Shown here in pieces: positions 1 to 64,000 of a DNA stretch of 64,000 nt; position 1 is the first letter of the stretch; the number at the start of each line of letters is the position of its first letter. This DNA is from Nocardioidaceae bacterium (GTDB lineage: Bacteria; Actinomycetota; Actinomycetes; Propionibacteriales; Nocardioidaceae). The position numbers and the translations under genes were made by a program. The notes below the pieces were generated by a model that did no database searches, was not told the DNA's origin, and was given only the letters and a program-made list of their open reading frames with translations. The stretch lies in the NCBI GenBank assembly GCA_030447805.1, contig JAUJOE010000005.1, forward strand, positions 154,231 to 218,230. The letters are read 5' to 3'.

Positions 1-2337
1 CTCAGTGCCGAGGGCGTCGAAGAGGACCACCTCGTCGAGCCGGTTGAGGAACTCCGGTTTGAAGGCGGCTCGCACCGCAGCCATCACGGCGTCGCGCTTC
101 TGCTCCTGCTCGAGCGTCGGGTCGACCAGGTACTGCGACCCGAGGTTGCTGGTCAGGATCAAGATCGTGCTACGGAAGTCGACGGTTCGGCCCTGCCCGT
201 CGGTGAGCCGACCGTCGTCGAGCACCTGCAGCAAGATGTCGAACACCTCGGGGTGGGCCTTCTCGACCTCGTCGAGCAGCACGACGGAGTAGGGCCTGCG
301 GCGCACCGCCTCGGTGAGCTGGCCGCCCTCGTCGTAACCGACGTAGCCCGGAGGGGCGCCCACCAGCCGTGCCACCGAGTGCTTCTCGGAGTACTCGCTC
401 ATGTCGATACGCACGATGGCCCGTTCGTCGTCGAACAGGAAGTCCGCCAAGGCCTTCGCGAGCTCGGTCTTGCCGACACCGGTGGGGCCGAGGAACAGGA
501 ATGAGCCGGTCGGCCGGTCAGGGTCGGAGATGCCCGCCCGTGCCCGGCGTACGGCGTCCGACACCGCGGTGACGGCCGCCCGCTGGCCGATCAGTCGGCG
601 TCCGAGCTCCTCTTCCATCCGCAGCAGCTTGCCGGTCTCGCCCTCGAGCAGCCGGCCGGTGGGGATACCGGTCCAGGCGGCGACGACCTCGGCGACCTCG
701 TCGGCGCCGACCTCTTCATGCACCATCAGGTCGCCGGCGTCCACAGCGTCAGCGGCTGCCTGTGCCTCGGCGAGCTCCTTCTCCAGGCGCGGGGATCCTT
801 ATCCAGCGCTGAGCCCTGTTCGAGCAGCTGCGCGTAGTCGCTGATTCGCGCTGGAGCGCATCCGTCACCCGACGAAGTTGCGTTGACACGTCGTCGACGC
901 GCTGCTTGACCTCACCGACGCGGTTGAGGCCCTCCTTCTCCCGCTCCCACCTGGTCTCCAGCGCCCGCAGCTGCTCGGACTTGTCGGCCAGCTCGGCGCG
1001 CAGCGTCTCGAGCCGCTGCACCGAACCTGGATCGTCCTCCCGCTCGAGGGCGAACTCCTCCATCTTGAGCCGCTCGACGATGCGACGCAGCTCGTCGATC
1101 TCGACTGGGCTGGAGTCGATCTCCATCCGCAGCCGGGACGACGCCTCGTCGATGAGGTCGATGGCCTTGTCGGGCAGTTGCCGGCCGGAGATGTAGCGGT
1201 CGGACAGCGTCGCCGCCGCGACCAGCGCGGAGTCCGCGATCGCCACCTTGTGGTGTGCCTCGTAGCGCTCCTTCAGCCCCCGCAGGATCGCGATGGTGTC
1301 CTCGACGCTCGGCTCACCGACGTACACCTGCTGGAAGCGGCGCTCGAGCGCGGGGTCCTTCTCGATGCGCTCGCGGTACTCGTCGAGCGTCGTCGCACCG
1401 ATCAGCCGCAGCTCACCGCGCGCCAGCATCGGCTTGAGCATGTTGCCGGCGTCCATCGACGAGTCGCCGCTGGCGCCGGCGCCCACGACGGTGTGCAGCT
1501 CGTCGATGAACGTGATGATCTGGCCGCCGGAGTCCTTGATCTCGCTGAGCACAGCCTTGAGGCGCTCCTCGAACTCCCGCGGTACTTCGCCCCGGCGACC
1601 ATCGCCGCCAGGTCGAGCGACAGCAGCCGCCGGCCACGCAGCGACTCGGGCACGTCACCGGCCACGATCCGCTGGGCCAGCCCCTCGACGACGGCGGTCT
1701 TCCCGACGCCCGGCTCGCCGATGAGCACGGGGTTGTTCTTCGTACGTCGCGACAGCACCTGCACGACGCGCCGGATCTCGCTGTCGCGGCCGATGACCGG
1801 GTCGAGCGAACCGTCGCGGGCCCGCTCGGTCAGGTCGACGGCGTACTTCTCCAGCGCCTGATAGGTGGCCTCGGGATCCTGGCTGGTCACGCGGGCAGAA
1901 CCGCGCACACTGTCGAAGGCCCCCTGCAGCGCCGCGTCGGTTGCACCCAGCTCGACGAGGAGCTGCTTGACCGGGCTGTCGACGCTGGCGAGCGCGACCA
2001 GCAGGTGCTCGGTGGAGATGTACTCATCACCCAGCGACTCGGCCTGCTGCTCAGCAGCGGTCAGGGTCAAGATCGTGGCGCGGGCGTACGACGGCGACGA
2101 GACCGTCGAACCGGCTGCTGCGGGCAGTCTGCGCCGCAGGTCGGTGGCCCGGTCGGCGACAGTCGCCGGCTCGACACCGACCGCCCGCAGCAGGGCGCCG
2201 GAAATGCCGTTGGGTTGGGCCAGGAGTGCCGAGAGCAGGTGCACCGGTTCGACAGCCGGGTTGCCCGCCGTGGTGGCAAGCTCGATCGCCGCCCCTAACG
2301 CCTCCTGGCTACGTCGGGTGAACTTGTTGGCGTCCAT
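1..2337 (-). CDS. clpB: ATP-dependent chaperone ClpB (3' end outside window; at least two apparent frameshifts near 1575 and 790-850)
   Basis: N-terminal Clp repeats ([17 protein letters not shown]), Walker [19 protein letters not shown], second [19 protein letters not shown] read from rev-comp of 1-560; [18 protein letters not shown] at window edge. ORF broken into 1402-2337 and 749-1552. Confidence 0.93.
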
Positions 2338-2352
2338 CGGATCTACTGTCCT

Positions 2353-2772
2353 TTACGTGCGTCTGTTCGTAGTTCGGGAAGGTTGCGTCGGCCTCCATCG
2401 GGTGACGGCAGCACCCGACCGAAGCACCGGGAGGTTCGGAAGCGAGGTGCGGGCGGTCTCGACCAACTCGGCTTCCAGCTCGCTGATCCGCGACTGCAGT
2501 GCGCTGACCTGGTTCTCGAGCTCGAGGATGCGGCGTACTCCCTCGATGCCGATGCCCGCCGACGTCAGGTCGGCGACGGCCCGTAGCATCGCGATGTCGC
2601 GCAGGGAGTAGCGGCGTCCGCCGCCCTCCGCGCGCCCGGGGCTCACCAGCCCCATCCGGTCGTAGCCGCGCAGGGTCTGCGGGTGCATCCCGGTCAGCTC
2701 AGCCGCCACGCTGATGACGAAAACCGGCGCTTCGTCGTTGTCGATGTCGAAGCGCACTGGCGCTCTAGCCAT
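2353..2772 (-). CDS. hspR: MerR-family heat shock repressor HspR
   Basis: MerR helix [29 protein letters not shown]; located after dnaJ in the dnaK operon. Confidence 0.93.
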
Positions 2773-3919
2773 GACTGCGGGCTCCCCTCATCAGGCCGGC
2801 ACGCGGGTCGTGGCCGTTGGATGCGGCCCGGAACGCTTCGACCGCTGCGCGGGACGCCTCGTCGAGGGAGGTCGGCGTCTCCACCTCGACGGTCACCAGC
2901 AGGTCGCCCTTGGTGCCGTCGCGCCGTGGCGCGCCGCGCCCCTTGACCCGGAACGTCCGCCCGTTCGGTGTGCCTGGCGGCACCTTCAGCGTCACGGTTC
3001 CGCCGGCAAGGGTCGGTACGGCGATGTCGGCGCCCAGCGCTGCCTCGTCGAACCGGACGGGCACCGTGATCGTCAGGTTGTCGCCCTTGCGGCCGAACAC
3101 CGGGTGCGGTGCCACGTGCACGGTGACGTAGAGGTCGCCGGGGGGGCCGCCGCGCTCGCCGGGCGCACCCTTCCCGCGCAGCCGGATCCGCTGGCCGTCC
3201 TTCACCCCGGCCGGGATGCGGGCCTGGATGGTCCGGGTCGAAACGCCCCGGCCGGAACCGTGGCACACCGGGCAGGGGTCGTCGACGACCAGGCCGCGGC
3301 CCAGGCACTCCCGGCACGGCTCGGTCATCGCGAAAACGCCGCCTTGGCTCGAGGTCTGCATCCCCGAGCCCTCGCAGTTCGCGCATACGTGCGGCAGCGT
3401 GCCCGCGCGCGCGCCGGTGCCCGAGCAGGCGCGGCAGGCCGCATCGCTGCTCAGCTGGAGGGCAACGGTCAGACCCTCGAGCGCCTGGTCGAACGTCAGC
3501 GATGTCTCTGATTCGACGTCTTGGCCGCGCCGCGCCTGCGTCGAGCGGGTCCGACCGCCGCCGCCGCCGAACATGCCGCCGAAGAGGTCGGAGAAGCTGC
3601 CGCCACCGGCTTGCCCGGCGAACAGGTCGGAGAAGTCGTAGCCGCCCTGCTGGCCGGGACGGGGGGGCCGGAACCGGCCGGAGCCGAACAACGCCCGCTG
3701 ATCGTCGTACTCCTTGCGCCTATCAGGGTCGGACAGCACCGAGTAGGCCTCAGAGATCGACTTGAAGCGCTCCTCCGCGGCGGTGTCACCGGGTCGGGAG
3801 TCGGGGTGGTTCTCGCGCGCGAGCTTTCGGTAGGCCTTCTTGATGTCGTCGGCCGTGGCGGCCTTCGACACGCCCAAAACCTGGTAGAAGTCCTTGCTCG
3901 CCCAGTCCGCGGGACTCAT
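2765..3919 (-). CDS. dnaJ: Molecular chaperone DnaJ
   Basis: J-domain [32 protein letters not shown], zinc-finger CxxCxGxG repeats, C-terminal domain. Confidence 0.96.
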
Positions 3920-3951
3920 GCGCTCACCTCCTCCTCCGTCGGCGGTTGTTG

Positions 3952-4637
3952 CTACTCGGTGCTTTCGGTTGCTGCTTCGGCGCTCACGGCTTCTGCCGGT
4001 GGCTCCGTGGCCGTCGCCTGGGCGCTGGAGCTGGATTGCTGGTCGGGCGGAGACGGTTCGGCCACCGCGACCCGAGCCGGTCGAAGTACGCGGTCACTGT
4101 GCCGGTAGCCCACCTGGAGCACCGCTTGGCAGACCGGCCCGTCGACGTCGTCGGAGTAGCTGTGCATGAGCGCCTCGTGGATGCGCGGGTCGAACGGCTC
4201 GCCGGCCTCGCCGAAGGTCTCGAGCCCGAGGCCGATCAGGGTGCGCTCCAGCGACTCAGCGACTGCCTTGAAACCGCCAGTCAGCTCCCCGTGCTCACGC
4301 GCGCGCCCGATGTCGTCAAGCACAGGCAACAGCGACGTCAGCACCGACCCGATCGCGCTCTGGCGGGTCAGCTCGCGGTCGCGGTCGACCCGGCGCTTGT
4401 AGTTGAGGTACTCCGCCTGCAGCCGCTGCAGGTCAGCGGTCCGCTCGGCGAGTGCAGCGGCCACCTCGAACCTGCCGTCTGAGTCACCGACCGCTGCTGC
4501 CGCCGCGTCGGGTCCCAGCGTCGCCTCGCCGTCGGTGGAGGGAGCCGCAGCGGCCTGCGGCTCCCTCACCTGACCTGTCTCGGGATCGATACGGCGTCGA
4601 TCGCGGATCACCGGACCTTGATCGTGGGATTCCGACG

Positions 4638-4641
<4 letters not shown>
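3952..4641 (-). CDS. grpE: Nucleotide exchange factor GrpE
   Basis: [15 protein letters not shown]...[42 protein letters not shown]; between dnaK and dnaJ. Confidence 0.93.
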
Positions 4642-6509
<1,868 letters not shown>

Positions 6510-6529
6510 GGATGCCTTACCTTTCAAAG

Positions 6530-6550
6530 ATTGAGTCGTACGGACTCAAG
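6530..6550. promoter_or_regulatory. HAIR-type HspR operator 1 (TTGAGT-N7-ACTCAA)
   Basis: Sequence attgagt cgtacgg actcaag; matches the published HAIR consensus CTTGAGT-N7-ACTCAAG; just upstream of dnaK. Confidence 0.9.
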
Positions 6551-6582
6551 TGTAGTCCAACCTCATTGCTGGGAGCAAGATA

Positions 6583-6603
6583 GTTGAGTCGTCTACACTC
6601 AAC
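6583..6603. promoter_or_regulatory. HAIR-type HspR operator 2 (TTGAGT-N7-ACTCAA)
   Basis: gttgagt cgtctac actcaac; same arms and 7-nt spacer as operator 1. Confidence 0.88.
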
Positions 6604-6678
6604 CCATCTCGATGAGGTCAACGGCGCGCCCAAGGCTCGTTATTCCCCTCTGCTGGTTCAGGTGCCCAGCCGCTGCGG

Positions 6679-7560
6679 TCAGCCGATGAGTTTGCGCAGC
6701 AGCGTCTGGAGCTCGGCTTCGCCGGCGGCTCCCAACCGTCGTACGAGCTCGGCTTGAACCTCGGTGGCCGCTTCGATCGCTGCCGTCAAGCACCGCCGCC
6801 CGGCGGCTGTGAGCACCAGGTCATTGGTACGGCGATCGGTGCCGCTGCGGGACCGCTGCAACAGCCCCCGGGCCACCAGCCCGTCAACGAAGCCGAGCAC
6901 TCCGGGCGAGGTGATTCCCAGCCGCGCTGCCACCTGGGTCTGTGAGCACGGTTGTTCGCGACCGATGACGGCGAGCACCCCGAAATCGCGGGGATGGATC
7001 CCGAGGGACCCCAGCTGGCACTCCGCCCACCCGCGAACCGTGTGATGCGCCCGCGCCAGCAAGAACCCGGTGCGATCGGCCAGCGACCGACAGCTGATCG
7101 CCTGGTCATCGACCAGCAGTTCGCGCAGTCGTTGCTTGAGTCGGCGGGTCTCAGCGCGGGTCAAGTGTTGTGTGAGTTCGGCCTCGGCCTGGTCGAGGTC
7201 GCGGCTCAGCTCTGCCAGCGCCGCCTCACCCGCCGCGGTCAAGCGCAACGCATACGACCGACGGTCAGCTGGGTTGGTGTCTCTGCGCACCCACCCTTTG
7301 GACTCGAGCGCGTCGACCTGTCTGACAATCACCGTGCGGTTGACGTGGGTGATGTCGCTCAGTTCGCGCTGCGAGACCGCACCGCGCTCGGCGAGGACTG
7401 ACAGCACCGTCGCTTCGGCGACGTGGCCGTCTGCAGGCATGCAGGCACGTTCAGCACCGACCGCGCGAACGAACGCCCGCCGAAGCAGGAAGCCAGTGAA
7501 GTCGCGCAGGTCCACCTGCTCCGGGGCGTGGATCGTCCCGTTGCCGCCTCGAACGGCCAC
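6679..7560 (-). CDS. MarR-family regulator with two tandem MarR/winged-helix domains
   Basis: Two wHTH+wing signatures in one ORF: VSQRELSDITHVNRTVIVRQVDALESKGWVRRDTNPADRRSYALRLTAAG and CSQTQVAARLGITSPGVLGFVDGLVARGLLQRSRSGTDRRTNDLVLTAAG. Confidence 0.85.
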   Translation of the reverse strand: MAVRGGNGTIHAPEQVDLRDFTGFLLRRAFVRAVGAERACMPADGHVAEATVLSVLAERGAVSQRELSDITHVNRTVIVRQVDALESKGWVRRDTNPADRRSYALRLTAAGEAALAELSRDLDQAEAELTQHLTRAETRRLKQRLRELLVDDQAISCRSLADRTGFLLARAHHTVRGWAECQLGSLGIHPRDFGVLAVIGREQPCSQTQVAARLGITSPGVLGFVDGLVARGLLQRSRSGTDRRTNDLVLTAAGRRCLTAAIEAATEVQAELVRRLGAAGEAELQTLLRKLIG

Positions 7561-7594
7561 CTCACCTCCTTCGCTCTGCGCCAGTTGGCCAGAT

Positions 7595-7629
7595 TTAACC
7601 GGAAGTTTACCTGGTTGATAGTTAACCGG
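7595..7629. promoter_or_regulatory. Candidate MarR operator region
   Basis: TTAACCGG repeated directly at 7595 and 7622; imperfect palindrome GGTTGATAGTTAACC at 7613-7627, in the marR/MMPL divergent intergenic region. Confidence 0.4.
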
Positions 7630-7692
7630 GTTGACGATTCTCTGGCGTCACTAGTACCTTCGCACCCAACGCTCGTGGAGGGAAGGGTAGGC

Positions 7693-9906
7693 ATGCCTCG
7701 ATCAGTCGCCGGAACGCTGGCCGGCAAAGTCACCAAATGGGTGGTGTTGGTCTTCTGGGTCGTCACTATCGCGGTCGCATGGCCGCTCGCCGCAAAGCTC
7801 ACGGATGTCCAGAAGAACGACGCCATCTCGTGGCTGCCAGGCGACGCCGAGGCGACGCAGGTGCTGCAGCTTCAGGAGAGGTTTCAGTCCAGCGACACGC
7901 TGCCGGCGGTCATCGTCTACGAGAAGCTCGATGGGCTGACGAACGCCGACCTGGCCAAGGCGGCTGCTGACGTGAAGCAATTTGCCGCGCTTGACGATAT
8001 TGACGGCGAGGTCGTAGGACCCATCCCGGCAGATGACCGGCAGGCGTTGCAGACCGTCGTGCCTCTCGACCTCGGCAGTGAGGGATGGGACAAGGCCCCT
8101 GACCTCGCCGACGAGCTGCGTGCCATCGCGGAGTCCGGCGACACCGAGATGTCGGTTCACATCACCGGCCCGGTTGGCATTGCAGCAGACTCGGCCGAGG
8201 CGTTCGCCGGCATCGACACCACGCTGCTCGCCGCCACCCTTGCCGTTGTGGTCGTGTTGCTGCTACTGACCTACCGCAGTCCGGTGCTATGGCTGTTCCC
8301 GCTGTTGTCTGCCGTGGTGGCGCTCTTCAGCGCCCAGGCAGTCATCTACTACCTGGCCAAGGACTACGGCCTGGTGGTGAACGGGCAGAGCGCGGGGATC
8401 CTCACGGTGCTCGTCGTCGGCGCCGGCACGGACTACGCGCTGCTGCTCGTGGCGCGCTACCGTGAGGAGCTCCGCCGGCACTCCGACCGCCACGAGGCGA
8501 TGGCCGTAGCGCTGCACCGCGCTGGTCCGGCGATCTTCGCTAGCGCCGGAACGGTGATCCTCGGCATGCTGTGCCTGCTCTTCGCCGACATGAACTCCAC
8601 TCAGGGACTCGGCCCGGTGGCTGCGATCGGCGTCGGCGTCGGCCTGCTCGCCATGGTTACCCTCCTGCCGGCACTGCTCGTCATCTTCGGACGGTGGATC
8701 TTCTGGCCCAAGCGACCACTCGAGGGCAGCCCCGAACCAACGTCGTCGGGCCTGTGGGCGCGCATCGGGACTGGCATCGGCCGCCGGCCGCGGGCCGTCT
8801 GGCTGGTCACAGCGGCCATCCTCGGGGTGGCCTGCCTCGGAGTGCTCACGCTCGACACCAACGGCCTGTCCAACAAAGAGCAGTACACCAAGACCGTCGA
8901 CTCCGTCGTCGGCGAAGAAGTACTGGCGCGCCACGACCTCGCCGATGCCGGCAGCCCCGTTGTCGTCGTGGCAGACCAGAACGCCGCCGGCGAGGTAGCT
9001 GAGCTCACTGCGAACACCCAGGGTGTGCTGGACGCACGGGTTGTCGGTGCGCGGAACGGCACCGCGTACATCCAAGGTGGGCTGGCCAACCCACCAGACA
9101 GCCAGGCGGCGTTCGACACCATCGACCGGGTCCGCGACGCGGTCCACGCTGTCGAGGGGGCCGATGCTCTCGTCGGCGGCAACACCGCGGTGAACCTCGA
9201 CGTGCGCGAGGCCTCGGCGCGGGACAACCGCGTGATCATCCCCATCGTGCTGGTGGTGGTGCTGCTGATCCTCGGGCTGCTGCTGAGGGCACTGGTCGCA
9301 CCGCTGCTGCTGATCGCAACGGTTGTGCTGTCGTACGGCGCTGCTCTCGGCGTGAGCTCGCTGGTGTTCCACAACATCTTCGGGTTCACCGGCGGCGACC
9401 CTGCGTTCCCGCTGTTCGTCTTCGTGTTCTTGGTGGCCCTCGGCATCGACTACAACATCTTCTTGATGACGCGGGTTCGCGAAGAGGCGCTGCAGCACGG
9501 CACCCGGCGCGGGGCCCTGATCGGCTTGGCGGCAACTGGCGGCGTGATCACCTCGGCCGGGTTGGTGCTCGCGGGCACGTTCGCGGTGCTGGCCACCTTG
9601 CCGTTGGTGTTCTTGGCCGAGCTCGGCTTCGCGGTGGCGTTCGGCGTACTCCTCGACACGATCGTCGTGCGCTCGGTGCTGGTAACCGCGCTCAACCTCG
9701 ACCTTGGTCCACGCATGTGGTGGCCCAGCCGACTGAGCAAGCAGCCCGACGTCGACCCCGACGAGCGACCGCCGATCGTGGCGCTCGACGAGCTCCGCCG
9801 ATCGCGAGCCGGTGCTCGTCGGCTGAGCCAGGTCAGGCGGTGCGACGCCCAGCTCGGTGGACGGCGCCGACAACCGACGCCGGCCGGGTTCGCCATGACG
9901 TGCTGA
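7693..9906 (+). CDS. MMPL/RND-family transporter
   Basis: MPRSVAGTLAGKVTKWVVLVFWVVTIAVAWPLAAKL; GTDYALLLVARYREEL and GIDYNIFLMTRVREE motifs; ORF opens at 7423 but Met at 7693 is the likely start. Confidence 0.9.
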   Translation: MPRSVAGTLAGKVTKWVVLVFWVVTIAVAWPLAAKLTDVQKNDAISWLPGDAEATQVLQLQERFQSSDTLPAVIVYEKLDGLTNADLAKAAADVKQFAALDDIDGEVVGPIPADDRQALQTVVPLDLGSEGWDKAPDLADELRAIAESGDTEMSVHITGPVGIAADSAEAFAGIDTTLLAATLAVVVVLLLLTYRSPVLWLFPLLSAVVALFSAQAVIYYLAKDYGLVVNGQSAGILTVLVVGAGTDYALLLVARYREELRRHSDRHEAMAVALHRAGPAIFASAGTVILGMLCLLFADMNSTQGLGPVAAIGVGVGLLAMVTLLPALLVIFGRWIFWPKRPLEGSPEPTSSGLWARIGTGIGRRPRAVWLVTAAILGVACLGVLTLDTNGLSNKEQYTKTVDSVVGEEVLARHDLADAGSPVVVVADQNAAGEVAELTANTQGVLDARVVGARNGTAYIQGGLANPPDSQAAFDTIDRVRDAVHAVEGADALVGGNTAVNLDVREASARDNRVIIPIVLVVVLLILGLLLRALVAPLLLIATVVLSYGAALGVSSLVFHNIFGFTGGDPAFPLFVFVFLVALGIDYNIFLMTRVREEALQHGTRRGALIGLAATGGVITSAGLVLAGTFAVLATLPLVFLAELGFAVAFGVLLDTIVVRSVLVTALNLDLGPRMWWPSRLSKQPDVDPDERPPIVALDELRRSRAGARRLSQVRRCDAQLGGRRRQPTPAGFAMTC

Positions 9907-9949
9907 CCGTCGGCACGGCTTTCAGCAGGCTCTCGTTCCGGCGATGTCC

Positions 9950-11357
9950 GTGCCGCTCCGATCCGCTGGCTGGTCTGTGGGCCGGACCACGTCGTCGCGG
10001 CGCAGGGCGGCGGCACTGCCGGGGTGGCGGCGCATAGCGCCTCGGCACGCGCCATCCGCATCTCGCGGTAGGCCAACGTGCACGCACGACGGCATCGCCG
10101 CCAGCACGGCGAAGTCAGTCGGTCGCGGACGCTGAGTCGGTCGACGTCGCGGCAGCACGGGCGGCGTCATCACCTTCTCCTGGCCGAGCGGACGTCCGGA
10201 ACGGCGGCGCCGCCAGCGACCCCGGGCAGCAGGTGGCCACCACGGCTGCGTCGCGCAGGTCTGCCACATCGCCGTCGGTCGAGGCACAGTGCAGTGGTCC
10301 GCGGCCGCCGCGCGAGCTTCGCACGCCACCGTCGGGTCCCGGCCAATCGCGCTGGTTGGCGTGGACTCGCGGCTGCAGGAGACCCGCGGCCATGCCCGCG
10401 CGTGAGGATGGCGTGCCTGGGTCGAGGCGTCCGCTCGCAGTGGACGTCGACCCCGGTAGGCATGCGTACGACGGTGGCCGCGGTGACGACGCTCGGCGCG
10501 GCAGGACCACATCGTCGGCGGTCGAGTACGTTGCAGTCGGTCGCGCGTGCCGGCGGGCCGCACGGCGAGCGGGTCGAGAACTCGACCCCGGGGAGCAGGG
10601 TGGCAACCACGGCTGCGTCCCGCAGGTCTGCCACATCGGCGTCGGTCCAGGAATGTCGTCTCACGAGCTGGTTGGCGTGGACTCGCGGCTGCAGACCGGC
10701 GGCGATGCAGTCGATGGCTCGTGCCTGGTCGGCGTCGAAGGCGCCCCGCTCGCAGAAGACGTCGATCCACTTCGCGTGCGGGGTGGCCGCGGTGAGCATC
10801 GGCCCGGTGACCAGGTCGACGTACGACGCCGGGTCGTCGGCGTACTCAGCCGGCACGACGTGGGCGCCGAGGAACGTCGTCTCAGCGGTGAGTGCGGCGG
10901 CGATGGCGAGGCTGCGGGCCTCGTCGGCGACGGTGAGCCCGTATCCGCTCTTGATCTCGACCGTTGTCGTGCCCTGCCGGGCCATCTCGCTCATGAGCCG
11001 AGCCACGTTCGCCGCGAGCGCTTCATCGGGCGCCTGCCGGGTGGCCTCGACCGTGCTGGTGATGCCTCCGGCGGAGTAGGGCCGGCCCGCCATCCGGGCG
11101 GCGAACTCCTCGGAACGGTCACCGGCGAAGACCAGGTGCGAGTGGGAGTCGACGAAGCCGGGGATGACCGCTGCCCCGTCGACGTCGAGCACCGAGTCGG
11201 CGGCTGGCGCCTGGTCGCGCTTGCCGACCCAGGCGATCAGGGCGCCGTCGATCACCAAGGCGGCGTCGGAGAGCAGTCCGAGGGGCGAGCCGTCGCCCAG
11301 GCCCGGGTCGTTGGTGACCAGCTCACCGATGTTGGTGACGAGCACGCTGGGGGTCAT
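9950..11357 (-). CDS. hutI: Imidazolonepropionase HutI (C-terminal third scrambled, see findings)
   Basis: N-term intact: [33 protein letters not shown]...[24 protein letters not shown]-term motif pieces ([17 protein letters not shown] / [10 protein letters not shown]) found in different frames at 9960-10080. Confidence 0.8.
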
Positions 11358-12664
11358 GGCGCGGTGACGGCGGAGATGGAGCGCGCGAGGTCGCGGCCGA
11401 CCGCATCTGGGTCGAGCTCGACTCGACGGCCACTCGCGATCACCGACGTGACGTCGGCCGCCGTCGCGGCGAACACGACAGTGCCGCAGTCCGCTGCGGT
11501 TCCGGCGGTGCGTGGCGAGCTGGGGTCGAGTGTCACGAGGTCGGCCCAGGCTCCTGGCGCGATCTCACCAGCAGTGAACCCCAGCGACCGGTGTCCTCCC
11601 GCAGTGGCTGCATGGAGGAGGTCGGCTGCAGCCCAAGAGCCCCGCCGCCCTGAGCCAAGGCGCTCGTCGAGCTCTACCGCCCGCATCTCCTCGTGCATGT
11701 CGATGACCGCGTGACTGTCAGAGCCAAGGGTGAGGGTCGCACCTGCGTCGGCCAGCTGGCGCGACGGCCCGATGCCGTCGGCCAGGTCACGCTCGGTGGT
11801 CGGGCAGAAGCAGGCGTTGCACTTCGCTTGCCCGAGCAGGGCAATGTCGCTGGCAGTGAGGTGGGTGGCGTGGACGGCTGAGAGCCGCTCGCTGAGCACG
11901 CCGTGTACGGCGAGCAGCTGGGTCGGCGTACAGCCGTGGCGTTGTAGGCAGGCGGTGTTCTCGGCGACCTGCTCCGACAGGTGCACGTGCAGCGGCGCCT
12001 TGGGCAGTGCCGACGCGACGTCACCAAGCGCCGTATGCGGGACCGCCCGGACCGAGTGGATCGCCGCACCGACGACAACGGCTGGGTCAGCGACGTCTGC
12101 ATCGAGGGCGCTCACCCGGTCGCGCCAGGCGTCGACCGTGCCGTCGCTGAACCGCCGCTGCACACCACTCGGCTCGGCCCCGAACCCCGCAGACAGGTAG
12201 CAGGTGTCGAGCAGGGCGATGCGGAGCCCGGCGTCCCGGGCGGCCTGTACGACGGCGTGCCCCATCGCGTTCGCGTCGTCGTACGGCGCACCGCCGGGGC
12301 CGTGGTGCAGGTAGTGGAACTCGCCCACAGCGGTGATGCCGGTCAGCGCCATCTCCCGGTAGGTGGCGAGGGCGAGGGCGTAGTAGGTGTCGGGGTCGAG
12401 GCGGTCGGCGACGGCGTACATCGTCTCCCGCCAGGTCCAGAAGTCCCCGCGCTGCTGCTGGGTGCGCGCCCGCAGCGCCCGGTGGAAGGCGTGGCTGTGA
12501 CAGTTTGCGAACCCGGGGATGGTCAGGCCGGACAGGCGCTCGGCCACCTGAGGTGGTTCGCCTTCGCTGACGTTGGTGATATGGGGGCCGTCGACCGCGA
12601 CGACGACGCCGTCGACGAAGCCGCTGGAGCCCAGCCAGGCCCGCTCACACCAGTACGTCGTCAC
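11354..12664 (-). CDS. hutF: Formimidoylglutamate deiminase HutF
   Basis: Amidohydrolase with [33 protein letters not shown]; overlaps hutI by 4 nt (ATGA). Confidence 0.88.
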
Positions 12665-13860
12665 GCCGCGAGCTCGGTCAGCACGGTGGCCAGCGCCTCG
12701 ACACCGGCAAGGCAGTCGGCCATCTCGGCGTACTCGGCCGGTGAATGCGAGATGCCCGACGGGTTTCGGACGAAGAGCATTGCCGAGGGGATGCCGGCGA
12801 GCTGGAGGATCCCCGCGTCGTGGCCAGCGCCCGTCGGGATCTGGGGAGCGTCGTCGAGTACGGCGGCCAGCCGGGCACCGAGCGGAACGTCGAAGTCCAC
12901 GGTCGGTGAGCCCGACTCCGCGGTCACCGTCACCGTCGTACCGTCGCGTTCGGCACGCTCTCGGGCCTGCCGCTCGACCGCCGCGACGAGTTGGTCGACC
13001 ATGGCGGCGTCCGGTCCGCGGGCGTCGAGCCAGGCACGCACCTCTTCGGGGATGGCGTTGGTGACGTTCGGGTATACCTCCAGGCGGCCGAACGTGGCTC
13101 TGGCGCCACTCAGCCGCGCCTGCTTGTTAGCGGCCAGGGCCGTCATGGCGTAGGTGAGCATGGGGTCGCGGCGGTCGTCCATCCGGGTCGCGCCCGCGTG
13201 GTTTGGCTCGCCGGCGAAGTCGAACCGCCAGCGGCCATGCGCCCAGCTGTTCGACGCCACCGCGATGGCGCGATCCCGGTTCACCAGGTCGCGGCCCTGC
13301 TCGACATGCAGCTCGACGTACGCCTCGACACCCTCGAGCAGACTGGACGGGCCGAGGTCAGGTTCGAGGCCCGCCGTGCTCATGGCGTCGAGCAGCCACA
13401 CGCCGTCGCGGTCGCGCAGCGATGCGGCTGCCTCCGCGCTCAGCTGGCCGGTGGCGAGCCGCGAGCCCAGGCAGGCGAGGCCGAAGCGCGACCCTTCCTC
13501 CTCGACGAACATCGCCACCCCGATCGGCTTATTCGGCACGACGCCGCGGTCACGCAAGGCGTCGAGGGCGGCGAACGACGAGACGACGCCTAGTGGCCCG
13601 TCGAAGGCCCCGCCGTTGTCGACGGAGTCAAGGTGCGAGCCGATGAGGACGCCCGCACCGGCGGATCCCTCAGGGCGCCACCATGCGATTGCGTTTCCCT
13701 GGCCGTCGTATGTGACGTCAAGGCCTCGGGCCGCTGCTTCGTGTGCGTACCAGGCGACAAGCTCCCGTTCCGCCGATGCGAACGGTGCGCGGAAGTATCC
13801 CCCGGTCGAGGCGCTGCGGCCGATCGGCAGCAGGTCCGCCCACATCTCCTCGAAGCTCAC
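12661..13860 (-). CDS. M20-family hydrolase (allantoate amidohydrolase / N-carbamoyl-amino-acid hydrolase like)
   Basis: GVLIGSHLDSVDNGGAFDGPLGV, FVEEEGSRFGLACLGSR, ELHVEQG motifs; GTG start at 13860 or ATG at 13902; overlaps hutF by 4 nt. Confidence 0.85.
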   Translation of the reverse strand: MSFEEMWADLLPIGRSASTGGYFRAPFASAERELVAWYAHEAAARGLDVTYDGQGNAIAWWRPEGSAGAGVLIGSHLDSVDNGGAFDGPLGVVSSFAALDALRDRGVVPNKPIGVAMFVEEEGSRFGLACLGSRLATGQLSAEAAASLRDRDGVWLLDAMSTAGLEPDLGPSSLLEGVEAYVELHVEQGRDLVNRDRAIAVASNSWAHGRWRFDFAGEPNHAGATRMDDRRDPMLTYAMTALAANKQARLSGARATFGRLEVYPNVTNAIPEEVRAWLDARGPDAAMVDQLVAAVERQARERAERDGTTVTVTAESGSPTVDFDVPLGARLAAVLDDAPQIPTGAGHDAGILQLAGIPSAMLFVRNPSGISHSPAEYAEMADCLAGVEALATVLTELAA

Positions 13861-13922
13861 CCGTGCAATATCCCAGACGCAACGTGCTCGCGGGATGCGC
13901 ATGTCTCTAGCTGGGCCCATCT

Positions 13923-13961
13923 GTGGAGTCCTTCCGGCATCTGGTGCCGGAGGAACTCCAC
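13923..13961. repeat. Long inverted repeat/hairpin in intergenic region
   Basis: gtggagtccttccggca tctgg tgccggaggaactccac: 17-nt arms with two mismatches, 5-nt loop. Confidence 0.75.
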
Positions 13962-14058
13962 AAACCGACACCCGACGGGTCACGTGCAAGCGAGAGCATC
14001 GCGTCGGGCGTCCGCTGGATGCGTGCCGTGGAGTGCTACGTCCGGGCAAGATGGTGGT

Positions 14059-14679
14059 GTGCAGTTCCAGCAGGTGGTCGACCGTCGCCGGATGGTGCGC
14101 AACTACACCGACGAGCCGGTCGACCCGGCCATTGTCGACCGGCTCTTGGCCAACGCGCTGCACGCGCCGAGCGCCGGCTTCAGCCAAGGTTGGGCGTTCC
14201 TGCTGCTCGACAGTCGCGACGACATCGAGAGGTTCTGGCGCTCCACCGAAGCACACGAGGGGTTGCCCGACAGGTGGCTCAGCGGTATGCAGCGCGCGCC
14301 GGTGATCGTCGTACCGCTGTCGTGCAAGCAGGTGTACCTCGACCGGTACGCCGCGCCCGACAAGGGCTGGACCGACAAGGACGAGGCGCGCTGGCCGGTG
14401 CCCTACTGGGACATCGACACGGGCATGGCGGCGCTACTGATCCTGCAGACGGCCACCGACGAGGGCCTCGGTGCGTGCTTCTTCGGTGTGCCCAGGGACA
14501 AGTGGGACCCGTTCCGAGCCGAGTTCGGCATCCCCGAGCAGTACACGCCGATCGGGGCGATCACCATCGGCCATCGCGCCCCCGACAAGCCGTCTCCTTC
14601 GCTGAAGCGCGGCCGCAAACCGGTTGCCGAGGTCGTACACCGGTCACACTGGGGATCCAAGCAGCACTCGGCCACCTGA
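14059..14679 (+). CDS. Nitroreductase family protein
   Basis: GTG start VQFQQVVDRRRMVRNYTDEPVDPAIVDRLLANALHAPSAGFSQGWAFLLL; C-term GLGACFFGVPRDKWDPFRAEFGIPEQYTPIGAITIG. Confidence 0.87.
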   Translation: MQFQQVVDRRRMVRNYTDEPVDPAIVDRLLANALHAPSAGFSQGWAFLLLDSRDDIERFWRSTEAHEGLPDRWLSGMQRAPVIVVPLSCKQVYLDRYAAPDKGWTDKDEARWPVPYWDIDTGMAALLILQTATDEGLGACFFGVPRDKWDPFRAEFGIPEQYTPIGAITIGHRAPDKPSPSLKRGRKPVAEVVHRSHWGSKQHSAT

Positions 14680-14683
14680 GGGC

Positions 14684-16144
14684 TTATGCGTCGGCTCGCA
14701 CCTGCTCGGGGTAGATCATCTCAGCGGGTGGGCGCGAGGTGCGCTTGGCCCACGGGTAGTAGATCAGCGCCGTGACAAAGAGTCCGACCAGCCACGAGAT
14801 GTCGGCGCCGCCGAGCGCCTCTGTCGCTGGCCCCGTGTACAGCTCCTGGGCGAGGAAGGGGAACTGCAAGAGGATGCCGAGGACGTACGACGACAACGCG
14901 GCCACGTTCCAGCGGCCGTAGCGGCCGTCGGGGTCGTAGAGGGCCGGGATGTCCACCCGTTCCTTCGACACCAGGTAGTAGTCGGTCAAGTTGATTGCGC
15001 TCCACGGTGTGAACACCGTGAGCAGGACGAGGATGAAGTTCCGGAAGTTTGTGAGGAAGTCCTCGCTCGCAAGCAGCGCGATCAGCACCGAGACCGCGAT
15101 GAAGCCGGCGATGTAGAGCCCGCGCGCGAACGGCCGGATGCGGTCGACGCCACTAAACGACGTCAACGTGGTCGTGATCGTCATGAACCCGCCGTACGCG
15201 TTGAGACAGTTCACGGTCAGCTTGCCGACCACGATGACGGCGTAGATCGCGATCGCGAGGATCGCGGGCCCGGCCAGGTCGCCGAGGAATCCGACCTGGT
15301 TGGCGATGAACGGCAGCTGGTTCTCCGGAAGCTGCGCGCTGGCCGACAGCGCCGCGAGCAGCGCGCCGAACGTCATCGACCACTGGGACCCGATGACCGT
15401 GCCGGCCAGCGTCCTCGAGAACGTCGCGCTCTCGTTGGTGTCGCGCGGGAGGTAGCGCGAGTAGTCCGCGACGTACGGGCCGAACGTCAGCTGCCACCCG
15501 GCCGCGAGCGAAATCGCCAGTAGGAACGTCACCACGTCGAAGTTCTGGTCGCTCAGCACCGCACCGACGTCGTACGTCGTCACGAGTCGGACAGCGAGAT
15601 AGACGAACCCCACGATGCCCACCACTGTCGAGATGCGACCCATGGCGTGGATGTAGCGGTATCCGAGCGTTGCCACCAGGAAAGTCAGCAGCCCGAAGAT
15701 GATGATGCCGAACGCGGCCGCGTCGACTGCCGCGATCTCGTTGATCGCCTGCCCCGCCAGGACCGTGCCGGTGGCTGCAAACCCGAGGTACATGATCACG
15801 ACGAGCACCAGCGGCAAGATGGCGCCGTACACGCCGAACTGTGCCCGGCTGGAGATCATCTGCGGCAGGCCCAGCCGTGGCCCCTGCGCAGAGTGCAGCG
15901 CCATCACGATGCCGCCGCAGATGTTGCCGATCAGCAGTCCGATGATCGCCCAGAGGGCATCGGCGCCGAATATCACCGCCAGCGCGCCGTCGACGATGGC
16001 GGTGATCTGCATGTTCGCCCCGAACCACAAGGTGAACTGGTTCGCCGGCGACCCGTGCCGCTCGTCGTCGGGCACGACGTCGATGGAGCGCCGCTCGATG
16101 CGGTTGACGATCGGCGCGGCGGTCTGTGTCGCTTGGGTGCTCAC
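14684..16144 (-). CDS. NCS1-family (purine-cytosine permease-like) transporter
   Basis: [26 protein letters not shown]...[17 protein letters not shown]; 12-TM pattern; 4-nt overlap with hutU. Confidence 0.87.
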
Positions 16145-17856
16145 GAGCTGACCTCCTTCGCAGCGGTGCCCGCTGCGGACTCACGCTTCATGGGGATGGG
16201 GACGTCGCGTTCTGCGGCCACCTCGGCGGCGCGGTCGTAACCCGCGTCGACGTGCCTGATCACGCCCATCCCGGGGTCGTTGGTCAGCACCCGCTCGGCC
16301 TTTTGGGCGGCGAGCTCGGTGCCGTCGACCACCACCACCTGGCCGGCGTGGATCGAGCGCCCGATCCCGACTCCCCCGCCGTGGTGGATCGACACCCAGG
16401 AGGCGCCTGAGGCCACGTTGACCATGGCGTTGAGCAGCGGCCAGTCGGCGATCGCGTCGGAGCCGTCGAGCATGGCTTCCGTCTCCCGGTACGGCGACGC
16501 GACCGAGCCGCAGTCGAGATGGTCCCGCCCGATCACGACTGGCGCCTGCAGCTCACCGGAGGCGACCATGTCGTTGAAGCGCAACCCGGCCCGGTGCCGC
16601 TCGCCGTACCCGAGCCAGCAGATCCGCGCCGGCAGCCCCTGGTAGTGCACCTTCTCGCCCGCCTTGGTGATCCAGCGAGCGAGCAGCTCGTCGTCGGGGA
16701 ACAGGTCGAGGACCGCCCGGTCGGTCGCCGCGATGTCCTTGGGGTCGCCGGAGAGCGCGGCCCAGCGGAACGGGCCCTTGCCCTCGCAGAACAGCGGCCT
16801 GATGTACGCCGGCACGAAGCCGGGGTAGTCGAACGCCCGGTCGAAGCCGCCGAGCTTGGCCTCGGCGCGCAGCGAGTTGCCGTAGTCGAACACCTCCGCG
16901 CCCGCGTCGAGGAAGCCGACCATCGCCTCGCAGTGCCGCGCCATCGACTCCTGCGCCCGCGCGGTGAAGTCGGCGGGATCCTTCTCTCGGAACGCCACCC
17001 AGTCGTCGAACTCGACACCGGCCGGCAGGTACATCAGCGGGTCGTGGGCCGACGTCTGGTCGGTGACGATGTCGATCGGTGCACCCATCATCAGTAACTC
17101 AGGCACCAGCTCCGCGGCGTTGCCCAAGACGCCGATCGACAGCGGCTTTCGAGTATCTCTCGCCTCGACCGCCAGGTCGACGGCGTGCTTCACCGAGTCC
17201 GCCCGCACGTCGAGGTAGCCGTGCTCGATGCGGCGCCTGATGCGGGTGTCGTCGCACTCGACGCAGATGCAGACGCCGTCGTTCATCGTGACCGCCAGCG
17301 GCTGCGCGCCACCCATCCCGCCGAGGCCAGCGGTGAGGGTGATCGTTCCCGCCAGCGTCGGCTGGCCATTGTCGAGCCGGCCACCGGCCGCAAGCTTGGC
17401 GGCGATGGCGGCGAACGTCTCGTACGTGCCCTGCAAGATGCCCTGGGTGCCGATGTAGATCCACGACCCCGCGGTCATCTGCCCGTACATGGTCAGCCCC
17501 AGCGCCTCCAGGCGGCGGAACTCCTCCCAGTTGGCCCAGTCGCCGACCAGGTTGGAGTTCGCGATCAGCACCCGCGGCGCCCACTCGTGGGTACGCATCA
17601 CACCGACCGGGCGCCCGCTCTGCACCAGCAGGGTCTCGTCGCCGTGCAGGTCGGTGAGTGAGGCGATCAACGCGTCGTACGACGGCCAGTCCCGGGCTGC
17701 CTTGCCCGACCCGCCGTACACCACCAGCTGTTCAGGGTGCTCGGCCACCTCGGGGTCGAGGTTGTTCATCAGCATCCGCATCGGCGCCTCGGTCTGCCAG
17801 CTCCGGGCGGTCAGCGTCGTGCCGCGCGGAGCCTTGACGGTGCGTGGTCCACTCAT
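16141..17856 (-). CDS. hutU: Urocanate hydratase HutU
   Basis: [63 protein letters not shown]. Confidence 0.97.
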
Positions 17857-17897
17857 GCGCACTTCTCCTTTCCCAGCAAGTCCTTTCCCCACCCAGC

Positions 17898-19451
17898 TCA
17901 GCCCAGCGGTTCGACCAGGGCGGTGTTGGCGGCAGCGACGAGTGCGCCCGAACGCACCAACTCGACGGCTGCTGCTATCTCAGGCGACAGGTGCCGGTCC
18001 GGTCCCGGGCCGGCGACCCGCTCTCGCAGGGCAGCGACGACCGCCCCGGTTGCCGGCGCCGGTTTGAGCGGCTCCCGCAGATCGAGCCCGCGGGCGGCGG
18101 TGAGCACCTCGATCGCGAGCACCTGTCCGAGCGCGTCGACGCTGCGGCGAAGCTTGCGCGCGGACGACCAGCCCATGGAGACATGGTCCTCCTGCATCGC
18201 GCTGGAGGGAATGGAGTCGACGCTCGCGGGGTTTGCCAGCCGCTTGAGGTCCGAGACCAGGCCGGCTGCGGTGTACTGGGCGATCATGTGACCGCTGTCG
18301 ACGCCTGGGTCGGCCGCGAGGAACGGCGGCAGGCCGGCGTTGCGGGCGACGTCGAGGAACCTGTCGGTACGCCGCTCCGACATGCTCGCGACGTCGGCGA
18401 TCGGGATCGCGAGGATGTCGAGGACGTACGCCAGCGGCGCCCCGTGGAAGTTGCCGTTGCTCTCCACCCGGCCGTCAGCCAGCACGACAGGGTTGTCGAT
18501 CGCCGACGCCAGCTCCCGCCCCGCCACTGCTTCCGCGTAGTCGACGGTGTCTCGCGTCGCGCCGAGCACCTGCGGTGAGCAGCGCAACGAGTACGCGTCC
18601 TGCACTCGGTGACAATCCGGCCCGCGATGGCTCGCCACCACCTCTGAACCGTCGAGCAGCGCGCGCAGGTTCGCCGCCGAGACCGCCTGGCCCGGATGGG
18701 GCCGCAGCCCCTGCAGGTCGGCGGCGAAGACCCGGTCGGTGCCGAGCAGGCCTTCGACCGACATCGCCGCCGCGATGTCGGCGGTCGTGAGCAGATTTCG
18801 CAGGTCGGCGATCGCCAGCACCAGCATGCCGAGCATGCCGTCGGTGCCGTTGATCAGGGCCAGCCCCTCCTTCGCCGCCAGCTCGACCGGCCGCAGATCT
18901 GCGGCGGCGAGCGCTGCGCCGGCCGGACGGCGTACCCCCTCGGCGTCGGACACCTCGCCCTCGCCCATCAACGCCAGCGCACAGTGCGCAAGCGGTGCGA
19001 GGTCACCGGAGCAGCCAAGGCTGCCGTGCTCGTAGACGACCGGCGTGATGCGGTGCGTGATGAGGTCGGCAAGGGCTTGGGCTGTTTCCAGGCGTACGCC
19101 GGTGCGTCCCGTCGCGAGCGTCGACAGCCGCAGCAGCATCATCGCCCGCACGACCTCCGTCTCCACCACTGCGCCTGAGCCGGCTGCATGGGAGCGAATC
19201 AGCGACTTCTGCAGCTGAGCGCGCATCTCCTCGTGGATGTGCCGGGTCGCCAGCGCACCGAATCCGGTCGAGATCCCGTACGCCGGATTGGGCGACGCAG
19301 CCAGCTCGTCGACAGCCGCGCGCGATCGCTGAATCGCCGTTCGCACCTGCTCGCTCAGCTCGACGGCGGCGCCGTGCCGCGCGACCTGCACGACCTCGCC
19401 GATGCCGAGCGGCGAGACGTCGATGACGACTGGTTTCCCCACAGTCGCCAT
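17898..19451 (-). CDS. hutH: Histidine ammonia-lyase HutH
   Basis: [26 protein letters not shown] (ASG/MIO motif region), [15 protein letters not shown]. Confidence 0.95.
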
Positions 19452-19497
19452 TCCAGCCTTATCGCGGGGCTCGGGCTAGGGGTTGCCGGAGGCAGGA

Positions 19498-19513
19498 GTC
19501 TGGCATCCCAGAC
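19498..19513. promoter_or_regulatory. Candidate operator upstream of hutH
   Basis: Perfect inverted repeat GTCTGG-CATC-CCAGAC, 47 nt upstream of the hutH start. Confidence 0.4.
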
Positions 19514-19534
19514 AGTGTGCTTCGCCTGAGGGGT

Positions 19535-20268
19535 TCAGTCGTCGGCAAGGAGGTGACGCAGGTAACGGTCGGGTGCCGCCAAGTACCGCTTCCAGTGTTG
19601 GACGAGCTCGAGCTCATCCCAGGTGGCCTCGCGCAGCCCCCACTCGCCCACCTCAAGGATCGCGGCGCCGGGCAGCGCGGCGAGCACCGGGGAGTGGGTG
19701 GCGCACAGGATCTGCGAGCGTTCGCTGACGAGTCGGTCGAAGACGCCCATCAGCGCCAGTGTCGAGGAGAAGGACAGCGCGGCCTCCGGCTCGTCGAGGC
19801 AGTAGAAGCCGGTGGAGTTGAACCGGGCGTCGAGCAGCTCGAGGAAGGACTCGCCATGGCTCATCTCGTGAAATCGGGGGTCGGGACGGTCAGTCGGGTG
19901 GTTCTCGAGGTAGGTGTACCAGCTGTGCATGGTCTCTGCCCGGAGGAAGAATCCCCACCGGCCGCTCCCGATTCCGCGTTGCAGCCGGATGGCGAAGTGC
20001 AGTGGGGACTCGGTCTCGCGGGTGGAGTGCCGGCCAAAAGCCGATCCGCCCTCGGGCGACAAGCCGTACGCGACAGCGATTGCTTCGACCAGCGTCGACT
20101 TGCCCGAGCCGTTCTCGCCGACGAGGAACGTGACACCGGGAGAAAGATCAAGCCCGTCTCGCAACAGCTGAGCGACGGCCGGGATAGTTGCCGGCCATCG
20201 ACCTGGCGGAAGCCCGGATGCGGCCTCCGGGAGGACACGCACGACCGGCGGCTGGTCGAAGTCCACAC
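19535..20268 (-). CDS. AAA-family ATPase
   Basis: Walker A FLVGENGSGKSTLVEAIA, signature MSHGES, Walker B YCLDEPEAALS; start could extend to 20320. Confidence 0.8.
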
Positions 20269-20305
20269 GCGGCACCCTACGGCTGACGAGGGCTAGCCTG
20301 CCGTC

Positions 20306-21079
20306 ATGCCCGGCTCTCAAGCCCCCGCGGCGACTCGGGCGCTCAGGGCGCTGCGCTTCGTCGCCGCCCAGCCCGAACCGGTGGCACTCGACCGCATCGC
20401 CAAGGCGGTCGGAATGCCGCGCTCATCGGCGTACCACCTGATCAACGCCATGATCGCCGAGGGCTTCATCACTCACGTCGAGGACCAACACCGGTACGCC
20501 CTTGGTGTCGCCGCGTTCGAGGTGGGCAGTGGCTATTCGCGGCAGGCCCCGCTGCACCGGCTTGCGCGCCGGCCACTGGCTGACCTCGTCGACGCGCTGG
20601 GGGAGTCTGCCCACTTCGCGGTGCTCCACGGCCGCGATGTCTACTACGTGTTGGAGGAGCGGGCCGGTCACCGGCCACCGCTCGTCAGCGGCGTCGGCGT
20701 ACGCCTGCCAGCGCACCTGACGGCAAGCGGCCGGGCGATGCTCGCGGCGCTGCCCGCCGCTCAGGTTCGCGCGCTGTTCCCCGACGCGGCGGCCTTCGTC
20801 GCGCGGCACACCGATGCGCCGAGCACCCCGCGCGAGCTGACGGTCCTGCTTGCGCACACGCGCCGACGCGGCTACGCCACCGAGGAAGGCGACGTCACGC
20901 CGGGCTTCGCGTCGATCGCCGTACCCGTCCTCGATGCGGCCGGGCACCCGGTCGCTGCGGTTGCGGTGACCTATGAGACGGCTCGCGGCGTGGACGTCGA
21001 TCACGTCGTACGTCGAGTTCGCCGGACCGCTGACGCCCTCACCCGCCGGCTCGGCGGTTCGCCTCCCGGCACGTCGTAG
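20306..21079 (+). CDS. IclR-family transcriptional regulator
   Basis: RALRALRFVAAQPEPVALDRIAKAVGMPRSSAYHLINAMIAEGFI + GVRLPAHLTASGRAMLAALP effector domain. Confidence 0.9.
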   Translation: MPGSQAPAATRALRALRFVAAQPEPVALDRIAKAVGMPRSSAYHLINAMIAEGFITHVEDQHRYALGVAAFEVGSGYSRQAPLHRLARRPLADLVDALGESAHFAVLHGRDVYYVLEERAGHRPPLVSGVGVRLPAHLTASGRAMLAALPAAQVRALFPDAAAFVARHTDAPSTPRELTVLLAHTRRRGYATEEGDVTPGFASIAVPVLDAAGHPVAAVAVTYETARGVDVDHVVRRVRRTADALTRRLGGSPPGTS

Positions 21080-21182
21080 TTGGCGGTCACCGCCGGTGGG
21101 ATGCTTGTCACAGCGGCTGCGCAAGCCGCGGCCGGCAGGCGCCGGTTAAGGTCACGATGGATCTGCAGAGCGAGGAGTGACC

Positions 21183-23599
21183 ATGCAGACGTTCGCGATC
21201 GTGGTCTCGGTCGTGATCGCGGTCGTCGCCATCGCGTTGTTCGTCCGAGCCATCGCCTACATCGTGGCGGTCGTCAAGACCGGGCAGCCCACCGCTGGCC
21301 GGTCCGATAACCCGGGCAGGCGCTGGGTGACGATGCTCAAGGAGACCCTCGGCCATACCCGGATGCTGCAGTGGAGCCACGTCGGCATCCTGCACTGGTT
21401 CATCTTCGTCGGCTTCGGCTTCTTGTTCTTCACGCTCGTCAACGCCTTCGGGCAGCTCTTCGACGCCGAGTTCGCGCTGCCGGTGATCGGCCACTGGGTG
21501 GTCTACCAGTGGGCCACCGAGCTCATCACCTGGCTGATGCTGCTGGCGATTCTCGGTCTCATCACCATCCGGCTGGTCAACCGGCCCCGCGGGGCGAGCG
21601 GCCGCTACAGCAGGTTCTCCGGCTCGCGCATGTGGCAGGGCTACTTCGTCGAAGCCGTCATCGTCGGCATCGCCTTGTGCATCATCACGCTGCGCGGGGC
21701 GGAGTACGCGCTGCAGGGAGACGCCGCCTCCCGGGCGCACTTCCCGCTGACCTTCTTCGTCGGCGAGGCACTGTCGGGTCTCAGCGCCAGCGCGCTGGCG
21801 ACGCTGATCTACCTCGTGGCGATGGTCAAGATCGTCATCTCGTTCACCTGGATGATCGTGATCTCGCTGAACACCACCATGGGCGTCGCCTGGCACCGCT
21901 TCACCGCGTGGCCGAACATCTGGTTCAAGCGGCACGCCGACGGCCGGCCCTCGCTGGGTGCGATGCAGCCGATGCTGGCCGGCGGTGTGCCCATCGACTT
22001 CGAGGACATCGAAGAGCTCGACGAGGACACGGCCTTCGGCGTCGGCAAGGTCGAGGACTTCTCGTGGAAGGACATCCTCGACTTCACCTCGTGCACCGAG
22101 TGCGGCCGGTGCCAGTCGCAGTGCCCCGCCTGGAACACCGAGAAGCCGCTGTCACCGAAGCTGTTCGTGATGAACCTGCGCGACCACGCGCACGCCAAGG
22201 CGCCGTACCTGCGGGCCGACGAGAGCGAGCGAGGCAGCCTTCCCGGCGACCGTCGTACAGGAGGCGGAGCGGCCGTTGATCGCCGACGCCGACGCCTACG
22301 GAGTCATCGACCCCGACGTGCTCTGGTCGTGTACGTCGTGTGGCGCGTGTGTGCAGCAGTGCCCTGTCGACATCGAGCACGTCGACCACATCATGGACAT
22401 GCGGCGGTTCCAGGTGCTTGTCGAGTCGAACTTCCCGACCGAGCTCAACCAGCTGTTCCGGGGCCTGGAGAACAAGGGCAACCCGTGGAACATGTCGCCG
22501 AACGCGCGGATGGACTGGGCCAAGGACCTGCCGTTCGAGGTCAAGCAGGTCGGCGTCGACGTGGAGAGCCTCGACGAGGTCGACTGGCTGTTCTGGGTCG
22601 GCTGCGCCGGCGCCTATGAGGACAGGGCCAAGAAGACGACCCGCGCGGTCGCTGAGCTGCTCAACGAGGCGGGCGTGAGCTTCGCTGTGCTGGGTGACGG
22701 GGAGACGTGCTCGGGCGACCCGGCCCGCCGGGCGGGCAATGAGTTCGTCTTCCAGCAGCTGGCGATGCAGAACGCCGAGGTGCTCAAGGAGACGGCCGCA
22801 AAGAAGGTGGTTTCCACCTGTGCCCACTGCTTCAACACGCTCAAGAACGAGTACACGCAGTTCGGCGTCGAGCTCGAGGTCGTGCACCACACGCAGCTGC
22901 TGAACCGGCTGGTGCGCGATGGAAGACTAACGCCCCTGCCGCCTCGTGCCGCCTCGGTTGACGGTCACCCGCCCGGACGCACGATCACCTACCACGACCC
23001 TTGCTTCCTCGGCCGGCACAACAAGGTCTACGAACCGCCGCGCGAGCTGCTGTCGGTGATACCCGGCGCCGCGCTGACGGAGATGCCGCGCAACACCGAG
23101 CGGTCGTTCTGCTGCGGCGCCGGTGGTGCCCGCATGTGGATGGAGGAGAAGATCGGCGAGCGCATCAACCTCAACCGCACGCGGGAGGCGGTCGAAACAG
23201 GCGCCAGCCAGATCGCTGTCGGCTGCCCGTTCTGCCGGGTGATGCTGTCCGACGGGCTGACCGCCTTGCAGGCCGATGGCGCGGCGGGCGGACGTCGAGG
23301 TTCTCGACGTGGCGCAGATGCTGTTGGCGTCGGTACGGCGGCGCCCGTCGCGGACCCGGCAGCGGCTCCCGACGCGGCACCGGCTGAACCACCCGATGCG
23401 GCGCCGTCATGCCCGAAGCCCCCGCGCCTGTCACGACCGGCAGGGACCCGCGAGCAGCGAGACCGCGCCGGAAGCTGAGAAACTGCCGAAACCGCCCATC
23501 GACGCCGCCCTGCCCGCCGACGCGCCGGTCCACGACCCAGGAACTGCAGACACAGACCACCCGCCACCCCCCGCGGACGTCCCCACCGACCGGCCGTAA
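21183..23599 (+). CDS. etfD: Membrane-anchored Fe-S oxidoreductase (CCG domain; EtfD / Rv0338c-like), frameshifts near 22235-22275 and 23280
   Basis: NarI-like TM region, CTECGRCQSQCPAWN and CTSCGACVQQCPVDIEHVD 4Fe-4S sites, CCG motifs WVGCAGAYEDRAKKTTRAVAELL and CCGAGGARMWMEE; Pro/Ala-rich tail. Confidence 0.75.
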
Positions 23600-23669
23600 G
23601 ACCGACTGGACGACGTGCCGCCGCCCGCCCATGGCCTGCGACCCGTCCAGGGGATGGCTGAGCGCACTG

Positions 23670-23684
23670 GACAAGTAGCTTGTC
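23670..23684. repeat. REP-like palindrome (GACAAG-TAG-CTTGTC)
   Basis: Direct reading; related to the palindrome at 23738. Confidence 0.6.
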
Positions 23685-23737
23685 GAGTTGCCCCGCCCGC
23701 CCAAACGAGGTCGCCCACCCCGACCGGCCGAAAGACC

Positions 23738-23760
23738 GCTCGACAAGCCACTTGTCGAGC
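23738..23760. repeat. REP-like palindrome (GCTCGACAAG-CCA-CTTGTCGAGC)
   Basis: Perfect 10-bp arms, 3-nt spacer; no T-tract after it. Confidence 0.75.
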
Positions 23761-23866
23761 ACCCTCCGCTGAAGAGGCGCCGCATTCACCGGCCGGTGGG
23801 CGGCTTGGCTTTACGCCGACGTGGACCTCGCTGTTATTCCCTCGGAGATCCTCACGGACTTGCATG

Positions 23867-23896
23867 ATGGTGTTGACTTGACACCATAACGGTGTC
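23867..23896. promoter_or_regulatory. Overlapping palindromic operator ATGGTGT-N7-ACACCAT and GACACC-ATAAC-GGTGTC
   Basis: Alternating GGTGT/ACACC half-sites immediately upstream of the RHH/HicB-like gene, overlapping a likely TTGACT promoter element. Confidence 0.65.
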
Positions 23897-23909
23897 ACAG
23901 TGGTGGGCA

Positions 23910-24454
23910 TGGATATCGGGCCTTTCGTCGAGTCGCTGCGCCACGACCTCCTGCAGGCGGCCGAGGCCGGTGGCGCCGACGTACATGCTGCCGCCGAACG
24001 GCTATCGCACGCGCTGGACCCAGCCGTTCGGCTCACCGTCATGGATGCCCTGTCACAGGCCGCCTCTGAAATCACCCATGAGCTCGCTGGCACCTCTGTG
24101 GAGGTGCGGCTCAAGGGCCGCGAGCCGGTCTTCGTCGTCATCGGGCAAGCCACCGAGCCGCCGGCGATGCCTGGTTCGCCGCTGCGCGCAGACGAGGGCG
24201 GCGATGACACCGACGCGGGGATCGACGCCGACGACGAGGTGGTCGCCCGAATCACCCTGCGGCTGCCCGAGTCACTGAAGGCGCGAGCCGAAGAACTCGC
24301 TGCCAAGCGCGGCCAGTCCCTCAACACCTGGCTGGTGAACGCGGCCAGGGCGGCCGCAAGCTTCAACATCGACGTCAGTTCCACGCCGTTCGGACCCGGC
24401 GCGCCCGGTCGAAACCGCGCATCCAACAAGCGCATCCAGGGCTGGGTGCGATGA
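23910..24454 (+). CDS. HicB-like / ribbon-helix-helix domain protein
   Basis: C-terminal RHH: VVARITLRLPESLKARAEELAAKRGQSLNTWLVNAARAAASF. Confidence 0.75.
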
Positions 24455-25313
24455 GCCAGGAGGTCAGCATGCACACGTTCCATACGCCAATCCCGGTCCG
24501 GCTGCGGGTCGAACTCTGGGAGGGCAGCATCACCGTCGTCGCCGAGCACACCGACACCACCACGGTGGAGATGGAGCCCGAGAACGGCGGCGACACCTCG
24601 CCTGCTCAGGAGCTGATCGACAGGACGACCGTCGAACAACGCGGTGACGAGATCGTCGTTCTGCAACCACGCGTGAAGGGCGGTCTGTTCCGGCGGCACC
24701 ACAGCGTACGCGCGGTGATCCACGTGCCGCTAGGAAGCAGCGCCAAGCTCGAGTCAGGGTCTGCCGACATCGAGACCCGTGGCCAGTTGGGCGACGTACG
24801 AGCTGCCAGCGGGTCCGGCGACGTACACCTCGAGCACACGGCCGACGCCGAGGTGCGCACCGGCTCCGGCGACATCACAATCGACACGGTCACCGGCTCC
24901 TGCGGCACCAAGTCCGGGTCTGCCGATGTGGTCATCGGTTCAGTCGCTGGGGACGCCAACGTTGTCACCGGATCGGGGACGTCGAGATCACCTCGGTGAG
25001 CGGCACCCTGAACGTCAAGAGCGGGTCAGGCGACGTCTCGGTGACGGCTGGCGGCGACGGCGTCGACGCGCTGGCGGGGTCGGGCGACCTGGTGCTGCGG
25101 CGGGTCGACCACGGCCGGGTGAAGGCCAAGACGGGGTCGGGCGACATCGCGATCGGAGTGGCGCACGGTACGGCGGCGTACCTCGACGTCATGACCATGT
25201 CGGGCGACGTCCGGTCGGATTTGAACGGTGCCGACGCGCCTGGCGACGGCGAGCAACGGGTCGAGATCAACGTCTTGTCGGGAAGCGGCGATGTGGTCCT
25301 CCAACGCGCCTGA
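24451..25313 (+). CDS. DUF4097-type beta-strand repeat protein, single-base frameshift near 24975
   Basis: Repeated SGSGDV/SGSADV motifs (ESGSADIETRGQLGDVRAASGSGDVHLEHTADAEVRTGSGDITIDTVTGSCGTKSGSADVVIG; continues in another frame as SGTLNVKSGSGDVSV). Confidence 0.8.
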
Positions 25314-25396
25314 GCGGTCGACCCGCCCGCCGGTCCCACCGCCGAGTGGTCGCTGCCGCATTGGCGACTGGTCGCTCAGGTACCGCCGAGGGTCGC

Positions 25397-26261
25397 TCAG
25401 TCCAACCGCGATGTCGACGCCGCATCGCTCAACCGAGCGGAGATCAGCGCCACGCCAGCCATCGTCACGGCGACCCCCGACAGCTGGATATGGCGCAGTG
25501 TTTCGTGCAACACCAGACGGGCGAGCAGCACCGTGACGACCGGTACAGCGAGCTGAGCACGCTGGTGATGCTGAGGTAGCCCAACGTGGAGGCGATCGCG
25601 AAGAACAGGTTCGCGAGAAGGTCCCCGATGGCGATCAGGGCGATCAGCCCGTAGTCGGCTCCGCTGACGCCGCCCGCCGTGCCGTCGTGCGAGCCCGCCA
25701 CCGGGAGGACGCCACCGCGGCCACCTGGACCGGCCCGCATGGCCCACAGCGTCATCAGGGTGTCGTCTCCGCGCCGGCGTCCATCGCCAGAAAGAAGAGA
25801 CCGAACAGCAGGCCCGAGACCACAGCGAGGCCGACCGGGCGCCAGGATGCACCACCACTGAGCTCGGGACCGCTGGTGAGGACGACGCCGACGATGGCGG
25901 CGACGATGCCGGCGACCTGGATCACCAGGTCGGGAACCCTCATGACAGAAACCCGACGAAGACCGGCACGCTCACGCCGAGGAGGCGATGGGAGCGACCA
26001 CCCCATCGTTCCCCGAGGCGAGCGGCGCGTATCGGCACCAGGGCCTGGATGCTGCCGGCGGCGCCGGCGCAGCAAACCCCACCACAGCCAGTCGATCGGG
26101 CCCCGTGCCAGGCGCGAAGGCAGCGAGCGGGGATGGAGCCCGATTGCCTCGGCCCCGCGACCGTTCAGCGATGGCGCGGAGCCGTCGGCTGAGGACGCCA
26201 CCGAGCGAAGTCGGCGATGCCCACATCGCGCTGGGCCGCGCAGCGCCAGGAGGATCGCCAC
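25397..26261 (-). CDS. EamA/DMT-family transporter, multiple frameshifts
   Basis: VGLAVVSGLLFGLFFLAMDAGAETTP, LIALIAIGDLLANLFFAIASTLGYLSITSVLSSLYP, VVTVLLARLVLHETLRHIQLSGVAVTMAGVALI in different frames of one strand. Confidence 0.7.
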
Positions 26262-26374
26262 GAGTTTCTTCGCCTAACCACCGGTGACGTCGGCGGCGGA
26301 GAGAAGCGGTCGTCCAGAATCCCGGCGCGCGGTAGTATCACGTCCACTCGTCGCGGTGACAGCCGCGACGGTGT

Positions 26375-26444
26375 GCGGGTGTAGTTCAATGGCAGAACAT
26401 CAGCTTCCCAAGCTGACAGTGGGGTTCGATTCCCCTCACCCGCT
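26375..26444 (+). tRNA. tRNA-Gly (anticodon CCC)
   Basis: GCGGGTG/CACCCGC acceptor stem, GTTC/GAAC D-stem, TCAGC-TTCCCAA-GCTGA anticodon arm, GGTTCGATTCC T-arm. Confidence 0.93.
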
Positions 26445-28028
26445 CAGCGCAGGTCCGTCCGGGAACGGCGTCCGCTCGGAGGCGGGAGGACGCGCCCTCG
26501 AGGCAAGTCGCAGAAGGTCCGGTAGGAGGCGCCGAAGTCCTCCGGTGCGGCGGCGGCGTAGCGCTCGAGCCCAGGGCGCTCGTCGTAGGGGGAAACCACC
26601 GCGTCCAGCAGCCGTTCGAGCGGGTCCAGGTCACCGTTGGTCGCGGCGGCGAGGGCCTCCTCGACGAGGTGGTTGCGAGGGATGTAGACGGGGTTGACCC
26701 GGTCCATAGCGTCGGCGTCCGGATCAAAGGCGCGCCAGCGCTCCGCCCAGGCGTCGAACGCCGCGAGGTCGAGGAACAGGCCGCGCGCGGGCTCGGCGTC
26801 GCCGCGGGCGGCCGCCCCGAGGGCGCGGAACAATCCGGTGTAATCGACGTGGTTCTCGTGCAGCAGGGTGAGCAGCTCGTCGATCAGCGGCGCGGTCAGC
26901 GCGTCGTCGAGGCCGTCGGGCAGACCGAGCTTGGCCCGCATCCGCAGAAGGCCGCGCCGACCAGGCGGCGGCGTACTGCTGGCGGAACGCGCCGAGGGAC
27001 TCCACCAGGCGGCGGCGTACTGCTGGCGGAACGCGCCGAGGACTCCGTCGCGAGTCAGGCGACAAGTGCTCCTCTCCTGGTCGTCGTGGAAGAGGGGCAG
27101 CAGCGCCTCGGCGAGTCGGGCGAGGTTCCACTCGGCGACGACCGGCTGATTGCCGTAGGCGTAGCGACCACCATGGTCGATCGAGCTGTAGACAGTGCCG
27201 GGGTCGAAGGCGTCCATGAACGCGCACGGCCCGTAGTCGATCGTCTCGCCCGAGATCGTCATGTTGTCGGTGTTCATGACCCCGTGCACGAACCCGACGA
27301 GCATCCACTGAGCCACCAGCGACGCCTGGGCGGCGACAACCGCCTGGAAGAGGGCGAGATAGGGGTGCTCGGCCTCCGCGGCTGCGGCGTGGTGACGGGC
27401 GATCGCGTGGTCGGCGAGGCGGCGCAGGAGGTTGAGGTCGCCCGTGGCCGCGGCGTACTGGAAGCTGCCCACGCGCAGATGGCTGCTCCCGACCCGCGCG
27501 AGCACTGCTCCTGGCAACAGGGTCTCGCGGCGCACCCAGCGCCCCGTCGCCACAACGGCGAGGGAGCGGGTCGTTGGGATGCCGAGGGCGTGCATCGCCT
27601 CGCTGACGACGTACTCGCGCAGCATGGGGCCGACGGCGGCCAGGCCGTCGCCGCCGCGCGCGAACGGCGTACGCCCGGAGCCTTTGAGGTGGAGGTCGCG
27701 AAGTTGGCCGTCGGCGCCGACGACCTCACCGAGCAGGAGTGCGCGCCCGTCGCCGAGACGCCGGGGAGTACCCCCCGAACTGGTGCCCGGCGTAGGCCTG
27801 CGCCACCGGACTAGCACCACTGGGGACGAGATTGCCGACCAGCAGCCGCAAGCCCTCGGAGCTTCGCAGCCAGGCGGAGTCGAGGCCCAACTCGGTGGCC
27901 AGCGGCTCGTTGAGCACGAGCAGTCGTGGGTCGGAAACCTCCTCGGCGCGCCAGGCAATGGCCATCTCCGCAAGCTCGCGGGCGAAGCGGTCGTCGAGGG
28001 TGACGGTCGGCGGCAGTGCAAGGCTCAC
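26444..28028 (-). CDS. selO: SelO/YdiU protein adenylyltransferase, frameshift near 27770 and a 43-44 bp micro-duplication
   Basis: [99 protein letters not shown]. Confidence 0.92.
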
Positions 28029-28103
28029 GTCATCCAGATTACGTCGGACACCGTGACCGGCCGAAGGCGCCGATGTCGTGTCATTCCAGCGGCAGGCGAC
28101 GAG

Positions 28104-28871
28104 TCAGCCAGCGACACGACGTAACGCGTTGTACGGCAGCCCGACATCCGCCGTCACACCGGGGGACCACAAGATGGAGTCCGGTTCGCGACCTGCAAGG
28201 AAGGGCAGGCCCACCGCTGGGACGAGCGTGTCTTCGAGCTCAACCAGGGTTGCGTCGTGAAGTGGCCACGGCTCGTGCAGGATGGGCACGTACAGCGTCC
28301 GCCCGAGTCGTCTCGTGTACAAGCCCCAGCGCGCCGTGAGGAAGTCATCGAGCGGCTCCCGAGGCTTTCTTTCGGACCCGGGGCATATGACGACGCGCCC
28401 ACCGGCGCCTGGAGGCCCCGGCCAGCGGCGGCGCGCCGAGTACTCGATCTGACCGGCGTCGGCTCGCACCCGCATTCGCGCCCAGCAGTACGCCAGGCCG
28501 AACGTCAACCGGGCACCGAGCACGACCGCGAGCCGGGCGGCGTCCAGCGACAGGAACACCACCCCGCGACGGCCCGTCTCGTCGACGCCGTACACGCGGA
28601 CGTTCGTCTCGGCGAACGTGCCCAGCCACGGCACGCTAGGACCGCGACCGATCGAGGTGCTCGCCACCCGGAATGGGACGAGCCCCACCCAGGCGGCCCC
28701 GTCGTAGACATCGACCCGGGTGCCCGCCGGCATCAGCGGCGCGACGAGCTCCGGGTCGGCTTGCCAGTGCAGGAACGCCACGTCACGCCAGCGCTGACGC
28801 ATGAACGTGCGCGTCGGCAGCGCAGGGCTCTCGGCGCTTACCGGTTCGAGTGCACCCCCAGCCACATCCAC
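28104..28871 (-). CDS. YqjF/DUF2071 family protein
   Basis: RQRWRDVAFLHWQADPELVAPLMPAGTRVDVYDGAAWVGLVPF; start uncertain. Confidence 0.78.
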   Translation of the reverse strand: MDVAGGALEPVSAESPALPTRTFMRQRWRDVAFLHWQADPELVAPLMPAGTRVDVYDGAAWVGLVPFRVASTSIGRGPSVPWLGTFAETNVRVYGVDETGRRGVVFLSLDAARLAVVLGARLTFGLAYCWARMRVRADAGQIEYSARRRWPGPPGAGGRVVICPGSERKPREPLDDFLTARWGLYTRRLGRTLYVPILHEPWPLHDATLVELEDTLVPAVGLPFLAGREPDSILWSPGVTADVGLPYNALRRVAG

Positions 28872-28899
28872 GCGTGCATGGTAGAACGCAGCGTCGTGC

Positions 28900-29523
28900 T
28901 TACTTTTGGCTGCGGGGTTGCGCTGTGGCGACCCAAGCGACGACGAGTAGCCAACCGAGGTTGTTGGCAAGCCAGAGCCGTTGCCACATGCCAACGTGTT
29001 CGCCGGTGGTCTGTCCGATCAGCAGCACAGACATCACCGCAAAGATGAGGCTCGCCAGACCGAGCGCTCGCGGGGGCGGTAGCAAAGCTGCACGCAGTCC
29101 GCCAACCCCCAGCATCAGCATCGCCGCCAAGATGAACGCCTCATACGCGACGACGCCAGCCGCGTGCACGCCGTCGATCCAGTCCCCAGCTTGGCCGTCC
29201 GTCAGCGCGCAACCCCCAGGACCCAAGGAACACGACGTACGAAAGACCGCCACCACTGCGGTGGCCGCTGCGGCGGCGCCAACGAATGCGGCACCCAGCC
29301 GGCATCGCCAGGCGACGAACACGGCTCGCGCGGTGGCTAGATGGGCGACTGCGCTGGCAAGCAAAGCGCCAATGCCGAGGGCGGCTACCGGCGATCCCCG
29401 GCCGGCCAGGCTGGAGATGTAGTCCTCTCGGGCCGAATAGCCGTCCACCAGCGCACCGGCGACGATGACCCCGAGCCAAAACAGCAGCACACCCCCGACC
29501 GCGACAACGCGTGCAGCGCGCAA
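28900..29523 (-). CDS. DUF998-like integral membrane protein
   Basis: Multiple TM segments, VVAVGGVLLFWLGVIVAGALVDGYSAREDYISSLAGRGSPVA; likely TTG start at 29523. Confidence 0.6.
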   Translation of the reverse strand: MRAARVVAVGGVLLFWLGVIVAGALVDGYSAREDYISSLAGRGSPVAALGIGALLASAVAHLATARAVFVAWRCRLGAAFVGAAAAATAVVAVFRTSCSLGPGGCALTDGQAGDWIDGVHAAGVVAYEAFILAAMLMLGVGGLRAALLPPPRALGLASLIFAVMSVLLIGQTTGEHVGMWQRLWLANNLGWLLVVAWVATAQPRSQK

Positions 29524-29527
29524 AGGG

Positions 29528-29896
29528 TCAGCACACCGGCCCGGTCGTGGCAGCAGTCTGGGAGAGCATGGACTCGACCACCAACGGGTCGACCTGGCTA
29601 GGCCGCCGATAACGGATGCACCCCTTACCGACGTCGAGGCCGGCGAGCTGGTCTCGGTGAGCCGCCACGACGTCTGTGCGGAGGATGTACAGCGACACGT
29701 ACTGCTTCCGACTCGCGAACGCCACCTCGACCTGGCCGTTGCGCGAGTACGACGGCATGCCATACGCCATCGACTCTTCGAAACCGGTGAGCAACTCCCG
29801 ACATGCGGCACGGATGGCCTGAAGGGTGTGGCGATGGGCGTCTGGGAGGTCCATCAGATAGGCGTCGACGGTCGTCGCATCAGTCCCCATGACCAC
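29528..29896 (-). CDS. DUF1801 domain protein
   Basis: DLPDAHRHTLQAIRAACRELLTGFEESMAYGMPSYSRNGQVEVAFASRKQYVSLYI. Confidence 0.8.
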   Translation of the reverse strand: MVMGTDATTVDAYLMDLPDAHRHTLQAIRAACRELLTGFEESMAYGMPSYSRNGQVEVAFASRKQYVSLYILRTDVVAAHRDQLAGLDVGKGCIRYRRPSQVDPLVVESMLSQTAATTGPVC

Positions 29897-30042
29897 TGAT
29901 GATAGGTCTGGGCGAGACCGGACAACTCATTTCCAGCGGAGAGAGTGTTCACCTGCTGGACGTGTTCGCCGATCTGGTGGCCCGCTACGATCGCGCAAAG
30001 TGAGGGCTCAACTCATGCCGTTCCCACTCGAAGGAGCTCGCG

Positions 30043-30822
30043 ATGGCACAGCCTGACCTGACCACCCCCGGTGCCCCCTGCTGGATCGACCTGATGAGCT
30101 CCGACCCCGACCGGGCTACGGAGTTCTACGGGCAGCTCTTCGGCTGGTCGGCCGAAGACGCAGGTGAGGAGTACGGCGGCTACCTCAACTTGAGCAAGGA
30201 CGGGCAGTACGTCGCCGGGTGCATGCGAAGCCAGCCCGACACCGGCCCACCCAACGTATGGTCGCTCTACCTCGTCACCGACGACGTGAACTCCACTGCC
30301 GATGCGGCCACGACGCACGGCAGTGAGGTTCTCGTCCCGGTCATGCAGGTGGCGGATGCAGGCAGAATGGCTGTCTTCAAGGACGCTGGTGGAGCGGCGA
30401 TTGGTGCGTGGCAGGCGGACACTTACAAGGGTTTCGACGTGATCGGGGAGCCTGGCACCCCGAACTGGTTCGAGCTGCACACCCGCGACTACGCGTCGTC
30501 GGTTGACTGGTACAAGAACGTGTTTGGCTGGGACGCTCACGTCATGAGCGACACCGACGAGTTCCGCTACACCACCTTGGGCGAGGGCGACTCAGCACTG
30601 GCCGGCATCATGGACGCGTCAGCGTTCCTGCCCCACGGCGTACCGGCGCACTGGAGCGTCTACTTCGGCGTCGAGGACGCGGACGCAGCGCTGGCGCGGA
30701 TCGAGGAGCTCGGCGGCTCGGTGATCGTTCCCGCCGAGACCACGCCGTACGGTCGGCTGGCCCAAGCCGCCGACCCGCTGGGGGCCATGTTCAAGATCGT
30801 CGACACCGCTAAGGTCGCCTAA
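30043..30822 (+). CDS. VOC-family (glyoxalase-like) tandem-domain protein, CFP30B-like
   Basis: [30 protein letters not shown]... second VOC half [30 protein letters not shown]. Confidence 0.88.
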
Positions 30823-30898
30823 CTGCAGGTCGACGCTGGCAGCTCAGCAGTTGCGGGTCGACGCGTGTAGCCTCCCTTGAAGGAAACGGAGGCATTAG

Positions 30899-31066
30899 AT
30901 GCGGAAGCTTGCAAGCGTGGTCGCTGTGTTCGTGCTGGCGGTGCTGCCGGGTTGCGGCGGCGGCGATGACGTCGACGTCAACCCCGGTGGAGGTGACGGC
31001 GGCGTCGGCGAGGGCAACCCCGGTGAGGAAGAAGACGGCGGCGAAGAAGAGGACGACGGCTACTAG
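30899..31066 (+). CDS. Short acidic lipoprotein (55 aa)
   Basis: [59 protein letters not shown] lipobox; not in supplied ORF track (<60 aa). Confidence 0.7.
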
Positions 31067-31074
31067 GCGCGCTG

Positions 31075-31821
31075 TCAACTGCGCAGGTACGACGCGCCGT
31101 TCACGTCGATGATCGTGCCGCTGGCGAAGCGCCTCGGCAGCCGCCAGCCAGACGACGGCCGACGCGACCTCCTCGGGATGTGCCACCCGCCCGAAGGGCG
31201 ACTGAGCCCTGATCGCGTCGCCCTCAGCCCCTTCGAGGGCGTGGCGCGCCATGTACGTATCCACGAATCCTGGCGCCACCGTGCCCACGGTGATGCCGTG
31301 CGGTGCTAGTGCCACCGCCATCGACTGACCGAACGCGTTCAGTCCCGCCTTCGACGCGCCGTACGCCGGCCCGTGCGGCTCGCCGCGGAACGCTCCCCTG
31401 CTCGACACGTTGACGACAGCCCCGCCACCCGCCTCGATGAGGTAAGGCACCGCGCAGAACGTTGCGTTGGCCGCACCCACCAGGTTGACGGCGAGCGTCC
31501 GGGCCCACGCTGCCTGCCAGTCGGCGTACGACGTGTCCGTCGGTGCGTGCATGGTGAAGACGCCGGCGTTGTTGACCAGTACGTCGAGCCCGCCGAGCCC
31601 TCTGCGGCCGCCTCGACCGCACGGCGTACCGCGTCGGCGTCACCCATGTCGGCCTGCACGAGCAGGTGCCCGTCACCGGTCAGCGACGCCAGCGTCTGCT
31701 CCGCCTCTTCGCGCGACGAGCCGTAGTGCACCGCCACCCGGTCACCGAGCGCCGCGAACGACGAGGCAATCGCCCGGCCGATGCCGCGCGAGGCGCCGGT
31801 CACCAACACCGCCCGGCTCAC
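31075..31821 (-). CDS. SDR-family oxidoreductase (FabG-like), two frameshifts
   Basis: [33 protein letters not shown]...[17 protein letters not shown]...; GTGA overlap with upstream gene. Confidence 0.82.
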
Positions 31822-33023
31822 GGGCACAGCTCCGCGACGCCCGCCACCAGCCGGTCGACGTCCTCGTCGTCGGTGTACGGCGCCAGCCCCGCCCGCACGG
31901 CGCCCGCTTCGCTCAGCCCCAGCCAACGAGCCGCCTCGATCGCGTAGAAGCTGCCAGCCGGCGCATTCACCCCGCGCGACGCCAGGTGCTCGTAGACCAG
32001 GCGCGGCGACGTACCCGTCACGGTGAACAGCGCCGTCGGTGTCCGCCGAGCGGGCTCGCCGATCAGCGAAACGCCGTCCAGCTTCCCCAGCCCGGCGAGG
32101 AGCTGAGCGAACAACCGGTCCTCCGACGCCTCAACCGCCGCCATGGAGGCCAGCACCCGCGCTCGCCGGTCGCCCTGCGCCGAAGGAGCCAGCCCGGCGA
32201 TGAAGTCCACCGCGGCAGTCGTGCCGGCCAGCAGCTCGTACGGCAAGGTGCCGAGCTCGAACCGCTCCGGCACCGCATCGCTCGACGGCAGCAGCTTGTC
32301 GGGGCGCAAGGCATCAAGCAGCGCCGGGTCACCCGCCAGCACTCCGAGGTGTGGCCCGAAGAACTTGTACGGCGAGCAGGCGAACAGGTCAGCGCCCAGC
32401 GCCACGACGTCGACCGGCGCGTGCGGTGTGAGGTGCACCCCGTCGACGTAGACCAGCGCGCCAACCGCGTGTGCGGCGGCCGCTATGCCAGCAACGTCCG
32501 GCCGAGTGCCCAACAAGTTGGAGGCGCCCGTGACAGCGACGACTCTGGTGTGCGCCGACAGCACCTCAGCCACGGCGCCGACCGGCAACTCGCCCGACTC
32601 GGCGTCGAACGCCGCCCAGCGCACGGTCGCCCCAGCCCCCTCGGCGGCTTGGACCCACGGGCGCACGTTGGCGTCGTGATCCAGCCGCGTCACCACCACC
32701 TCGTCACTCGCCCGCCACTGCTTCGCCAGCGCCCGCGACACGTCGTACGTCAGTTGCGTCATCGACCGGCCGAACACCACACCCTCGGGTTGGCAGCCCA
32801 GCAGGTCACTCATCGCGTTGCGGGCCGCGACCACTGCGTCCTCGGCCCGCCGCTCCGCCGCTGTCACCGACCCCCGGTTGGCCAGCCCGCCACTCAGGGT
32901 CTCGGCAACGGCCTGGGCAACAGCCGCAGGCACCTGCGAACCGCCGGGCCCGTCGAAGTGGGCAACCCCCAGGCTCAACGCCGGGAACGCCGCGCGCACC
33001 GCACCAACATCGAGACCCGTCAC
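31818..33023 (-). CDS. Cysteine desulfurase-like (class V aminotransferase) protein
   Basis: AHFDGPGGSQVPAAVAQAVAETL, VTRLDHDANVRPWVQAAE, VYVDGVHLTPHAPVDVVALGADLFACSPYKFFGPHLGVL. Confidence 0.85.
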   Translation of the reverse strand: MTGLDVGAVRAAFPALSLGVAHFDGPGGSQVPAAVAQAVAETLSGGLANRGSVTAAERRAEDAVVAARNAMSDLLGCQPEGVVFGRSMTQLTYDVSRALAKQWRASDEVVVTRLDHDANVRPWVQAAEGAGATVRWAAFDAESGELPVGAVAEVLSAHTRVVAVTGASNLLGTRPDVAGIAAAAHAVGALVYVDGVHLTPHAPVDVVALGADLFACSPYKFFGPHLGVLAGDPALLDALRPDKLLPSSDAVPERFELGTLPYELLAGTTAAVDFIAGLAPSAQGDRRARVLASMAAVEASEDRLFAQLLAGLGKLDGVSLIGEPARRTPTALFTVTGTSPRLVYEHLASRGVNAPAGSFYAIEAARWLGLSEAGAVRAGLAPYTDDEDVDRLVAGVAELCP

Positions 33024-33376
33024 CGCGAGATCGCCTCGTGGTGGCGCAGCACCTCGGCGATGATGAAGTTCAGGAACTTCTCTGCGAACTCGGGGTCGAG
33101 TTTCGCCTCGGCCGCCAACCGGCGTAACCGATCGATCTGCTGGGCTTCTCGCTCCGGGTCGGCCGGCGGCATCCCGTTCGCTGCCTTCAGCACCCCTACC
33201 TCTTGAGTGCACTTGAACCGCTCGGCCAGCAGGTGCACGAGCGCCGCGTCGAGGTTGTCGATGCTGTCGCGAAGCCGCGCGAGCGCGACAAGAGCCGCCT
33301 TGTCACGGGGCGCAGAGCTAGCGGCGCGAGACTGACTTGACACAAAACAGGACTGTATCGGGGCGGTTCCCAGCAC
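33020..33376 (-). CDS. AroQ-type chorismate mutase
   Basis: ALARLRDSIDNLDAALVHLLAERFKCTQEVGVLKAANGMPPADPEREAQQIDRLRRLA; start uncertain. Confidence 0.85.
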   Translation of the reverse strand: MLGTAPIQSCFVSSQSRAASSAPRDKAALVALARLRDSIDNLDAALVHLLAERFKCTQEVGVLKAANGMPPADPEREAQQIDRLRRLAAEAKLDPEFAEKFLNFIIAEVLRHHEAISR

Positions 33377-33423
33377 GCGGCATCGCTCACCGGCCGCTGA
33401 GAGTACGCAAGTAGGGTTCGGCC

Positions 33424-35712
33424 ATGCCGCTGCGCCGACTGGCGACGTCCGCTTGGATTCCGATGGTCGCCACGACCCTCGGCACCGCGGCGATCCTCCT
33501 GCACTCCGGCGTCTCTGGAGCCGATCTCGGCCGATACGGTCTCTACCTTGCCGGTGCTGTAGCGCTACCTGGCATCTTCATGTGGCGATTGCTGCTCGCT
33601 GGGTTCCACTCCGACGAGGATCGCCCGCCGACGTGGCTGGAAGACCTATCGCTGGGCACGATCTTCGGGTTCGGCCTCCAACTCCCCGTCTACCTGCTGG
33701 GCGTGTGGATCGGCGTACCGCTGTTGTTCCTGCTGCTGCCAGCCCTCGCTCTCGGGGTCGGCCTGGCCACGCCGCTCGGGCGGCGCGTGTGGGCACTCAG
33801 GACAGAAAAAATGGACATCCGGGCTAGCTGGGCGTTGGCGCTCGTGATCCTTTACGGGGTGGGATGGCTGGCTCGCAACTCGTTCGTCTTGCGGCCGCTC
33901 GCGTTGCCGCCGCACCGATCCCCCAGCATCGACGAGACGTTCCACCAGGCGCTGATCTCGGAGTTGATGCATCGATTCCCGCCGCAGATCCCATTCCTGC
34001 TTGGTACTCCGCTGGACTATCACTGGTTCGTCCACGCGCAACTCGCGGCGAGCTCCTGGGCGACCCGCATCCAGTCCGACGTGATGCTGCGGCAGATGTT
34101 GCCGGCGACGCTGCTCGCGCTGACCGTGCTGGGACTCGCGGCGGTGGCCTTGCGGCTGTCCGGTCGGCCGCTGGCCGCTGTCGTCGCCCCTGCCCTGCTG
34201 GTGGCAGGCGGCCTCTACTTGACCGGTCCCCACTACCCGGCATGGGTGTTCAACGAGTCGTTCCTGTCGAAACGGCTCGTCTCGAGCCCGTCCCAGGCCT
34301 ACGGGTTCATGATGGCGCTGCCAGCGATCCTGTTGATCCTCGAAGTACTGCGACCAGATCGCAAGGCCAGCCGGCTGACCTGGTTCGCGTTGGCTGTGAC
34401 GTTGTTCGCACTCGCCGGCGCCAAGGCGACGTTCATCCCGCTCTTCTTGTCCGGAGCTCTGGCGGTCTGGCTGCTACGGCTGGCCGTTGTGCGCACGCTC
34501 GATCGCACCGTCAGCGGCCTGCTTGTCCTGCTGGTTATCGTGGCGGCCTTCGCCCAGCTGGTGCTCTTCGGGGGTAACAGCGGCTCGCTCTCCTTCGAGC
34601 CCTTCATGACGGTCGAGAGCGCAATCGCCACCCAGCGGATCCAAGACACGCCTGTTGCACACATAGCCATGACAGTGAGCCTGCTCATCGGTTGGCTGCT
34701 GTACGGCGTCGGCGCCCTTGGGCTCAGCCGGCAGGGACGCTGGCGTGACCCACGGGCGGTGTGGATGCTCGCCTCGATCCCGCCGGGGATCGTGGTAGCG
34801 CTGGTCTTTTTCCGGTCGGGCTACAGCCAACTGTGGTTCCAGCGATCCACGGCGGAGCTTGTGGTGCTCCTCTCGGCCTGGGGCCTGTCCCATCTACTGC
34901 CCAACCCGCTGACGACACGTGCGGCGCTGCGGTTGGCGGCCATGGCCGCCACGGTAGGCCTGCTGGCGTACGCAGGTAGCAGCTACCTGGAGTCCGGAAA
35001 ACCTGACCTGGCGGTGGCTACCTTCCCTGAACTCATCTTCACGATCACCATGCCCGTAGCGATCGTCACGGTAGTCTTGCTGCTGCGTCGGGGCCACAAA
35101 CAAGACGCGCGAGTGCCGGCTCCTTCGTTGGCGGTTCTGGTGATTCTCGTCCTAGGCCTGGGGGCTGCCCATGTGTACGCCTTTGCCTACGACACCATCA
35201 CGCAACGAGCTGCGCCAGAGCGAGCCTATCCTCCGCTGTTCGCCGCCGGCGGCACGGCCGCGGCCACGTGGCTCGCGCATCACTCCTCGCCCGACGAGGT
35301 CGTTTCCACCAATGCGCACTGCCTCTACCGCAAGGGGTCGTGCGACAATCGCCACTTCTGGATCAGCGCCTTCACGGAGCGCAGAATCGTCATCGAGGGC
35401 TGGGGGTACACGGCCGCCACCAACGCCAGCGCTGAACCCGGACTCGCGAGCGCCACCCTGCCCGTTCCCTTCCCCAACCGGCTGGCGGTCAACGACGCAG
35501 CATTTCGACGGCCGTCCCCCGCCACGATCCGTCGTCTCGTCAGTAGGTACGACATCAGGTGGCTCTTCGTCAGCAAGGACTACCCCGTCGACTTGGCGGG
35601 CCTGTCCGATCTGACGGACATCGTGGACAAGAGATTCCACAACGCGAACTACGCGGTCTTCGAAGTGCTCACTGAGACACCACCCAGTTCCGACGTGTCC
35701 GGCACCGGATAG
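33424..35712 (+). CDS. Large polytopic membrane protein of glycan locus (GT-C-like)
   Basis: 762 aa, >12 predicted TM stretches, conserved-looking loop [37 protein letters not shown]; next to rmlA. Confidence 0.6.
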
Positions 35713-35747
35713 ACCGGTTCGAGCGGCATCGGCAATACTCGCGCCTC

Positions 35748-36647
35748 ATGCGAGGGATCATTTTGGCCGGTGGCGTCGGTTCGCGCCTGCATCCGATCAC
35801 GCTTGGGGTCAGCAAGCAATTATTGCCGGTGTACGACAAGCCGATGATCTACTACCCGTTGTCGACACTGCTGTTGGCCGGCATCCGCGACATCTTGGTG
35901 ATCACCACGCCGCAGGAGTCAGCATCCTTCGCGCGACTCCTCGGCGACGGGTCCCGTTTCGGCGTGTCGATCTCCTATGCGCAGCAGCCAGAGGCGAATG
36001 GGCTCGCGGAGGCGTTCCTCATCGGTGCAGACTTCATCGGGGACCAACGGTGCGCGCTCGTGCTCGGAGACAACATCTTCTACGGCCAGGGTCTCGGCTT
36101 GCAGCTACAGCGGTTCGCCGGCCTCGACGGAGCAGCAGTGTTCGCGTACTGGGTCGCGGACCCGCAGGCGTATGGCGTCGTGGAGTTCGACGAGTCGGGA
36201 CGGGCGCTCTCCCTGGAGGAGAAGCCCACAAGTCCACGAAGCAACTATGCGGTCCCTGGGCTTTACTTCTACGACAACGACGTTGTCGAGATCGCCCGCA
36301 GCTTGCGCCCCTCCGCTCGTGGGGAGCTCGAGATCACCGACGTGAATCGGACCTACCTCGACCGCGGCCTCCTGGCGGTCCAGGTACTGGCTCGTGGCAC
36401 CGCCTGGCTGGATACGGGAACATTCGACTCCCTCAACGACGCCAGCAACTTCATCCGCACCGTGGAGACCCGCCAGGGACTCAAGATCGGCTCTCCGGAG
36501 GAGGTGGCATGGCGGCAAGGGTTCCTCAGCGACGATGAGCTACGCCAGCGAGCCGAGGACATGCAGAAAAGCGGTTACGGCGACTACCTGCTCCGCCTGA
36601 TCGAGCAAGGAAGCCCAGGGGGCAACCGCTCCAGGCTGCCGGGCTGA
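35748..36647 (+). CDS. rmlA: Glucose-1-phosphate thymidylyltransferase
   Basis: [46 protein letters not shown]. Confidence 0.97.
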
Positions 36648-36651
36648 CTGC

Positions 36652-37680
36652 TCACGTGGTGAGCCGGGAGCGCTGCTTGAGCGGCCCCCACCACCCGCGC
36701 TGCTCGGCGTACCATTTCACTGTCTCGGCCAGCCCCACCTCGAAGTCGATCTGCGGGCGGTAGCCGAGTTCAGTGCGGATTTTGTCGGTCGCGACGCTGT
36801 AGCGGAGGTCGTGGCCTTTGCGGTCCTCCACCGGTACCACCCGGCTCCAGTCGGCGCCGCAGAGCTCCAGCAGCTTGGCCGTCAGCTCCCGGTTGCTCAA
36901 CTCGGTCCCCCCTCCGATGTTGTAGACCTCGCCCGGGCGGCCGTCCTCCAAGACGAGATGGACCGCGCGGCAGTGGTCGTCGACGTGCAACCAGTCCCGC
37001 ACGTTGGCGCCTTCGCCGTACAGCGGAACCGGGTCGCCGTCGATCAGGTTGGTAACGAACAGCGGGATGATTTTCTCGGGGAACTGGTAGGGGCCGTAGT
37101 TGTTGGAGCATCGCGTGACGCACACCGGAAGCTCGTGGGTGCGGAAGTAGGAGCGGGCGATCAGGTCACTCGCCGCCTTCGAGGCGGAGTACGGCGAGCT
37201 GGGATCCAGTGGCTGGTCCTCGTCCCAACTTCCGCTGGCGATCGACCCGTACACCTCGTCGGTTGACACGTGGACGAACTTTTGTACGCCGGCCTGCAAC
37301 GCTGCATCGAGCAGCGTCTGGGTGCCGACAACGTTGGTCATCACGAAGCCGGCCGCTCCACGGATCGACCGGTCCACGTGGCTTTCCGCAGCAAAGTGCA
37401 CAACGGCGTCCGCCTCGGCCATCAGCCCGTCAACGAGTCGGCGGTCGCAGATGTCGCCCTCGACGAAGCGAAACCGCTGGTCGTGGCTGACTGCGACGAG
37501 GTTCGTGAGGCTGCCGGCGTACGTCAGCTTGTCGAGAACCGTGACGTGCTCCGGTGCCCGGCGCCCCCACGCGGTATCGAGTACAACGCGCACGTAGTGG
37601 CTGCCGATGAACCCAGCACCCCCGGTGACCAGGATCCTCACGCTTGCTTCTCTCGCAGCGGCGGGGGTTGAGGTCGACAC
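36652..37680 (-). CDS. rmlB: dTDP-glucose 4,6-dehydratase
   Basis: RILVTGGAGFIGSHYVRVVL, VHVSTDEVYGSI, YSASKAASDLIARSYFRTHELPVCVTRCSNNYGPYQFPEKIIPLFV. Confidence 0.97.
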   Translation of the reverse strand: MSTSTPAAAREASVRILVTGGAGFIGSHYVRVVLDTAWGRRAPEHVTVLDKLTYAGSLTNLVAVSHDQRFRFVEGDICDRRLVDGLMAEADAVVHFAAESHVDRSIRGAAGFVMTNVVGTQTLLDAALQAGVQKFVHVSTDEVYGSIASGSWDEDQPLDPSSPYSASKAASDLIARSYFRTHELPVCVTRCSNNYGPYQFPEKIIPLFVTNLIDGDPVPLYGEGANVRDWLHVDDHCRAVHLVLEDGRPGEVYNIGGGTELSNRELTAKLLELCGADWSRVVPVEDRKGHDLRYSVATDKIRTELGYRPQIDFEVGLAETVKWYAEQRGWWGPLKQRSRLTT

Positions 37681-37722
37681 CCATGGTCTCCCTGTCAGTC
37701 ATGCACGCGCCGCGCAGCTCGG

Positions 37723-38900
37723 TCATGCCGCCCTCGACCTGAGCGCCCCGACGAACGCCTCAACCACTCGTTCGCTGTCGAGGGGGAGAGGCTGTTGAAG
37801 AAAGGTAGCCGCAACAGCCGCCCGCTGATGTCCTCGCTGACCGGGCAGTCGGTGGGCGCGGCCGCGAACCGTCGTCCCGCGTCGGAGCTGTGGAGGGGCA
37901 CGTAGTGGAACGTCGCTTGTATCCCCGCGGTTCGCAGATCTGACAGCACACCGTCGCGCGTATCGCGGTCCGGCAACAGCACGTAGAACATGTGGTAGGC
38001 GGGATCACAGTTGGTCGGCACTACCGGCAGTCTGAACCCTAAGTCGCCCGCGTGCGGGGCGAGCGCCCGTTGGTAGCGCTCGAACACGGCACGCCGCTTG
38101 CCCTGGATGGCATCGCGCTGCTCCAGCTGGCCCCACAAGTAGGCCGCCAGGATGTCGGCCAGTCCGAACGACGACCCAGTGTCCTTCCAGCTGTACTTGT
38201 CCACCTGACCCAGGAAGAAGGCTCGGCGGTTGGTGCCCTTGTCGTACAGCACGCGGGCCCTGTCGACGTCTTCTTCGGCGTTGAGGATCAGCGCGCCGCC
38301 TTCGCCGCAACCGAAGTTCTTGGTCTCGTGGAAGCTGAGCGTGGCGAACCTGCCGAGACTGCCGAGCGGGTGCCCGTTCCACCGCCCGTAGAGCCCGTGT
38401 GCGTTGTCCTCGACGACCGCGATGTCCGGCCAGTCGGTCAGTGCTTTGCGGATGCCGTCGATGTCGCACGCGACGCCCGCGTAATGCACGGGGACGACCG
38501 CACGCACGGTGTCATCGACCAGCGACCGAAGATGGTCCGGATCGAGACCCAGTGTCTCGGGCTCCACGTCGCAGAAGAGGATGCGCGCACCTTGGCGGAC
38601 GAAAGCAAGCGCGGTGGTGGTGAAGGTGAAGGACGGAACGATGACCGTGTCGCCCGGCTGCAGATCGAGCAGCATCGCCGAGAGTTCAAGCGCCGCCGTG
38701 CATGAGGTCGTCAGCAGCACCTCCTGAGCGCCGGTCTCCCGCTGCAGCTCTCCTCCCACACGTCGGGCGAACTGCCCGGAAGACGACATGTGGCCGCTCT
38801 CGACAGCCGCCCGCATGTACTCGAACTCCGCCCCTTCGACGGTTGCGCGGTTGAAGGGAATCGGCGGTGCTTCCGGCACGCTTGTCGCTACATCCGGCAC
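37723..38900 (-). CDS. wecE: dTDP-4-amino-4,6-dideoxygalactose transaminase-like (WecE/RffA family), frameshift at extreme C-terminus
   Basis: IPFNRATVEGAEFEYMRAAVESGHMSSSGQFARRVGGELQRETGA, VEDNAHGLYGRWNGHPLGSLGRFATLSFHETKNFGCGEGGAL; proper C-term VVEAFVGALRSRAA* in adjacent frame. Confidence 0.85.
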
Positions 38901-38948
38901 CGGCTCAGCCTACCTACCGGTGCTGACGCCCTGTTGGGCTCGCACCGG

Positions 38949-39695
38949 TCAGCTCACCGTCCAGGGCAGCTCCCGTCCAAGCCGATCGCGCAGCCGGGCG
39001 TCAAAGCTGCTGAAGTACGCGCGCAGCCGGCGTACGAGGTCGGCGTCGACTTGCGGCGCCGCCCCGGTGCTCCGGTTGATCGGGTGGCTCTCGTCGGGTG
39101 GTTGAAAGTCGGGGTCGACTCCGAGAACGCGGTAGAGATCGGCCGCCGTCTCCTCCTCGCCGCGACGTCCTCGAGGAACCGCACATGCACCGTGGGTGCG
39201 AACGCCGTGAGCCATGGCTCCAGGTACAGGACGTACCTGCCGCGTTCCAGATAGGCGTACGGCGAGACGGAAGACGCGTCACGGTCCCACGCTCTCGACC
39301 CAGACAGGTTCGCTTCGAGCGCCTCGGTGAGCGGCCGCTGCTCGAACCCGTTCGCGGTGCTGAACCGCCAATTCGACACCGCTCGGGCGACAGGGTCTCG
39401 TAGTTGCACGACGATCTCGGCGGGTCCCAGCACCGACGCGGCCCGCGTTGCAGCGGCCCCGTCCTCGAGATAGCTGGTGCTCTTCTCTCCGAGCACCGAC
39501 TCGTTCGTCGCGTGTGCGAAGTAGGTGGACCGGTACCAGTCCCGGCCCCGCCGGACAACCTCCGCCGACAAGAAGACCTTCGGCTCGGGCGCGCGCCGGC
39601 CGGGCCATGGTGATGTCAGGATGCGCATCGAGCAGCGCATGCAGGTACGTCGTGCCGCATCGCTGTCCACCAATGACGAGCAGGTGCCGGGTCAA
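38949..39695 (-). CDS. Sulfotransferase-family protein, 2+ frameshifts
   Basis: LTRHLLVIGGQRCGTTYLHALLDAHPDITMA (PAPS-binding P-loop), [51 protein letters not shown] start overlaps upstream GT2 stop. Confidence 0.8.
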
Positions 39696-40714
39696 CCAGC
39701 GACTCGCTCGACCACGTGGTAAGTCTCGTGAGCGCTGACCGCGTTGAGGGTGCGCACGATGTACTCGCCAAGCATCGACAGCAGCGCAATCGTTACGCCG
39801 TTGAACACCGCCAGCAGCACGACCAACGTCGTCCACCCGGGTACCCGGGTGTCGAAGAAGAGACCGCGCACCAGATAGGCGAGCCCAATCCCGAAACTCA
39901 CGATCGAGATGAGGAAGCCACCGAGCGCGGCCATCCGCAACGGGAACAATGAGTAGCTGAACAAGATCGTCATGACCAAGCGGGTGGTTCGCAGCATGTT
40001 GTAGTGGCTTTTGCCGACCCGGCGGGGCTCGTGGCGTACTGGTACGTGGGAGCGGTTACTGGAGTAGAGCAGCGCCTGGCCGGTGATATAGGGATAGGCG
40101 GTGCGGGAGGCGCAGATCCGGTCGGCGACATCGCGCCGCATGATCCGGAAGTTCGACACCACCAGGCTCGGGGGCTGACCGAAGATGCGCCGGTTGATCA
40201 TGCCGATCACTTTGCTCCCCAGCCGCCGATGTGCGGCTGCCTGTTTGGTCTCGAACCGGCCGAAAACCACGTCTCGGCCCTTCATCGCTTCGTCGATGAG
40301 CACCCGTGCCTGGTCGGGGGGATTCTGCAGGTCGTCGTCCATGGTGATGACGTAGTCGCCCGTGGACTCACGCAATCCCGCGAGGTTGGCGCTGTGCTGA
40401 CCGTAGTTGCGCAGCAGGTTCAGCGCGACGACGTGCGGGTACGTCCGGGCCTTCTCGGCGATGATGTCCCAGCTGCCGTCGCTACTTCCGTCATTGACCA
40501 AGATCAGCTCGTAGGACAGCCGCTGCGCTTGGAACTCCGCCACGATGCTGTCGACGGTTTCGCCCACGATGCCGGCGCTGTTGTAGACCGGGACGACGAT
40601 GGAGTACGTGAAGGCATGTGGGTCGAGCAGGCGTTGCTCGGAGGCGTCCCGGAGCACCGGCGCGAGCGACGGCGAACCCCCGGGAGAGAAACCCTTCCGC
40701 ACCTCAGAACTCAT
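39692..40714 (-). CDS. Family 2 glycosyltransferase (DPM1/ArnC-like with C-terminal TM)
   Basis: YSIVVPVYNSAGIVGETVDSIV, LILVNDGSSDGSWDII, ITMDDDLQNPPDQARVLIDEA. Confidence 0.92.
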   Translation of the reverse strand: MSSEVRKGFSPGGSPSLAPVLRDASEQRLLDPHAFTYSIVVPVYNSAGIVGETVDSIVAEFQAQRLSYELILVNDGSSDGSWDIIAEKARTYPHVVALNLLRNYGQHSANLAGLRESTGDYVITMDDDLQNPPDQARVLIDEAMKGRDVVFGRFETKQAAAHRRLGSKVIGMINRRIFGQPPSLVVSNFRIMRRDVADRICASRTAYPYITGQALLYSSNRSHVPVRHEPRRVGKSHYNMLRTTRLVMTILFSYSLFPLRMAALGGFLISIVSFGIGLAYLVRGLFFDTRVPGWTTLVVLLAVFNGVTIALLSMLGEYIVRTLNAVSAHETYHVVERVAG

Positions 40715-40803
40715 GTCGTCGCCGATTTTATCCGACCATCCCAACCACCGCGCCTCGCAGACGGAGCCGGGGGTGGTGTGGTACCCGACTACTCTCCAAC
40801 GTC

Positions 40804-42066
40804 ATGCGAGCGAGGCGCGGAGACACCACCGCGTTGGCCCTCGGCGCCGCCGCGAACGGCGTACTCGCCTATGTGTTCTTTGTGCTCGCCACCAGACACC
40901 TCGGAGCGGAAGCGGCTGCTCCAGTGTCGATCCTGTGGACGTACTGGAGTTTCGCCGCCGCAGCGCTCACGTTTCCCATCCAGCACTGGATCGCCCGGTC
41001 GGTTGCCGCGCGTCGCGGCAGTGGCGGTGTGCGGCAGGCGCTGCCGAGGGTGACTGCCCTCGTGCTTGTTTCCGCTCTTGGCGTCGGTCTGCTCGCGTGG
41101 CTTGGGCGCGACACGCTCTTCCAGCGCGACGATGTCTGGTTCCCCGCGCTGGTCGCCTGGGTGACCCTCGGCTCGGGGTTTATGGGTGTCGTACGAGGCG
41201 GCCTGTCTGCACAGAACAGGTTTCGCAGCGTGGGGTTGGCGCTCGCGGCCGAGAATGGGCTGCGCTGTGGAGCTGCGGTGCTCTTGGTCGTTGCTGGTGT
41301 GCGGTCGTCGGTCGGGTTCGGGGTGTGCTTGGCGGCCGGATCGCTGGTGGGGTTGCTGTGGCCGTCGTCCTTGCGGTTCGCCCGGAATGGCGACAGCGAG
41401 ACAGTTGCGGCGCCGGTCGGTTTCCTGGGCAACGCGGCCGGTGGCCAACTCCTCAGCCAGGCGATCCTGACAGGCGGACCGGTCGTTCTGGCGCTCAGCG
41501 GGGGGACTGCTACTGAAGTCACTGCGCTCTTCGCCGGCTTGGCACTGTTCCGGGCGCCGTACACCCTTGCTGTCGGACTCGTCTCGCAGCTGACCGGCGC
41601 GCTCACTCGTGCCGTCATCGAGGATAGGCGCCGGGTGCTGCAAAAGGTGCGGGCGGGCATTTTTTTCGCTACTGGGGTGTCAGCGCTCGTCGCCGGGACC
41701 GTCGGGGCGGTGGCGGGGCCGTTCCTGGTTCGCTTCATCTTCGGTTCGCAGGTGCGGATTGGGGAGTTGCCCTCGGCGCTGATCGCGACTGGCAGCGCCC
41801 TGGCCCTGGGGAATCTGCTGCTCACGGTCCTGATCATCGCCCACGGCCGCAGCGGCGCACTGGCCGGAGCGTGGGCCATCGCAGTCGTTGGTGGCGCCGC
41901 CGTGCTGGCGCTGGCGGGCGGCTCACCGCTCAGCCAGGTCTGCTGGGCCTTTGCCGCAGCCGAGTTGGTGGCCTTCGCGGCCTTGCTAGTCGCGGAGGTC
42001 AGTGGCTCCGCGCGGCTGGCCGCTCAGCGTACTGGCGTGCGGCCCCAGGCTCCTTCGGCGAGCTAG
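40804..42066 (+). CDS. Polysaccharide flippase-like membrane protein
   Basis: Multi-TM; RGDTTALALGAAANGVLAYVFFVLATRHLGAEAAAPVSILWTYW. Confidence 0.75.
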   Translation: MRARRGDTTALALGAAANGVLAYVFFVLATRHLGAEAAAPVSILWTYWSFAAAALTFPIQHWIARSVAARRGSGGVRQALPRVTALVLVSALGVGLLAWLGRDTLFQRDDVWFPALVAWVTLGSGFMGVVRGGLSAQNRFRSVGLALAAENGLRCGAAVLLVVAGVRSSVGFGVCLAAGSLVGLLWPSSLRFARNGDSETVAAPVGFLGNAAGGQLLSQAILTGGPVVLALSGGTATEVTALFAGLALFRAPYTLAVGLVSQLTGALTRAVIEDRRRVLQKVRAGIFFATGVSALVAGTVGAVAGPFLVRFIFGSQVRIGELPSALIATGSALALGNLLLTVLIIAHGRSGALAGAWAIAVVGGAAVLALAGGSPLSQVCWAFAAAELVAFAALLVAEVSGSARLAAQRTGVRPQAPSAS

Positions 42067-42077
42067 GAGCCCGGCGG

Positions 42078-42535
42078 TCAGTGAGAACGCCAGGCGTCCT
42101 CGTCCTCGGTCAGCTTCACCACTCCTGGCGGCAGCGCGTTGGCCGCCAGCATCTCCAGCGTGACCTGCTCGAACACCTCGCGTAGGTTCGCGCGCGCGGC
42201 AACCCACACCAACTGCAGGACCATGGCGGACTCGTTGTAGCTCACCGCTTCCGGACGCAGCCCGTAGACACTCACCAAGGGGCCGTCGACAGCACGGATG
42301 ACATCGGCCACCGTGACCTCCGCCGCCTCCCGACCCAGCCGCCAACCGCCGTTTTGGCCCCGCACGCTCATGACCACTTCGGCGCGCCGCAGATCGGCGA
42401 GGATCGCCTGCAGGAAGCCGTGCGGGATGTCTTGCCGTCGGCCGATCTCCTCCGCCGACATCGGCGTACCGTCATCGCTCGAGGCCAGCTCAACCAGCGC
42501 GCGCGCGCGTAGTCGGACTTCGCGGACACTCGCAT
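42078..42535 (-). CDS. Rrf2-family regulator, frameshift in a GC dinucleotide run near the N-terminus
   Basis: MRVSAKSDYA(fs)LVELASSDDGTPMSAEEIGRRQDIPHGFLQAILADLRRAEVVMSVRGQNGGWRLGREAAEVTVADVIRAVDGPL. Confidence 0.85.
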
Positions 42536-42582
42536 GCGGTCAAGTTTGGCAGACTCCGGGGACCCGCAGGCTCGTTCCTGTG

Positions 42583-42783
42583 CTACTCGTACCGGCGTTC
42601 CTCAACATGCGTGCTCTTGCGTCGCTGAGCGTTCATCACCAGCGACAACACAACGGCGAGGGCTCCGGCGCCGATGAAGATCAGCCCGAGCGCGTTGTCG
42701 TTGATGAAGTCCAGATTGGGCTTGATCGCAAACATGAGCGCCGCGCCGACCACCATCAGCACAATTCCGAGTCCGATACCCAT
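42583..42783 (-). CDS. Small two-TM protein, DUF6458-like
   Basis: MGIGLGIVLMVVGAALMFAIKPNLDFINDNALGLIFIGAGALAVVLSLVMNAQRRKSTHVEERRYE. Confidence 0.7.
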   Translation of the reverse strand: MGIGLGIVLMVVGAALMFAIKPNLDFINDNALGLIFIGAGALAVVLSLVMNAQRRKSTHVEERRYE

Positions 42784-42966
42784 GGCAAGGCTCCCTTCTC
42801 GGTCTCCTGGTCCCAAACTACTCGCCGTACGCCGCCCACGGCGACTTGTCGCGACTTGGTGATCTGAGCGCAAAGGAGTGCCCCAGACCCTGACAACTCG
42901 ATGGCGTTGTCCACAGATGTATGCGGAAGGCTGCGAAGCCCGTTCGATCGGTCTGATGCTGGGTAG

Positions 42967-43907
42967 ATGTATGCAGGTACAGTTCGGTGCCCGGAGTTGG
43001 CAGCGCTCGCGGCGAATCGCGTCGGCGTGCTGCGCAAGGACCAGTTAGCCAGCGTTGGGCTAACACCCAAGTTCGCCGCCCGCCAGGTCAAAGCGGCAGG
43101 TGGTCCGAATGCGGAAACAACATTCTCCTGCTGACCAACGCCCCGCCGAACCGGGAGCAGCTGAAGCGCATCGCGTTGTGGGACCCGTCGGGCCCTACTG
43201 CCTTGGCGAGCCACACGGCCTTGGAACAGGGCGGGTTTCGAGGCTTCGCTGCGGAGGCGAGCCTTATCCACGTTCTGGTGGTTCGGGGGGCCACGTACTG
43301 CCCCGTGCCTGGCGTCGTACACCACGAGTCGCGCCGATTCGGCAAACAGGACGTCGTCACGATAGGTGGACTGCACGCCACCCGGCATGCTCGCTCGGCG
43401 ATTGACGCCGGAGCCTGGCAGCGCTGGCCCCGTTTCGCATACGCCATGTTGGCGGCGGTGGTGCAGCAGCGAATGTGCACGACCCGTCAACTCGACCGCA
43501 CTCTCACCACCGTGGGGAGAGTGCGGCACAAGCGATACATGAGGTCAGCAATCGCTGACATCGCCGGAGGCGCCCAAGCCATCGGTGAGATCGACGTCGT
43601 GAACCTCTGTCATCGATTCAACCTCCGCCCTCCGGATCGACAGCAGGTCCGTCGCGAACCCAGTGGCCGGGTCCGGTACCTCGACTGCGAGTGGCGACTT
43701 GACGACGGCTCCATTGTCGTGCTGGAGGTCGATGGAGCGCACCACCAGACGGTCGAGCACTGGGAGGCAGACATGAAGCGCGAACGCAAGGTCGTCATCA
43801 GCAGGCGGTGGGTATTGCGAGCCTCGAACTACGAAGTGCGTTACGAGCAAGCCGAGGTGGCCCGGGACTTGATGGCCATGGGCGTCCCAGTTGTCAGGGT
43901 CGTTTGA
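42967..43907 (+). CDS. AbiEi-like N-terminal HTH + DUF559-type nuclease-like domain, one frameshift near 43097
   Basis: Reconstructed N-term MYAGTVRCPELAALAANRVGVLRKDQLASVGLTPKFAARQVKA/GRWSECGNNILLL...; C-term YLDCEWRLDDGSIVVLEVDGAHHQTVEHWEADMKRERKVVISRRWVLR. Confidence 0.7.
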
Positions 43908-43920
43908 GCGTGAAGGTGTC

Positions 43921-43935
43921 TGTCAGACCCTGACA
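43921..43935. repeat. Palindrome TGTCAG-ACC-CTGACA
   Basis: Perfect 6-bp arms between the two DUF559-like genes. Confidence 0.7.
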
Positions 43936-43950
43936 AGTGGGGAGGACTGG

Positions 43951-44454
43951 GTGCAGGGTGCCGCCGCCTGGCAGCCGTGGCCGCGCTTCGCTTGCGGGCT
44001 GCTGGCGGCGACAGTGCAGCAGCGGGTGTGCAGCCCGCATCAACTTGAGGCGGCGTTGGCAGAAGCTGGTCGAGTCAGGCACAAGGCGCACATGCAACTC
44101 GCACTCAAGGACATCGCTGGTGGCGCGGAAAGCCTCGGAGAGTTAGACGTCGCCGATCTGTGCCGCAGATATCGGCTCGCACAGCCGACTCGACAGCGGC
44201 GGCGTAGGGACGCGAGCGGCAGATGGCGCTATCTCGACTGCGAGTGGGAATCGCCTGACGGCACAGTGGTGATCCTCGAGATTGATGGCAGCCACCACCT
44301 CAGCGTCGAGCACTGGGAAGCGGACATGAAGCGTGAACGCGGCGTCGTGATCAGTGGGCAGCGCGTACTTCGGGCGACCGTCGGAGAGGTTCGTCTAGAG
44401 ACAGCGGCCGTGGTGGCCGACTTGGTCGCCGTCGGCGTCCCCGTCCTTCCTTGA
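43951..44454 (+). CDS. DUF559-type nuclease-like protein (lacks the N-terminal HTH half; partial paralogue of preceding gene)
   Basis: AAAWQPWPRFACGLLAATVQQRVC...YLDCEWESPDGTVVILEIDGSHHLSVEHWEADMKRERGVVISGQRVLR, aligns along its length with the C-terminal half of 42967-43907. Confidence 0.72.
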   Translation: MQGAAAWQPWPRFACGLLAATVQQRVCSPHQLEAALAEAGRVRHKAHMQLALKDIAGGAESLGELDVADLCRRYRLAQPTRQRRRRDASGRWRYLDCEWESPDGTVVILEIDGSHHLSVEHWEADMKRERGVVISGQRVLRATVGEVRLETAAVVADLVAVGVPVLP

Positions 44455-44456
44455 GG

Positions 44457-44501
44457 GTTGTCAGAACGTAGTCGACCGATAGACCGACTGGAGACTGACA
44501 A
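44457..44501. repeat. 45-nt hairpin repeat, copy 1
   Basis: GTTGTCAGAACGTAGTCGACCGATAGACCGACTGGAGACTGACAA; nested palindrome TTGTCAG-N5-AGTCG-N10-CGACT-N5-CTGACAA. Confidence 0.92.
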
Positions 44502-44518
44502 GTCGCGGGGGCCGAGAA

Positions 44519-44563
44519 GTTGTCAGAACGTAGTCGACCGATAGACCGACTGGAGACTGACAA
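44519..44563. repeat. 45-nt hairpin repeat, copy 2 (identical to copy 1)
   Basis: Identical 45 nt, 17-nt spacer (gtcgcgggggccgagaa) from copy 1. Confidence 0.92.
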
Positions 44564-44575
44564 CTCCGTGAAGGG

Positions 44576-46255
44576 TTAGATGTGGCGGCGGGACTGGACG
44601 AAGCGGAAGCGGCTGGCGACGTAAGCGCCATCGGTGTACGTCGAGTTGGCAGCCGGGTTGGCCCCCGTCCCGTGGAAGTCGCTGAACGCCGCCGACTGGT
44701 TGACGAAGACCTGCCCGGTGAGGTTCTCGCTGAGCGCCACACCGGAGTCCAGGGCGGCCGAGCGCATCGCCTCGACCACCGAAGGGTCGGTGCTGTAGAC
44801 CGAGGCGGTCATCGCGCCCCGCTCGAGCGCCGTACGCCGGAACACCTCGATCGACTCCTGCGTCGAACCCGTCTTGATCAGGTAGCTCACCGGCCCGAAC
44901 CATTCGTTCTCGTACGTCGATGAGTCGCTGGCGTCGACAACGGCAACCGTCGGAGTCCGCACCACCGCGTCGGCGTACGCCGGGTGGGACACCTCGCGCG
45001 ACTCGATGACCACCGAACCAGCTGCGGACTCCACGGCCGACAGCCGCTCGAGCACACCGGGGTTCACCACCCCACCGAGCAGCTCGACCGCGCGGGCGTC
45101 GTCGCCAACGAGCTTGTCAAACGCCTTGGCCAGCCCAGCGACCACGTCGTCGACGCTCTTGTGCCCCTCGTCGGTGTCAATGCCGTCGGCGGGCACGCAG
45201 ATGTTCTGCGGAGCGGTGCACATCTGCCCGGTGTACAGCGCGAGCGAGAACGCGAGGTTGAAGCACATGCCCTTGAACGAGTCGGTGGAGTCGACGACGA
45301 CGGTGTTGACGCCCGCCTTCTCGGTGAACACCACTGCCTGCCGCGCGTGCTCCTCCAACCACTCCCCGAAGGCGGCGGAGCCGGTGTAGTCAACCAGCTT
45401 GACCTGCGGGTGCACCGCCAGCGCCGCAGCGATCCCGTCGGCCGGATCCTCCGCGGCGAGCGTGACGAGGTTGGGGTCGAATCCCGCCTCAGCAAGCACC
45501 TCCTGGCAGACCTGCACGGTGATCGCCAGCGGAAGCACCGCACCGGGGTGCGGCTTGACGATGACCGGGTTGCCGGTGACCAGCGACGCGAAGACACCCG
45601 GCCAGGTGTTCCACGTCGGGAACGTGTTGCAGGCGATCGACAACGCGACCCCCCGCGGCACGACGGTGAACGTCTTCTCCATCCGCACCGGTGCGTCGCG
45701 GCCAGGCTTCTCCCAGATCGCGGTAGCCGGCACCCGCGCCATCTCGGCGTACGCGTAGGCAATCGCCTCGAGCGCCCGATCGAGCGCGTGCGCCCCGCCG
45801 GCCTGGAACGCCATCACGAACGCCTGGCCTGAGGTGTGCATGACCGCGTTGGCCAGCTCGAACACCCGCTGGTGCAGCCGGTGCAGCACCTCCAGCCCGA
45901 TCCCCACCCGCGCTTCGACGCCGGCGTCGCGCCAGTCGGCCAGGCCGGCGCGGGCGGCTTCCACAAGCGCGGGTACGCCGTCCGGCGTCACCCGCGGGTA
46001 ACGGACCTCCAAGGCCAGCCCGTACGGCGACTTCTCGGTCGCCACGGTGCCCTCGGCGCCCGGGGTGGTGAGGGGAAACTGCTGGCCGAGCCAGCCTTCG
46101 AAGGCAGCCTTGCCGTCCGCGGCCGCCGACTCGCCGTACACCCGTGGGCTCGGTGACTCGGGGAACGCGCTGTAGTACTCCCGGGACCGGGTGGCCGTGA
46201 CAGCGTCGTCGAGCATCGAGCGGTGGCGGGCGAAGAAGTCATCGGCAAGCGACAT
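44576..46255 (-). CDS. paaN: Phenylacetic acid degradation protein PaaN (aldehyde dehydrogenase family)
   Basis: FFARHRSMLDDAVTATRSREYYSAFPESPSPRVYGE; WEKPGRDAPVRMEKTFTVVPRGVALSIACNTFPTWNTWPGVFASLVTGNPVIVKPHP. Confidence 0.9.
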   Translation of the reverse strand: MSLADDFFARHRSMLDDAVTATRSREYYSAFPESPSPRVYGESAAADGKAAFEGWLGQQFPLTTPGAEGTVATEKSPYGLALEVRYPRVTPDGVPALVEAARAGLADWRDAGVEARVGIGLEVLHRLHQRVFELANAVMHTSGQAFVMAFQAGGAHALDRALEAIAYAYAEMARVPATAIWEKPGRDAPVRMEKTFTVVPRGVALSIACNTFPTWNTWPGVFASLVTGNPVIVKPHPGAVLPLAITVQVCQEVLAEAGFDPNLVTLAAEDPADGIAAALAVHPQVKLVDYTGSAAFGEWLEEHARQAVVFTEKAGVNTVVVDSTDSFKGMCFNLAFSLALYTGQMCTAPQNICVPADGIDTDEGHKSVDDVVAGLAKAFDKLVGDDARAVELLGGVVNPGVLERLSAVESAAGSVVIESREVSHPAYADAVVRTPTVAVVDASDSSTYENEWFGPVSYLIKTGSTQESIEVFRRTALERGAMTASVYSTDPSVVEAMRSAALDSGVALSENLTGQVFVNQSAAFSDFHGTGANPAANSTYTDGAYVASRFRFVQSRRHI

Positions 46256-46315
46256 GGCTGGCTCCAGGGCAAGACAGCTCGACGGGCATGAGACCGTGAT
46301 GATGGAGAAGCCGCT

Positions 46316-46741
46316 GTGAACGCCGACGAGTTGGCCCGCCGCTGCGCCGAGACCATGTGGGGCGACGATGCGGCGTCTCGCGAGCTCGGCATGCAGTTGG
46401 GAGACGTCGGCGCCGGTCGTGCAACGGTGGCGATGACAGTGCGTAGGGACATGACGAACGGACACGGCACCGCGCACGGCGGGTTCGTCTTCGCGCTGGC
46501 CGACTCGGCGTTCGCGTTCGCGTGCAACTCCTACAACGAGCGCGCGGTCGCGCAGGCGTGCGACATCGTGTTCGTGACGCCCGTCGTCGACGGTGACCGG
46601 CTGATCGCTGAGGCCGCCGAGCGGCACCGGTTCGGCCGCAACGGCATCTACGACGTGCAGGTGACGTGCGAGGGCCGGGTGGTGGCGGAGTTCCGCGGCC
46701 GCAGCCGTACGGTCGGTGGCGCGATCGTCGACGTCGGCTGA
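46316..46741 (+). CDS. paaI: Hydroxyphenylacetyl-CoA thioesterase PaaI
   Basis: Hotdog fold: MTVRRDMTNGHGTAHGGFVFALADSAFAFACNSYNERAVAQACDIVFVTPV; divergent from paaN. Confidence 0.9.
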   Translation: MNADELARRCAETMWGDDAASRELGMQLGDVGAGRATVAMTVRRDMTNGHGTAHGGFVFALADSAFAFACNSYNERAVAQACDIVFVTPVVDGDRLIAEAAERHRFGRNGIYDVQVTCEGRVVAEFRGRSRTVGGAIVDVG

Positions 46742-46754
46742 GACCGCCGAGGCG

Positions 46755-47657
46755 TCAGCGGCGGGCGGACACGCCGACAGAATCGGGCCGTTGCTGACGG
46801 GTAGGCGGGTAAGTGGGGCGGGCGCCGAAGGAGGCGCGGCGGGACGCCCGGCGCAGGGTCGCCAGCACCGCTGGCCCGAGTACGACGATGGCGACGGCGT
46901 TGGTGATGGCCCGACCGGTGTCCCACCCGAGCGTCGACGTGGTGACCGTGTAGACGACGAAGCGGTGCAGGTTGTCGAGCAGCGGGTCACCCGGCACGAA
47001 CGACAGGTCGGTGCCGCCGCCCAGCGCGAAGGGCCAGAACCACAGGTTCATCAAGAAGCCGTACAGGTACGCCGCGACGACGCCGTACGCCACGAGCATC
47101 GCGATCTCTGCCCGGCCGCTGATGCGCCGCGGCAACAGCCCCGCACCAAGGCCGATCCACGCCGCGGCAAGCATCTGGAACGGCAGCCACGGTCCTACCC
47201 CAGCCGTGAGCAAGCCGGAGGCGAACATCGATGTGCACCCCAGCACAAAGCCGAAGCCTGCGCCGAACACCCGCCCGGCGAGCACCAGGAGGAAGAACAC
47301 CAGCTCGACGCCGGCGATGCCGGCCCCCAACGGGCGTAGTGCGGCGTTGACGGCCGAGAGCACACCCAACATGGCCAGCGCCTTGGAGTCCATTCCGCCG
47401 TCCGCGAACGACGCGAGAACGATCGCCACGACGAACGGCAGCACCATGACGAACAGCAGCGGCGCGTCGCTGGTGTGGCCGACCGAGCTAGCCGGCGCCC
47501 GGACGAACAACGGCCAGCAGAACATGACGATCCCGGTGAGCGACGCCAGCAGCAGCGCCGTCGCCGTCCGTACGCCGACTGGTACCGCGGCCGTCGACGC
47601 CGACGCGGGAGCGGCGGCGCCCGGAGCGACCGCCACGCCGGAGGAGGGGTCAGCCAT
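46755..47657 (-). CDS. ECF transporter S component (putative cobalamin/corrinoid, CbrT-like)
   Basis: Multi-TM, last gene of operon with EcfA/EcfT and an upstream cobalamin riboswitch. Confidence 0.72.
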   Translation of the reverse strand: MADPSSGVAVAPGAAAPASASTAAVPVGVRTATALLLASLTGIVMFCWPLFVRAPASSVGHTSDAPLLFVMVLPFVVAIVLASFADGGMDSKALAMLGVLSAVNAALRPLGAGIAGVELVFFLLVLAGRVFGAGFGFVLGCTSMFASGLLTAGVGPWLPFQMLAAAWIGLGAGLLPRRISGRAEIAMLVAYGVVAAYLYGFLMNLWFWPFALGGGTDLSFVPGDPLLDNLHRFVVYTVTTSTLGWDTGRAITNAVAIVVLGPAVLATLRRASRRASFGARPTYPPTRQQRPDSVGVSARR

Positions 47658-49185
47658 GCGCCACCCCCGTTCCGTTAAGCGCTCCGGCGACCTGACCGAC
47701 GGTCAGCCAGGGCAACGGCGCCAGCACCTTGGCGACCTGGGGCGCGAAGACCGGCGACCCGGCCAGCGCCTCCTGCGTCGGGGCGGCCGTGACCACCTCA
47801 CCCTCGGCGAGTACCACCACGCGAGAGGCGGTGTGCGCGACGAACTCCACGTCGTGGGTGGCAACGACCACGGCCATCCCGGCAGCAGCCAGATCGGCCA
47901 CCTGCCCGGCAAGTCGGGCCTTGGCGGTGTAGTCGAGCCCGCGGGTTGGCTCGTCAAGCAGCAGCACGCGGGGTCGGCCGGACAGCTGCACGGCCAACGC
48001 GAGCGCCAGCCGCTGCCCCTCCGACAGGTCGCGGTGATGCACGCCGTCGTCAATGCCGGGCCCACCGACAAGCCTGTCGAGCAGGACGCGAGTCGCCCCG
48101 GGCACTGCCCGGGCTCCTCGGTCGGCTGCGGCGCACTCTGCTGCCACCGAGTCGCAGTACAACAGATCGGTCGCCTGCTGAGGCACCAAGGACACCAGTG
48201 ACGCAGCCTCCGGGCGGGACACGTTGGCCGGGTCACGGCCCGCTACCGAGACCGACCCTGCCCTACGCGGTCCCGCCCCTTGCAGCGCCCACAACAGCGA
48301 CGACTTGCCCGAGCCGTTGCGCCCCATCAGCGCGACCACCTCTCCTGGAGCCGCCGCGAAGTCCACGTCGCGCACGGCCACCGCGTCGCCGTAGGCCACC
48401 ACCACACCGCGGGCCAGCAGCCCGTCCCTGACGTCGCCGGGCACCACCGGCGCAACCCGCGCCGGCACGCCTGCCAGGGTGCTGCGCAAGGCACCCGCGG
48501 CCCGGCGGGCGTCGCGCACCGAGAGCGGCAGCGGGTCCCACCCCACCAGCCGCCCGAGCTCGACAACTGGCGGCGCCAGCGGCGCGTCGCGCAACAGTTC
48601 GGCCGGCTTCCCGTCGCGCACCCGCTGCTCGTGTACGACGACCAGCCGGTCGGCGTACTCCACCACCCGTTCGAGCCGGTGCTCGGCCGCCAGCACGGTG
48701 GCGCCGAGGTCGTGCACCAGTCGCAGTACGGCGCTCAACGCGTCCTCGGCAGCCGCCGGGTCAAGCGCCGACGTCGGTTCGTCGAGCACCAGGATGCGGG
48801 GTGAGCTGGTCAGGACCGCACCCAGCGCGACCCGCTGCTGCTCACCTCCCGACAGCGTGCGCAGCGCCCGCCGCCGCAGCCGGGCGATGCCCATCAGGTC
48901 GAGGACCTCCTCCACCCGCCGCCGCATCACCTGCGGCGGTACGGCGAGTTGTTCCATGCCGTAGGCCAGTTCCTCCTCGACGGTGTCGGTGACGAACCCC
49001 GCCAACGGGTCCTGTCCCACGACACCCACGGTGTCGGCGAACTCGCGGGGTGGGGAGTCGCGCGGATCGCGCCCCCCGGCGACCACCCGGCCCTCGACGT
49101 GGCCGCCAGTGAAGTGCGGGACGAGGCCGTTGACCGCCCGCAGCAGCGTCGACTTGCCCGAGCCGGTGTGGCCTCGATACCGAGC
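47650..49185 (-). CDS. ECF transporter ATPase with two ABC domains, 5' end damaged
   Basis: LSGGEQQRVALGAVLTSSPRILVLDEPTSALDP; second domain GRNGSGKSSLLWAL, LSEGQRLALALAVQLSGRPRVLLLDEPTRGLD; residual first Walker A GSGKSTLLRAVNGLVPHFTGGHVEG at about 49165. Confidence 0.85.
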   Translation of the reverse strand, partial: ARYRGHTGSGKSTLLRAVNGLVPHFTGGHVEGRVVAGGRDPRDSPPREFADTVGVVGQDPLAGFVTDTVEEELAYGMEQLAVPPQVMRRRVEEVLDLMGIARLRRRALRTLSGGEQQRVALGAVLTSSPRILVLDEPTSALDPAAAEDALSAVLRLVHDLGATVLAAEHRLERVVEYADRLVVVHEQRVRDGKPAELLRDAPLAPPVVELGRLVGWDPLPLSVRDARRAAGALRSTLAGVPARVAPVVPGDVRDGLLARGVVVAYGDAVAVRDVDFAAAPGEVVALMGRNGSGKSSLLWALQGAGPRRAGSVSVAGRDPANVSRPEAASLVSLVPQQATDLLYCDSVAAECAAADRGARAVPGATRVLLDRLVGGPGIDDGVHHRDLSEGQRLALALAVQLSGRPRVLLLDEPTRGLDYTAKARLAGQVADLAAAGMAVVVATHDVEFVAHTASRVVVLAEGEVVTAAPTQEALAGSPVFAPQVAKVLAPLPWLTVGQVAGALNGTGVAHG

Positions 49186-50300
49186 AAAGTGGCTTCACGT
49201 TGTCCCCACGTCGCCGGCAGCAGCGCGACGACGATCCCGACCAACGCCAGCCACGGCAGCTGCGGCCATGACAGTGGGGTGAGCGACGGGTAGAGGTCAA
49301 CCGGGTCGACCTGTGCGGTCGCGAAGACCGCTACTGCGGCCAGCAAACCCGCGGCGGCGGTGACGCATTCCGCCGCGCGCCACCGATCCGGTCGGTAGGA
49401 GGAGCGGTGGACGCTGCGGCCCGACAACACGAGGCCGGCCACGCCGACGGCGATCCCGGCGAGCAGCATCGGGGTGGCCAGGTAACGCGGGGCCGTTGCG
49501 TCCAGCAACGCATACACACCGATGCACAACCCGGCCAGCCCGGCGATCAGCAGGCCCGCTGTCAGCCGGCTCAGCACCACCGAGCGACTGCCGCGGCGGC
49601 CATACCCGCGGGAGTCCATCGACGACGCCAGCATCAGCGAGCGGTCCAGGGCGTCCTCGAGCACCGGGACGATGATCCTCCGGAGGGCGGCGACGCGGCC
49701 CTTCTCGGCCACTGGCCGCAGCCGGCGCGCACGCCGTACCCGGACGAAGCTCTCGGCGAGCTGAGGAAACACCGACAACGCGACGACGACCGCCGTGCTG
49801 ACCTCGTGCAGGGCGGCGGGCATCGAACGCAGCAGCCGACGAGGGTTCGCCAGCGCGTTCGCGGCCCCGAGGCAGATGAGCATCGTCGCGAGGCGCAAGC
49901 CGTCGTACACACCGGCCAGCACCGACTCTGCTGTCACGTCACCGAGCAGCGCGATGCCGGTGGCGGCACCGGGGAGGCTGACTTCCGGCAGCGGGACCAG
50001 CACGACGGTGCCCTGGTTGCCGGCGAACACGACCCGGAAGATCACCCGCACGATGACAATGGCGAGGCCCGCAGCGAGGTAGAGCGCGAAGGCGCGCGCC
50101 CACGGCGCGTCGGTGCGGCGGGCGAAGACGACCCAGGTGGCGACGGCGACAATTGTCGCGAGCAGCAAGGGGTTGGTGGTGCGGCTGGCCGCGACGGCGA
50201 GCCCGAGCGCCCACAGCCACCAGGCGAGCGGGTGCAGGGGGCGCGCCAGCAGGTGAGCCGGCCGCCGCGTCCGCGTCACGCCCGCCGTGACCGTCGCCAC
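49186..50300 (-). CDS. ECF transporter T component (CbiQ/EcfT-like), 3' end joined abnormally to the ATPase gene
   Basis: HPLAWWLWALGLAVAASRTTNPLLLA, ALSVFPQLAESFVRVRRARRLRP, DRSLMLASSMDSRGYGRRG (EcfT coupling motifs). Confidence 0.85.
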
Positions 50301-51982
50301 GCCGTCAGCCCGGCGCCGGCACCGAGCAAGCCGATCAGGCTGAGTCCGATCACCGTGGGCAGGACCGACCCGGTCGGCTCGGCTGCCGAGTCTGCGGGGG
50401 GAGCTGCCTCGCCCGGTACGTCGTCCGGAGGGGCGGTCGTGCTCGGCGTCGCCGATGGCGAGGGTGGCGGTGTGGCCGTCTGCTCCTGCCTGGTGGGATC
50501 GACGGCCGGCGGCCGAGCTTTGTCGTTCACCGCGAACGACCAGCCCTCGAAGCCGCCCGCGGTGACCCGACGACTACCCGCGCCGCTGGTGCTGTACTTC
50601 CACTTTCCACCGTTTTCTGCATTCCAGTAGCTCCAGTACGCCGACTGGGGCGGTGTGTCCTGGCAGTCCTCGTCCGCTGCTGACGGCTCCCCCTGAATGC
50701 GACAGACCAGCGCCCCCAGGCTGGACGTGACCAAGGAGTAGGAGAACCCAGCCCGCTCCAAAGCGTCAAGCCCGGTGGTCACCGGGGCGGCTGCGCAGCG
50801 CGTGACGACATCTCCGCCGAGACCCCGGAAGTCGACGACAACGGTCACCCCAGAGTCGGTCGGGCAGGATCCGGCAGTCCCCGCCCGGGGTGCTTGGGCG
50901 AGGGCATAGTAGGCCTGTGGTGTGGCGCGCCGGAACTGGTCGAGTTCGGCTGCCCGGATCCCCTTGGTCAACGCGCTGGTAAGGGCCGCACGGTTGTAGG
51001 CAATGACGCCGAGGTCGTCCCTCGCGGGGCCCCTGCCGGAGTTTGCCGTGGTGATCTGCATCCGCGCCACATAGTTCGCCGCCCGAAGACGTGCTTCGGT
51101 GCTTCCGGTTGCGGTGAGAGCGTTGGCCACCAACCCAGTGCTGTTGGTGTTCGGGCCCAGCTTCCCACCCCCGAAGGCGCCGCTCTTGTGCTGTTGTGAA
51201 ACCAGCCATCCCACGGTTTTGCTGACGGCTGCCGCGGGCAACGCGGCGCCATGCTCAGCAGCTGACTGGAGCGCCTGCAGAGCGAGCGCCGTGGCGTCGA
51301 CATCGGGGGCGCTGCCGCTCTGCTCGCACGTCTCGCCGGCTACCTCGTCGAGTCGGAAGTACCCGGCCTGGCACTGCTGTCTCAGCAGGTAGTCCACCAC
51401 CGGCTGCGGCACGCCGCCCGTCGGCGCCAGTGCGAGAACGCCGTACGACTGAGTCAGCACATTGCTGTAGTCCTTCTTCCCCGCGTCGCTGATCCGGCCT
51501 TGCTCCGGACCGGCGTCGGTTCCCTGAACGTGCTCGAGCACCTCAGCGCGGACGTTGTGACCACCGAAGTCCCGGACGTCGGCACCCAGCACGCTCGCGA
51601 ACAGCAGCGTCTTGGCCAGTGCGCCGGCGGCGGTGCCGCCGCCCGCGTAATCCGTGTAGAAGTGTCGACGCACCTGCTGTTCGAGGGCGGCCAGCCGAGC
51701 GGGCTCGGTGCCGGCTGCGGCCAGCATGAGGCCGGTGTCGATGGTGAGGCCCCAGTCGTCGAACTTGAACTGACTGTTGTAGATGCGGCCGTTGGTGAGC
51801 TGGCTTGCCTGCCAGCGGGCGGCGAGCGCGGCCCGCTGCTGGTAGTCAGGGGTTGCGGAGGCGACCGGGCTGGTGAGTGGTGCAGCTGGGATCGTGGTGA
51901 CGGCTGAGGCGGGCGCGGCCGCCGTAAGGGTGGTAACCGACACGGCCGCGACAGCGGCGAGCCGGCGAAGCCGGGTGGACAT
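50276..51982 (-). CDS. Secreted, C-terminally membrane-anchored alpha/alpha-toroid protein with DUF4430/transcobalamin-like C-terminal domain
   Basis: Signal peptide MSTRLRRLAAVAAVSVTTLTAAAPASA; prenyltransferase/squalene-oxidase-like repeats (DVDATALALQALQSA; NTNSTGLVANALTATG); TTGLDALERAGFSYSLVTSSLGALVCRIQGEPS..YWSYWNAENGGKWKYSTSGAGS; C-terminal TM + RRSRRA. Confidence 0.8.
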   Translation of the reverse strand: MSTRLRRLAAVAAVSVTTLTAAAPASAVTTIPAAPLTSPVASATPDYQQRAALAARWQASQLTNGRIYNSQFKFDDWGLTIDTGLMLAAAGTEPARLAALEQQVRRHFYTDYAGGGTAAGALAKTLLFASVLGADVRDFGGHNVRAEVLEHVQGTDAGPEQGRISDAGKKDYSNVLTQSYGVLALAPTGGVPQPVVDYLLRQQCQAGYFRLDEVAGETCEQSGSAPDVDATALALQALQSAAEHGAALPAAAVSKTVGWLVSQQHKSGAFGGGKLGPNTNSTGLVANALTATGSTEARLRAANYVARMQITTANSGRGPARDDLGVIAYNRAALTSALTKGIRAAELDQFRRATPQAYYALAQAPRAGTAGSCPTDSGVTVVVDFRGLGGDVVTRCAAAPVTTGLDALERAGFSYSLVTSSLGALVCRIQGEPSAADEDCQDTPPQSAYWSYWNAENGGKWKYSTSGAGSRRVTAGGFEGWSFAVNDKARPPAVDPTRQEQTATPPPSPSATPSTTAPPDDVPGEAAPPADSAAEPTGSVLPTVIGLSLIGLLGAGAGLTAWRRSRRA

Positions 51983-52079
51983 CGAAGTGCCTTTCGGTGA
52001 GCGGTCCCGGGAACGGATGCCCGACGACGGCACACGTGGACGATGTCCAGACTCCGACCCTGCAGACCTCGACAGATAT

Positions 52080-52190
52080 GGAGCCGCTCACTCCCCTGCA
52101 GGCATTCCGACTTCCGGTTGAGACCGGCCACGGCTGCGGGACAGTGCCGGATTTCGACCGGCTTCCCCTGTAGGCGAGCAGTATTGACTT
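52080..52190 (-). ncRNA. Cobalamin riboswitch (minus strand)
   Basis: Rev-comp reads ACAGGGGAAGCCGGTCGAAATCCGGCACTGTCCCGCAGCCGTGGCCGGTCTCAACCGGAAGTCGGAATGCCTGC, matching core blocks GGGAA..CCGG(N)CCGG..CTGTCCCGCAnC.GT...AGTCGGA..nCCTGC. Confidence 0.9.
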
Positions 52191-52261
52191 GTCGCCACCT
52201 TGGGCGGCGGCAGGGCGAATGTAGCAGACCCCGCCGAGGCGCCGAGCCGTAGAGTCGCCAG

Positions 52262-53440
52262 GTGACCACCTTGCTCAGTGACGTCGTCGTCATCGACTTG
52301 ACTCGCGCCCTTGCCGGCCCGCACGCCGCGATGATGCTCGGGGACCTCGGCGCCCGGGTCATCAAGGTAGAGACGCCTGGCTCGGGAGACGACAGCCGCG
52401 GCTGGGGGCCGCCGTTCGTGGGAGCCGACGACGAACAGGTGTCGACGTACTTCCTCAGCTGCAACCGCAACAAGGAGTCGGTGACGGCGGATCTGAAGAG
52501 CCCCGCCGGGAAGGAGCTGGTACGTCGGTTGGTGCGGCAGGCCGACGTCCTGCTGGAGAACTTCCGCCCCGGCGTGCTCGACCGGTTGGGCTTCTCTGTC
52601 GACGAACTGCACGCGCTCAACCCGGCGCTTGTCGTCTGCTCGATCACCGGCTTCGGGCACGACGGCCCAGAGGGTGGTCGCGCCGGCTACGACCAGATCG
52701 CCCAGGGTGAGGCGGGCCTGATGAGCCTCACCGGCCCGTCCCCGGACGAGCCCACCAAGGTCGGCGTGCCGATGGGGGACCTGCTGGCGGGCATGTACGC
52801 CGCGTACGGGGTGCTGGCGGCGCTGCACGAACGGGCCTCGACAGGGCGCGGCAGGCTCGTCCGTACCAGCCTGCTCGCGGCGATCGTCGCCACCCACGCC
52901 TATCAGGGAACCCGGTGGACTGTCGGCAAGGAGGTGCCGGCCGGGATCGGCAACCACCATCCGTCCATCGCGCCGTACGGACTGTTCCGCACGGCAACGG
53001 CACCGGTTCAGGTGGCGTGCGGCAGTGAAGGACTCTGGCGGGCGTTTGCTCCCCTTGTCGGGCTCGATCCGGACGACGGGAAGTTGTCGACGAACAGGCT
53101 GCGGGTGGTCCACCGCGACGAGCTCACCGGGCTGATCGAGGACGCGCTGGCCGAGCACCCGGCCGAGCACTGGCTTGACCAACTGGCCGCAGCTGGAGTT
53201 CCGGCCGGCAAGGTCCGCAGTCTTGACGACGTGTACAGCTGGGAGCAGACCCGCTCGCAGGGGCTTGTCGTAGCGGTAGAGCACCCGTCGGCCGGTCTCA
53301 TCGAGCTGCCCGGCCCTCCGCTGCGGTTCGATGACCTGCCGTACGCCGGCGGGCGAGCCCAGCACCAGCCACCACCTGGGTTGGGAGAGCACAACGAGTC
53401 CGTGTCGGCCTGGCTCGCCGAACGGGAAGCCGCTCTGTGA
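52262..53440 (+). CDS. CaiB/BaiF-type CoA transferase
   Basis: VVVIDLTRALAGPHAAMMLGDLGARVIKVETPGSGDDSRGWGPPF, SCNRNKESVTADLKSPAG, YDQIAQGEAGLMSLTG. Confidence 0.93.
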   Translation: MTTLLSDVVVIDLTRALAGPHAAMMLGDLGARVIKVETPGSGDDSRGWGPPFVGADDEQVSTYFLSCNRNKESVTADLKSPAGKELVRRLVRQADVLLENFRPGVLDRLGFSVDELHALNPALVVCSITGFGHDGPEGGRAGYDQIAQGEAGLMSLTGPSPDEPTKVGVPMGDLLAGMYAAYGVLAALHERASTGRGRLVRTSLLAAIVATHAYQGTRWTVGKEVPAGIGNHHPSIAPYGLFRTATAPVQVACGSEGLWRAFAPLVGLDPDDGKLSTNRLRVVHRDELTGLIEDALAEHPAEHWLDQLAAAGVPAGKVRSLDDVYSWEQTRSQGLVVAVEHPSAGLIELPGPPLRFDDLPYAGGRAQHQPPPGLGEHNESVSAWLAEREAAL

Positions 53441-54939
53441 CGACCCGTCTCACCGCGACCGAGCTCATCCACCTCGTCCTCGACGACGGCTCGTTCGCGT
53501 CGTGGGACGTGCCGCCGCCGCCGCGCGCCGTGCCGGCGCCGTACGCCGCAGAGCTGGCGGCTGCCCGGCAGCGCACCGGTCTGGACGAGGCGGTGATCAC
53601 GGGGGAGGGGCTGCTGCACGGCCGTCGGGTTGCGGTGCTCGCCTGCGAGTTCGGCTTCCTGGCGGGGTCGATCGGTGTCGACGCGGCCGAGCGGCTGGTG
53701 CTCGCCATCGAGCGAGCGACCCGCGAGCGCCTGCCGCTGCTGGCGGCGCCGGTCTCCGGCGGCACCCGCATGCAGGAGGGCACTGTCGCGTTCGTGCAGA
53801 TGATCACGATCTCCGCGGCGATCACCGAGCACAAGGCCGCCGGGCTGCCATACCTGGTGTACCTGCGCCACCCCACCACCGGTGGCGTGATGGCGTCCTG
53901 GGGGTCGCTTGGGCACGTGACGGTGGCCGAGCCAGGAGCACTCGTGGGGTTCCTTGGTCCCCGGGTCTACGAGGCGCTGTACGGCCGACCCTTCCCACCC
54001 GGCGTACAGACGTCGGAGAACCTGCATGCGCACGGCCTGATCGATGCGGTGGTGCCGCCCGAGGAGATCGCCGGGATCGTCGCCCGGGCGCTGACAGTCC
54101 TCGACGCTCGGGATCGCGACGACGCGCCGGTCGCGGCGAGGGCCGACGAAGCAGTCGCTGACGTCGACGCGTGGGAGTCCATCCTCCGGTCGCGCCGGGC
54201 CGATCGACCCGGCGTACGTCGGCTGCTGCGCTACGCCGCCACCGACGTGCTGCCGCTGAACGGCACCGGTCAAGGCGAGGCAGACCCCGGTCTGTTGATA
54301 GCACTTGCCCGGTTCGGCGGCGCTCCGTGCGTCTTCCTCGGCCAGGACCGCCGAGGGCAGACCGAGGAGCGGCCGATGGGACCGGGCGCCCTGCGCGAGG
54401 CCCGCCGAGGTATGCGGCTCGCCGCTGACCTTGGCGTGCCGCTGGTCAGCGTTATCGACACCCCCGGTGCAGCGCTTTCCGTGGAAGCGGAAGAGGGTGG
54501 GCTAGCCGGCGAGATCGCCCGCTGCCTAGCTGACCTGGTCAGCGTCGACGCTCCGACGCTGACGGTACTGCTCGGCCAGGGCACCGGCGGGGGCGCCTTG
54601 GCCCTGCTGCCGGCCGACCGGGTGATCGCCGCTCAGCACGGCTGGCTCTCCCCGCTGCCGCCGGAGGGGGCGAGCGCGATCATCCACCGGTCCACTCAGT
54701 ACGCCGCGGACCTGGCGCGGTCGCAGGGCGTCCGTTCGCTCGACCTGTTGGCAGCCGGCATCGTTGACCGGATCGTTCCCGAGCGACCCGACGCGGCGGA
54801 TGAACCACAGGCCTTTTGTGAGCGGCTTGGCGATTTTCTTCGCGAGGAACTCACCGATTTGAGGAAGCGTGACCACATGCAGCTCAGGCGGCTGCGGACG
54901 GCCCGATACCGCAGCCTCGGTGCTCGACAGCACGTATGA
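53437..54939 (+). CDS. Acyl-CoA carboxylase carboxyltransferase-domain protein (fused beta/alpha halves)
   Basis: VAVLACEFGFLAGSIGVDAAERLVLAIERA; GGTRMQEGTVAFVQM; second half VSVIDTPGAALSVEAEEGGLAGEIARCLADL. Confidence 0.88.
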   Translation: MTTRLTATELIHLVLDDGSFASWDVPPPPRAVPAPYAAELAAARQRTGLDEAVITGEGLLHGRRVAVLACEFGFLAGSIGVDAAERLVLAIERATRERLPLLAAPVSGGTRMQEGTVAFVQMITISAAITEHKAAGLPYLVYLRHPTTGGVMASWGSLGHVTVAEPGALVGFLGPRVYEALYGRPFPPGVQTSENLHAHGLIDAVVPPEEIAGIVARALTVLDARDRDDAPVAARADEAVADVDAWESILRSRRADRPGVRRLLRYAATDVLPLNGTGQGEADPGLLIALARFGGAPCVFLGQDRRGQTEERPMGPGALREARRGMRLAADLGVPLVSVIDTPGAALSVEAEEGGLAGEIARCLADLVSVDAPTLTVLLGQGTGGGALALLPADRVIAAQHGWLSPLPPEGASAIIHRSTQYAADLARSQGVRSLDLLAAGIVDRIVPERPDAADEPQAFCERLGDFLREELTDLRKRDHMQLRRLRTARYRSLGARQHV

Positions 54940-55029
54940 CCGGTCCCCGCGTGAACGCTGTGCTAATTGTGCCTTTACCCAACACTAATTGGCCTTTCAA
55001 GATGAAATAATCGCGCTTAGCGTGTAGCC

Positions 55030-55046
55030 CATTACTCACAGTAATG
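55030..55046. promoter_or_regulatory. Candidate operator CATTACT-CAC-AGTAATG
   Basis: Perfect 7-bp inverted repeat inside an AT-rich leader upstream of the secreted protein gene. Confidence 0.5.
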
Positions 55047-55178
55047 TCGCTTTTGTGCACTTCCAACATTGGATGTTTGGCATTACTCTGGTTTATCCAA
55101 CTGGTTCACCCTCCCCGCCCCTCTATACAGAATTCGCGTACAGCGTTACGGAGGGTAATGAGAGTAACGAGGGGCATC

Positions 55179-55910
55179 ATGCGTAAATTCTTGGCAACCG
55201 CTGCCGCTGCCGTCGCTGTCGTGGGCTTGGCGCAGGCTCCGTCCAACGCCGCCACGGCGACCGAGTGCACGAGCACGTTGACCGGCGAGATCGACAGCCG
55301 GGTCGTCGTACCTGAAGGCGAGACCTGTCGGCTGGACGGTGCCACGGTGAACGGCAACGTGCGCATCCTCGAGGGGGCCGCGTTGATCTCCCACAACTCC
55401 ACGATCAACGGCAACGTCCAGCGGATCGGATCGGCTGATCGACACCCACGTCGTTGGCACGGGAACCACCGGCAACATCAACCTGCAAGGCACCCTTCGC
55501 CGCATCGTCATCGGTGCCGCCGGTTGTGCGGTTGACCCGGCGGTCGGCAACAACATCACGCTGATCAACAACTTCGGCAACATCGCGATCTGCCAGATGA
55601 CGACCGGCGAGACCATCACACTCGTGGGCAACTCGGGACTTATCGGCGTGCATGACAACGTGGTGGGCAACAGCCTCGTCGTCAAGGGAAACACTGGCGC
55701 CTTCACGCGAATCACGGACAACGAGGTTGGCGTAACCCAAGGCGGCAGCATCACGATCGCCAACAACTCATCCCAGGTGGTCGTGAAGCGCAACTCCGCC
55801 GCCAACAAGTTCGCCTGCTCCGCCAACGACCCCGGCCCCAGTCGGATCGGGAAACACAGCCGGCGCCGGTCTCGGTGGGCCAGTGCTCGCTGCTCGGCTG
55901 ACACTGACGA
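55179..55910 (+). CDS. Secreted beta-helix-like protein, frameshift near 55430 (end approximate)
   Basis: Signal peptide MRKFLATAAAAVAVVGLAQAPSNAA; repetitive NGNVRILEGAALISHNSTINGNVQ...NNITLINNFGNIAI..ITLVGNSGLIGVHDNVVGNSLVVKGNTG. Confidence 0.7.
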
Positions 55911-55958
55911 CGACGTAGAGAGACGGCTGCTGACTCAGCGTCAGGACTTGTCAGGAAG

Positions 55959-56002
55959 CAACGGTCCTTGCAGGGTGATCCGAAGCCCTGCGGGGACCGT
56001 TG
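55959..56002 (+). terminator. Strong stem-loop, likely transcription terminator
   Basis: CAACGGTCCTTGCAGGG-tgatccgaag-CCCTGCGGGGACCGTTG: 17-bp stem with two G.T wobbles; no clear U-tract. Confidence 0.75.
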
Positions 56003-56389
56003 TTGCGAGCGCTGGAAGCTTGAGGAAGGGCCATAACGAAGCACTGCGACTTTCGTTACGGTGAATCTCTGTGGGAAACCGCACATTCGGATGAACGAGC
56101 GGTGAAGCGGGTCTGAACCCTGCGCAAGAGGAGCGTTTTATTAGCTGAGAGTAATTGACCTCTCTCGGTGCGTAATACGTGAACTGATTGCTACGGGGAG
56201 CGTGTCGTCCAGGTGCCTGCGCCGCAGTGGATTGCTCGGACAGGGGGTGCCGATGGGCGGCAAAACGGCTACTATGCGTTACTACCCGATCTGAAATGCC
56301 AATGACGCCAACGGTCCAAAGATCGCACCACCATCCGATCCGGCTGGGAACCTCGCGTTCCTACCACAGCCGTAAGGGGACAATCACCA

Positions 56390-57962
56390 ATGTCGCGAGC
56401 TTCCACCGCGACCTCGCTTCTGCCTGAGGCATCCCCTGGCGAAACCAGCCAAGCAGTCCGGACGCCCCCGCGTCACTTCGCATCCGCCACCGTAGCAGCC
56501 CCGAAGTCGGCCGTCGCGTCCGCAACGCCTAGCCGTCTGCCCACGTCCGACCAACTGTCCGCACCGATCATCCGGTTCCCGCTACCGGCGCCGCGTGGTC
56601 ACGACGCCAGGCTTCGTAGTGCATTCCTGCGGACTCGGTGGCTGCTGTGGGGCGCCGACGTGGCGATCTCCGTCACCGGGCTGGCAGCCGCCTGGTTGCT
56701 CCAGCGTCCGGGCTTGGCCATCGTGGCGCTGCTGTGGCTGGCGTTTATGACGATCCGCGGCACGCGTGACGGTCGCATGGCAGACCTGTTCGATCTGCGT
56801 CGTCTCGCCTCGGCGAACGTGTGTTTCGTATTGCTCTTGACACTGGTCGCCTTGGCTTCGACGACCTCTACGGCACCCGAGCGACGCTGGCGATCGGCGC
56901 CGCTATGGGCGCCCTGGCAGTCGGCGCGCGCTGGTGTCTTGGCCGTCCAGCGCTGCGCCGGTGGTTCAACCTGCGCGTCGATGAGACGGTCTTGGTCGTC
57001 GGAGACCTTGAGAGCGTCACCCGTACCGTCGCCGAGTGGGACAGCGTCGACGAACTCTCGATCGTCGGCGTATGCCTCTCGAGTCCGACCACCGGCCACG
57101 CAGCGTCGAGGGCATCCCGGTCCTCGGCACGGTGGCCGATGTTGCCGATGTCAGCCGCCGCGTCGGCGTCGACATCGTTGCGGTGCACGACGTCGACAAG
57201 CTGGGTGGCTTGCAGCTCGCGAGGCTGCAGTGGACCCTGGAAGACATCGGCGCGCAGCTGTCGATCATCACTCCGGTGACCAACACGGTCGAAGCGCGCG
57301 CGAAGGTCCGCCGTGCCGGGCGCCGGATGCTGGTCGACGTCGCCCACAGCAGGCCTCAGGGGGCGGTCGCGGCGATCAAGAGCGCGATCGACCGCGTCGT
57401 CGCGGCCGTGCTACTCGTTGTGGCGCTACCGGTGATCGCGGTCTGCGCGCTGCTGATCAGACTCAGCTCGCCGGGTCCGGTGATCTTCCGGCAGGTTCGC
57501 GTGCGTGAGCACGGGCGCACCTTCCTGATGTACAAGTTGCGGACGATGACGGTGGACGCGGAGGCGCGGCTGGCCGAAGTGCTCGACCAGAACGAGGTCG
57601 GCGGTGGCCTGTTCAAGATGAAGCACGACCCGCGCGTCACTCGGGTGGGCTACTGGCTGCGTCGTCTGTCGCTGGATGAGCTGCCGCAACTGTGGAACAT
57701 CATCGTCGGTGACATGTCGCTGATCGGCCCCCGGCCCGCGCTCCCGCACGAGGTCGAGACGTACGACGACTGGGCGAGGCGGCGGCTGGCGGTCAAGCCA
57801 GGTCTTACCGGCCTGTGGCAGGTAAGCGGGCGCTCCAACTTGTCGTGGGACGAGTCGGTGCGCATCGACTCCGACTACGTCGACAACTGGCATCCGATCC
57901 GCGACGTGCTCATCGCCTTGCGCACCGTCAAGGCGGTCCTTTCCAAGGACGGCGCGCACTGA
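56390..57962 (+). CDS. Exopolysaccharide polyprenyl-glycosylphosphotransferase (sugar transferase), two frameshifts
   Basis: C-term AIKSAIDRVVAAVLLVVALPVIAVCALLIRLSSPGPVIFRQVRVREHGRTFLMYKLRTM...LSLDELPQLWNIIVGDMSLIGPRPALPHE; N-term TM and nucleotide-binding region in other frames. Confidence 0.9.
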
Positions 57963-57984
57963 CGCACGGACTGCGCCAGTCCGG

Positions 57985-59557
57985 TCAGCTGATGACCCCC
58001 CGGCTCATGGCCGGCTTGCCCCGATGAGGCCAGAGCGCCTGGGTGAACACGTCGAGTTCCAGCATCTGTCGGGCCCGCCACAGCCAGCCGAGATAGAGTG
58101 CAGCGCCGCCCGCCAGGCTCAGCACCAGCCAGGAAGCGTCGACTGATGCCAGGTGCAGCCAGGTGGGAACGGCGGCAAAGCAGACGGTAGAAAACCCAGC
58201 GACAAGCGCCGTACGCCGGGTGAAGGCCCACATGCCAAGCAAGAGTCGTACCTGCGCCAGAGCCAGCACGTTGCGCAGCGCAATCGAGCAGGCCCACCCC
58301 ACAGCAGCTCCCAAGATGCCGTAGCGCGGGATCAGCACCAGGTCGAGCCCGACGTTGACGGCGAGCGTGACCACCGCGTTGACCAAACTCAACACGCTCC
58401 GGCCGGACATGAGCAGCACCGCATCGACGCTTCCACATGCAGTGGAAACGAGCATGGCCACCGAGAGCACCACGACCGATGACGTTCCGGCGCTGTAGCC
58501 GGCGCCGAAGACGGGGATGACAAGGCCGGCCGCCGCTGCGGTGACGAGATACAGCGGCCAGGAGAACACCATGGTCCACAACGTGGAGGTAGCGAACACC
58601 CGATTGGCTCCAGCGTTGTCGTGTCGCGCGAACAGGCGAGCAAGTTGCGGGCTCACCGTCATCAGCACGGCCTGGATGCCGAGGTTGCCCAGCACCAAGA
58701 ATCGGGTTGCAGCGGTGTAGACGGCCGCGTCGGCGGGGCCGGCGAGGGCGGCTACCAGCAGGATGTCGAAACGGCGCCACACCATGATCACCGCTCCGGC
58801 CACGGCCCGAGCGGCGGTGAATGACCAGAAGTCTCTCGTCAACGTCCTGCCGAGCGCCGCCGCTTCGCGAGCAACCAGCGGCGAGGCAACGGGGGCCCTC
58901 GCGGTCGACGCGGGCCAGCGCAGCAGTGCACCAAGCGGTCCCCACGACGTACGGCGCGACCCACGCCAGCACCGCAGCCGTCGGACCGCCGCCAGCCAGC
59001 ACGGTAAGCACTACCAGTCCTGGCTGAGCCAGGCTGCGAAAGACGGAGTCGATGCCGACCGTCTGCCTCATGCTGCCCAGTCCGCGGGTCGCCGCAAGCA
59101 GCGCGCCGTAGACAGCGACGATCGGCACGAACGGTGCCAGCCACCTGAGCATCGACCTAGCGTCGTCTTCAACCGCAGCGGAGCCTATCCAGCCCGCCAC
59201 CGGCGAAGCCAGCAGCTCCAGAGCGACCGCGCAGCACAACGACACCGCAAGGACCGGCAGCAGGGCCACCCGGAGGGTTTCCGTCAGGCGGTGTCCCTGC
59301 CCCGTCGCGGAGTGGGCGGACAGGTAGCGCACCAACCCGATGTCCGTGCCGAGCTGCGCCAAGGTGGCAACAATCAGGAACAGCGTCGTGCTCGCGAAGA
59401 ACGTGCCGGCTAGCTCAGGGACGAACGCGCGAGCAACCGTCAGGGTCAAGGCGACGCCGCCCAGGGCTGATACGACCGCCCCTAGTCCGGTGAGCGCGCT
59501 GCCGCGAGCTATGTGCCGGATGGGATCGCTGCCCGAGCTTTCCGGTGAGTCAGTCAC
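57985..59557 (-). CDS. Oligosaccharide flippase (Wzx/MviN-like), frameshift near 58850-58930
   Basis: IARGSALTGLGAVVSALGGVALTLTVARAFVPELAGTFFASTTLFLIVATLAQLGTDIGLVRYLS; C-half DFWSFTAARAVAGAVIMVWRRFDILLVAALAG. Confidence 0.88.
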
Positions 59558-60960
59558 GGAGTGGCAGGCACGACGAACACGGCGAGAAGGGGCAGTCCGA
59601 GGGCGGACACCGCCTGTAGCACGACGCCCAAATCAAAGTGTGAGGTGCGGTGCAGCTCCACGAGCACGATGACTCCGTCGGTCAGCCGCGCTAGCGCCTC
59701 GCCTTCCACCCGATCGGTGGCCACGCACGCCACCAGCGTGACGTCATTGCGAGCCGCCAGGGAGCGGATGATTGTGCGGGCCCGGCTCGCGACGAGGTGC
59801 TCGACGGCCGCTGCCGGGTCGGCACCGGCTGGCAGGTAGATCAAGTGCTCAGAGATGCGGTGACCGGAAGGCAGTTCAGCCACCGGGTCCGCCAACGCCT
59901 CGGCGAGGCCCGCTTTGTCGTTGTAGCCGAACGGGTCGAAGTGGCCGCGTTCGGTGCCGGTGCCGTCGATGAGGGCCACGGAGGTGCCGGTGGCCGCAAG
60001 CGAACCTGCAATGAGACCACCGATGGGCAGCGCCGTTCCCGGGCTGACGCCCACCACTCCGACTACGCCATGGCTATCGACATGCTGGGCCAGCCGCATT
60101 CGCAGGTGGCGAAGGGCGGTCGCGCCGAGCTCAGGGCCATTGATCACATTCACCGGGGCGGTGAAGTCATAGTCGCCCAAGTCGTCAACGGAGCGGACGA
60201 GATCAGCCCGCCGCTCGCGCCACAAGGCGACCGCCAACCCGGTGAGGGCGCCCACCAAGAGTCCCGCGAGCGCGAACGTCAGGAGATGACGTGCGCCGGA
60301 CTCCTCAGGAGCGAGTCCTGGAGTGAGGATGCGCCCCGGGTCTGTCGGGAGGGCTCTGGCGGCGGCCAACTGCGACTGCAGTTCGATGATGTCGGCCTGG
60401 TAACCCGCCGCCACGGGCTCAGCCCCAGCCTCCGCTGCCTCGTTGAGGAGCTCCTCAGTTTCCGCGAGTTGTGTTTCCAGCGACTCAGTTGCGGCCGCGA
60501 TCCACTGTTCGGCGAGCCGCTCACGCTGTTGCAAAAAGTTGCGGGCAAGGGCATTGACGACGTCAACGGTGATGGAGGGATTGGTGCTGGTGTAGTTGAT
60601 CTCCAGAGCCTGCGTGTTCGCCGGAACGATCACCGTCGTGTTACGCCGCAACTCGTCGCTGGTGATGTTGAGGTTCAACTCGTCGATTACCGCCGATGCG
60701 GTGTCCTGGGAGGTCACCGTGACCGCCTCGGTTTGCAGCATCTCGAGTGTGTCCGCTTCAGACGCGGGTGTGTAAGGGTTGCCGGAGATCGGGATCAAAA
60801 TCACGGTGGTCGACGACGAGAAGGTGGCCGGCTTGAGGAACACCAACGCGATGCCGAGGCCCATCCCTATCAGCGCAGCGAGGGTGATGAGGGACCAGTG
60901 ATAGCGGATTGAATCACGCAGCAGATTGCTTCGGCGGTCCTGAAAGTCACCGATTTGCAC
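59554..60960 (-). CDS. Wzz-domain protein fused to a degenerate BY-kinase/P-loop domain
   Basis: DSIRYHWSLITLAALIGMGLGIALVFLKPATFSSSTTVILIP; Walker-A position reads VSPGTALPIGGLIAGSLA (no GK[S/T]). Confidence 0.82.
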   Translation of the reverse strand: MQIGDFQDRRSNLLRDSIRYHWSLITLAALIGMGLGIALVFLKPATFSSSTTVILIPISGNPYTPASEADTLEMLQTEAVTVTSQDTASAVIDELNLNITSDELRRNTTVIVPANTQALEINYTSTNPSITVDVVNALARNFLQQRERLAEQWIAAATESLETQLAETEELLNEAAEAGAEPVAAGYQADIIELQSQLAAARALPTDPGRILTPGLAPEESGARHLLTFALAGLLVGALTGLAVALWRERRADLVRSVDDLGDYDFTAPVNVINGPELGATALRHLRMRLAQHVDSHGVVGVVGVSPGTALPIGGLIAGSLAATGTSVALIDGTGTERGHFDPFGYNDKAGLAEALADPVAELPSGHRISEHLIYLPAGADPAAAVEHLVASRARTIIRSLAARNDVTLVACVATDRVEGEALARLTDGVIVLVELHRTSHFDLGVVLQAVSALGLPLLAVFVVPATP

Positions 60961-61021
60961 GGTCAGAGACTAGCATCGGGCACCGTATTTCCCGGGTGGA
61001 GAAGAGTGTGGTGAATCGCGG

Positions 61022-61483
61022 ATGACGGCCGAGAGGCGGGTGCTGCTCGTTGGCTCCAGCGGAGGTCATCTAGCCCAGCTGTGGTCCCTGCGACCGTGGT
61101 GGGAGAGCTGGCAGCGCACCTGGGTTACCTTCGATACTCCCGACGCGGTGTCCCTCTTGGAAGAAGAAGACGCCATGTGGGCGCACCATCCGACCACGCG
61201 CAACGTCCTCAACCTGATGCGAAACTCCGCGCTGGCCTGGCGGGTCATTCGCCAGACGCGACCGGATGTCGTCGTCTCCACGGGAGCCGGCGTGGCGCTA
61301 CCGTTCTTCGTCTTCGCCCGGTTGATGCGGATCCCAACCGCCTACATCGAGGTCTACGACCGAATCGACTCCGCCACGCTGACCGCCCGGCTGTGCCGGC
61401 CCTTCATTTCCCTCATGTGTGTGCAGTGGGAAGAACAGCGACGGCAGTACCCGGCGGCTGAGGTAATCGGTGCACTCTTGTGA
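61022..61483 (+). CDS. Alg14/PssD-like glycosyltransferase subunit
   Basis: RRVLLVGSSGGHLAQLWSLRPWWESWQRTWVTFDT; RPDVVVSTGAGVALPFFVFARLMRIPTAYIEVYDRID. Confidence 0.9.
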   Translation: MTAERRVLLVGSSGGHLAQLWSLRPWWESWQRTWVTFDTPDAVSLLEEEDAMWAHHPTTRNVLNLMRNSALAWRVIRQTRPDVVVSTGAGVALPFFVFARLMRIPTAYIEVYDRIDSATLTARLCRPFISLMCVQWEEQRRQYPAAEVIGALL

Positions 61484-62028
61484 GCAGTGAGACGCCCAGC
61501 AGCGATCGCGGCAGACCACTCGTGGTGTGCACCGTAGGCACTGATCACCACCCGTTCGATCGACTGGTCCGGTGGTGCGACACGTTCGCGGCCGATGCTC
61601 CAGACGTCGACGTGCTGATCCAGTACGGGAGCTCGGCGCCGCCGCGGGTGGCGACGGGCGAGGCGTTTTGGAACAAGCACCGGCTTGCCGCGGTGCTACT
61701 CGCTGCCCATGTCACCATCACGCACGGCGGACCAGGCGCGATCAGTGATGCTCGGCGCTTTGGCACCAAGCCGATCGTGCTGCCCCGTGACCCTGCACGT
61801 GGCGAGCATGTCGACGGCCATCAGATGCGGTTCGTCGGTCGCCTCGCCAGCAGCGGCCTGGTGACCGCAGTCAGTTCAGAGGCCGAATTTCGCCGAGCCC
61901 TGCTGCAGCGGCTCTCAGCTCCGCGCGGCTTCGGGGTTGATGCCGAAGCAGCACAGATCCGCGTACGGGCCTCAGCTATGCGCTTCGGTGCCCTGGTCGA
62001 GAGGCTGCTCAGCCAGCCGCGGCGCTGA
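61480..62028 (+). CDS. Alg13/PssE-like glycosyltransferase subunit
   Basis: PLVVCTVGTDHHPFDRLVRWCDTFA; VTITHGGPGAISDARRFGTKPIVLPRDPARGEHVDGHQ. Confidence 0.9.
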   Translation: MSSETPSSDRGRPLVVCTVGTDHHPFDRLVRWCDTFAADAPDVDVLIQYGSSAPPRVATGEAFWNKHRLAAVLLAAHVTITHGGPGAISDARRFGTKPIVLPRDPARGEHVDGHQMRFVGRLASSGLVTAVSSEAEFRRALLQRLSAPRGFGVDAEAAQIRVRASAMRFGALVERLLSQPRR

Positions 62029-62037
62029 GGCACCGCG

Positions 62038-62796
62038 TCACCGCAGGGCTACGCCCGGACGCCGCCACCAAGCCCAGCCGACCGCCAGCGTGAAGCCGGT
62101 GACGAGCCCAGTGGTGATGGGCAGTTCGGCGTGGACGCCGACGCGCTCAGCTGGCCTCGCGTCATGGACCACGCGGCCGGCGACGGCTTCCCGCTGGGTC
62201 AGCAGCTCGCTTAGATGATGCAGACGCGTATCGATGCGCCGAGCAACCGCCGGGAACTGCGACACTTCTCGTTCAGCCTGGCTGCGCAGTGCCAGCAGTC
62301 GCTGATGAAGCGCCCGAGCTCCAGCTAGTCGAGCGTCTGGATGAACCTCGGCGCGCTCCTCCAGCAGCGCGCGAGCAGCTTCGTTAGCACCCCTGATTGC
62401 TGCGTCGGCGGTGCGCGCTTGGAAGCTGATGATCAACACCCTACTGAGAGGGTATGCCGACACGCTGAGGCCATCGTGGACAGCGGCAGGCGGTTCGCCT
62501 GTCGCGTCGGAAACTCGCCCCAGAACGTCGCCAGAGAAGACCAATTGGGCGGTCGTGTCGATGGTGGCCGGTTTAGGCGTTGGACCGTCATGAGCGAGGT
62601 CGACGTACACCGGGTTGGTGGGCACCTGAACGGCTGCACTGGCGCGGTAAGAATGTGGCTGTTGCGCTTGCCACCAGTAGCCGACCAGCCCGCCTAGTGC
62701 GGTGACGAGCAGGACCACGAGAAAGTGGGAGCGCAGCAAAGCCAGGTAGCCGGCCAACGTCGGCAGCCGGGTCACTCGACCTGTCAGCTCGACCAT
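62038..62796 (-). CDS. Wzz-like polysaccharide co-polymerase
   Basis: N- and C-terminal TM flanking coiled region; YLALLRSHFLVVLLVTALGGLVGYWWQAQQPHSYRASAAVQVP. Confidence 0.75.
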   Translation of the reverse strand: MVELTGRVTRLPTLAGYLALLRSHFLVVLLVTALGGLVGYWWQAQQPHSYRASAAVQVPTNPVYVDLAHDGPTPKPATIDTTAQLVFSGDVLGRVSDATGEPPAAVHDGLSVSAYPLSRVLIISFQARTADAAIRGANEAARALLEERAEVHPDARLAGARALHQRLLALRSQAEREVSQFPAVARRIDTRLHHLSELLTQREAVAGRVVHDARPAERVGVHAELPITTGLVTGFTLAVGWAWWRRPGVALR

Positions 62797-63659
62797 ATCG
62801 GCGGTTTTCCGAGGAAGTCGGCGAGGGCGACGTCGTGGGGGCGGAAGTACTCACGAAGCTGTGCCTCGATCGATGCTGAGATTGCTGTCCCTGGCCTCGC
62901 ATTGAACCGGTCGAAAGACTTCGGCAGGTATGGCGGCAGTTGCAGGAAGTCCAACAGGCCAAGGAGCTGCTCAGCAGGTGCAGTGAAGAACCGCTCGCTC
63001 TCGATCACGTGGACGCGTCTTCGGCCAATCAGATCAGCAAACCGCCGCAGTTGTTCTGCGTAGCGTCCGCGCCGTCGATAGGCCTGGTGGCGGTAGACAC
63101 AGCTTTGGTAGCTGGGGTCCGCGAGCATCCGGTCCAGCTCAGGCTCGATGCGTGCGTCCTCCAGGTCGAGCGCTCGTTCGAAGGTCTCGGTCTCGAAGCC
63201 GCGCGCGTATTCGTGTTTGTACGCCGAGTGCGCGCGCTGCACGGGGTCTCGCACCAGTGCAACGACCCGCACGCCCGGAAGGCGTTCTGCGATCCGAGCG
63301 GCTGCGTGCGGGTGAAACATGTAGTAGCCACTGGCTTCGAACACGGCGGCTGTGTGCTGGCCCGGGGCGCTACGACGCCGGGCCGTCGCCTTCAACGGAA
63401 AGTGCCCGAGGTACCACGACCAGCTCCGGCCATAGTTGACGTCGAAGTAGTTGACTCCCTTGTGCAGGTTGGGACGCAGGACATTGGGGTGTTCGAGCAG
63501 GGCCCGAAACAGTGACGTGGTGCCCGCCCGTTGCGCCCCCACTACGAGGAACGTCGGCTGAGCCCGCAGCGGCGCACTGGCGCGCCCCAGAGTGACAGCA
63601 GCGCTGCGGCCGGCCCGCTGAACTGCTGGCGGAGCCAGTTCGCGCACCGACGGCGTCAC
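62784..63659 (-). CDS. Sulfotransferase domain protein
   Basis: TFLVVGAQRAGTTSLFRALLEHPNVLRP (PAPS loop), VVALVRDPVQRAHSAYKHEYARGFETETFERAL (3'-PB). Confidence 0.92.
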   Translation of the reverse strand: MTPSVRELAPPAVQRAGRSAAVTLGRASAPLRAQPTFLVVGAQRAGTTSLFRALLEHPNVLRPNLHKGVNYFDVNYGRSWSWYLGHFPLKATARRRSAPGQHTAAVFEASGYYMFHPHAAARIAERLPGVRVVALVRDPVQRAHSAYKHEYARGFETETFERALDLEDARIEPELDRMLADPSYQSCVYRHQAYRRRGRYAEQLRRFADLIGRRRVHVIESERFFTAPAEQLLGLLDFLQLPPYLPKSFDRFNARPGTAISASIEAQLREYFRPHDVALADFLGKPPIWSS

Positions 63660-64000
63660 GTTGGGCCTTTCTCAAGTGCGGCGGCCGCTACGGCACTCAG
63701 ACCCGCCAGCCAGCCCATGCGCCGACGAAGTTCTGGAGCCGGTCCCTCGACGGCGTCACCAACATACCGTTGACAGATCATCACCAGGTACGTGCCAGCT
63801 ACGACATCCGCGTGCCGCTCAGCCTGGCCACATGCGGTAAGCACCGTGCGGACATCGCGCGTCGCCAACTGCCAGGCTTCGGGCAGTTCTTGCCGGCCGG
63901 CGACGGCGTGTTGGATGCGGTAGTGAGCCGCGTCAAGGCCAACCGGAACGTGTTGCTCGAACCGCTCCCAGTCCCACACCTGAGTGGTCGATCCGTCGCT
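63656..64000 (-). CDS. C-terminal part of an aminoglycoside-phosphotransferase-like kinase-fold protein (truncated by window)
   Basis: Rev-comp of edge reads SDGSTTQVWDWERFEQHVPVGLDAAHYRIQHAVAG (DWE metal-binding-like motif); upstream part outside window. Confidence 0.5.
   Translation of the reverse strand, partial: SDGSTTQVWDWERFEQHVPVGLDAAHYRIQHAVAGRQELPEAWQLATRDVRTVLTACGQAERHADVVAGTYLVMICQRYVGDAVEGPAPELRRRMGWLAGLSAVAAAALEKGPT

Follow-up and report, generated by a model that had tools for sequence, protein, structure and literature searches.

The usual assumption is that an ECF transporter takes hold of its vitamin through the S component itself, and such transporters work without BtuF. 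The locus described here, in which a cobalamin riboswitch precedes the genes for a transcobalamin-like surface protein and an ECF transporter, raises the question of whether an actinobacterium might bind corrinoid outside the membrane before importing it. The locus lies in a 64,000-nucleotide stretch of a metagenome-assembled genome (MAG) of a Nocardioidaceae bacterium, referred to as the window, and its features are collected in Table 1.

Table 1. Features of the locus, with positions counted from the first nucleotide of the window
Feature	Position	Strand	Basis
S component, substrate-binding membrane subunit	46755..47657	-	PF07155 weak; relatives match PF12822
ecfA, double ATPase, first nucleotide-binding domain truncated, second intact	47650..49086	-	TIGR04521/TIGR04520, PF00005
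Damaged ecfT-ecfA junction	49130..49215	-	Comparison with sister locus L002
ecfT, transmembrane coupling protein, CbiQ family	49200..50300	-	PF02361, alignment to L002
Transcobalamin-like surface protein, 568 aa, ATG at 51982	50276..51982	-	Sequence and AlphaFold model
C-terminal transcobalamin-beta-type domain, SCO2322-family-like, distant DUF4430 relative	50453..50893	-	AF2, Foldseek, hhalign
Alpha/alpha-toroid domain, SCO2321-family-like	50888..51907	-	Alignment A2, PDB profile matches, weak PF01122, AF2 helices
Cobalamin riboswitch aptamer (RF00174)	52082..52217	-	cmscan 38.2 bits, E 4.1e-6

The riboswitch and the ECF transporter genes

The minus-strand cobalamin riboswitch of the original prediction was confirmed by its covariance model, since cmscan of the window yielded a full-length match to RF00174 above the gathering cut-off (38.2 versus 31.5 bits), with an extent slightly longer than the 52080-52190 given earlier. 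The equivalent position in the sister locus L002 scores 41.6 bits, and the riboswitch recurs at homologous operons in other Actinomycetota. Among the 55 genomes that carry the C-terminal domain of the surface protein, 48 have an RF00174 site on the same strand within 5 kb upstream (median 1269 bp); the other seven show no site close by, and in three of these the locus is at a contig edge. The scan for a sigma-70 promoter found none, the terminator scan gave no signal above chance and the folding energy of the leader RNA is unremarkable (z -1.47), therefore no expression platform is claimed.

Downstream of the surface protein, EcfT and an S component had been predicted, and both assignments hold. 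EcfT matches PF02361 at 41.1 bits (cut-off 25). The window copy of the S component is weak, reaching 19.7 bits with PF07155, which is below the cut-off of 26.7, though PF12822 (ECF_trnsprt) is matched by 18 of the 22 aligned S components, the best at 6.7e-12. A profile of these 22 sequences found no solved PDB chain at E <= 1, CbrT included. Of 40 loci with a wide spread, 34 have both EcfT and EcfA.

The intact double-domain EcfA that had also been predicted was not recovered in this MAG. The gene set of a group I ECF transporter (EcfT, two ATPase domains and the S component within one operon) is intact in L002 and in most relatives; the window EcfA lacks both a start and an in-frame first Walker A. 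Comparison with L002 showed gaps of 25 bp and about 140 bp at the junction of ecfT and ecfA, which deprive EcfA of its start codon and of the strands that precede Walker A. The open frame of EcfA begins at 49086, the 'HTGSGKST' Walker A sits after an in-frame TGA without a start codon, and owing to the same lesion the EcfT frame carries on out of register to 48927. What remains of EcfA corresponds to residues 65-542 of the L002 protein, with 92% identity. The missing EcfA start and N-terminal strands, together with the frame shift in EcfT, could mean that the operon of the window organism is a decaying pseudogene cluster, which would leave the reading of the family unaffected. We regard such decay as rather unlikely, because the remaining parts of the operon stay open and share 92-98% identity with the undamaged sister operon, and the lesion adjoins an inverted repeat of L002 (CCAAGATCCGAG...CTCGGATCTTTGG) at which MAG assembly may fail. 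The damage looks like a mutation or a misassembly in this MAG.

A surface protein with the domain plan of transcobalamin

The product of 51982-50276(-) was expected to be a secreted protein with a toroid, a C-terminal domain and a transmembrane end, and its layout agrees: a signal peptide is followed by an alpha/alpha toroid, a transcobalamin (TC)-type beta domain, a Pro/Ser/Thr linker and a C-terminal transmembrane anchor. The two halves weakly match two separate NCBIfam families, SCO2321 for the toroid and SCO2322 for the C-domain. The toroid profile matched squalene-hopene cyclases in the PDB, and PF01122 gave a weak match at 201-273 of the toroid segment (12.1 bits, below the cut-off of 25). 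In none of 18 genomes did PF01122 score above its cut-off, and in all four genomes that gave any match, each of them sub-cut-off, the top genome-wide match was the operon toroid gene. A class II terpene cyclase of the squalene-hopene type was rejected on account of the degenerate DXDD motif, as the cyclase DVDD pairs with DVDA in the window and the final Asp is missing in 15 of 15 toroids.

The description of the C-domain as DUF4430-like fails by Pfam for the window copy, which has no match to DUF4430 (PF14478); among 23 relatives there is one weak match (E 0.046). The likeness stands by structure comparison and by profile-profile comparison, in which hhalign gave 87.4% and E 3.7e-6 over 95 columns, compared to E 0.19 for an unrelated control. 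PDB sequence searches with the C-domain profile returned nothing convincing, which made structure comparison necessary. For this, alignment A3 was coverage-checked ahead of folding, and the larger mixed alignments A4 and A5 were left out because toroid fragments were misplaced in them.

The AF2 model of the two-domain protein has a pLDDT of 90.3, and the best PDB match of the whole ectodomain in Foldseek is human transcobalamin, covering both domains with 477 aligned columns (E 1.8e-8). The AlphaFold comparison of 50276-51982 with transcobalamin thus upholds the two-domain likeness to intrinsic factor (IF) and TC that the sequence had suggested. Folded by itself, the C-domain reached a pLDDT of 88.6; its Foldseek matches 1-16 are all TC/IF beta domains, matches 17-18 are the bacterial DUF4430 protein 3u7z, and the probability stays at 0.99-1.00 through match 18 and then falls to 0.12, so that its confident structural matches are limited to TC/IF beta domains and one bacterial DUF4430 protein. 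By AF2 and Foldseek, the window protein carries an alpha/alpha toroid followed by a TC-type beta domain on one chain, with a domain orientation in the model unlike that of TC (rmsd about 20, TM 0.3-0.4). The toroid by itself resembles terpene cyclases no less than TC, therefore the specificity for TC rests on the C-domain and on the combination of domains.

The ECF transporter has the beta domain as its constant partner throughout the phylum, in most cases anchored in the membrane. The toroid of the relatives usually has its own gene, its product is more loosely attached and it is sometimes absent; within the window's genus the two domains are fused in the animal order. Because the beta domain is constant and usually anchored and the toroid is usually separate and sometimes absent, the former is probably the docking or hand-over part and the latter the capture part. 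For the Actinomycetota as a whole, we give even odds to a two-part, often gene-split transcobalamin as a predicted surface B12 receptor of a dedicated ECF transporter, in which the anchored beta domain is the obligatory subunit for hand-over and the toroid an exchangeable one for capture.

Probable corrinoid capture and alternative readings

We put the probability that this locus is a B12 (corrinoid) uptake operon with surface capture and ECF hand-over at about 0.78, on the computed evidence of the riboswitch, operon conservation, domain folds, secretion and anchor signals and the dependence profile of a sister genome. Plentiful cobalamin would turn the operon down through the riboswitch. The secreted protein, held by its C-terminal helix, would capture corrinoid outside the membrane, binding it between the alpha/alpha toroid and the TC-type beta domain as in transcobalamin and intrinsic factor. 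The captured corrinoid would then be handed to the S component of the dedicated ECF transporter, which is predicted to import it using ATP.

The sister genome G001 (97% complete) has a single RF00174 site, at this operon. It encodes the B12-dependent enzymes represented by an MCM-type B12-binding subunit and lysine 5,6-aminomutase and keeps a PduO gene, while neither a FecCD/BtuC-type permease nor CbiC was found in it above the cut-off. Since CbiC is missing, G001 appears to need a largely finished corrinoid. This metabolic need, the structure and the riboswitch linkage are three independent lines of computation, all of which support the original prediction of a B12 uptake operon. Its further suggestion that the surface protein replaces BtuF is retained as a functional analogy only, as many relatives (e.g. 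G019 and G211) additionally carry FecCD permeases.

A variant of the uptake reading would make the substrate a corrinoid precursor or analogue, such as cobinamide or other cobamides, rather than B12. Cobinamide is also carried by ECF-CbrT, according to the portion of the report cited (PMC5997447), and a broad corrinoid response of cobalamin riboswitches is indicated by the title of another (PMC9600662); the dependence of G001 on a largely finished corrinoid makes this variant improbable. We give still less credence to the idea that the ECF transporter imports B12 unaided and that the toroid and beta proteins bind something else (e.g. a cell-wall polymer) and serve only as a scaffold for the transporter or reside in the cell wall. 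ECF S components can bind vitamins at nanomolar affinity without an extracellular protein, as the cited portion of the CbrT report states (PMC5997447), the toroid is equally close to TC, to terpene cyclases and to complement TED domains, and Ig or LRR domains, in place of a toroid, are attached to the beta domain in loci L034 and L038. This idea is countered by the beta domain, which specifically resembles the B12-binding domains of TC/IF, is nearly always found under a B12 riboswitch and has a TC counterpart that was crystallised in isolation with cyanocobalamin (5np4). A cobalt or nickel transporter, to which Pfam's name for the EcfT family PF02361 (CbiQ, 'cobalt transport') might point, was rejected as highly improbable because the S component falls within the vitamin-type group PF12822/PF07155 and does not match CbiM, and because the missing CbiC of the sister genome leaves no obvious use of cobalt for corrin synthesis; in addition, no CbiM or CbiN was seen.

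If surface capture is correct, a conserved extracellular carrier ahead of an ECF transporter would be a new element of its mechanism, and the B12 carriers of animals would have a living counterpart in bacteria. The operon suggests that B12 is caught at the actinobacterial cell surface, in a manner similar to its capture in the blood and gut of animals. It also offers a plausible uptake route for B12-dependent actinobacteria that lack a BtuC-type permease, and suggests a function for the SCO2321 and SCO2322 families, to which NCBIfam currently gives none.

Comparison with known B12 carriers and transporters

Extracytoplasmic capture of B12 before import is known from the periplasmic or surface proteins BtuF, BtuG and BtuH. 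These are different, Gram-negative proteins that act with BtuB/BtuCD, whereas G001 has no BtuC-type permease above the cut-off. Like this operon, CbrT and CbrTUV are ECF systems linked to B12, and genome reconstructions have drawn on predicted CbrUVT B12 transporters (PMC6593275). The ECF-CbrT that has been characterised belongs to group II and uses a shared module, and the cited portion of its report describes no surface TC-like protein alongside it (PMC5997447); the S component of the window has no sequence match to CbrT. In acI actinobacteria without a B12 pathway, a cobalamin riboswitch precedes an ECF module, and the part of that study cited here, in contrast to this operon, mentions no transcobalamin-like protein (PMC5301498).

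The basic idea is not wholly new, as surface proteins that combine a toroid with beta-grasp SLBB/DUF4430 domains beside CbiO/CbiQ genes were proposed as B12 scavengers by Burroughs et al. 2007 (PMC1796856). In the cited sections of that paper, the taxa listed for the clade are low-GC Gram-positives, planctomycetes and some euryarchaea, with Actinobacteria not among them, and the proposal rests on no riboswitches. The actinobacterial branch has riboswitches and, unlike the DUF4430 proteins of that proposal, scores below the DUF4430 cut-off. New with respect to the open-licence literature are this divergent branch, which scores below the Pfam cut-offs, its association with riboswitches and the usual split into two genes. 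SCO2321 (NF053823) and SCO2322 (NF040672) are two separate families that the window protein fuses, though it scores far below both cut-offs.

The animal carriers transcobalamin, intrinsic factor and haptocorrin (PF01122 plus TC beta) are secreted and place the toroid before the beta-grasp domain, in the same order as the window protein, with which they share 12-17% identity, below the PF01122 cut-off. The window protein is membrane anchored and encoded with an ECF transporter, whereas animal carriers use an endocytic receptor, and unlike the latter its relatives are usually split into two genes. An origin of the animal carriers from Gram-positive bacteria has been proposed (Burroughs et al. 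2007, in the portion of PMC1796856 cited), and a bacterial family that has both domains in the animal order and lies behind B12 riboswitches provides direct material for testing that origin.

Organization of the operon and its sister locus

The original prediction of a minus-strand cobalamin riboswitch followed by a secreted, membrane-anchored protein is borne out by the RF00174 model and by the architecture of the product (table). From the N- to the C-terminus, this protein carries a signal peptide, an alpha/alpha-toroid region, a C-terminal transcobalamin-beta-type domain (C-domain), a Pro/Ser/Thr-rich linker, a hydrophobic helix and RRSRRA.

Features of the window operon, in order of transcription
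Feature	Position	Strand	Details
Cobalamin riboswitch	52217-52082	minus	RF00174, 38.2 bits (cut-off 31.5), E 4.1e-6
Surface protein	50276-51982	minus	568 residues; ATG at 51982, ~100 bases downstream of the riboswitch
EcfT	3' of the surface protein gene	minus	PF02361, 41.1 bits
Double ABC ATPase (EcfA)	3' of EcfT	minus	listed frame opens at 49086
S component	3' of EcfA	minus	
ecfT-ecfA junction	49130-49215		two gaps compared with L002, of 25 bp and about 140 bp

The three transporter components that had been predicted are all present, but the window EcfA has lost its start and its in-frame first Walker A motif. The nearest relative found is L002 (Nocardioidaceae bacterium YX2bin9), a sister locus with an intact operon, which apparently is the same contig as that of G001, a genome of the window genus. 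EcfA of L002 begins VIEFEQFSFWYPGAAKAAVEAVDLHIPEGELALVVGHTGSGKST, and an inverted repeat sits at the junction spot. In the window, HTGSGKST (Walker A) is preceded by an in-frame TGA and no start codon, and the listed EcfA frame therefore opens only after the motif, while the EcfT frame runs on out of frame past the junction. This damage is either a mutation or an assembly fault; the source assembly measures 2.5 Mb and is 71% complete.

Resemblance of the surface protein to transcobalamin

Pfam returns toroid matches only, all of them sub-threshold. In NCBIfam there are weak matches to two families that have no function assigned, SCO2321 at residues 171-330 and SCO2322 at 448-491. In profile-profile comparison with 30 DUF4430 domains, the C-domain gives E 3.7e-6 across 95 columns, and an unrelated control gives 0.19.

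The original prediction proposed a structural comparison with transcobalamin (TC). An AlphaFold2 model of the whole protein, built from 32 sequences (pLDDT 90.3, pTM 0.81), has human TC as its best PDB match (7qbg_C, E 1.8e-8, 477 alignment columns spanning both domains), and TC and intrinsic factor (IF) entries make up 12 of the 17 top matches, the remaining ones being toroid-only cyclases. TM-scores are low (0.3-0.4) and the rmsd is about 20, which would fit a relative orientation of the two domains unlike that in TC. When the C-domain was modelled alone from 56 sequences, which removes the influence of the toroid (pLDDT 88.6), every one of matches 1-16 was a TC or IF entry; the isolated apo beta domain of human TC ranked first (5no0, E 1e-3), and its cyanocobalamin complex (5np4) is also in this group. 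Matches 17-18 are the bacterial protein 3u7z, also retrieved by a DUF4430 profile, right after which the match probability falls from 0.99 to 0.12.

The toroid provides weaker evidence than the C-domain. Squalene-hopene cyclases match it as well or better, although their catalytic DXDD is degenerate in the toroid and the operon's toroid gene is the best PF01122 (TC/IF family) match in all four genomes giving any, always below cut-off. Since the curated cut-offs of PF01122 and DUF4430 are not reached, and the named family memberships fail, we limit the claim to a protein that probably works like TC and is probably its distant relative, rather than a PF01122 member.

Distribution across Actinomycetota

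The C-domain profile is positive in 54 of 297 sampled Actinomycetota genomes. When the close and distant sets are pooled, RF00174 lies no more than 5 kb upstream, in the same orientation, in 48 of 55 C-domain genomes (median distance 1269 bp), counting matches with E up to 0.1, some under the gathering score; three of the other seven are contig-edge cases. By our count, 34 of 40 distant loci contain EcfT and EcfA. Four genomes from the same family lack a full C-domain yet carry a riboswitch, EcfT/A/S and a short secreted protein resembling SCO2322.

The window protein is fused in the animal order, toroid then C-domain; among relatives the two are mostly encoded by separate genes. C-terminal TM-like segments occur in 46/68 C-domain ORFs versus 15/47 toroid ORFs (crude hydropathy), and one toroid protein bears a sortase signal. 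Given the separate genes and the TM-like segments, the C-domain appears to be the transporter's fixed, anchored partner, and the toroid the partner that varies.

Several loci depart from this plan. An AdoCbl-II riboswitch replaces RF00174 in Ruania rhizosphaerae (L003:5711-5784), where a PduO-like adenosyltransferase gene adjoins the operon on the other strand. In three same-class genomes (L083:2108-5125, L084:2117-5311, L085:2537-5560), a single open frame of ~1000 aa beside a C-domain protein seems to combine EcfT, EcfA and the S component; scans for RF00174 found no match in these genomes. At L034:7482-9764 and L038:309-2768, both with cobalamin riboswitches upstream, the fusion partner of the C-domain is an Ig domain or leucine-rich repeats rather than a toroid. 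Some relatives have the C-domain duplicated or ahead of the toroid (L074:4454-7279, L023:4843-7665), and in several genomes a single locus holds two or three paralogous surface genes. True DUF4430 genes form a parallel branch of this kind of system: many of those in other Actinomycetota (loci L119-L148; for example genomes G141, G152, G108 and G130) lie ~3-4 kb downstream of a strong RF00174 on the same strand.

Corrinoid supply and relation to known systems

G001 (97% complete) has one RF00174 site, at the operon. It encodes a PduO-type adenosyltransferase and two B12-binding-domain proteins, which we read as a methylmalonyl-CoA-mutase-type B12 subunit (L117) and a lysine 5,6-aminomutase (L116); searches of this genome found no CbiC and no FecCD permease above cut-off. 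G001 therefore appears to depend on imported corrinoid, and the operon is the best candidate for the import route. Structure, regulation and gene context thus support the original prediction, from which we infer that the surface protein would bind corrinoid and hand it over to the transporter.

No experimental study of a transcobalamin-like protein from bacteria turned up in our search of the open-licence literature. ECF-type B12 transport has been demonstrated for ECF-CbrT (PMC5997447), and ECF modules linked to riboswitches were previously noted in acI actinobacteria (PMC5301498). The SLBB superfamily was defined by Burroughs et al. 2007 (PMC1796856), who described bacterial surface proteins with a toroid and a transcobalamin-type beta-grasp domain in operons with CbiO/CbiQ genes, proposed both that these proteins scavenge B12 and that the animal carriers are of bacterial origin, and gave low-GC Gram-positives, planctomycetes and some euryarchaea as the holders of this clade. 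This kind of system had thus already been predicted, and what is added here is the actinobacterial branch, the riboswitch linkage and the split architecture.
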